Source: Chloroflexota bacterium (GTDB taxonomy: Bacteria > Chloroflexota > Anaerolineae > Anaerolineales > UBA11579). From it: a stretch of 39,715 bases of DNA. Both the position numbers and the translations under genes were made by a program. The stretch spans positions 1-39,715 of the forward strand of contig QWJF01000013.1 of the NCBI GenBank assembly GCA_009391835.1, written 5' to 3'. The first letter of the stretch is position 1. Every line of letters begins with the position of its first letter. The notes below the pieces were generated by a model. It was given only the letters and a program-made list of their open reading frames with translations, had not been told where the DNA came from and made no database searches. Of the stretch, positions 1 through 39,715 are shown in pieces.

Positions 1-468
1 CTGCTGTTGGCAGCGTGCACGCGCAGCAGCCTTTCCCAAGGGGAGGGCTACTTTATTGCACCCAGCGTGGACCCCAATTCCACGCCGTTAGTGCTGGAAA
101 CTGCTACCGCCTTGCCAGCGACCCCAACCCCACCCTGCGACAATCACATGGTTTTCCTGCAAGACCTGACGATACCGGATGGCACCGTGATGGCCGCACG
201 AAATCGCTTCGAGAAAGTTTGGCAGGTGCGCAATGATGGCAGCTGCCCGTGGACACGGGGCTACACGCTGAAATTGGAAGATGGACCATCATTGGGGGTT
301 CTGACCCGCTATCCGTTACCCGCGTCGTCGCAAGGCGACACTGTTGAGTTGGTGGTTGAATTCACTGCGCCGGACGAAGCAGGCGTTTATCGCAGTTCGT
401 GGCGGGCGCACGATTTTGGGGGCGAGCCCTTTGGGGTGCTGATCTATCTGGAGATCGTAGTTCAATAA
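1..468 (+). CDS. Lipoprotein with NBR1-type Ig-like domain (5' partial)
   Basis: The reading frame is open at the left edge of the window. Its first visible residues, LLLAAC, form a lipobox, so the initiator Met and the start of the signal peptide lie outside. After the lipidated Cys comes a short Pro/Thr-rich linker, then one beta-sandwich domain with the pattern W-x-V-R-N-D-G-x-C-x-W followed by GYTL, typical of the Ig-like domain first named in NBR1 and common in Chloroflexota lipoproteins. The product should be a surface lipoprotein; its ligand is unknown. A TTG at 7 could be taken for a start, but that would cut the lipobox in two, so I treat the gene as truncated by the window. It is followed 29 bases later by the YbaK-type gene, probably in one transcript. 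Confidence 0.8.
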   Translation: MLLAACTRSSLSQGEGYFIAPSVDPNSTPLVLETATALPATPTPPCDNHMVFLQDLTIPDGTVMAARNRFEKVWQVRNDGSCPWTRGYTLKLEDGPSLGVLTRYPLPASSQGDTVELVVEFTAPDEAGVYRSSWRAHDFGGEPFGVLIYLEIVVQ

Positions 469-497
469 TCTCAGATCAAGAATGCAGTGGAGGAATT

Positions 498-977
498 TTG
501 AGAGAGCCCGTTAATCCAACAGCAATCCAATTTCAGGAAGAGATCAATGCGCGAGGCATTGACACGCGCGTGTTCGAATTTGACGAGACCACACGCACGG
601 CCCAAGACGCGGCGAACGCGATCGGCTGTGAAGTAGGGCAAATCGTGAAATCATTGGTGTTTCAGGGCGCTAACAGCGGAAAGGCGATCCTTATTTTGAT
701 AAGTGGGGCCAACCGTGTGGATGTGGAGCAATTGGGCGCGGAGATCGGGGAGGCTCTCAAGAAGGCGGATGCGGATTTCGTGCGCGCGGCAACAGGCTAC
801 GCGATTGGAGGCGTACCGCCTTTTGGGCATGCTTCCACCAGTCGGCCAATTGTGGACGAGGATTTGCTGAAATTCGATATTCTCTGGGCCGCGGCGGGCA
901 CGCCCAACGCGGTGTTCTCGGTGACGACAAATGAACTGTTGCGGGCTTGTGGGGGTAGTGTGAAAAAGATTACATAG
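498..977 (+). CDS. YbaK/EbsC-family aminoacyl-tRNA deacylase-like protein
   Basis: A 159-residue single-domain protein of the YbaK/ProX trans-editing fold. These proteins hydrolyse mischarged aminoacyl-tRNA, often on tRNA-Pro, in the cytoplasm. Visible family features are the early T-A-Q-D-A-A helix, the I-V-K-S-L-V-F strand with its conserved Lys, the GANRVD strand, and the G-Y-A-I-G-G-V-P-P-F-G loop followed by the region ending in A-A-G-T-P-N-A-V-F. I chose the TTG at 498 because GGAGG lies 5 bases upstream. Upstream starts in this frame would overlap the lipoprotein gene and add unrelated residues. The exact tRNA substrate cannot be read from the sequence. A second, more classical YbaK lies at 38158. 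Confidence 0.85.
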   Translation: MREPVNPTAIQFQEEINARGIDTRVFEFDETTRTAQDAANAIGCEVGQIVKSLVFQGANSGKAILILISGANRVDVEQLGAEIGEALKKADADFVRAATGYAIGGVPPFGHASTSRPIVDEDLLKFDILWAAAGTPNAVFSVTTNELLRACGGSVKKIT

Positions 978-985
978 GAGCATCA

Positions 986-1459
986 ATGAACGCGGCAATG
1001 GAAAAACAGTTTGCCCTGCTCAAGCTATATCAGCCGATGCGGGCCGAAGTGATGGATGCGTTGAAGGACAGGGACCTTGGCTTCAAGCCCGAGAATAGCC
1101 CGAGCGTGGCGGACTTGTGTGTGCAAATCGGCGAGTGGCAGCAATCCTATATTGATGGTTTCAAAACGTTTTCACAAGATTTTGACTATCGCAACAATTA
1201 CCCCGAGTTGAGGACGAGCGTTGAAAAGCTAAAGTCCTGGTACGCTGAATTGGATGCGGAATTGGAGGCCACACTTGAGGGACTTTCCGATGAAGATGTT
1301 GAGAACAAAGTTATCGATCGGGGCGGGTGGAGCGCCTCACCCGAATGGAGCTTGCGCATTTTTCAGGAATGCCTGATTATTTTCTACAGCAAGATGTGGG
1401 TTTACTTCAATTTGATGGGTCGGGAACAGCCCGAAGGCCTTAGGAAGTGGATTAGCTGA
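986..1459 (+). CDS. DinB-like four-helix protein lacking metal-binding histidines
   Basis: A 157-residue, mostly helical protein starting 8 bases after the YbaK-type gene, with a TAGGAG site ahead of ATG 986. Length and pattern (an early LLKLYQPMRAEVM helix, the L-x-x-I-G-E-W-Q-Q helix, a W-Y-A-E-L-D-A-E-L helix, and a late I-F-x-E-x-L-I-I-F-Y helix) fit the DinB/YfiT-like superfamily. Classical members hold a metal with three His residues, but this protein contains no histidine at all: E-W-Q-Q stands where H-x-x-E/H is usual. A metal-dependent thiol-transferase role is therefore unlikely, and it may be a structural or ligand-binding relative. The family assignment rests on pattern recognition and is moderately sure. 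Confidence 0.6.
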   Translation: MNAAMEKQFALLKLYQPMRAEVMDALKDRDLGFKPENSPSVADLCVQIGEWQQSYIDGFKTFSQDFDYRNNYPELRTSVEKLKSWYAELDAELEATLEGLSDEDVENKVIDRGGWSASPEWSLRIFQECLIIFYSKMWVYFNLMGREQPEGLRKWIS

Positions 1460-1474
1460 GCTTGCAATAAAAAC

Positions 1475-1503
1475 AAAAAGGCGACCCGCGGGTCGCCTTT
1501 TTT
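1475..1503. terminator. Bidirectional rho-independent terminator
   Basis: An 18-base perfect palindrome (1480-1497, GGCGACCC...GGGTCGCC) has an A-run on its left and six T on its right. It can stop the + transcript ending at the DinB-like gene and the - transcript ending at ahcY. Confidence 0.9.
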
Positions 1504-1513
1504 AGCTTGAGTC

Positions 1514-3764
<2,251 letters not shown>

Positions 3765-3771
3765 GTGTTAT

Positions 3772-3785
3772 CCGTGATTTCACGG
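3772..3785 (-). promoter_or_regulatory. Hairpin just upstream of the pfkB start
   Basis: The inverted repeat CCGTGA-TT-TCACGG ends 7 bases before the ATG at 3764, so in RNA it would sit where a Shine-Dalgarno site should be. No clear SD is seen between hairpin and ATG, so it may modulate initiation. Role inferred. Confidence 0.35.
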
Positions 3786-3802
3786 CGATCGCACCACACA
3801 GT

Positions 3803-3827
3803 AAAAGACGCCCTGCGGGAGAGCGTC
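3803..3827 (-). terminator. Terminator-like hairpin in the pfkB-ahcY leader
   Basis: On the minus strand GACG-CTCT-CCC-GCA-GGG-CGTC forms a bulged hairpin followed by TTTT. It lies inside the leader between the predicted promoter and pfkB, so it could act as an attenuator. The stem is short and bulged, so this is tentative. Confidence 0.3.
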
Positions 3828-3848
3828 CTTGACCAGTGAAGCGTCCAA

Positions 3849-3877
3849 AGTGTAGCACGCAAGGGGAGAGTTGTCAA
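3849..3877 (-). promoter_or_regulatory. Sigma70-type promoter of the pfkB-ahcY operon
   Basis: On the minus strand a perfect -35 TTGACA (3872-3877) and a -10 TACACT (3849-3854) are separated by 17 bases, reading toward pfkB. Predicted transcription start is near 3842. Confidence 0.7.
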
Positions 3878-3898
3878 AGATTGCGGATGAAAGCCGCA

Positions 3899-3907
3899 TG
3901 CTATAAT
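3899..3907 (+). promoter_or_regulatory. Extended -10 promoter of the small membrane protein gene
   Basis: TGCTATAAT is a TGn-extended consensus -10 box about 20 bases before the TTG start at 3927. The only -35 candidate is TTGCGG at 3881 with a 15-base spacer. It overlaps the divergent pfkB promoter region. Confidence 0.5.
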
Positions 3908-3926
3908 CGCCGCCTGGTGACCTGTT

Positions 3927-4232
3927 TTGACCTTTAATCTCGGCTCGATAAACGAATTGATTACTCTGCTCGGCGCATGGGGAGCCGCTTTTTTAACTGC
4001 GCTGTGGCTCAGCCTGATCTATTGGACCTATCGAGACGCCAAGGAAAGGATGAGCGACCCCGTGCTGCGGTTTTTGTCCGTGCTGATGACGGTGGCATTC
4101 TTTATTCCGGGTGTACTCATTTACTTGATTTTAAGACCACGATACACGCTTGATGAAGAATACTTGCGGACTTTAGAGGAAGAAGCCCTGTTGCGGAGCA
4201 TTGAAGACAAGGCCAGAGAGCAAGATAAGTAA
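3927..4232 (+). CDS. Small two-helix membrane protein of unknown function
   Basis: A 101-residue protein starting at TTG 3927 with GGTGA 6 bases upstream. It has two hydrophobic segments: roughly residues 9-33, ending in Y-W-T-Y-R-D-A, and residues 46-68, ending in Y-L-I-L-R-P. A charged, Glu/Arg-rich C-terminal tail is probably cytoplasmic. The helix-turn with YRDA and the L-I-L-R-P end resemble the short membrane module found at the N-terminus of phospholipase-D-like proteins and in actinobacterial and Chloroflexota small membrane proteins, but no catalytic motif is present. It has its own -10 box and is a single-gene unit, divergent from pfkB. Function unknown. Confidence 0.7.
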   Translation: MTFNLGSINELITLLGAWGAAFLTALWLSLIYWTYRDAKERMSDPVLRFLSVLMTVAFFIPGVLIYLILRPRYTLDEEYLRTLEEEALLRSIEDKAREQDK

Positions 4233-4300
4233 AAGTCCTTCTTGGTGTTCAAGTCAACGGATTCCCCTACTAGCAACTGACCTTCAAGCCTGAGCAATAA

Positions 4301-4327
4301 AAAACGGACGCCGGTAGCGTCCGTTTT
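4301..4327. terminator. Bidirectional rho-independent terminator
   Basis: AAAA, then CGGACGC (4305-4311), loop CGGTA, GCGTCCG (4317-4323), then TTTT. It lies between convergent genes, ending enolase on the minus strand and the small membrane protein on the plus strand. Confidence 0.88.
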
Positions 4328-4330
4328 GAG

Positions 4331-7280
<2,950 letters not shown>

Positions 7281-7312
7281 TTTGCGTGCCTCCTGCTACA
7301 AGGATGGCTATT

Positions 7313-7352
7313 AAAGAAAGCGGGGAGGGGCATTTGTAGGGACCCCTCCCCG
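7313..7352 (-). terminator. Terminator/attenuator hairpin between the Roadblock gene and pyrG
   Basis: The ten-base stem CGGGGAGGGG (7321-7330) pairs with CCCCTCCCCG (7343-7352). On the minus strand it is followed by CTTTCTTT. It can end the Roadblock transcript, and its closeness to pyrG makes attenuation possible. Confidence 0.75.
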
Positions 7353-7361
7353 AATTTTCAA
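7333..7361 (-). promoter_or_regulatory. Possible pyrG promoter overlapping the hairpin
   Basis: On the minus strand TTGAAA (7356-7361), 17 bases, then TACAAA (7333-7338). The spacer contains one arm of the terminator stem. The -10 is imperfect, so this is a candidate only. Confidence 0.35.
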
Positions 7362-7387
7362 AGGCGATTAATTGGTGTGCCCGATGA

Positions 7388-7801
7388 TTACGATACATAA
7401 TCCTTCAAGTCAATGGCCGCACGCCGCATCTCGAGAAAGATAAGGCCCAAGCGACCCTCATTGCGAGATAGGGCGGTGAGTACGGCGTCCTGTCCCACAG
7501 CTGTGAGGAGGACAAAGCCTTCCTCACCTCGAATATACACCTCATCTAGCGTGCCACGGTTAAGTTCGGTAGCGATTCGCTCGCCGAGACTCAGCATGGC
7601 GGCGGACATGGCTGAGACGCGATCCTCTTCAACATCCGAGGGCAAGGCGGAAGCGAGCGTGAGGCCATCGACAGTGACCAGGGCCGATGCGATGATATCC
7701 GGCGCCGTAACCTGCATCTGGCGCAAGCGATCTACCATAAGATTGGCCCGCGAATCGTTCACAAACGTCCAGCCTGTTTCATTTCTGAGTGAGTTTACCA
7801 C
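7388..7801 (-). CDS. Roadblock/LC7-domain protein (MglB-like)
   Basis: A small protein of up to 137 residues with one Roadblock/LC7 domain: an initial helix, the strand I-I-A-S-A-L-V-T-V-D-G-L-T-L-A-S-A, the central helix R-V-S-A-M-S-A-A-M-L-S-L-G-E-R-I-A and the strand E-V-Y-I-R-G-E-E-G-F-V-L-L-T. In bacteria such domains, as in MglB, regulate small Ras-like GTPases; no partner GTPase gene is in this window. The GTG start at 7801 is uncertain. A start at ATG 7738 would still keep the domain core, and neither has a clear SD. It lies upstream of pyrG, with a terminator in between. Confidence 0.82.
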   Translation of the reverse strand: MVNSLRNETGWTFVNDSRANLMVDRLRQMQVTAPDIIASALVTVDGLTLASALPSDVEEDRVSAMSAAMLSLGERIATELNRGTLDEVYIRGEEGFVLLTAVGQDAVLTALSRNEGRLGLIFLEMRRAAIDLKDYVS

Positions 7802-7942
7802 AGGGAGATTTCGGGTGATAGCGTGGTTGAACCCCCACCCAGAAAGCGGCGGGATGTTAAAATATCCTGTTGGCGTAATGCTTCTAGCGCTAACAAATTC
7901 AACCTCCCCATCCCAGTGAGGGGCGGGATCGGTGTTTAAGCT

Positions 7943-8551
7943 ATGTTCAAACGGTTAAGGAAAAAAGACGATGGCCCAGCGCCCTTTCTGATCATTGGAT
8001 TAGGCAATCCGGGGCCAGATTTCAAGGAAAACCGGCACAATGTGGGTTTCATGGTGTTGGATCAGCTAGCCGACCAGCTCGGGGAGCGATTCGGGCGCGT
8101 ACAGGCTGAGTCGTTGGTTGCCTCGGCACGACATTCCGGCGAACGTCTTGTGCTGGCCAAGCCGCGCACATTTATGAACCCATCCGGACGCGCAGTGAGT
8201 GCACTTGCAAGGTTTTACAAAGTGATGCCAGAACACATATTGGTAATCTACGACGATGCGGATCTGCCGTTTGAGAGCCTTCGAATGCGACCTGGTGGGG
8301 GTGCGGCGGGGCAAAAAGGCATGCGCTCAATTATTCAGAGCCTCGGAACGCAGGATTTTCCCAGGTTGCGGGTAGGGATCGGACGGCCGCCCGGCAGGAT
8401 GCGAACTCCCGATTATGTGTTGCAAGATTTCTCCAAGCAGCAGCGTGAGGTGTTGCCCTTTGTTTTGCGGCGGGCGGCGGACGCAGCGTTGACTTTTGTG
8501 AGCGAGGGGATTGACGCAGCGATGAACGAGTACAACGGGGCCGAGGGGTGA
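7943..8551 (+). CDS. pth: Peptidyl-tRNA hydrolase
   Basis: A 202-residue enzyme that releases peptides from prematurely dropped peptidyl-tRNA so the tRNA can be reused. The family motifs are clear: G-L-G-N-P-G, N-R-H-N-V-G-F with the catalytic His, K-P-R-T-F-M-N-P-S-G, Y-D-D-A-D-L-P with the catalytic Asp, and the G-G-G-A-A-G-Q-K-G-M loop. There are about 15 extra basic residues before the core. ATG 7943 follows a GAGGGGCGGG stretch. The stop overlaps the GTG start of mfd by four bases (GTGA), indicating one transcript and coupled translation. Confidence 0.95.
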   Translation: MFKRLRKKDDGPAPFLIIGLGNPGPDFKENRHNVGFMVLDQLADQLGERFGRVQAESLVASARHSGERLVLAKPRTFMNPSGRAVSALARFYKVMPEHILVIYDDADLPFESLRMRPGGGAAGQKGMRSIIQSLGTQDFPRLRVGIGRPPGRMRTPDYVLQDFSKQQREVLPFVLRRAADAALTFVSEGIDAAMNEYNGAEG

Positions 8552-11500
8552 GAACCCCGCTAGACCGGATCCGAGCGCTTCCCGCCTTCACTGCGTTGGC
8601 AGAGAGGCTGGAAGGGGGAGCCATGCACGACGAGGCACTAGGGCTAATGCGTTCGGCGCGACTGCCTCTGCTGGCTGCCCTGCAATTAAGCCTGGAGCGA
8701 CCGATACTTCTATTGAGCCACCGCCGCGATCGTGCGCTGACCCAGTTCGATGAATTGGATTTGTGGCTGCCTGAGGCTGAGAACCTGTACTTTCCCGAAT
8801 CTAGTGCTTTGTTCTACGAGAATGCTCCCTGGAGCGAGACGACGCGGCGGGAGCGGCTGAGCGTATTGGCTCGGCTGGTTAGTCGACAAGGTATTTCTGA
8901 GGCTCCGGTTATCACAACATCTACGCGGGCGCTTATGGCGCGCACTCTACCCAAAGAGGAATTTTTGCAGGCCAGCTTCAGCTTAAAGCGGGGCGAACGC
9001 GTTGAGCCGGTAGAAATGGCGAAGGCTCTCGTGCGGCACGGATATGAAGCCGCTCACACGGTGACTGCGGCCGGGCAATTCGCCCGACGGGGTGGGATTC
9101 TTGATCTGTGGCCGATGCAATCGGAGCACCCGGGGCGGCTGGAGTTCTTTGGGGACGAAGTAGAGAGCCTGCGCTTTTTTGACCCTGCTAGCCAACGCAC
9201 GATCAAGGAAACGGATCAGCTCCTCGTGCCGCCAGCACGCGAATATCTAGGTGATCAGGATCCAACATTGGATGACGAGCTTTCACTGAGCGAATTTGAT
9301 ATCCCACGACTGCATAAAATCACAAACAGTTTACTGGACTATTTGCCATCCAATGCAATGGTGGTGATTGACGACAAACAGGCGATGCTGGAGAGCATCA
9401 GTGAGTTTGAAGCGCAAGCCGTGGAATTGCGCCGACAAGCGATTGAGACGGGTCAGCTGGATAAAGATTTCCCATTGCCCTATTTCACGTTGGCGGAAAT
9501 CCATGAGGCGCTGGCTGAGCGGCAGGTCATTGAGTTGGGTCCGGCCGCATCGCTTGAGGACGCAGGGGAATTGGCGGGCGCGTTCCGGCTTGGCCCACGT
9601 TTTGGGGGGCAGCTAAAACCAATGCTTGACCACATCGACCGGATGCTCGCCCAAGGGGATACGGTTCAAATCATTTCGCGTCAAGCAGCCAGGTTGCAGG
9701 AATTATGGAATGAGCGTTATTTTGAACGAGTCGGCCCGGCACCAGATTTCAAGCAAGGTAGTTTAAGCGAAGGTTGGAGCCTGTCTAAATCGGGGCAAAG
9801 CCAATTGCATTTGCTGAGTGATGGAGAAATATTCGGGTGGGACCGGCCCGTGCCACGGCGGCGTCCACGTTTGGAGAGCGAAGCGCCAGAAAGCCCTTAC
9901 GTGGATCTGCAAAACGGCGAATTGGTCGTGCATATTGATCACGGGATCGGGATTTTCCACGGGATGGTACAGCGCGAGATTGAGGGGGCGGAGCGCGAAT
10001 TTCTGTTGGTGCAATACGCTGAAGAGGACCAACTGTATGTCCCAATTCACCAGGCCGACCGACTCACACGCTATGTGGGCTCGCGTGGCGAACGCCCGAA
10101 TCTTAGCCGACTGGGTGGGGTTGAGTGGCACAGCGTAAAATCGCGCGTTCAGAAGGCGGTCGAAGCAATTGCCGAAGATTTGCTCGATTTATACGCTCGA
10201 CGTGAAATGGCAAAGGGACATTCATTCGGGGAAGACACACCCTGGCAACACGAACTGGAAGCCAGCTTCCCGTACATCGAGACCGAGGATCAACTGCGCG
10301 TGATCGGCGAAGTGAAAGGCGATATGGAGAGCACGCGGCCGATGGACCGCCTGGTGTGTGGGGATGCGGGCTATGGGAAAACCGAGGTTGCGCTCCGGGC
10401 TTCTTTCAAAGCCGTGATGGATGGCAAGCAAGCGGCGCTGCTGGTTCCTACAACGGTCTTGGCTCAGCAGCACTATGAGACCTTTCGGAGCCGACTGGCG
10501 GCGTTCCCGGTAAGCGTGGAAATGCTCTCGCGCTTCCGCACGGCTAAAGAACAAAGCGAAATTCTCGCGCGGCTGGCAAGCGGGGACGTGGACATCGTGA
10601 TTGGGACGCACCGGCTGGTGCAGCCCGATGTGCAATTCAAAGACCTTGGCCTCGTCATCATTGATGAAGAACAACGTTTTGGGGTGACCCACAAAGAGCA
10701 CCTCAAAAAATTGCGCACCGAAGTGGATGTGTTGACCATGACAGCGACGCCAATCCCGCGAACGCTCTACATGGCGCTCACGGGCGTGCGCGATATTTCC
10801 ACGATCAACACACCGCCGGAAGAACGCCTGCCAGTGGTGACGCACGTGGGGCCGTATTCGCCCGAGTTGGTACGGCGGGCTGCGCTGCGCGAGCTTGATC
10901 GAGGCGGGCAGCTTTTCTTTGTGCATAACCGTGTGCAAACCATTGGAGCGATGGAACAGCGTATCCGCTCTTTGGTGCCTGAAGCACGCGTGCGGGTGGC
11001 CCACGGGCAGATGGCAGAAAAAGAGCTGGCGGAACGGATGAGGGAATTTACAGCGGGCGAGATTGACATTCTGCTTACCACGACAATTATTGAATCCGGA
11101 CTGGACATCCCAAACGCAAACACCCTGATCGTGGACCGGGCGGACGCCTTTGGTCTTTCGCAACTCTATCAACTGCGGGGCCGTGTAGGCCGCGGGGCGC
11201 AGCGCGCGTATGCCTATTTCTTCAGGCACGGGCAGCGCCAACCCACCGAGGAGGGTCGGGCTCGGATGGAGACGATCGCCGAAAACACACAGCTCAGGGC
11301 AGGATTCTCGGTGGCGATGCGCGACCTGGAGATTCGGGGAGCGGGCGATTTGCTGGGGACCCGCCAGCACGGACTGATCGCGGCGGTGGGTTTCCACCTT
11401 TACACGCGGCTGTTAACCAAGGCTGTGCAGCAGATTCGAAAACGGGGTGATTTTGGCGCAGATGGGGCAGCCACTCAACTCGTGCTCTACCATCCAATGA

Positions 11501-11937
11501 TCAACGTTGATTTGCCGCTGGAGATCGGCATCCCGGCAGCCTATGTGCCGGATCAAGGCATGCGGCTCAAGCTCTATCGCCGTCTAGCGGACTTGCACGA
11601 TTTGGATGAAATTGCTGCCCTGGAGGAAGAGTTTCGAGACCGCTTTGGCGAGCCGCCTGCTGAAACGCTAAACTTACTTTACCAACTGAAGATCAAGGTG
11701 CTGGCCGAACACGCTGGAGTCATATCGATCAGCGCGGAAAACAAACAACTGGCCCTTCGTTTTCCCAGGCTAGCGGAGGGCGCACCTGCGCGCCAGTTCC
11801 CGCCCTTGGGCGCCAATGTGCGGGCCAGCAAGCTCACCGTTTGGCTCTACGGGCTAGACGAAGAAGGATGGCAACCTGAATTAATTGAAGTATTGCAAAC
11901 ACTTGCCAACAAAAAGGCGGCGACGCTACCTGCCTGA
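8548..11937 (+). CDS. mfd: Transcription-repair coupling factor
   Basis: A 1129-residue SF2 DNA translocase that pushes stalled RNA polymerase off damaged DNA and recruits UvrA. Order of parts: a UvrB-like N-terminal region (about residues 20-390, with [10 protein letters not shown] and [10 protein letters not shown]), the CarD-like RNA-polymerase-interacting domain from about residue 450 ([15 protein letters not shown]), helicase lobe 1 with G-D-A-G-Y-G-K-T near 606 and D-E-E-Q-R-F-G near 705, lobe 2 with Q-L-R-G-R-V-G-R near 877, and the C-terminal TRCF domain. Length is normal. It starts at GTG 8548, overlapping pth by four bases. With uvrB at 35637, it supplies two excision-repair genes in this window. 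Confidence 0.97.
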
Positions 11938-11959
11938 CCGCGGCCTGATTTTTTTGGGA

Positions 11960-12706
11960 TTACTGAGCAATAGCGACAAACTCAATTTCGAGAACCACGT
12001 TTTCTTGAACACTGGCAACCTGGGGCACGTTGGGGATGGTGAGGCTGTAATCATTGCGCTGGATTGTCGTGCTAGCCAGGCCCGACAAACGAGCCTCCGA
12101 TTCGAGGGTGGCGGTGACTTCAAAGGTGACCTGATTAGTGATGTCACGAATCGTGAGATCGCCAATGACCTGGAAGCTGAAGCTTTGGCCGAAGGCGACG
12201 CTGACCGGCAACCCAAGCAATTGAGTAGGGGTAAAGGTGATGAATTCGTAGAGGGCGGTATCCAGAATTTCGTTGCGGATGGCGCGGTTACGAGAACCCT
12301 GATCAGTTGTTAGATCACGTGCATTGACGGTGACCGCGCCAAGCTGCGTGGCGGCCGGATTATCCAGATCCACCAGAATTTGGGCGGCGACTAAGCTAGT
12401 AACACCAACCACCGTTGTAACCTGACCACGGAGCACTTCCTGAATAATGAAACGTGCCTGGCTTTCAGATTGCACTAATTCAAAGGTTTGGGGACCCGAT
12501 GTGGGGGTGTTAGTTGCTTCAGCATCACTTATTGAGGACGTAGTGGTAGGGATTGGGGTTTCAGCAATAATCACCTCCACGGGGATCGCGGTAATTTCTC
12601 CACTAGGCGCGGCAGTTGGGCGCAGAATGTAGACCAGTGCGCCAATAGCGAGGAGCAAGGCTCCTCCCGCCAGGCTGGCCAGAATAATGACGACACGTCG
12701 TTGCAT
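11960..12706 (-). CDS. YceI-like protein with N-terminal membrane anchor
   Basis: A 248-residue protein. Residues 5-28 form one hydrophobic segment without a lipobox Cys, then a Thr/Pro-rich linker to about residue 72, then a YceI-type beta-barrel lipocalin-like domain. Typical marks are S-x-A-R-F-I-I-Q-E-V-L-R-G, V-N-A-R-D-L-T-T-D-x-x-x-R-N-x-A-I-R, D-T-A-L-Y-E-F-I-T-F, and G-D-L-T-I-R-D-I-T-N-Q-V-T-F. YceI domains bind long-chain isoprenoid-like lipids; here the domain would sit on the outer face of the membrane. ATG 12706 has AGGAG upstream. It is a single-gene unit, convergent with mfd (22 bases between stops). Confidence 0.85.
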   Translation of the reverse strand: MQRRVVIILASLAGGALLLAIGALVYILRPTAAPSGEITAIPVEVIIAETPIPTTTSSISDAEATNTPTSGPQTFELVQSESQARFIIQEVLRGQVTTVVGVTSLVAAQILVDLDNPAATQLGAVTVNARDLTTDQGSRNRAIRNEILDTALYEFITFTPTQLLGLPVSVAFGQSFSFQVIGDLTIRDITNQVTFEVTATLESEARLSGLASTTIQRNDYSLTIPNVPQVASVQENVVLEIEFVAIAQ

Positions 12707-12803
12707 TGAAAGCTCCTATGAGGAAATGGTATTGCAGCAATATAACAAGCGGGGATTAGGTCAGCATAAGAAGAAGGACGGGCATGGCTGAACCAGTTTG
12801 CTC

Positions 12804-12833
12804 CTTTACATTTGCGATAGCCTTGTGTACAAT
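12804..12833 (+). promoter_or_regulatory. Sigma70-type promoter of the S1-domain gene
   Basis: TTTACA (12804-12809), 18 bases, TACAAT (12828-12833), reading toward the ATG at 12878. The predicted leader is about 38 bases. Confidence 0.6.
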
Positions 12834-12877
12834 CCATCAGTGTGTGAAACTGGTAACAATTAGACCGAGAGCAAACC

Positions 12878-13576
12878 ATGAGCGAAACCACCCCCACCCC
12901 AAAACTCAAGAAAAAAGACAAGATCACCGGAAAAGTTATCAAGACTTCGTTGGCCGGGGCGGTTATTGATATTGGCCTTGAGAAACCAGCCGTAATACCT
13001 ATCTCTCAACTGCGCAAGGAACCCGTCCGGCGAGTGGAAGACGTGCTAAAAGAGGGCGACGAGGTAGAAGCTTGGGTGCGTCGGTCAGGTGAAGCTGGAG
13101 AGAGAATCGAGTTAACGCTGATCGAGCCGCTGGCACTCGAATGGCGCGATATCAAAAAGGGCCAAACGCTCAGTGGCAAAATCTCCAAACTGGAAAAATT
13201 CGGCGCATTTGTTGATCTTGGGGCCGAAAGACCGGGCTTGATACACATCAGCGAGATGTCGCATGACTACATTCGGACCCCTGAAGACGCGGTCAAGGTG
13301 GGTGAAGAGGTTGAAGTGCAGGTGCTAGGCGTGGACCGCAAAAAAAGACAGATCAAGCTGAGCATGAAAGCTTTACAACCCCAAGCCAAAGAGGTGATGG
13401 CAGAAGAAGCGGCGAAGCAAGAACCTGCGCCCACAGCGATGGAAGTGGCGATCCGCAAGGCGATGGACAATGAAGGGGAGGCAGCTCCGATGGCCACCAA
13501 ACAAGCGAAAGGGAAGAAATCTTCCCAAGATATGGAAGCACTCCTGACCAGGACATTGGAAAACCGAGCCAAATAA
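12878..13576 (+). CDS. RNA-binding protein with two S1 domains
   Basis: A 232-residue cytoplasmic protein with two S1 (OB-fold) RNA-binding domains. The first, about residues 14-80, contains G-K-V-I-K-T-S-L-A-G-A-V-I-D-I-G and is divergent. The second, about residues 93-162, is classical: G-K-I-S-K-L-E-K-F-G-A-F-V-D-L-G, G-L-I-H-I-S-E-M-S, V-L-G-V-D-R-K-K-R-Q-I-K-L-S-M-K-A. The rest is a charged, Lys/Ala-rich low-complexity tail. It resembles the short ribosomal-protein-S1-like regulators of Firmicutes and Chloroflexota more than full-length RpsA, so a translation or mRNA-stability role is inferred. The SD is weak (GAGAG). It ends at a terminator shared with the opposite gene. Confidence 0.88.
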   Translation: MSETTPTPKLKKKDKITGKVIKTSLAGAVIDIGLEKPAVIPISQLRKEPVRRVEDVLKEGDEVEAWVRRSGEAGERIELTLIEPLALEWRDIKKGQTLSGKISKLEKFGAFVDLGAERPGLIHISEMSHDYIRTPEDAVKVGEEVEVQVLGVDRKKRQIKLSMKALQPQAKEVMAEEAAKQEPAPTAMEVAIRKAMDNEGEAAPMATKQAKGKKSSQDMEALLTRTLENRAK

Positions 13577-13579
13577 ACC

Positions 13580-13603
13580 AACTCCCGCTCTTGCGGGAGT
13601 TTT
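13580..13603. terminator. Rho-independent terminator between convergent genes
   Basis: ACTCCCGC (13580-13587), loop TCTT, GCGGGAGT (13592-13599), then TTTT, ending the S1-domain gene. On the minus strand the stem is followed by TTGGTTTATTT, so it may also serve the STAND gene, whose stop is at 13607. Confidence 0.88.
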
Positions 13604-13606
13604 TGA

Positions 13607-15034
13607 TTAATAAGTTGCGGGCAATTTTGTGCCCATGAAGGTCAATGTAAGGCGGCTCACGCAGTAGCGAGGAAATTCTATGCTGCCGCAAACTTCCAGC
13701 AATGAATGCACCACAAGTTGGTTAACCGCTCGGCGAAGGGGGGGCTCTTCAAGGCCGGAAAACTTTCGAAGCCGATCGTAGGAGATTTCGTTAGCCGCCT
13801 CGTTTGGCAGCCGAGCAAGGAGTTGCTGCGATTCGGGCGAAAGCAGACGCCAAACCGGTTGATAGATATTTCGATACAAGGTTTCTATCTTAGGATCCGA
13901 ACCTTCAGCAAACGCCTCCGAGACTATGCGCAAGGGCAAAATCCTCAGCATCTCAGCCACCAATTTGAGGGCACGGGGATTTCCGCCAGTGAGCGCAACT
14001 ATTTCCAGAACCTGAGAATCTAAGAGCGCGATTTCCTCGTGGGCAACTCCTCCGAATATGTGGTGCTGAAGAAACTCGGCGGCTTCGGCATTGTTCAATT
14101 CGGGGAGGGGGAAATGCAAAAGGTTGGAAGAATTGTCGAAGCGTGCACGCCCGATGAGTAAGAATTTGCTCGGGTTGGCCCAGCGATGAACGTAACGCAG
14201 CAGAACGTCGGATTGCCTTGAATTGAGCCCATCAATTACTATAAGACGCGGCTCTATTTTCAATGACTCAGCGAGTGAGCGGGACATCTTGTCCGCGGCT
14301 GCATTTTCCGTGTAATGATTTTGAAAGAGCATGTCTGCAATCTGGTTTGATAGCGTGCCGGTAAACGCACGCGTTTTTGCTCCCATTTCTTCCTCCATGT
14401 TTACCCATTCAAAGGCGGAGAAACCACGGGATTCTGCCAACTGCTGCACCGCAAGCTGGGCAAGCGCCGTCTTACCAATGCCGCCCAATCCCGTCAACGC
14501 AATAATATAAGGTGGTTCACGGCGCCTCAAGCAAGCAATTAATTGCTCAAGGAGCGAATCCCTAGCAAGCCATTGAAAATCTGGCGAGAGAGACAAGTTG
14601 ATTCTCACCTGCCATGCAAGTTGATTGCGCGCGGAAAATTCCCGCACCTCAATGATCTGAGCCAACAATTCAATGGCCTCGCGTTGACGGCGGTTGATCT
14701 GATCCTGGCTCAAGTTGAGACGGTGGGCCAGAAAGAGAATCGTTTGTCCCTCAATAAAGCGGGCACTCAACAGAGAAGCCAGCCGCGGCCGGCTTTTTTC
14801 GAGTTCGGCGATGCAATTTTCAAGAAATTGGTTGAATTTACGTCGCTTTTCAAGCGGATCCAGCCACGGGGAGATCAGACTCGACTGGCGGAAGATTAAG
14901 AAATAGTCTAACGCTTCAATGCTTTTTAATGACAGACTGCTCCAAGTGCGTAATAAGGTGTGTAAGGATTTGCGCAATTGTTTTGAATCAGATTCAGATA
15001 AAGCCTTCACACCCACCTCGGTTGCAACGGACAC
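13607..15034 (-). CDS. STAND-type (NB-ARC) NTPase without C-terminal repeats
   Basis: A 475-residue protein. Residues 15-130 are helical and include a helix-turn-helix-like stretch around 92-125 (I-L-F-L-A-H-R-L-N-L-S-Q-D-Q-I-N-R-R-Q) resembling sigma region 4 or LuxR-type DNA-binding helices. A P-loop NTPase follows: Walker A G-L-G-G-I-G-K-T (182-189), Walker B R-L-I-V-I-D-G-L (263-270), the L-L-I-G-R-A-R strand (292-298) and the G-G-N-P-R-A-L motif of STAND proteins. A winged-helix segment ends the protein. STAND proteins are signal-sensing switches, usually with TPR or WD40 sensors at the C-terminus, absent here. The start is probably GTG 15034, with GTG 15014 or 15008 as alternatives; none has a clear SD. 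It is divergent from tatA. Function unknown. Confidence 0.75.
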   Translation of the reverse strand: MSVATEVGVKALSESDSKQLRKSLHTLLRTWSSLSLKSIEALDYFLIFRQSSLISPWLDPLEKRRKFNQFLENCIAELEKSRPRLASLLSARFIEGQTILFLAHRLNLSQDQINRRQREAIELLAQIIEVREFSARNQLAWQVRINLSLSPDFQWLARDSLLEQLIACLRRREPPYIIALTGLGGIGKTALAQLAVQQLAESRGFSAFEWVNMEEEMGAKTRAFTGTLSNQIADMLFQNHYTENAAADKMSRSLAESLKIEPRLIVIDGLNSRQSDVLLRYVHRWANPSKFLLIGRARFDNSSNLLHFPLPELNNAEAAEFLQHHIFGGVAHEEIALLDSQVLEIVALTGGNPRALKLVAEMLRILPLRIVSEAFAEGSDPKIETLYRNIYQPVWRLLSPESQQLLARLPNEAANEISYDRLRKFSGLEEPPLRRAVNQLVVHSLLEVCGSIEFPRYCVSRLTLTFMGTKLPATY

Positions 15035-15071
15035 TCATTGTAATTGACATGTTCGTCGGGTCCCCAGACTT

Positions 15072-15080
15072 TGGTAAAAT
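15072..15080 (+). promoter_or_regulatory. Extended -10 promoter of tatA
   Basis: TGGTAAAAT is a TGn-extended -10 box about 55 bases before tatA. A perfect TTGACA lies at 15044-15049, but its 25-base spacing is too long for a standard pair. Confidence 0.45.
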
Positions 15081-15082
15081 CA

Positions 15083-15106
15083 GGATGAGATGAGGACACC
15101 TCATCC
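15083..15106 (+). promoter_or_regulatory. Hairpin in the tatA leader
   Basis: GATGAGG-ACA-CCTCATC (15089-15105) forms a 7-bp stem. An overlapping GGATGAG (15083-15089) can pair with CTCATCC (15100-15106) instead, so two alternative stems exist. There is no T-run. Possible leader control; inferred. Confidence 0.4.
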
Positions 15107-15133
15107 GATCACAACATCTGTTGGAGGAACAAT

Positions 15134-15310
15134 ATGCCTGGTGGACCGGAACTGATAATAATTCTTGTTATTGTCGTTATCTTGTTTGGCGTTGGTCGTT
15201 TGGGCAAGATTGGGGGCGAACTGGGCAGCGGCATCCGGGCCTTTCGAAAAGGGCTCTCTGGGGACGACGAAGACGATAAGGATAAAGACGAAGAGAAAAC
15301 TAGCGAATAG
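15134..15310 (+). CDS. tatA: Sec-independent protein translocase subunit TatA
   Basis: A 58-residue protein. ATG 15134 has a strong GGAGG 6 bases upstream, and the stop is TAG 15308-15310. One transmembrane helix (about residues 5-18, [13 protein letters not shown]) leads into the hinge and amphipathic helix [24 protein letters not shown], the TatA/TatE signature, then an acidic Asp/Glu/Lys tail. TatA oligomers form the membrane passage through which TatBC-bound folded twin-arginine proteins cross. No tatC or tatB is in the window. It is a single-gene unit placed between the STAND gene (divergent) and the amino-acid transporter. Confidence 0.9.
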
Positions 15311-15330
15311 TTCTGAATAAAAGCGAGTAA

Positions 15331-15359
15331 TTGCTTTTTCGGGCGACTTCGAGTACAGT
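15331..15359 (+). promoter_or_regulatory. Sigma70-type promoter of the amino-acid ABC operon
   Basis: TTGCTT (15331-15336), 17 bases, TACAGT (15354-15359). The leader to ATG 15420 is about 54 bases. Confidence 0.55.
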
Positions 15360-15419
15360 AAATTGAATTCTTATGGCGACTACGCCAATTGCCAACCCAA
15401 CTATTTAGGAGGAAGAATA

Positions 15420-16280
15420 ATGCGGAAGTTCAAGCAAATGGGCTTTGCCCTGATTGTGGGCGCTTTGTTGCTGGCAGCTTGCGGCGGCGGCTCACAGGTC
15501 GTGAGCGCTGGCGGGTGCCTTGGCACCGCCGAAGACGCTATCGTAGATCTGGAATGCCGTGAGATCACGATCGCGATTGAAAACGCTTACCTGCCGTTCA
15601 ACTATGTAGACGCTGAAACCGGCGAGCCCGGTGGATGGGACTACGATGCCTGGGAAGCAATATGCGAGCGCCTGCACTGCACGCCCGTATTCGTTGAGGC
15701 AGCCTGGGAGGGTATGATCCAGGCTGTGGCCGATGGACAGTTCGATGCGGCTGCAGATGGCATCACGATCACGGCCGACCGCGATGAAATCGTTGATTTC
15801 TCGATCGGTTATGTGAACATCGACCAGCGGCTGCTGGTTCGCGCCGATGAGGATCGCATCTCCGAAATCGAAGACATTGTCAACGATGAGAGCCTGGTTC
15901 TTGGCACACAGACTGGAACGACTAACTACGAAACTGCTGCCCAGTTCCTGCCCGAGGATCGCATTCAAGCCTTCGAGCAGTTCCCGTTTGCTGTGCAGGC
16001 GTTGATTGGCGGCGATGTTGACGCCGTAATCATCGACGAGACAGCCGGCCAGGGTTACCTGGGTGAAAATGCCGACCTGTTGAAACTGGTAGGGCGCTCG
16101 CTTTCGGGTGATCAGCTTGGCTTCATCTTTGGTGAAGGCAGCGACCTGGTTGACCCGGTAAATCAAGCTATCCAAGCGATGATGGCGGATGGCACGTTGG
16201 CGGCACTCAACACCATTTACTTTGGCGCTGATTTCGCGGTGACGTACGACGACATCGGACCGGGTGCTTACGGCGAGTAA
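15420..16280 (+). CDS. Polar amino-acid ABC transporter substrate-binding lipoprotein
   Basis: A 286-residue lipoprotein: basic N-terminus, hydrophobic stretch and lipobox L-L-L-A-A-C with the lipidated Cys at residue 21. The family-3 solute-binding fold follows, with I-T-I-A-I-E-N-A-Y-L-P-F-N-Y-V-D, W-D-Y-D-A-W-E-A-I, the middle strand F-D-A-A-A-D-G-I-T-I-T-A-D-R-D-E-I-V-D-F-S and the hinge segment G-T-Q-T-G-T-T-N-Y. It captures a small polar substrate outside the membrane for the permease and ATPase encoded downstream. ATG 15420 follows AGGAGGA; a longer frame from 15363 would place residues before the signal peptide. A strong stem-loop lies between this gene and the permease. Confidence 0.93.
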   Translation: MRKFKQMGFALIVGALLLAACGGGSQVVSAGGCLGTAEDAIVDLECREITIAIENAYLPFNYVDAETGEPGGWDYDAWEAICERLHCTPVFVEAAWEGMIQAVADGQFDAAADGITITADRDEIVDFSIGYVNIDQRLLVRADEDRISEIEDIVNDESLVLGTQTGTTNYETAAQFLPEDRIQAFEQFPFAVQALIGGDVDAVIIDETAGQGYLGENADLLKLVGRSLSGDQLGFIFGEGSDLVDPVNQAIQAMMADGTLAALNTIYFGADFAVTYDDIGPGAYGE

Positions 16281-16311
16281 TCTCGTAACACGCCAATAAA
16301 CTAGTGTTAAT

Positions 16312-16346
16312 AGCGGTGTGCAGAATCTGAGATTCTGCACACCGCT
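16312..16346 (+). promoter_or_regulatory. Intercistronic 16-bp stem-loop
   Basis: AGCGGTGTGCAGAATC (16312-16327) pairs perfectly with 16331-16346 across a TGA loop. No T-run follows, so it is unlikely to be a full terminator. Its place between binding-protein and permease genes fits an mRNA-stabilising or processing element that keeps the binding protein in excess. Confidence 0.75.
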
Positions 16347-16374
16347 TGTTAACTCCCATAACTGGAGGTATTTT

Positions 16375-17259
16375 TTGAGTGACCGCGGCGGCCCATTGCA
16401 AGAGTCCGCCTCATTTGGGCCAATAGTATCCTCAAGACGAGATCGGCTTTCCCTTGCGGTGGCCCAGGCTCCCCTATGGCTAATTGCCATTTTTCTTCTA
16501 GCTATTTGGGCGGGATACTTTATTCTCACTCGCCAAAATTTTCGTCAAGCTTTTGAATTCATCCTTATTGGCCTTTCAGCGACCATCAGCACCACACTTT
16601 GGTCTTACAGTATGGCATTGATTTTAGGCCTAATTGCGGGTCTGGGGCGCATCTCACGCAATGTGATTATTAAAAATCTGGCTACACTATACGTAGAGAT
16701 TATCCGCGGAATACCAATCCTGGTGCTGATCTTCTATATCGCACTTGTTGCTGTGCCCAGCGTGGTGGATAGTCTCCAGGCACTGGGTTTTTGGTTAATC
16801 AGCCGGGACATTTCTTTCCTTGGCGAGCCACTTTCTCTACTTAGCAATCAAGCCATTTCAATGAACACGCGGGCAGTCATCGCGCTTTCCGTTACCTATG
16901 GGGCCTTTCTGGCTGAGATTTTTCGGGCCGGAATTCAATCGATTGGGCGCGGCCAAATGGAGGCGGCCCGGTCGTTGGGGATGAGCTACGGAGAGGCAAT
17001 GCGCTATATCATTCTTCCACAGGCGATCCGCAATGTTTTGCCTGCGCTGGGCAATGATTTCGTGGCGATGGTAAAAGATTCGTCGTTGGTGTCTGTGCTT
17101 GCTGTGCGGGATATCACCCAGGTTGCACGACTCTATGCCGGGCGAACCTTTCGTTTTCGGGAGGCTTACACCACTCTAGCCGTGCTCTATCTGACCATGA
17201 CGCTGGTGCTCTCGCTTATCGTGAGAATGATAGAAAGGCGGTACGAGCGCAATGGCTAA
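16375..17259 (+). CDS. Amino-acid ABC transporter permease (HisM/GlnP family)
   Basis: A 294-residue integral membrane protein with several hydrophobic helices and the HisMQ/GlnP-type core: [15 protein letters not shown] near the start of the core, [16 protein letters not shown], and the cytoplasmic coupling loop [22 protein letters not shown] that contacts the ATPase. I chose TTG 16375 because GGAGG lies 8 bases upstream. An ATG at 16318 in the same frame falls inside the stem-loop and gives unrelated N-terminal residues. A single permease gene suggests a homodimer. It overlaps the ATPase gene by 8 bases. Confidence 0.92.
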
Positions 17260-17995
17260 ACGAGACATAATTGTCGTCAAGGGTCTTCATAAGTATTTTG
17301 GCGCAATAGAGGCGTTGAGGGGTGTTGACCTAACCGTAGCGGCGGGAAAAGTAGTGGTGATCGTAGGGCCAAGCGGCTCCGGAAAATCTACGCTGTTGCG
17401 CTGCATTAACCATTTGGAAGTCGAAACCCAGGGCGAGGTATGGGTGGACGGACAAAAGCTTGGCCATGATCCCAAACAAATCAATGAAATCCGCACCGAA
17501 ATCGGGATGGTTTTCCAACTTTTTAACCTGTTCCCACATTTGACTGCTCTCGAGAACATAACGCTGGCGCAACGTGTGGTACGCAATCGAAGCAAGGAAG
17601 AGGCGATTGACATGGGCCTCAAGCAGTTGAAGCGCGTGGGAATTCTTGAAAAGGCAGATGTGCATCCGGACCAACTTTCGGGAGGCCAGCAGCAGCGCGT
17701 GGCAATCGCGCGGGCACTGGCGATGGATCCAAAAATCATGCTATTTGACGAGCCAACCAGCGCCCTGGACCCTGAAATGATTAAGGAAGTTCTGGATGTT
17801 ATGTTGGACTTGGCGCAGGATGGAATGACCATGCTGGTGGTGACTCACGAGATGGGCTTCGCTCGAGCGGCGGCGGATGAGCTGATCTTTATGGACGAGG
17901 GCTTGATCGTTGAACAGGGCAGCCCCCTTGATATTTTCAATGCGCCACAAGAAGAACGAACAAAACTGTTCCTTTCTCAAATCCTGCAACATTAG
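17252..17995 (+). CDS. Amino-acid ABC transporter ATP-binding protein (GlnQ type)
   Basis: A 247-residue cytoplasmic ATPase that powers the permease. Visible: Walker [11 protein letters not shown]-loop [11 protein letters not shown], signature [15 protein letters not shown], Walker [15 protein letters not shown] and the switch His in V-V-T-H-E-M. The [10 protein letters not shown] stretch is typical of polar amino-acid importers. ATG 17252 overlaps the permease end by 8 bases, so translation is coupled. It is the last gene of the operon; I see no clear terminator in the roughly 80 bases before the next promoter. Confidence 0.95.
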
Positions 17996-18077
17996 AATTT
18001 CGAACCATCCCACGCGGCCAATTGTATATAGGCTATTCAAGGGTCAGCCATCTCGTCTCTTCGAAAAAAACGGAGAG

Positions 18078-18106
18078 TTGACCCTAGGTCCATAAGTACC
18101 TATAAT
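18078..18106 (+). promoter_or_regulatory. Sigma70-type promoter of the peptide-type ABC operon
   Basis: TTGACC (18078-18083), 17 bases, perfect TATAAT (18101-18106). The leader to ATG 18207 is about 95 bases and contains a GGAGGTGA at 18134 with no gene behind it, plus a palindrome. Confidence 0.7.
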
Positions 18107-18162
18107 CAGAACTTAACCCTTATTTGCCTGTTGGAGGTGAAGCCATAAGGAATAACGCCTAC

Positions 18163-18176
18163 AAAACTCGAGTTTT
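18163..18176. repeat. 14-base perfect palindrome in the SBP leader
   Basis: AAAACTCGAGTTTT lies about 57 bases downstream of the -10 box and 30 bases before the start codon of the binding-protein gene. It could be an operator or an RNA hairpin; only the symmetry is seen. Confidence 0.5.
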
Positions 18177-18206
18177 ACTTTATTCTGGAGAGAAGAAGGA
18201 GCTTCT

Positions 18207-19925
18207 ATGACTAAGAAACTATATAGCTTGATCGCACTCCTGGCTGTAGCCAGCCTGGTACTTGCTGCTTGTGCCCCTGCCGCCGGCGACGCCGGTTCTG
18301 CGGGCGATGCCGGTGACGCAGGAACCTCTGGCGACGCGGGAAGCGCGGGCGACGCAGCCTTTGAAGGCACGAGCGTTGCTTCTGAGAGCTGCGACTATGG
18401 CGGAAAAATTCTGTCGATTGAGGCAGTTGACGCTCTGACCGTAGTCTTCAACCTGTGCAAGCCAGACCCGGCCTTCCTGGCCAAGATCGCTTTCACGCCT
18501 TTTGGCATCCAGCCTTCTGAGTGGATTGCTGAAACCGGCGGAGCTGGCGAACTGCTTGAGCACCCCATCGGCACCGGCCCTTACATGGTGCAAGAGTGGG
18601 ATCGCGGCAACCAGATAGTTTTCACTCGCTTCGATGATTACTGGGGCGAGGCTGGGGCCGCTGCGACTGTAACGCTGCGTTGGCTGACCGAAGGCGCGGC
18701 TCGCTTGCAGGAATTGCAGGCCGGCACAGCCGACTTCATCACCAACCTAGCGCCGGATGACTATGCTACTGTGATCGGGTCTGACGACTTGGTCTTCATC
18801 CCGCAGGACAACCCAAACGTGTTGTACCTGGCGATGACGAACACCTTTGCGCCATTCGACAATCAACTGGTTCGCCAGGCGATTGCCATGGGCATTGACC
18901 GGCAGCGGATCGTTGACAACTTCTACCCTGAAGGGTCTGAAGTAGCCGATTACTTTACGCCGTGCTCAATCCCGAACGGTTGTGAGGGAGATTCCTGGTA
19001 CGAGTTTGATCCGGAAGCGGCCCGCGCTCTGCTGGCTGAAGCCGGTTACCCGGATGGCTTTGAAACCTCCATTTACTATCGTGACGTTTTCCGCGCTTAC
19101 CTACCCGAGCCGCCTTTGGTGGCCCAGGAATTACAGGCACAGTTGGCGGCTAACCTTGGCATCACTGCCGCGGTCGTTCCGATGGAATCTGGTGAGTTCA
19201 TCGCCGCTTCCACCGATGGTCAGTTGGATGGTTTCTACCTGCTTGGTTGGGGCGCCGACTACCCACACGTAACCAACTTCCTGGACTTCCACTTTGGCTC
19301 CGGCAACCCGCAGTTTGGTGACCCGTTTGCTGAAATCTACGGTCCTTTGGAAGAGGCCTCCTCGATCGCCGATCTGGCCACAGCTGCCCCGTTGTATGCT
19401 GAAGCCAACAACGCGATCCGAGACCTGGTTCCGATGGTGCCGATCGCTCACGGTGGTGTGGCCCACGCGGCCCTCGCAACGCTGGATGGCGCTTACTATC
19501 CGCCTTTTGGTGCGAACGAGTTCTATCGCATGAGCCCGACCACCGACGATCCGGACTACGTGGACATGGTCTACGTCCAGAACGCCGAGCCCATCAGCCT
19601 TTACTGTGCTGATGAGACCGACGGCGAATCCCTGCGCCCGTGCCAGCAGGTTGTTGAAACCTTGCTGGACTACGCAACGGATTCTGGAGATACGGTGCCT
19701 GAACTGGCGACCTCCTGCACAAGCAATGAGGATTCGACAGTTTGGACATGCAGCCTGCGCTCAGGCGTGCTCTTCCATGACGGCTCGGCGTTTGACGCCA
19801 ACGACGTGGTAGCCTCCTTCGCAGCGGGCCTGGATGCTTCCAGCCCGTATCACGTGGGCAACACCGGTGGCTTCGACTACTTCTCCTACCTCTGGGACGG
19901 TTTGATGAACGTCCCGGCGGAGTAA
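18207..19925 (+). CDS. Peptide-type ABC substrate-binding lipoprotein, apparently circularly permuted
   Basis: A 572-residue family-5 (DppA/OppA-type) binding lipoprotein with lipobox L-V-L-A-A-C (Cys 22), a Gly/Asp/Ala-rich linker (residues 27-50) and AGAAGGAG before ATG 18207. Its parts are out of order. Right after the linker comes G-G-K-I-L-S-I-E-A-V-D (65-75), then H-P-I-G-T-G-P-Y (119-126), normally the middle of the first lobe. The segment that normally opens the mature protein (residues 455-572, with E-P-I-S-L, V-P-E-L-A and L-R-S-G-V-L-F-H-D-G-S at 517-527) is at the C-terminus, after the usual end region P-M-V-P-I-A-H-G. All pieces seem present, so it may fold as a circular permutant. 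Six Cys in or near the moved pieces could form disulfides. It feeds the permeases encoded downstream. Confidence 0.88.
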   Translation: MTKKLYSLIALLAVASLVLAACAPAAGDAGSAGDAGDAGTSGDAGSAGDAAFEGTSVASESCDYGGKILSIEAVDALTVVFNLCKPDPAFLAKIAFTPFGIQPSEWIAETGGAGELLEHPIGTGPYMVQEWDRGNQIVFTRFDDYWGEAGAAATVTLRWLTEGAARLQELQAGTADFITNLAPDDYATVIGSDDLVFIPQDNPNVLYLAMTNTFAPFDNQLVRQAIAMGIDRQRIVDNFYPEGSEVADYFTPCSIPNGCEGDSWYEFDPEAARALLAEAGYPDGFETSIYYRDVFRAYLPEPPLVAQELQAQLAANLGITAAVVPMESGEFIAASTDGQLDGFYLLGWGADYPHVTNFLDFHFGSGNPQFGDPFAEIYGPLEEASSIADLATAAPLYAEANNAIRDLVPMVPIAHGGVAHAALATLDGAYYPPFGANEFYRMSPTTDDPDYVDMVYVQNAEPISLYCADETDGESLRPCQQVVETLLDYATDSGDTVPELATSCTSNEDSTVWTCSLRSGVLFHDGSAFDANDVVASFAAGLDASSPYHVGNTGGFDYFSYLWDGLMNVPAE

Positions 19926-19979
19926 GCAAGTTCACTCCACTCGTGTTGTAAGGCTCTAAACCAGAGCTAAAAAACAAGC

Positions 19980-20025
19980 ACGCGGGGTGGGCTAAGTCGC
20001 TGAAAAGCGCTTTCCCACCCCGCGT
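19980..20025 (+). promoter_or_regulatory. Intercistronic stem-loop between SBP and dppB
   Basis: ACGCGGGGTGGG (19980-19991) pairs with CCCACCCCGCGT (20014-20025). The loop contains a small second stem (CGCT-GAAA-AGCG). TTGCCTTTTC follows. It may be a partial terminator or an mRNA stabiliser, similar in position to the stem-loop at 16312. Confidence 0.75.
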
Positions 20026-20049
20026 TGCCTTTTCTACAAGGAAGTTGGC

Positions 20050-21132
20050 ATGTCCCAATATGTTTTTCGGCGCATTCTGCTGGCCGTGCCGGTAATCATC
20101 GGGATCCTGGTGGTTACCTTCACAATTGCGCGCTTGATTCCGGGCGATCCGTGTACAGCTGCTTTGGGGGAGCGAGCCACCGTTCAGGCCTGTGAAGCCT
20201 TTAACGAGCGGATGGGGCTGGATCAACCGCTCACTGTGCAACTGGGCATCTACATGCGCAACGTATTGCTGCGCGGTGATTTTGGGGATTCAATCCGCTT
20301 TAGCCGACCGGTCTCCATTATGCTTATCGAGCGTCTTCCGGTGACGATTGAATTGGGTGTGGCAGCGTTGGCTATTGCAATCGCAATTGGCGTGCCAGCC
20401 GGCATCATTTCAGCTGTGCGTAGAAACTCTACAATAGATGTTGTGACCATGATTGGGGCCAATATCGGGGTCTCTATGCCGGTTTACTGGCTGGGGCTGA
20501 TGCTGGCCTACGTATTTGCAATCCTGCTTAAGGACACTCCCTTTTGGCTGCCTCCCTCGGGCAGGCTCACAGCCGGCTTGCTGCCCACCCCGTTTTACGA
20601 GGCCTGGGGTTGGCAACTTACCAAGGACACAACGGCTTACCTGATTTCAGATTTCATCTCAAACCTTGCAATTATTAATTCCATACTTACGTTCCAGTGG
20701 AACGTTCTGCAAGACGCTCTCAGGCACCTTATCCTGCCAGCGGTGGCGCTGAGCACAATCCCGATGGCGATCATTGCGCGGATCACGCGCTCCAGCATGC
20801 TGGACGTTTTGGGGCGCGAATATGTGCGGGCAGCGCGCGCCAAAGGCGTGAGCGAACGTCAAGTTGTGCTCAAACACGCGCTGCGCAATGCGATGCTGCC
20901 GATCATTACGGTGATAGGTCTACAGGTCGGGACGCTGTTTGCGGGTGCGGTGCTCACGGAGACTATTTTTGGATTCTCCGGGGTAGGCCGGGCGCTCTTC
21001 GATGCTATTACTGGACGCGATTTCCCTGTCATCCAGGCGTTTACGGTGGTGATCGCAATCGGCTATGTACTCGTGAATATGCTGGTAGATTTGTCTTACG
21101 CGTTTATCGACCCGCGTATCAAACTGCAATAG
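20050..21132 (+). CDS. Peptide-type ABC transporter permease (DppB family)
   Basis: A 360-residue membrane protein. It begins with the family's M-S-Q-Y-V-F-R-R-I-L and first helix, followed by I-P-G-D-P-C, a periplasmic region and then the permease core. The cytoplasmic coupling loop is E-Y-V-R-A-A-R-A-K-G-V-S-E-R-Q-V-V-L-K-H-A-L-R-N-A, and the C-terminus reads V-D-L-S-Y-A-F-I-D-P-R-I, as in DppB/OppB. It forms half of the membrane channel, with the DppC-like protein as partner. ATG 20050 follows AAGGAAG. About 60 residues between helices (around 155-215) are longer than in the shortest family members. Second gene of the five-gene operon. Confidence 0.94.
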   Translation: MSQYVFRRILLAVPVIIGILVVTFTIARLIPGDPCTAALGERATVQACEAFNERMGLDQPLTVQLGIYMRNVLLRGDFGDSIRFSRPVSIMLIERLPVTIELGVAALAIAIAIGVPAGIISAVRRNSTIDVVTMIGANIGVSMPVYWLGLMLAYVFAILLKDTPFWLPPSGRLTAGLLPTPFYEAWGWQLTKDTTAYLISDFISNLAIINSILTFQWNVLQDALRHLILPAVALSTIPMAIIARITRSSMLDVLGREYVRAARAKGVSERQVVLKHALRNAMLPIITVIGLQVGTLFAGAVLTETIFGFSGVGRALFDAITGRDFPVIQAFTVVIAIGYVLVNMLVDLSYAFIDPRIKLQ

Positions 21133-21138
21133 GATCCT

Positions 21139-22089
21139 ATGGCAACTCGCACCGAAGCAATAAGCCCCGAAACAATCAATCCCAGCCAACGTTCACGAAG
21201 CCTGGGGAGCCTGACTATCCGGCGATTGTTCAAGCAGCGGAATGCAATCGTTGGATTGACTATCCTGACAATCCTGTTGCTGATTGCCGTTTTTTCGCCG
21301 CAGATTGCTCCCTATGATCCGGAATTGGTATTAATCGGAATTGAAGATGTGGGAAAGAGAGAGTCACCTTGTATCCATCTCTTGGGCTGCCCCGAAGACC
21401 AGCCGCAACATATAATGGGGATTGATGGCAATTTTCGGGACCAATTCAGCCGGGTAATTTATGGCACACGTGTGTCGCTTTTTATTGGCTTTTCGACAAT
21501 TGGGCTTGCCGTAATCATTGGTTCGTTGATCGGAGCAGTTTCGGGCTATTTGGGCGGCTGGGCAGATAACGTGATTATGCGCTTTATGGACGTGATTCTG
21601 GCATTTCCAAGTTTCCTGTTGGCGATCGCGATTATCACGGTGCTAGGGAGGGGGTTGCAAAACGCGCTTTATGCCATTGCCGTGGTCAATATCCCAGTGT
21701 TCGCGCGGTTAATGCGAGCCAGCGTGCTTTCATTGAAAGAGCAAGAATTTGTGGCCGCCTCGCGGGCGCTGGGGGCAAGTCCATTTCGGTTGCTGTTTGC
21801 GCGCATCCTGCCGAATGCGGCGCCCACTTTGATTGTGCAGGCCACTTTGAGCATTGCCTCTGCTATTCTGGAAGCCGCCGCTCTTTCGTTCTTGGGGCTG
21901 GGCGCGCAACCCCCCACCCCCGAATGGGGAACCATGCTTGGCTCTGAGCGCAATCAGGTATTTACTTCTCCACATCTAGTTTTCTTTCCGGGGATTGCCA
22001 TTATGATCACGGTGTTGGCCTTCAACTTATTAGGCGATGGTATCCGTGATGCCCTTGATCCCCGGCTGGCACAGACAACCAAAAGTTAG
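21139..22089 (+). CDS. Peptide-type ABC transporter permease (DppC family)
   Basis: A 316-residue membrane protein with the DppC/OppC layout: cytoplasmic N-terminus, a first helix around residues 40-55 ending in P-Q-I-A-P-Y-D-P, a periplasmic segment, then the core with five helices. The coupling loop E-F-V-A-A-S-R-A-L-G-A-S-P-F-R-L-L-F-A-R-I-L-P-N-A is clear, followed by A-A-L-S-F-L-G-L-G-A-Q-P-P-T-P-E-W-G and the closing L-G-D-G-I-R-D-A-L-D-P-R. The start is ATG 21139 with AGGA just upstream, 6 bases after the dppB-like stop. It pairs with the DppB-like protein. Confidence 0.95.
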   Translation: MATRTEAISPETINPSQRSRSLGSLTIRRLFKQRNAIVGLTILTILLLIAVFSPQIAPYDPELVLIGIEDVGKRESPCIHLLGCPEDQPQHIMGIDGNFRDQFSRVIYGTRVSLFIGFSTIGLAVIIGSLIGAVSGYLGGWADNVIMRFMDVILAFPSFLLAIAIITVLGRGLQNALYAIAVVNIPVFARLMRASVLSLKEQEFVAASRALGASPFRLLFARILPNAAPTLIVQATLSIASAILEAAALSFLGLGAQPPTPEWGTMLGSERNQVFTSPHLVFFPGIAIMITVLAFNLLGDGIRDALDPRLAQTTKS

Positions 22090-22093
22090 CTCT

Positions 22094-23131
22094 ATGACCC
22101 AAACCACTGCAGCAAACACCACTAGCCAACTTCTTGATGTAATTGGCCTTAAGACTTATTTCTTTACGGATGATGGCGTTCTTACAGCCGTGGATGGAGT
22201 GGATTTCAGCGTGGCGCGCGGCGAGGTTTTTGGGCTGGTTGGTGAATCCGGCTGCGGAAAAAGCGTGACGTCCCTATCTGTTATGCGCCTGGTGGATGCA
22301 CCTGGCAAAATCGTTGAGGGCGAGATCAAATTAGAAGGGGAGAACCTGCTCACCAAAACTGCGAAAGAAATGACAAGCATTCGCGGCCAACAGATTTCGA
22401 TGGTGTTCCAGCAGCCCAAAAGCAGCCTCAACCCCGTGTTTACCATCGGCGACCAGATCATGGAAGTCTTTGAAATACACGAGGACATTGACGAAGCAGA
22501 GGCATGGGAGCGAACTATTGAACTGCTGCATACGGTGGGGATTCCTGAACCCGAAAGCAAAGCAAACGCCTATCCCCACGAACTTTCCGGTGGGCAGGCC
22601 CAACGGGTGATGATTGCGATGGCCCTGGCGTTGAAACCCAAACTCCTTATTGCGGATGAACCAACCACTGCTTTGGACGTGACTATCCAGGCCCAAATCC
22701 TGGATTTAATTCGAGAATTGAGCGCACAAACGGGCACTGCGGTGATTCTAATCACGCACGATCTGGGTGTGGTCGCAGAAATGGCGGACCGGGTGGCAGT
22801 GATGTATGCCGGCCAGATCGTGGAAGAAGCCGACACAATCAGCCTGTTCCAAAAACCCCTGCATCCTTATACGCAGGGATTGCATGCGTCTGTGCCCGTC
22901 TTAGGGCAGACCAAGGAACGACTGGAAACTATTCCGGGAAACGTTCCCAATCTAATCGGACAAATTAATCATTGCCGCTTCGCACCGCGCTGCAAAGCCA
23001 GGGTTGATTACGAACTTGATATTTGCAATCATCAAGAACCGGACCTGATTGACGCAGGCGAAGGCCGTAAAGTGCGCTGCTGGCTTTATCAATCAAGTGG
23101 CGAACACAAAGCACCTCTCAAGATAAATTAA
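22094..23131 (+). CDS. Peptide-type ABC transporter ATP-binding protein (DppD family)
   Basis: A 345-residue ATPase: Walker A G-E-S-G-C-G-K-S, Q-loop V-F-Q-Q-P-K-S-S-L-N-P, signature L-S-G-G-Q-A-Q-R-V, Walker B L-L-I-A-D-E-P-T-T-A-L-D and switch His in L-I-T-H-D-L-G. The C-terminal oligopeptide-transporter domain carries C-R-F-A-P-R-C and two further Cys; in the Dpp/Opp ATPases such Cys sets can bind an iron-sulfur cluster. I chose ATG 22094, four bases after the dppC-like stop; a longer frame from 22037 overlaps that gene and has no homology. No strong SD is seen, so coupling to the previous gene is likely. Confidence 0.95.
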   Translation: MTQTTAANTTSQLLDVIGLKTYFFTDDGVLTAVDGVDFSVARGEVFGLVGESGCGKSVTSLSVMRLVDAPGKIVEGEIKLEGENLLTKTAKEMTSIRGQQISMVFQQPKSSLNPVFTIGDQIMEVFEIHEDIDEAEAWERTIELLHTVGIPEPESKANAYPHELSGGQAQRVMIAMALALKPKLLIADEPTTALDVTIQAQILDLIRELSAQTGTAVILITHDLGVVAEMADRVAVMYAGQIVEEADTISLFQKPLHPYTQGLHASVPVLGQTKERLETIPGNVPNLIGQINHCRFAPRCKARVDYELDICNHQEPDLIDAGEGRKVRCWLYQSSGEHKAPLKIN

Positions 23132-23146
23132 GGTAAGCAAGAAATT

Positions 23147-24160
23147 ATGGCGGCTACAGAAAAGAGATCATCCGGCAAAGGGAACGAGGACCTGGTTGAA
23201 GTAAGAAATTTGGTCAAGTATTTCCCTGTGACGGAGGGGGTGCTGAAGAGAAAAGTGGGAAATATTAGAGCCGTGGACGACGTTAGCTTCGCAATTAAGC
23301 GAGGGGAAACACTGGGGCTGGTGGGCGAATCGGGCTGCGGCAAAACCACTGTGAGCCAAACCATGCTGAGGCTAACCGAACCAACCTCCGGAGAGGTGCT
23401 GTTTCAGGGCGAGAACATCTTTGACAAAAACGGCCGCGATCTCATGGAGATGCGTCGCAAGGTCCAGATTGTTTTCCAGGATCCCTACGCCTCACTGGAT
23501 CCGCGACTTACCATCGGTGCGGCGATCGAAGAGGGCTTGATCATTCATAAAATGGGGAATTCCGAAGAGCGGGTGGAAACAGTGTTGGATATGCTCAAGC
23601 TGGTTGGCCTCGAAGAGTATCATGCCGGCCGTTTCCCGCATGAATTTTCAGGCGGGCAGCGCCAACGGATCGGGATCGCTCGAGCCCTGGTCCTTTCTCC
23701 GGAGTTCATTATTCTGGACGAACCTGTTTCAGCGCTGGATGTTTCCATCCAAGCCCAGGTGCTCAATATTCTCAAGGAACTCCAGGAACGCCTCAAGCTT
23801 ACTTACATGTTCGTGGCTCACAACCTCGCCGTGGTAGAACACATTTCGGATCGAGTCGCAGTGATGTATTTGGGGCGATTAGTAGAAGTGACCACCCAGG
23901 AAGAATTGTTCGGCAGACCGCTGCACCCCTACACCCAAGCATTACTATCAGCGATCCCAGTGCCCGATCCCACTAGGAAAAGAGAGCGCACCATTCTTGC
24001 AGGAGACGTGCCCAGCCCGCTCAATCCACCTTCGGGCTGCCGTTTCCATCCGCGCTGCCCGATTGCGAGGCTCGGCCATTGCTCTATTGAGGACCCGCAG
24101 CTACGCGAATTGCGTCCGGGGCATTGGGTCGCCTGTCATTACGCTGAAGATTTTCTCTAG
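23147..24160 (+). CDS. Peptide-type ABC transporter ATP-binding protein (DppF family)
   Basis: A 337-residue ATPase, partner of the DppD-like subunit. It shows the OppF/DppF N-terminal mark [11 protein letters not shown], Walker [10 protein letters not shown]-loop [12 protein letters not shown], signature [15 protein letters not shown], Walker [13 protein letters not shown] and switch His in F-V-A-H-N-L-A. The tail has G-C-R-F-H-P-R-C-P and a later Cys, again the possible cluster-binding set. Last gene of the operon; it follows the previous stop by 15 bases. The nearby region contains the promoter of the next gene and no obvious terminator. Confidence 0.95.
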
Positions 24161-24205
24161 TTCCTCTCCGGCAAAATGTAAGAAGTCCATAGCATATCGC
24201 TCAAT

Positions 24206-24234
24206 TTGCCACGGGCAATTTAGCTTTTTATAAT
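24206..24234 (+). promoter_or_regulatory. Sigma70-type promoter of the broken BtrH-like gene
   Basis: TTGCCA (24206-24211), 17 bases, perfect TATAAT (24229-24234). A TGGAGGTGG ribosome-binding site directly precedes ATG 24261, so the expression signals are intact although the gene is broken. Confidence 0.7.
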
Positions 24235-24260
24235 GGGGGAAAAGAAAATTTGGAGGTGGC

Positions 24261-25479
24261 ATGACTGTTTTAGCTGACTACGCACAATTCGAGGGACGAC
24301 ATCGGGAAACCGGGAGCGTGCAAAATCCTGGCATATCGCGGTGTTTTGGCTCCACATAGCGGCAAGCCATTTAGCGAGGCCATGCTGCTAGGCATAAGTG
24401 GCGGCATCGCCTTCGGCTATTTTCTCTTTCACTATGTGGGGTTTGACCCTCAGTTAGCCCTGTTGACACGCAACACATTCGATCCTCTGCAGACGTTACT
24501 GGAGCGCCTCGGCGTAGTTCAAACCGTGATGCAAACAGCCAGCGAAGAAAAAGCTCATCGGAATCTGATGGATGTGCTTGAAAATGAGGAGCCCGCTTTG
24601 GTTTGGGCGGATAGTTTCCAGCTTCCATATAACGGCCGATCAGAAACCAGTGATTCCTATTGGGATATGCAGCCATTGGTGGTTTACGGACATGATGGCC
24701 ATGAAGCCTACATCGCGGATCGTTCCAGCCAGGGACTGAGGGTAGATGCGGACACGTTCTTGCGGGCACGCGGCCGGATCAAGAAAGACAAATTCCGTGT
24801 CATCACTTTGGATCTCCCCAGCACGGATAAACTCAGTGGGGCCGTAAGTAACGGGATCTGGTAGTGCATCCGGCTTTTTACCGAGACGCCGCCAAAAGGC
24901 GCAAAAAAGAATTTTGGATTCGATGGGCTGCAACATTGGGCAAATATGCTAATAAACACGCGCAATCCACAAAGTTGGGGACGTTATTTTCCGCGCGGCG
25001 CAAGTTTGTTCTCAGCCCTACTTGGCAACAGCCACAGCCCAGGATTGTTTGGATGGGTGAACACGTACGGCAGCGGCGCAAATGCCGAGCGGGATTTGTA
25101 CGCAGATTTCCTTGAGGAGGCGGCGATGGTGCTCAAAAAGCCGGATTTGAACGAAGCGGCGAAACTTTTCAGGATTAGCGGGAGGGAGTGGGCAACTTTG
25201 GTCGACCTTGCGCTGCCGAATAGGGTGGAGCTGTTGATGAGAGGGCGTGAGTTGCTCGCCCTACGCTGCACCTTGTTCATCGACAAGGGCAGTGCGGCCC
25301 TGGATGAGGTTCTCCAAATTGATAGGGATTTTGAAGACCTACGCACGAAAGCCACGAAAGCTTTTCCACTCGACGATGCCGGTGTTGCCGCCTTGCTGGG
25401 CCAAATGAGCGAACAAGTTCTCCGGATTCACAATGCTGAATCGCAGGCTATCGAAGCATTACAAGAGGCCATGAGCTAA
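24261..25479 (+). pseudogene. BtrH_N/DUF4872-type protein, broken by a frameshift and an amber codon
   Basis: ATG 24261 opens M-T-V-L-A-D-Y-A-Q-F-E-G-R-H, the usual start of this family, but the frame ends at TAG 24357. From 24328 a different frame continues with the expected L-A-Y-R-G-V-L-A-P-H-S-G-K; loss of two bases (or gain of one) near 24325-24328 explains this. The new frame runs on through G-I-S-G-G-I-A-F-G-Y-F to G-I-W, meets an in-frame TAG at 24862-24864, and resumes in the same frame with C-I-R-L-F-T-E-T-P-P-K-G, then a helical DUF4872-type region to 25479. BtrH-like N-terminal domains have a papain-like acyltransferase fold, known from butirosin biosynthesis. Two separate lesions with intact promoter and RBS suggest recent inactivation; sequencing error is the alternative. 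Confidence 0.85.
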
Positions 25480-25541
25480 GAGAATTTCGGTTCGTGCAAT
25501 CCAAGAAGAATTCAACACTGAGGCGATCTTCTCTTTTTGGG

Positions 25542-25547
25542 TAAAAT
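25542..25547 (+). promoter_or_regulatory. -10 box giving a probably leaderless mvaD-like transcript
   Basis: TAAAAT ends 6 bases before ATG 25554, where transcription would begin at or next to the A of ATG. No SD is present. The -35 is weak (TGAGGC at 25519). Confidence 0.5.
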
Positions 25548-25553
25548 GCCCGC

Positions 25554-26534
25554 ATGCCCAAACAATCAGCCGCCGCGATGGCCCATCCAAACATTGCATT
25601 CATCAAATATTGGGGCAACCGGGATCGCGAGTTACGCATTCCGGCAAATAGTTCGCTTTCGATGAACCTGGAAGGGCTGGAAACCAAAACGCTTGTCCGC
25701 TTTGACAGCGAACTGGCGCAGGACGAATTCATTCTGAATGAAGAACCCGCTTCCCACGAGGCAGCCGGGCGCGTAACTGCGTTCCTTGACGTTGTTCGGG
25801 GCATGGCGAACCTGCCCGAGCGAGCCAGTGTTGCGAGCAAAAACAATTTCCCAAGCGGCGCTGGCGTGGCTTCCTCCGCGTCGGCCTTCGCAGCCTTGGC
25901 TCTTGCGGCCAGTCGGGCAGCGGGGCTAGTGCTTGATACAAATGCGCTCTCGCGGCTCGCGCGCCGTGGTTCGGGCTCGGCGAGTCGATCGGTACCGGAT
26001 GGATTTGTGGAATGGCACGCAGGGGAGAACGACGCTGATTCTTACGCCGAGAGCGTTGCCCCTGCCGACCATTGGGCACTACGAGATTGCATCGTCGTTG
26101 TCAGCGAAGCGCACAAGGCAATCGGATCAAGCGAAGGCCACGACCTGGCAGATAGCAGCCCCTTCCAGGAAGCGCGCATTGCAGGCGCACAAGAACGCCT
26201 GGAGAATTGCCGGCGAGCCATTGTGGAACGCGATTTCGCCACCCTGGCTGATGTGGTGGAACTGGACAGCCTAATGATGCACTCGGTGATGATGAGTTCT
26301 ATGCCGGCGCTTTTCTATTGGGAACCTGCTACGCTGGGCGTACTAAAGGCTGTGCGGGCCTGGCGCGCTGATGGCCTCGAAGCCTGTGCAACGGTTGATG
26401 CGGGGCCAAACGTGCATGTGATTTGCCCGGAAGCTCAGGCAAGCGAAATTGTTGAGCAACTCACACGCTTGCCCGGCGTGCTGCGTGTGCTCGAATCTTC
26501 CGTGGGTGGAGGCGCCAAATGGCTCGAGCTGTAA
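25554..26534 (+). CDS. Mevalonate-pathway decarboxylase (diphospho- or phosphomevalonate decarboxylase)
   Basis: A 326-residue GHMP-kinase-fold enzyme of isoprenoid precursor synthesis. Motifs: A-H-P-N-I-A-F-I-K-Y-W-G-N-R-D, P-A-N-S-S-L-S-M-N-L, the ATP loop P-S-G-A-G-V-A-S-S-A-S-A-F-A, G-S-G-S-A-S-R-S with its conserved Arg, G-F-V-E-W, and D-A-G-P-N with the catalytic Asp. Classical diphosphomevalonate decarboxylase has Lys in K-Y-W-G-K; here it is Asn. That Lys lies in the substrate phosphate region, and Chloroflexota such as Roseiflexus are known to use a phosphomevalonate decarboxylase with isopentenyl phosphate kinase. The monophosphate is therefore a plausible substrate (inferred). No other mevalonate gene is in the window. 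The transcript is probably leaderless. Confidence 0.88.
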   Translation: MPKQSAAAMAHPNIAFIKYWGNRDRELRIPANSSLSMNLEGLETKTLVRFDSELAQDEFILNEEPASHEAAGRVTAFLDVVRGMANLPERASVASKNNFPSGAGVASSASAFAALALAASRAAGLVLDTNALSRLARRGSGSASRSVPDGFVEWHAGENDADSYAESVAPADHWALRDCIVVVSEAHKAIGSSEGHDLADSSPFQEARIAGAQERLENCRRAIVERDFATLADVVELDSLMMHSVMMSSMPALFYWEPATLGVLKAVRAWRADGLEACATVDAGPNVHVICPEAQASEIVEQLTRLPGVLRVLESSVGGGAKWLEL

Positions 26535-26566
26535 TCAGATTTCTTAATCCCTTCTAAGCGATTTTC

Positions 26567-26595
26567 TTGGGCGAACATAGCCCAAAGGATATAAT
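26567..26595 (+). promoter_or_regulatory. Sigma70-type promoter of the rseP-like gene
   Basis: TTGGGC (26567-26572), 17 bases, perfect TATAAT (26590-26595), about 20 bases before ATG 26616. Confidence 0.6.
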
Positions 26596-26615
26596 CGCCC
26601 AGGTTAAATAAAAAT

Positions 26616-27674
26616 ATGCTTGCATTCATTCAGTTTATTGGTGCTGTCGCCCTGCTCATTATCGTGCATGAGTTGGGGCATTTCCTGGCTGCAAAAGCCG
26701 TCGGGATCCGGGTGCATGAATTCGGAATCGGATTTCCGCCCAGACTCACGCGCCTCTTTACAGCGGGAGGCACCGAATTCACCCTAAATTGGATCCCTCT
26801 GGGGGGCTTTGTGCGACCCGAAGGTGAACAAGATCAGTCCGTTGAGGGTGGCTACGCGGAGTCGAGCCCTTGGGCACGAGTCTTCATGCTCATCTCCGGA
26901 CCTGCAATGAACTTTCTGGCGGCGTTGCTTCTATTCGCCATTATCTTTGTTCGCCTTGGCCGACCCGATCTGGGCACAGTGACGATCCTGGATGTGTCGT
27001 CAAATTCTCCTGCGGCGGAGGCTGGGCTGCAGCCCGACGATGTGATCCTGGCCATTGACGGGCAAGCGATTGACAGCACCCAAGAATTGCGCGGGCTGAT
27101 CTATGCCAAACTTGGAAACCCAATTGAAATCACGTATTCGCGCGACGGTGTCACCGGCGCCGTCAAGATCGTGCCGCGCGACCCAGCGCCTGCTGAGGGC
27201 GCCATCGGCATCGCAATGGGGAATCCGCTAATTCCAATCAAACCCCCCGAGGCTCTTTATTACGGCGGGCAGGCAGTGCTCGAGCAGGTCAACACGCTGA
27301 TGACCTTCCCGGCACGGATTCTCTCAGGCGAAGTCGATTCGGGCAAAGGTCGGCTGGTTGGCTACAAAGGCATGTACGATATTTATACCGAGGTACGTGA
27401 GGCGGATGCCGACCCACAGAGCGCGTTGCCAAGCGGGATTAACACGCTGGCATTTTTTGCCTCCATCTCCATCTCTCTGGGCTTGCTGAATCTGCTGCCC
27501 GTTCCGGCGCTGGATGGCGGCCGTATCCTGTTTACATTGCCGGAACTCCTGTTGAGGAAACGCATTCCTCAAAGTTTTGAAAATGCGGTCAATCTGCTCG
27601 GCCTGGCCCTTTTGATGCTGCTAGTGATTTATATCAACGTGCAGGATTTTCTCAATCCCGTCGTGCTCCCCTAG
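26616..27674 (+). CDS. rseP: RseP-like site-2 intramembrane metalloprotease (M50)
   Basis: A 352-residue integral membrane zinc protease. The first helix carries H-E-L-G-H (residues 18-22) inside the membrane. A G-F-G-P-like strand region (G-I-G-F-P-P-R) follows, then one PDZ domain (about 125-200: V-S-S-N-S-P-A-A-E-A-G-L-Q-P-D-D-V-I-L-A-I-D-G). The C-terminal helices hold the third metal ligand in N-L-L-P-V-P-A-L-D-G-G-R. Family members cut transmembrane anti-sigma factors or leftover signal peptides (regulated intramembrane proteolysis); the substrate here is unknown. The SD is weak. The HEAT-repeat gene begins 4 bases after the stop, so the two are co-transcribed. Confidence 0.92.
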   Translation: MLAFIQFIGAVALLIIVHELGHFLAAKAVGIRVHEFGIGFPPRLTRLFTAGGTEFTLNWIPLGGFVRPEGEQDQSVEGGYAESSPWARVFMLISGPAMNFLAALLLFAIIFVRLGRPDLGTVTILDVSSNSPAAEAGLQPDDVILAIDGQAIDSTQELRGLIYAKLGNPIEITYSRDGVTGAVKIVPRDPAPAEGAIGIAMGNPLIPIKPPEALYYGGQAVLEQVNTLMTFPARILSGEVDSGKGRLVGYKGMYDIYTEVREADADPQSALPSGINTLAFFASISISLGLLNLLPVPALDGGRILFTLPELLLRKRIPQSFENAVNLLGLALLMLLVIYINVQDFLNPVVLP

Positions 27675-27678
27675 CGAA

Positions 27679-28701
27679 ATGAGTGATTCACCTGAGGATA
27701 TCGGGCAGGATTCCTCGTTTGACGAAGTGTTAGAAGCTTTAGGGGATGAAAGCATCCCCTTCCCTGCACGACATCTTTACCAGCTATCCGTGCTAGGCCC
27801 TAACCAAATTAACGAATTTTCCGCGGTCTTTGCACAGCTTTCTCCCCAACGAAGGCTGGGTATTCTTCAAGATCTTGAAATAATCGGCGAGGCAAACACC
27901 GTAACGAATTTCGACGCTATTAGTCGGATTGCCCTTTTTGACGATGATGCTGAGGTTCGGGTTGTAGCGATCCGTTCACTCTGGCAATCTGAAAACAACA
28001 ATTTGATTCCCGAATTCTTATCTCTTCTCGACGAAGATCCCAGCCTAAAAGTGCGAGCCCAGGCTGCCTCGGCACTGGGTCGCTTTGTTTTCCTCGGGGA
28101 ACTGGGGCGAGTATCCGCCGAAAACCTGGAATTGCTTTTGAAGCGTTTGCTCGCGCTCATGGATGAGGATGTGGACGCATTGATTCGGCGGCGCGCGCTG
28201 GAATCTCTAGGTTACTCAGGTCGGGAGTCTGTTGCAGCTCGTATCCTGGATTCCTACGAGTTTGGCGATGAGGACTGGCAAGCCAGCGCGCTGTTTGCAA
28301 TGGGGCGCTCGGTGGATGATCGTTGGGCTCCCCAAGTGATTGAACGGCTGGACGATATAAATCCCGATCTAAGTAAGGAAGCAGCCCGGGCGGCTGGAGA
28401 ATTAGAGCTGGAAGTGGCCGTTCCGGCTTTATTAGACCTTTTGCAAAGTAACGACAGCAGCATTCGATTGGCGGCGGCTTGGTCGCTTTCGCAAATCGGG
28501 GGAAGCGAGGTTGGAGAGGCACTGGAAGAACTGCTAGAGCATACAGGTGATGAAGACGAGATTGACATTCTAGAAGATGCTCTTGAAAACCTTGCATTCA
28601 AGGATGAGCTTGGCTTAAACCTGCTGGCTTTCTCGGAAGACGATCTTGATGATCTTGCCAATCCGGAATCCAGCGGGGAAAACGGCATCGAACCCCTTTA
28701 A
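27679..28701 (+). CDS. HEAT-repeat protein
   Basis: A 340-residue soluble helical protein made of HEAT/PBS-lyase-type repeats. Repeats are visible as D-D-A-E-V-R-V-V-A-I-R-S-L-W, D-P-S-L-K-V-R-A-Q-A-A-S-A-L-G-R, E-D-V-D-A-L-I-R-R-R-A-L-E-S-L-G, S-K-E-A-A-R-A-A-G-E-L and N-D-S-S-I-R-L-A-A-A-W-S-L-S-Q-I-G. Such solenoids are binding scaffolds. The tail is acidic (E-D-D-L-D-D-L). There is no signal peptide, so it is cytoplasmic. It starts 4 bases after the rseP-like stop without a clear SD, which suggests coupled translation. Its role, perhaps assisting the protease, is not known. Confidence 0.85.
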   Translation: MSDSPEDIGQDSSFDEVLEALGDESIPFPARHLYQLSVLGPNQINEFSAVFAQLSPQRRLGILQDLEIIGEANTVTNFDAISRIALFDDDAEVRVVAIRSLWQSENNNLIPEFLSLLDEDPSLKVRAQAASALGRFVFLGELGRVSAENLELLLKRLLALMDEDVDALIRRRALESLGYSGRESVAARILDSYEFGDEDWQASALFAMGRSVDDRWAPQVIERLDDINPDLSKEAARAAGELELEVAVPALLDLLQSNDSSIRLAAAWSLSQIGGSEVGEALEELLEHTGDEDEIDILEDALENLAFKDELGLNLLAFSEDDLDDLANPESSGENGIEPL

Positions 28702-28742
28702 GCTCCGCACCTGGATGTGGCCCCACTCGGGCTTAATTGCTT

Positions 28743-28748
28743 TAAAAT
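28743..28748 (+). promoter_or_regulatory. -10 box giving a probably leaderless peptidase transcript
   Basis: TAAAAT ends exactly 6 bases before ATG 28755, the same spacing as at 25542. No SD and no good -35 are visible. Confidence 0.45.
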
Positions 28749-28754
28749 CCCTTT

Positions 28755-29975
28755 ATGCCCAAAAATTTAGCACTGCGTTGGACGGGATTGCTGCTTCTGT
28801 TGCTTAATTTTGTCTCAGCGCATCAAACCAGAGCGCAAAGCTTTATCCAAATCGTTACCCACAATGTTTCGTACGTCTTCAATGAAAGGTTGTACTTTGA
28901 AGCCACTTTTGAGAGCGACAAGCCGTTGGCTGCGGGGCGAGTGGTGTTTCATCAAGAACGCGCCAGCAAGTTGGAAACAGAGCGAATTGAATTGAATGGC
29001 AACAGCAAGCTCTCGATTGATTTCGAACTTGATGTGGGAACTGCACCCGAGGCGTTTAGCAAGGTGATTTATTGGTTTGTTGTAGCCACACAGGATGGGC
29101 TGGCTTATGAGAGCCCGGCGTATGAATTCCTGTATGAGGACAATCGTTTTGAATGGCAAACATTGGAAGCCTCGCCTTTTCAGGTGCGCTGGCACAGCGG
29201 CGGAGGCAGTTTCGGCGAATCAATCCTCAGTGCGGCGAAAAAGGGCGTGGCCCGCACACAGCAATGGTTACCCTTAGCCGCGCCCAGCCAGATAATACTC
29301 CAGGTATATGAATACCCTTCAGATGTTCAGGAAGTGCTGCAACTGGCCGGCTACAGTTGGCTGGGCGGGCACAGCGACCCAGCACTTGGCCGCATTCTGC
29401 TTTCGATCCCGCCGAATAGCCAAAGCAGTTTGGAGATCGAGCGACAGGTGCCGCATGAAGTGGCACATGTGATGCTCTTCCAAGCACTCGGGCCAGAGGC
29501 ATACGGAAATTTACCGATCTGGCTAACCGAGGGCATTGCGTCCAACGCAGAGCTGTATTCGGACCCGGTACGAGGACAATTGCTTAATCTGGCTTATGGT
29601 GGCAATCATTTACTGCCAATAGCGGGACTTTGCGAAGTATTTCCCCAAACCACAGCCAATGCGCGCTTGGCTTACGCTGAAGTGGCGTCATTCGTTGACT
29701 ATCTACATGAAGAGTATGGCGTGGTTGGCTTAGGGGCGCTAATTGATGCTTACTCCGAAAATTTTGATTGCCTAAATGCCCCGCGGGCCCTCTTTGGTAT
29801 GGATCTTGGCGAATTAGAGCAGGATTGGATCAGTGCGACTTTTTCACCTAGCTCAAGCTGGCAGACACTGCTAGAGAGCCTTCCCTGGCAAAGCATCCTC
29901 GTTTCCGGGCTATTCGTGGGCACGCTGTTCCTGCTACAACGCGCGCTCGCAAAACGGGGAACTGAGAGTAAATAG
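28755..29975 (+). CDS. Gluzincin-type zinc peptidase (peptidase-MA-like) with signal and C-terminal helix
   Basis: A 406-residue exported protein. The N-terminal hydrophobic stretch (residues 9-21) with a following A-x-x-x-x-A-Q-S region looks like a signal peptide. A beta-rich domain spans about residues 30-130. The peptidase domain then has zinc ligands in V-P-H-E-V-A-H (H234, catalytic E235, H238) and the third ligand E259 in W-L-T-E-G-I-A-S, the gluzincin arrangement of peptidase-MA-like families. One hydrophobic helix near residues 378-396, before a basic tail, should anchor it in the membrane with the catalytic part outside. The natural substrate is unknown. It is followed 10 bases later by acylphosphatase. 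Confidence 0.82.
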   Translation: MPKNLALRWTGLLLLLLNFVSAHQTRAQSFIQIVTHNVSYVFNERLYFEATFESDKPLAAGRVVFHQERASKLETERIELNGNSKLSIDFELDVGTAPEAFSKVIYWFVVATQDGLAYESPAYEFLYEDNRFEWQTLEASPFQVRWHSGGGSFGESILSAAKKGVARTQQWLPLAAPSQIILQVYEYPSDVQEVLQLAGYSWLGGHSDPALGRILLSIPPNSQSSLEIERQVPHEVAHVMLFQALGPEAYGNLPIWLTEGIASNAELYSDPVRGQLLNLAYGGNHLLPIAGLCEVFPQTTANARLAYAEVASFVDYLHEEYGVVGLGALIDAYSENFDCLNAPRALFGMDLGELEQDWISATFSPSSSWQTLLESLPWQSILVSGLFVGTLFLLQRALAKRGTESK

Positions 29976-29985
29976 GCCAGAGGAA

Positions 29986-30294
29986 ATGACTGATCGGTTG
30001 CATGCTCTGATTGGCGGACGGGTGCAAGGTGTGGGTTTTCGCTATTTCGTGAGCCGATCCGTGGCAGGATTGGATGAGCCGGTTCACGGTTGGGTGCGCA
30101 ACCTGACGGATGGACGAGTGGAAATCCTGGCCGAGGGTCCACGTCACGCGTTGGAAAACCTGTTGATCGTGGCGCGCGAGGGCACGGGAGCTTCGAAAGT
30201 CAATCGGGTTGAAGAAGAATGGGGGAAGGTAACTGGCGAATTCGGGGATTTCTCAATCCGTCCTACTGCAAAAAATCCCGGAGCAGCTAGCTAA
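29986..30294 (+). CDS. acyP: Acylphosphatase
   Basis: A 102-residue small enzyme that hydrolyses acyl phosphates. Both signature motifs are present: G-R-V-Q-G-V-G-F-R-Y-F near residue 11, whose Arg binds phosphate, and G-W-V-R-N-L-T-D-G-R-V-E-I near 36, whose Asn positions the water. The C-terminal tail (P-T-A-K-N-P-G-A-A-S) is a few residues longer than usual. ATG 29986 follows AGAGGAA. The stop codon region overlaps the end of radC on the other strand by 8 bases. Confidence 0.95.
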   Translation: MTDRLHALIGGRVQGVGFRYFVSRSVAGLDEPVHGWVRNLTDGRVEILAEGPRHALENLLIVAREGTGASKVNRVEEEWGKVTGEFGDFSIRPTAKNPGAAS

Positions 30295-30985
30295 ACGCCA
30301 GGCGCTGTTCTTTCATCGAAATATAACGCCCCTGCCCAATAACCAGGTGATCCAGCAATTCCAGATCAAGCAAGCGGCCCGCTTCGCGTACCGCTTTGGT
30401 GAGAACTAGGTCATCCGCGCTGGGGGTGGGGTTTCCACTTGGGTGATTGTGCACCAAGATAAGCGAAGCAGCGTTGCGTCGAATGGCAGGCTTAAAAACT
30501 TCGGCAATGCGCACCGGAGAAGCGTTGAGGGAACCACGATAAAGCTCCACAATATCCAGCACTTGATTACGCGTATCCAACAGGATCACACGCAGATGTT
30601 CCTGCTCAAGTGCACTCATTTCATACTGAACGAGGGCAGCCGCATCTGCCGGGCTGTTAATGGCCGGCCGCTCCTCAGGGGCTTGTAAGCTAAGGCGGCG
30701 CCCAAGCTCGATGGCGGCTTTCAGGGTGGCCGCCTTGGCTTCCCCCAACCCATGCTGGGCTTGCATCTCTTCAAAACTGGCCCGGTGCAGGCCCATTAGG
30801 CCCCCAAATTTCTGCAACAAACGTTGACCCACCTGGACGGCGTTTTCTCCTTGCACTCCAACACGCAACAAAATAGCAAGAAGCTCAGCCGTATTCAAAG
30901 ATTGAGCACCGTTTTTGACCAAGCGTTCACGGGGACGGTCGCTGGCCGCTAGATCTGTGATGCGATAAGCGCCTTCTTTAGGCAT
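30287..30985 (-). CDS. radC: RadC-family (JAB-domain) protein
   Basis: A 232-residue protein. The N-terminal helix-hairpin-helix region (about 35-85, with L-L-A-I-L-L-R-V-G and G-L-G-E-A-K-A) is followed by a JAB/MPN metalloprotease-like domain with the metal motif H-N-H-P-S-G-N-P-T-P-S-x-x-D. The biological role of RadC is unsettled; a DNA-repair link is traditional but weakly supported. The start is ATG 30985: the 9 extra residues from GTG 31012 are not conserved and cover the -10 box. A TATACT ends 6 bases before the ATG and no SD is at proper distance. It is divergent from the SLT gene with only 83 bases between start codons. Confidence 0.93.
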   Translation of the reverse strand: MPKEGAYRITDLAASDRPRERLVKNGAQSLNTAELLAILLRVGVQGENAVQVGQRLLQKFGGLMGLHRASFEEMQAQHGLGEAKAATLKAAIELGRRLSLQAPEERPAINSPADAAALVQYEMSALEQEHLRVILLDTRNQVLDIVELYRGSLNASPVRIAEVFKPAIRRNAASLILVHNHPSGNPTPSADDLVLTKAVREAGRLLDLELLDHLVIGQGRYISMKEQRLAFS

Positions 30986-30991
30986 CCGCCC

Positions 30992-30997
30992 AGTATA
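30992..30997 (-). promoter_or_regulatory. -10 box giving a probably leaderless radC transcript
   Basis: On the minus strand TATACT ends 6 bases (GGGCGG) before the ATG at 30985. The -35 region (AATGAG) is poor. Confidence 0.45.
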
Positions 30998-31031
30998 CAA
31001 CAAGGGTCGCACAACTCATTCGCCCGCTGTG

Positions 31032-31061
31032 TTGACACCCCATCGGAGCGCACGGTATAGT
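31032..31061 (+). promoter_or_regulatory. Strong sigma70-type promoter of a probably leaderless SLT gene
   Basis: Perfect TTGACA (31032-31037), 18 bases, TATAGT (31056-31061). The -10 ends 7 bases before ATG 31069, so transcription should begin at or 1-2 bases before the start codon. Confidence 0.7.
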
Positions 31062-31068
31062 CCAGAGG

Positions 31069-33504
31069 ATGAGGCATTTTAGCTTCTTAATCGTGCTGCT
31101 GCTTAGCAGCTTGGCTTGCAATTACCAACGCGTGTTGGATCCATCCACACCTACCTCTACAGCCGAAACAAGTCTCGTTTCCACGAATACGGCCGATATC
31201 TTACCGGCGACCTCCACGCCGACCTTTGAAGTCAGGGTGGAGGTCGGCGATTTTGCGCTATTCAGCGGGGATTGGGATTTGGCGCTCCGCGAATATCAAG
31301 GCGCTTTGAACGCGGCCCAAGATGATGAATTGCGCAGTGCAGCGCTGCTTGGCATCGGGCGAACTCATTATGCGAGCGGGGATCTTAACGCAGCGCTGGA
31401 AACCCTAACGACTTTGCTCAACTTGTTTCCAGAGTCCAGCCAGAGCGCGGCGGCCCATTTCGTGCTGGGAAACGTGGAGCAAGAATTGGATAAGCCAGCC
31501 GAAGCAGCCGCGCACTACTCACGTTATCTGGAACTACGCTCTGGCCTCATCGATTCCTACGTACAGGAATGGCGCGGCGACGCACTGCTTGCCAGCGGAG
31601 ACTATCCGAGCGCTGTGCTAGCCTACCAAGAGTCCATAAATAGCGCGCGTTTGGGTTCAACTGAGGGGCTTCAACAAAAAATCGCAGACGCCCATTTCCA
31701 ACAAGGCGATTATCAAGCCGCCCTGATCGCCTATCAGAGCCTTTATTTGAGCACTGCGAATGATTACGTCAAGGCCGCAATGGACCTCTCAATGGGCCGA
31801 TCCTATATTGCGCTTGAGCAACCCGAACAAGCATATCCGCTTTACCTCGAAGCAGTGGAACATTACCCCCTGGCTTTCTCTTCTTATGCGGCACTGGTTG
31901 AGCTGGTGAATGCGGAGGTGACCGTCAACGAGCTAGACAGGGGACTCGTAGATTACTACGCGGCCACGAGCCTCGAAGCCGGGGGGGACGTGGGCGGTGC
32001 GGCAGAACTTTATGGCGTGGCGATTGCAGCGTTCGACCGCATTTTAGCAGCCAATCCAAACAGCCACGATTCCACACCGCATCATTTCCGGGCGCTGGCA
32101 CTACGGGCACTGGATGATTACGACGGAGCGATCCAAGAATGGAACGGCATCATTGCGGATCACGCATTTGACCGCTATTGGGATGAAGCCTATGCACAGA
32201 AAGCGCTCACCCAGTGGGCGTATCTCGACGACTACGACGCTGGCATCGAAACCTTGTTGGGTTTTGTGGCGGCGACTCCCGGGCAACCGCGGGCGGCAGA
32301 ATTTCTCTTTACCGCTGGCCGCATTGCCGAACGCGGCGGCCAGCTATCACGGTCCGCTAAAATCTGGGCGCGTATCAGCCAAGAGTACGCGAATTCAGAA
32401 TACGCCTTCGATGGCCTTTTCCTGGCTGGAATCAGCCGCTATCGGCTAAACGAAATCGAGGCCGCACAAAGTCTTTTTGTGGCCGCGTCAGAAAACGCGG
32501 TTAGTTTGGAAGATCAATCTCAAGCGGCATTTTGGATTGGCAAAGCGCGTGAGGCCCAAGGCGATACGGAAGGCGCCCGCAGCAGCTGGGAGCAGGCTGC
32601 GGCGATTGACCCCACAGGCTATTACAGTGAGCGAGCAAGCGATCTGCTGGTCAATATCGAGCCGTTCACTGGGCCAGATTATTCACTGGATTACGACAGG
32701 GAAGGCGAGCGAGCCCAGGCCGAGGCCTGGATGATTGATACATTCGATATGACCGCCGATACCAATTTGGGAAACATAGGCTCACTGGCTATTGATGGCC
32801 GCTATCAACGCGGGCTTGAACTCTGGCATGTAGGCGAATATGAATTGGCACGCGCCGAGTTTGAAAGCCTGCGCCAGGCAGTGCAAGACGATCCGGCCAA
32901 TTCCTATCGGCTTGCAAATGTGCTGGTTGATCTCGGGCTCTACCGGACTGGGATTTTTGCTGCCCGGCAGGTGTTGACCCTGGCGGGGATGAGCGACGCG
33001 GACACCCTGCGCGCGCCAATCTATTTCAACCGGATACGATTCGGCACTTATTTCCAAGATTACGTCCTAGACCAAGCCGAGGAGGATAACCTGCATCCGC
33101 TGTTTATCCTGAGCGTAATGCGACAGGAAAGTCTCTTTGAAGGCTTCGTGACCTCCTCGGCGGGTGCACGCGGCTTAATGCAAATCGTGCCGGGCACTGG
33201 TCAGGAGATCGCTACCCTGCGGGGATGGCCAGTCAATTTTACAGCTCGAGACCTTTATCGGCCGATTGTGAGCATTTATCTGGGAACCGATTACCTGGCC
33301 ACTCAACGCAACAGTTTCGACAATCTGTATGCGGCGCTGGCAGGCTACAACGCCGGGCCCGGGTGGGCCTCATATTGGAGCTCAATCGACGAAGATGATA
33401 TGGATCTTTTCGTTGAAGTTATCCATTTTTCAGAAACACGCGATTACGTTCGCAGCATCTATGAACTCTTTAGCATCTATAGTGAACTTTACGCTGTAGA
33501 GTAG
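31069..33504 (+). CDS. Lytic transglycosylase lipoprotein with TPR repeats (Slt type)
   Basis: An 811-residue exported lipoprotein. The signal peptide ends in a lipobox S-L-A-C (Cys 17) and is followed by a Ser/Thr/Pro linker. From about residue 55 to 640 the chain is a helical TPR-like superhelix with repeats such as A-L-L-G-I-G-R-T-H-Y-A-S-G-D-L-N-A-A-L and A-H-F-V-L-G-N-V-E-Q-E-L. The C-terminal SLT domain has R-Q-E-S with catalytic Glu 687, then A-G-A-R-G-L-M-Q-I-V-P-G-T and A-L-A-G-Y-N-A-G-P-G, as in Slt70-type peptidoglycan lyases. It cuts the glycan strand between MurNAc and GlcNAc, so it fits cell-wall remodelling. In a probable monoderm, the lipid anchor would hold it on the outer membrane face. 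Confidence 0.92.
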   Translation: MRHFSFLIVLLLSSLACNYQRVLDPSTPTSTAETSLVSTNTADILPATSTPTFEVRVEVGDFALFSGDWDLALREYQGALNAAQDDELRSAALLGIGRTHYASGDLNAALETLTTLLNLFPESSQSAAAHFVLGNVEQELDKPAEAAAHYSRYLELRSGLIDSYVQEWRGDALLASGDYPSAVLAYQESINSARLGSTEGLQQKIADAHFQQGDYQAALIAYQSLYLSTANDYVKAAMDLSMGRSYIALEQPEQAYPLYLEAVEHYPLAFSSYAALVELVNAEVTVNELDRGLVDYYAATSLEAGGDVGGAAELYGVAIAAFDRILAANPNSHDSTPHHFRALALRALDDYDGAIQEWNGIIADHAFDRYWDEAYAQKALTQWAYLDDYDAGIETLLGFVAATPGQPRAAEFLFTAGRIAERGGQLSRSAKIWARISQEYANSEYAFDGLFLAGISRYRLNEIEAAQSLFVAASENAVSLEDQSQAAFWIGKAREAQGDTEGARSSWEQAAAIDPTGYYSERASDLLVNIEPFTGPDYSLDYDREGERAQAEAWMIDTFDMTADTNLGNIGSLAIDGRYQRGLELWHVGEYELARAEFESLRQAVQDDPANSYRLANVLVDLGLYRTGIFAARQVLTLAGMSDADTLRAPIYFNRIRFGTYFQDYVLDQAEEDNLHPLFILSVMRQESLFEGFVTSSAGARGLMQIVPGTGQEIATLRGWPVNFTARDLYRPIVSIYLGTDYLATQRNSFDNLYAALAGYNAGPGWASYWSSIDEDDMDLFVEVIHFSETRDYVRSIYELFSIYSELYAVE

Positions 33505-33537
33505 CGCAATTCAAACCCGACCCGTTATTAGATAATC

Positions 33538-35238
33538 CTAAGGAGTGCTTCCGGCCGTACTGATTACGGCGGGCGCTTCTTCGAGGTTGCTGCGTGCAAC
33601 GAGGAACCATTGCGTGACTGAGGCCAGCCTATCACTGGACTGAAACAAGGGAGCCATTTGGACACCCTGCACCTGGGCTGAAACAGCGTAATTGTATATG
33701 GGGTAGAAGAGGGGCAGCGCGGGAATTTCGCGATTGAAGTGGGTTTGAAAGTTGCGATAAAGTCGCTCGCGCTGACTCTGGCTGATGGAAACACGCGCTT
33801 GTTCAAGATACTCACTAGCGCGGCGATCGTCCCATCGAGAGTAGTTCTGGCCACCGCTAGCTTCTGCCTGATGCCAGAAGGGATAGGGATCGGGATCGGG
33901 GGAACGAGCTAAGTTAAGATCAACCAGAACAGCTTGATAGTTTCTGGGTTCCAGATAGTCGGCAACCAGGGTTTCATAATCCACCGCAAGCAACCTGATC
34001 GAAATCCCCAATTTGGCCCAATCCGATTGGATGGATTGCGCCATTAGCGTATGCACTTCGGTATCTGGATGCACCAATTCAAAACTGAGGCTAATACCAT
34101 CCCGACTGCGAACTCCCCCACCCTCTGCGGGAACCGTATAGCCGGCATCTTTCAGGAAACGAATGGCCTGATCCGTATCAAAGGGGATCGAAACCATATT
34201 TTCGTTATAGGCCCAGGTGCCAGGCAAGATTGGCCCGTCGGCCACAATCGCCTGCCCATCCAGATAGGCATCTACTAACCACTGGCGATTAATACCGTGC
34301 ATGAGCGCCTGGCGAACCTCAAGTTCGCCAAAAAAAGGAACCAACGTGTTATTCAGGTTAAGCAATATGATGCTGAGTTTGGGCAGCCGGGCGGAATACA
34401 AATTTAGCGTTCTATCCTCCAGCACCGTTGGAAGCAACTCCGGGCTTACCTGGCTAATTCCGAGAACATCCCCCTGGAGATAGGCCTGATAGGCTTCACC
34501 CGAGCTTTGGTAAAAACGAAAGATAATTTGATCAATAAAGGGACGATCATTGTAGTACGCTTCAAACGCGTTGAGCACTACACCCGTGATCTGTTCATTC
34601 TCAGCGATTACTTCTTCGAAACGATAAGGGCCAGTGCCGACTGGGGCAAGGTTGAATGGAGCATTGACCAATTCCAGCGGGTGGCGCTCACCAAGCAAAT
34701 GCTCCGGGAGCACGCCAAAGGTCAGATAATCCATAAAGGGAGCAAACGGCTCGGGAAGGTTGAACTGCAGATGGGTGGCATCAAAAGCAATCACATCCAC
34801 TGTTTCCCACAGGGCGCGGATGTCCTCCGGAACGGGCATATCCGCATGGCGGAGCAAGGTGGTTGTAAAAACGAAGTCGGCGCTGGTCACCGGTTCGCCA
34901 TCGTGCCAAAGAGCATCAGAACGCAAAGTGAAATTGTAGCTGAGTCCATCGATAGACACACCCCATTCTTGGGCCAAATCAGGGATGGGATTGCCGCGGT
35001 CGTCAAAGCGAACAAGTCCGCTGAAGATCAGCCGATCAATATCCTGATCGGCTGGGTTCGCATAGTCCAGTAATGGGTTGAGGCGATTCAGATTACCGAC
35101 CAAGCCCTCAATATAAATCCCGCCCACTGCTGGTTCAGCGACAAATGCGCGCAGAATTGGTTGTTGGCCAAGCAACAAAATGGCAATCGCCACAAGTGCC
35201 AGCACTACAATCAAGATCTGCCAGCGCAGCTTATTCAT
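33538..35238 (-). CDS. Membrane-anchored family-5 (peptide-type) solute-binding protein
   Basis: A 566-residue extracellular binding protein in normal SBP-family-5 order: G-L-V-R-F-D-D (74-80), I-P-D-L-A-Q-E-W, L-R-S-D-A-L-W-H-D-G-E-P-V (105-117), then V-G-T-G-P-Y-R-F (200-207), then lobe II with Q-A-L-M-H-G-I-N-R and the closing P-A-L-P-L-F-Y-P. The N-terminus (residues 7-23) is one hydrophobic helix without a lipobox Cys, so it is probably an uncleaved anchor rather than a lipoprotein. No permease or ATPase genes are next to it; it sits 23 bases downstream of secG in the same direction. It may serve a transporter encoded elsewhere or act as a sensor or chaperone. It is the natural comparison for the permuted protein at 18207. 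Confidence 0.9.
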   Translation of the reverse strand: MNKLRWQILIVVLALVAIAILLLGQQPILRAFVAEPAVGGIYIEGLVGNLNRLNPLLDYANPADQDIDRLIFSGLVRFDDRGNPIPDLAQEWGVSIDGLSYNFTLRSDALWHDGEPVTSADFVFTTTLLRHADMPVPEDIRALWETVDVIAFDATHLQFNLPEPFAPFMDYLTFGVLPEHLLGERHPLELVNAPFNLAPVGTGPYRFEEVIAENEQITGVVLNAFEAYYNDRPFIDQIIFRFYQSSGEAYQAYLQGDVLGISQVSPELLPTVLEDRTLNLYSARLPKLSIILLNLNNTLVPFFGELEVRQALMHGINRQWLVDAYLDGQAIVADGPILPGTWAYNENMVSIPFDTDQAIRFLKDAGYTVPAEGGGVRSRDGISLSFELVHPDTEVHTLMAQSIQSDWAKLGISIRLLAVDYETLVADYLEPRNYQAVLVDLNLARSPDPDPYPFWHQAEASGGQNYSRWDDRRASEYLEQARVSISQSQRERLYRNFQTHFNREIPALPLFYPIYNYAVSAQVQGVQMAPLFQSSDRLASVTQWFLVARSNLEEAPAVISTAGSTP

Positions 35239-35261
35239 TTAGATTAAACCCTGAAGGGAAA

Positions 35262-35486
35262 TCAGCCAGTTACGTAAACTGTGTAAATTGCCAGGCCGAA
35301 GAAAATGAGGCTCAGGATGATTGTCACGCGGAAAAGGGTGCGCTCAATACCACGCCGAGCTGAAAATACGCCGCCTGTATCGCCGCCTGTCAGGCCGCCC
35401 AATCCGGCCCCCTTGCTCTGCAGCACAATGCTGGCGACAAGAGCGATTGACACAATGATCATTGCAATATCTAGCAATTGGTCCAT
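35262..35486 (-). CDS. secG: Protein-export translocase subunit SecG
   Basis: A 74-residue SecG: two hydrophobic helices (about residues 3-20 and 52-70) joined by the typical loop L-Q-S-K-G-A-G-L-G-G-L-T-G-G-D-T-G-G-V-F-S-A-R-R-G-I-E. SecG helps the SecYE channel during SecA-driven export. I chose ATG 35486: the upstream extension to 35585 shows no homology and covers the promoter. A GGTGG lies 10 bases before the ATG. The next gene in the operon is the anchored solute-binding protein. Confidence 0.93.
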   Translation of the reverse strand: MDQLLDIAMIIVSIALVASIVLQSKGAGLGGLTGGDTGGVFSARRGIERTLFRVTIILSLIFFGLAIYTVYVTG

Positions 35487-35528
35487 AAGATGTTTACCAC
35501 CGGAATTGGTTTGGAATTTAGCTGGGGG

Positions 35529-35558
35529 ATTATACCGTCCTTCGCCAAAAACCGTCAA
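35529..35558 (-). promoter_or_regulatory. Sigma70-type promoter of secG
   Basis: On the minus strand TTGACG (35553-35558), 18 bases, perfect TATAAT (35529-35534). The leader to ATG 35486 is about 35 bases. Confidence 0.72.
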
Positions 35559-35610
35559 TGAAGGGACCACACAGCGCAAAAGCACTCTAGTCGATGCTAA
35601 TCATCTGTTC

Positions 35611-35616
35611 TATAAT
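35611..35616 (+). promoter_or_regulatory. -10 box of the uvrB operon
   Basis: TATAAT lies 20 bases before ATG 35637, with AAGGAAA between as the ribosome-binding site. No good -35 is seen (TAGTCG at 35588), so the promoter may need an activator. Confidence 0.5.
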
Positions 35617-35636
35617 GGCGGGTACAAGGAAACCTG

Positions 35637-37697
35637 ATGAGCCAAGCCTTTAATCTTCATTCACCCTATAAGCCTACCGGCGACCAGCCCCAAGCAATCT
35701 CCGAGTTGATCTCTGGGTACAGGGAGGGCAAAGCGCAGCAGGTTCTCCTGGGGGCAACGGGCACGGGCAAAACGTTCACAATGGCCAATGTGATTCAGGA
35801 GGTTCAAAAGCCCACCCTGGTGATGGCGCATAATAAGACGCTGGTGGCGCAACTGTATAGTGAATTCAAGGAATTCTTTCCGGATAACGCGGTTGAGTAT
35901 TTCACTTCGTACTACGACTATTACCAACCCGAAGCCTATGTGCCGCGTAATGATCTCTATATCGAAAAAGATTCCGACATCAATGAGGAAATTGAACGCC
36001 TCCGGCTTGGAGCGACCACCTCCTTGTTATCGCGCTCCGACACCATCATTGTGGCCTCGGTCTCCTGCATTTATGGCCTGGGCAATCCCGAAGCCTACGG
36101 GCGGGTGGTCATCAATATCCAAAAGGGAGATGTCTACCGGCGGCAAGCACTCCTGCGCCAATTGGTCGAAAGCCACTATGAACGAAAAGAGAGTGACCTG
36201 GAGCCGGGCGCTTTCCGGGTGCGCGGGGAAACCCTTGAGGTAGTACCTGCTTATCAGGATAAGTTTGCCTTCCGAATTTCGTTCTTTGGGGACGAGGTTG
36301 AACGAATCGTTGAAATTCACACGGTTACTGGCGAGGTGCGACGTGAGCTGGAAACCATAGCCATCTACCCCGCGAAGCATTTCATCACAGACGAAGAAAA
36401 ATTACTTCTTGCGATCCGGGATATTGAAGTAGAACTCAAAACGCAAGTGAGCTGGTTCAAGGAGCGCGACAAGCTCCTGGAGGCTCAGCGACTTGAACAG
36501 CGCACCATGTACGATCTTGAAATGCTGCGCCAGTTGGGCTATTGCTCGGGAATTGAAAACTATTCGCGCCACCTTGATCAGCGCGGGCCAGGCACCCCAC
36601 CCTGGACGCTGATGGATTACTTTCCTCCCGACTTCCTCATGATCGTAGACGAATCCCACATGACTATCCCCCAAGTTCGGGGCATGTTCAATGGGGATCG
36701 GGCGCGCAAACAAGTGTTGGTGGAATACGGCTTCCGGCTGCCTTCCGCGGTGGACAACCGTCCGCTTACCTTTGAGGAATTTGAGGACCGGCTTGGAACC
36801 GTTGTTTACACCTCTGCCACTCCAGGGCCTTACGAATTTGATCATGCCGAAAAAGTCGTGGAGCAAATTATCCGTCCGACTGGGCTGCTCGATCCCGAGA
36901 TCGAAGTGCGGCCTGTTGAAGGCCAAGTGGACGACCTTGTTGGGGAAATTAATGCGCGCGTTGAGCTTGGGGAACGAGTGCTGGTGACTACCCTCACCAA
37001 ACGGATGGCTGAGGATCTCTCGGATTATCTGCTCGAATTGGGCATCAAAGTACATTATTTGCACTCCGAAGTGGATACGCTGGACAGAATCGGAATTCTG
37101 CGCGACCTACGCCTGGGCATTTTCAATGTAGTGGTGGGGATCAACCTGCTGAGGGAAGGTCTCGATTTGCCCGAGGTTTCGCTAGTGGCCATTCTGGATG
37201 CGGATAAAGAAGGCTTTCTGCGATCCGGAACTGCGCTCATCCAAACTGTGGGGCGCGCCGCCCGGCATGTGCGTGGGCGAGTGATCATGTACGCCAACAA
37301 GCACACCGACTCGATGAAGCGGGCGATTGACGAAACCAACCGGCGGCGAGAGAAGCAACAGGCCCATAACCAAGAACACGGCATTGAACCTATAGGCATT
37401 GTCAAAGCTGTGCGTGATCTAACAGACGAGCTCAAGGCCAAGGCGATTGCCGAGCCGAACGCAGACTACCGCACTGATGGGGTTGCATACCTGCCGCGCA
37501 AGGAAATGGAGCGCGTGCTTTCCGAGCTGGAGGCGAACATGCGAGCCGCAGCGAAGAATCTGGAATTTGAGCGAGCCGCCCTCCTGCGAGACCAACTCTA
37601 CGAACTGCGCAGCCTGATTGCGGAGGAAGCGGATCTCAAGCCCTGGGAGCGCATGCGCGTACTGGCGGGGGAAAGGGAAGAAGAGTTCATGGACTAA
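35637..37697 (+). CDS. uvrB: Excinuclease ABC subunit B
   Basis: A 686-residue nucleotide-excision-repair helicase-like protein that verifies damage after UvrA loading and recruits UvrC. Motifs: Walker A G-A-T-G-T-G-K-T (39-46), the damage-probing beta-hairpin [12 protein letters not shown] (about 93-104), D-E-S-H in [26 protein letters not shown], and the C-terminal UVR motif around 635-670 ([21 protein letters not shown]). Length is typical. It is the first gene of a three-gene unit; the next start codon touches its stop (TAAATG). Confidence 0.97.
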
Positions 37698-38171
37698 ATG
37701 GCAACCAAATCAAAATTCTCGTTATTGCAATACAAAAATAGATTAGCGGACCAGATTGCCGACATCGATCACAGAACGCTGGCACTATGGGCGATGGATT
37801 GCGCCCAGCGCGCAATGCCCTATTTCGAAGAAAACCGCCCAGAAGACCGACGGCCCCGCAAAGCGCTCAGCGCACTGGAAGCCTGGATTAAGACAGGAGC
37901 ATTCGAGATGGCGGTGATCCGCGCAGCCTCGCTTAGCGCGCACGCCGCGGCCCGCGATGTCGGCGAAGAGAGCCCGGCGCGTTCCGCCGCACGCGCCGCT
38001 GGCCAGGCTGTGGCAACCGCCCACGTCCCTATGCATGCGATCAGCGGGGCAATCTACGCTCTGCAGGCCGTTCATCGCGCCACCACGCCGCAAGACGCCG
38101 ACGATGCTGTTGAGGCGGAATACAGTTGGCAACTAGAGCGCCTGAGAAGGCTTGCCCGTGCCGCTCACTAA
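37698..38171 (+). CDS. Imm5-like putative immunity-family protein
   Basis: A 157-residue, all-helical, Ala-rich cytoplasmic protein. Its pattern L-A-L-W-A-M-D-C-A-Q-R-A-M-P-Y-F-E-E-N-R-P-x-D-x-R-P-R-K-A-L, then A-W-I-K-T-G, then A-A-R-A-A-G-Q-A-V-A-T-A-H-V-P-x-H-A matches a widespread Imm5-like family annotated as putative immunity proteins, found mostly without any toxin next to them. No toxin gene is nearby here, so an immunity role is unproven. ATG 37698 directly follows the uvrB stop with no separate SD, implying coupled translation. It overlaps the ybaK start by 14 bases. Confidence 0.7.
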   Translation: MATKSKFSLLQYKNRLADQIADIDHRTLALWAMDCAQRAMPYFEENRPEDRRPRKALSALEAWIKTGAFEMAVIRAASLSAHAAARDVGEESPARSAARAAGQAVATAHVPMHAISGAIYALQAVHRATTPQDADDAVEAEYSWQLERLRRLARAAH

Positions 38172-38643
38172 CAATGTCACTCGGATGTTGGTGACCCGTA
38201 ATGTCAAATTTAAGGCACACGAATTGCCCAACGAAAAATTAGGTGGCCTGGAAGCAGCGGAATTTCTGGGTGTGGATCCTGTAGTGATGTTCAAAACATT
38301 TGTGGCGCTGCACAACGATGACGGCAAAGCTGTTTTGGCACTGGTTCCAGCCAATACAGAAGTTGATTTAAAGGCGCTTAGCAGTGCGCTGGGTACCAAA
38401 AAGATGTCGGCAGCCACACTTGCGCAAGCTGAACAACTCACCGGCCTTCAGGCTGGCGGCATATCCCCACTTGCGCTCATCGGCAAAGCTTTCAGTGTCG
38501 TGATTGATGAAAGTGCCCTAGCACTCAAGGTAATGTATTTATCTGCCGGGGAGCGCGGACTGAATATCTCAATGGCCCCTGATGAAGTTATTCGATTGAC
38601 CAGCGCGAAGACCTTCCCAATCGGACGGGAAAAACCTGCGTGA
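38158..38643 (+). CDS. ybaK: Cys-tRNA(Pro) deacylase YbaK
   Basis: A 161-residue trans-editing enzyme that removes Cys mischarged on tRNA-Pro. Visible: N-V-T-R-M-L, A-H-E-L-P-N-E-K, the L-E-A-A-E-F-L-G-V helix, V-M-F-K-T-F-V with the conserved Lys, A-L-V-P-A, L-G-T-K-K-M, and Q-A-G-G-I-S-P-L-A. GTG 38158 is preferred to TTG 38152 because GAAGG lies 7 bases before it. The start is inside the preceding gene (14-base overlap), so the two are translated together. It is clearly a different subfamily from the YbaK-type protein at 498. Confidence 0.92.
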   Translation: MPLTNNVTRMLVTRNVKFKAHELPNEKLGGLEAAEFLGVDPVVMFKTFVALHNDDGKAVLALVPANTEVDLKALSSALGTKKMSAATLAQAEQLTGLQAGGISPLALIGKAFSVVIDESALALKVMYLSAGERGLNISMAPDEVIRLTSAKTFPIGREKPA

Positions 38644-38654
38644 ATTTGCTAACC

Positions 38655-38683
38655 TTGTTCAAAAATCCGCTTTCACCTATAAT
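38655..38683 (+). promoter_or_regulatory. Sigma70-type promoter of the last SBP gene
   Basis: TTGTTC (38655-38660), 17 bases, perfect TATAAT (38678-38683). The leader to ATG 38831 is about 140 bases, the longest in the window. Confidence 0.6.
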
Positions 38684-38770
38684 GATTTGACGCATAGTTT
38701 CAGCGCGTGCCTAATTGCAGCATTATTGCAAAAGAAAAACTTAATATTTACCAAAGGAGGCCCCATCGGA

Positions 38771-38812
38771 TTGGTTCCCATTCCAAGACTATTTTTGTCT
38801 TACCTTAACTGA
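38771..38812 (+). CDS. Possible 13-codon leader peptide
   Basis: A perfect AAAGGAGG (38753-38760) has no gene behind it except TTG 38771, which opens a 13-residue frame (L-V-P-I-P-R-L-F-L-S-Y-L-N) ending at TGA 38810. Spacing of 10 bases is slightly long. It may be a leader peptide of the downstream amino-acid binding-protein gene, or chance. Confidence 0.25.
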   Translation: MVPIPRLFLSYLN

Positions 38813-38830
38813 CTATCAGAGGAGAAGTTA

Positions 38831-39715
38831 ATGACTCGAAAATTCTATACGTTCGTAGCCATCATTATGGTTACGTCAATGATTCTCAGCGCTTGTGGAG
38901 CTGCAGCAGCCGATTCTGGCTCCGGGGGAGAGATCCTGCAGCGTGTGTTGGACCGCGGCACCCTGGTGTGCGGCGGCCGGACAGACCTGACCGGCTTCGG
39001 CTATCTTGATGAAGACGGCAACAATATCGGTTTGGATATTGACCTGTGCCGCGCAGTTGCCGCCGCCGTTTTGGGTGACGCAAATGCCGTTGAGGTAGTT
39101 CCCTTGACCGCCGCAGATCGCGGCCCGGTACTGCAGACCGCAGAAGTGGACATGCTCTCCCGAAACGTGACCTGGACTTCCAAGCGCGATGCCGAATGGG
39201 GCAACTTCACTACTGTGATGTTCTATGATGGACAAGGCTTCATGGTCCATAACGATAGCGGCATCAATGGCCCATCTGACATGGATGGCGCCACAGTGTG
39301 TGTAACCAGTGGCACGACCACCGAGAGCAATCTGGCGACTTTCTTCGCTGATAACGGCATGAGCTACGAAGCCGTGATCGCAGAAGAATCAGCTGTGGTG
39401 TATAGCAACTACGACGAAGGTCGTTGCGATGTAACCACCAGCGACAAGTCCCAGCTGGCTGCGATTCGCACCGGCTTAACGGACCCCAGCGCCCACACAA
39501 TCCTCGATATCACCATCTCGAAAGAACCGCTGACGCCTGCCGTTCCTAGCGGCGATGATGTGTGGTTTGACATTGTGAAGACCGTGATGTGGGGTCTGAT
39601 CAACGCTGAGTTCTATGGCGTTACCCAGGCCAATGTGGGATCCATGGGAGACAGTGGCGATGGAAACATCCGCAACCTGGTTGGCACCGGCGACGATTGG
39701 GGCAACGGGCAGCTC
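38831..39715 (+). CDS. Amino-acid ABC transporter substrate-binding lipoprotein (3' partial)
   Basis: An open frame of 295 codons running off the right edge. It begins at ATG 38831 after AGGAGAAG. The signal peptide ends in lipobox M-I-L-S-A-C with the Cys at residue 20. The family-3 solute-binding fold follows: E-I-L-Q-R-V-L-D-R-G-T-L-V-C-G-G-R, G-F-G-Y-L-D-E-D-G-N-N-I-G-L-D-I-D-L-C-R-A-V-A, M-L-S-R-N-V-T-W-T-S-K-R-D and V-C-V-T-S-G-T-T-T-E-S-N-L. The pattern matches general L-amino-acid binding proteins of the AapJ/BztA type. Permease and ATPase genes are probably beyond the window. It is clearly distinct from the binding protein at 15420. Confidence 0.92.
   Translation, partial: MTRKFYTFVAIIMVTSMILSACGAAAADSGSGGEILQRVLDRGTLVCGGRTDLTGFGYLDEDGNNIGLDIDLCRAVAAAVLGDANAVEVVPLTAADRGPVLQTAEVDMLSRNVTWTSKRDAEWGNFTTVMFYDGQGFMVHNDSGINGPSDMDGATVCVTSGTTTESNLATFFADNGMSYEAVIAEESAVVYSNYDEGRCDVTTSDKSQLAAIRTGLTDPSAHTILDITISKEPLTPAVPSGDDVWFDIVKTVMWGLINAEFYGVTQANVGSMGDSGDGNIRNLVGTGDDWGNGQL

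Follow-up and report, generated by a model that had tools for sequence, protein, structure and literature searches.

The best described counterpart of the gene considered here is BtrH, the butirosin acyltransferase, in which the Pfam domains PF14399 (BtrH_N) and PF16169 (DUF4872) follow one another in this order. BtrH_N proteins have been placed close to the C39 and C70 families (PMC10318531), and CcbD is described as depending on a carrier protein and on a triad of Cys, His and Glu (PMC12945683); for CtaG, the titles of structure entries name C11, H128 and D144 variants. On the forward strand of the window, by which we mean the whole stretch of 39,715 nucleotides analysed, positions 24261-25479 hold one gene of about 405 codons for a protein with the same two domains in the same order; unlike that of BtrH, its reading frame is broken, and at two sites. 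The only NCBIfam match is to DarH (NF053550), with 50.5 bits for the intact homolog of the same-family genome G304 and 38.7 bits for the middle piece of the window copy, both far under the curated cut-off of 300. We argue below that the region is very probably a recently inactivated unitary pseudogene for an Anaerolineae BtrH_N plus DUF4872 protein.

Frame 1, read from the ATG at 24261, yields MTVLADYAQFEGRHRETGSVQN before the homologous frame is left. The N-terminal piece proper (24261-24326) comprises 22 homologous residues, with identities of 86% to the copy in G151, 68% to that in G304 and 73% to that in G450. At the first break a single base (24327) stands where relatives have one codon of three bases, a net loss of two; homology picks up again one frame on, with LAYRGV at 24328, while the unshifted frame runs for 32 codons and ends at a TAG (24357-24359). 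The middle piece (24328-24861) matches Pfam BtrH_N (9.3e-21, 74.9 bits) above its gathering cut-off of 29.7, and the C-terminal piece (24865-25479, including the TAA stop) matches DUF4872 (1.2e-7, 32.1 bits) above its cut-off of 28; the 32-residue N piece matched no Pfam family on its own. Between these two pieces lies the second lesion, an in-frame TAG (24862-24864) aligned to exactly one sense codon in relatives. Among intact relatives, the three closest to the window (G304, G450 and G355) all have CAG there, and the others CAG, CAA, GAT, GAC, GAA, AAG or GCC. Apart from the two lesions the frame is open up to the TAA at 25477-25479. In all these respects the alignment bears out the first-pass annotation, which had placed a loss of two bases near 24325-24328 and an in-frame TAG between stretches of homologous sequence, had seen no further stops and had guessed that the TAG arose from CAG.

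The same annotation had described the expression signals as intact. A Shine-Dalgarno-like TGGAGGTGG is indeed present on the forward strand at 24251-24259, one base before the start codon. The promoter hexamers, TTGCCA-17-TATAAT at 24206-24234 on the same strand, are likewise there and agree with the consensus at 11 of 12 positions, but this was the single site found in a scan of the 1.5-kb region, against a mean of 1.1 promoter-like sites in shuffles, so that to call the promoter intact in function goes too far; judged on sequence, it is a candidate promoter of a kind expected by chance. In G304 and G450, where the gene is intact, a -10-like TACAAT precedes it at a similar place. Translation of the window copy would begin at the intact signals, run out of the BtrH frame where the two bases are missing and stop after 32 codons, and thus no BtrH_N/DUF4872 protein would be made; the TAG at 24862-24864 by itself would also take away the C-terminal domain.

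Homologs were matched in 41 of 298 genomes of the class and in 63 of 400 genomes of the order, each count including the window's own genome. This genome alone represents its genus, so that there is no close sister by which to date the decay from synonymous change; the nearest comparison genomes belong to the same family. The closest are G304, G450 and G355, with 70, 68 and 66% identity in the middle piece, G304 also showing 53% in the C piece; G363 and G397, of the same family, hold more distant copies. A search for related loci based on the C piece only gave 94 pattern matches and no confirmed relative, and one based on an alignment of nine intact homologs confirmed 107, the best 80 of which were kept. 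The full-protein search covered 68 genomes, namely the window's own and those with better matches. In 60 of them the match is nearly full-length and in a single open frame, in three (G416, G288 and G340) it runs off contig ends, and in five the copy is lesioned: beside the window, G409 has a TAA at codon 38 counted from its start, G153 a TAG at codon 241, G481 a copy spread over two frames and G019 an internal deletion. The G153 copy (L085, 8478-9671) has its single in-frame TAG where most relatives have W, and adjoins genes for a papain-family protease and an ornithine cyclodeaminase. Comparison with close relatives, proposed as a check at the outset, thus matches the three pieces to one protein of about 405 residues, and the window gene combines the two marks of a pseudogene, disabling lesions and intact homologs elsewhere, its frame as a BtrH_N/DUF4872 gene being interrupted at 24327 and 24862. 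No second BtrH-like copy was found in the 83%-complete assembly of the window's genome.

How far has the decay proceeded? Against 31 relatives, the window copy deviates in one of 34 invariant and two of 89 near-invariant columns, where each of the 31 (which include two lesioned copies, G409 and G153), left out in turn, shows between 0 and 21 deviations in 89 to 95 near-invariant columns, with a median of 4. For this count seven of 38 rows were dropped: the window's own locus, G416 (contig ends), G626 (contig start) and the duplicates L077, L080, L081 and L083. With the Poisson upper limit for two events, the share of these codons altered since constraint ended would be no more than about 7%. 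The end branch of the window copy in the BtrH protein tree measures 0.44, those of its two sisters about 0.33 each, and the window's end branch in a tree of three intact downstream genes measures 0.49. Compared with the sisters, the window copy shows roughly the expected identity in its middle piece and somewhat reduced values in the C piece (45.3% to G355 and 47.5% to G447, where G304 scores 50.2 and 52.0%). Near-complete conservation of residues, branch lengths and identities taken together indicate that the decay has hardly begun; with the neighbouring genes intact and this the sole copy found, the recent pseudogenisation claimed by the first-pass annotation is well supported.

The same conservation can be turned against a pseudogene, because almost all conserved residues are kept, as they would be in a working gene. 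The alternative that survives best, though we consider it unlikely, is an error of assembly or sequencing, with one or both lesions absent from the organism. In its favour, broken frames are known from this family's genomes, the mvaD gene of G304 being an example. On the other hand, the window gene carries lesions of two different kinds, an indel and a substitution, and its flanking genes align with those of relatives in single frames. A stretch of 424,715 bases from its own genome showed a coding fraction of 0.876, a median ORF of 273 residues and one suspicious ORF pair, in a test whose power is limited, as it missed the window's own frame break.

A very improbable alternative is recoding, in which the TAG would be read through by amber suppression and a ribosomal +1 shift would mend the first break, so that the full protein would still be made. 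Besides the conserved residues, it can draw on one more in-frame TAG elsewhere in the genome (G000:C3:1148-1150, L162), a faint hint of amber read-through. It requires two independent recoding events, and at 24318-24330 no known +1-shift signal was seen by eye. The genome encodes RF1 (486 bits, cut-off 423); none of 36 tRNAs has the anticodon CTA, as read by ARAGORN from the tRNA matches in the 83%-complete assembly, which bears on the earlier question of an amber suppressor; and TAG terminates 157 of 535 ORFs of at least 200 residues (in 46% of the assembly). On these three observations we reject genome-wide recoding of TAG; they agree with the low rank that recoding had been given from the start, while the proposed look for in-frame TAG codons in other genes came out on both sides, the case at C3:1148 speaking for recoding and the regular use of TAG as a stop against it.

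The second TAG splits its gene into 139 and 153 residues, neither half of which matched a Pfam family above cut-off; single frames cover both halves in G403 (297 residues) and G397 (290 residues). The gene comes after a sigma-70-like gene (by Pfam) and from this place only may be called anti-sigma-like. When in-frame stops were sought by codon score, antisense frames overwhelmed the result. Under stricter criteria, a scan covering 782,953 bases, of limited sensitivity in that it missed the window's own TAG, yielded 57 same-frame pairs (24 at TAA, 23 at TAG and 10 at TGA), ten of which have no start codon in the first eight codons past the stop (six TAA, two TGA and two TAG). Most of the 57 read by eye as ordinary gene borders, and the case at C3:1148 is confirmed by relatives. 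For the two genes with an in-frame TAG, two pseudogenes are the easier explanation.

The least probable alternative is a split gene, in which an internal start would still give a middle (BtrH_N) or C (DUF4872) piece that functions by itself. Mechanical ORFs do begin at 24346 (TTG) and 24946 (ATG), but the middle one would only start beyond HxET, a conserved motif, the model of the intact homolog aligns over its whole length with AziU3, CcbD and CtaG, and no relative of the 68-genome set, with its 60 single open frames, carries the pieces as separate conserved genes, the arrangement that the first-pass annotation had itself set against its reading. We therefore return to the recent unitary pseudogene, which we regard as ordinary gene decay at a locus where BtrH is missing from several relatives.

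Upstream of the pseudogene lies an intact opp-type operon for an oligopeptide ABC transporter (18207-24160, forward strand; a substrate-binding protein, two permeases and two ATPases), syntenic in nine relatives; downstream, after a gap of 74 bp (25480-25553), follows an intact gene for diphosphomevalonate decarboxylase, mvaD (25554-26534, forward strand), which also closes this row of genes in G304, G450 and G430. In G304 and G450 the place of the gap is taken by a gene for gamma-glutamyltranspeptidase (GGT, named by Pfam at 3e-154), whereas no GGT gene was found at the window locus or elsewhere in the 83%-complete assembly. Among the 21 relatives mapped at mvaD, the order oppABCDF-BtrH-GGT-mvaD-M50 peptidase-HEAT-MA2 peptidase is found in these same two. 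In G430, where a contig ends, the C end of BtrH is seen together with GGT and mvaD; six relatives (G384, G338, G348, G370, G377 and G327) have opp and GGT without BtrH; G316 has opp and mvaD with neither BtrH nor GGT between them; and in 11 of the 21 opp, BtrH and GGT are all missing beside mvaD within the stretch fetched, so that the module is confined to part of the family. The mvaD gene itself is one long match in 21 of 23 other family genomes, with a fragment in G437 and none in G416; that of G304 (L087, 12279-13228, on the reversed locus) lies in two frames, possibly through a sequencing indel. Elsewhere in the window, an Imm5-like immunity protein gene directly follows uvrB (37698-38171), and an NB-ARC ATPase is encoded on the reverse strand (13607-15034), one stretch of which weakly resembles sigma-70 region 4, at a score under the cut-off.

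The loci of G384 (L281) and G304 (L087) share about 93% DNA identity on both sides of a clean absence versus presence of BtrH between oppF and GGT. Because G450 and the window hold BtrH at the same place, the gene was probably lost, and cleanly, in G384. The window copy, G304 and G450 form one group in the BtrH tree (100/99), the pattern that inheritance within the family would produce. Mapped on the three-neighbour tree, presence of BtrH at the mvaD locus takes four changes, against a mean of 3.8 with shuffled labels, and is thus no more clustered than under shuffling, which leaves room for gains as well as losses. GGT, for its part, was either lost in the lineage of the window or gained by its relatives, as the tree leaves the order of the window and G430 undecided. 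The loss of BtrH would have been tolerated because the gene, with or without the adjoining GGT, would be dispensable in this family. Other copies adjoin genes for an aminotransferase, an enolase-superfamily enzyme, a papain-family protease and an ornithine cyclodeaminase, and also for GGDEF, SIS and cupin proteins, and no neighbour is therefore general.

What the intact proteins look like can be judged from an AlphaFold2 model of the G304 homolog (pLDDT 94.3, pTM 0.92). This model is predicted to share its fold, over the full length, with AziU3/Azi29 (Z 21.1, rmsd 5.4, 295 residues aligned), CcbD (Z 20.7, rmsd 4.5, 304 aligned) and CtaG (Z 19.9, rmsd 3.9, 286 aligned), Z values within about 1 of each other being ties; AziU3/Azi29 is also matched by sequence profile, at an E value of about 0.01. 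C39-, phytochelatin synthase- and papain-like enzymes match the model over residues 1-190 or so. Both Pfam domains of BtrH are found in all 38 intact clade members scanned (38 of loci L179-L258), which we compared with eight distant BtrH-type proteins of the same class (L273-L280).

Unlike BtrH, the clade has neither the papain-type Cys nor the His. At the Cys position (HCxTG; residue 15 of the G304 protein) none of the 38 has Cys (W in 28, Y in seven, P in two, R in one) whereas all eight distant proteins do, and the window copy has R. At the His position (start of the following strand; residue 138 of the G304 protein) His is again found in none of the 38 and in all eight; the clade has F, M, I, Q, L, T, A or Y there, and the window Q. 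In four of the 38 a His occurs two columns earlier, and for these, as far as an alignment can tell, a shifted His may be envisaged. The acidic third residue, Asp 154, is kept as D in 35 of the 38, in all eight distant proteins and in the window, and the spacing of 16 between the His and Asp positions equals that from H128 to D144 in CtaG. The clade thus also differs from CcbD, whose triad includes Cys and His. One genome, G204, holds both a copy with the Cys-His pair and a Cys-less clade copy. Since Cys and His are missing, the intact clade proteins are probably not ordinary cysteine acyltransferases, and any function of theirs is suggested by neighbours only, here peptide import and GGT. We would put forward, as a proposal evenly balanced between being right and wrong, that a large Anaerolineae clade kept the BtrH/CcbD/AziU3 fold, lost the Cys-His pair and fixed H14, E16, T17, W135 and P139; that its members carry out a different reaction, one that uses no cysteine, or else bind a ligand and catalyse nothing; and that, between the oligopeptide importer and gamma-glutamyltranspeptidase, they act on imported or gamma-glutamyl peptides, in a place where they are dispensable and were repeatedly lost.

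Taken together, we argue that 24261-25479 is better marked as a pseudogene than as two or three small genes, and that it would be wrong to ascribe a BtrH-type function to the lineage of the window. The locus shows decay at an early stage, in a gene wholly absent from close relatives. More interesting than an ordinary pseudogene, and deserving of follow-up, is the Cys-less clade to which its intact homologs belong: a conserved BtrH-fold clade without the Cys-His pair is a warning against reading 'acyltransferase' from a Pfam name.
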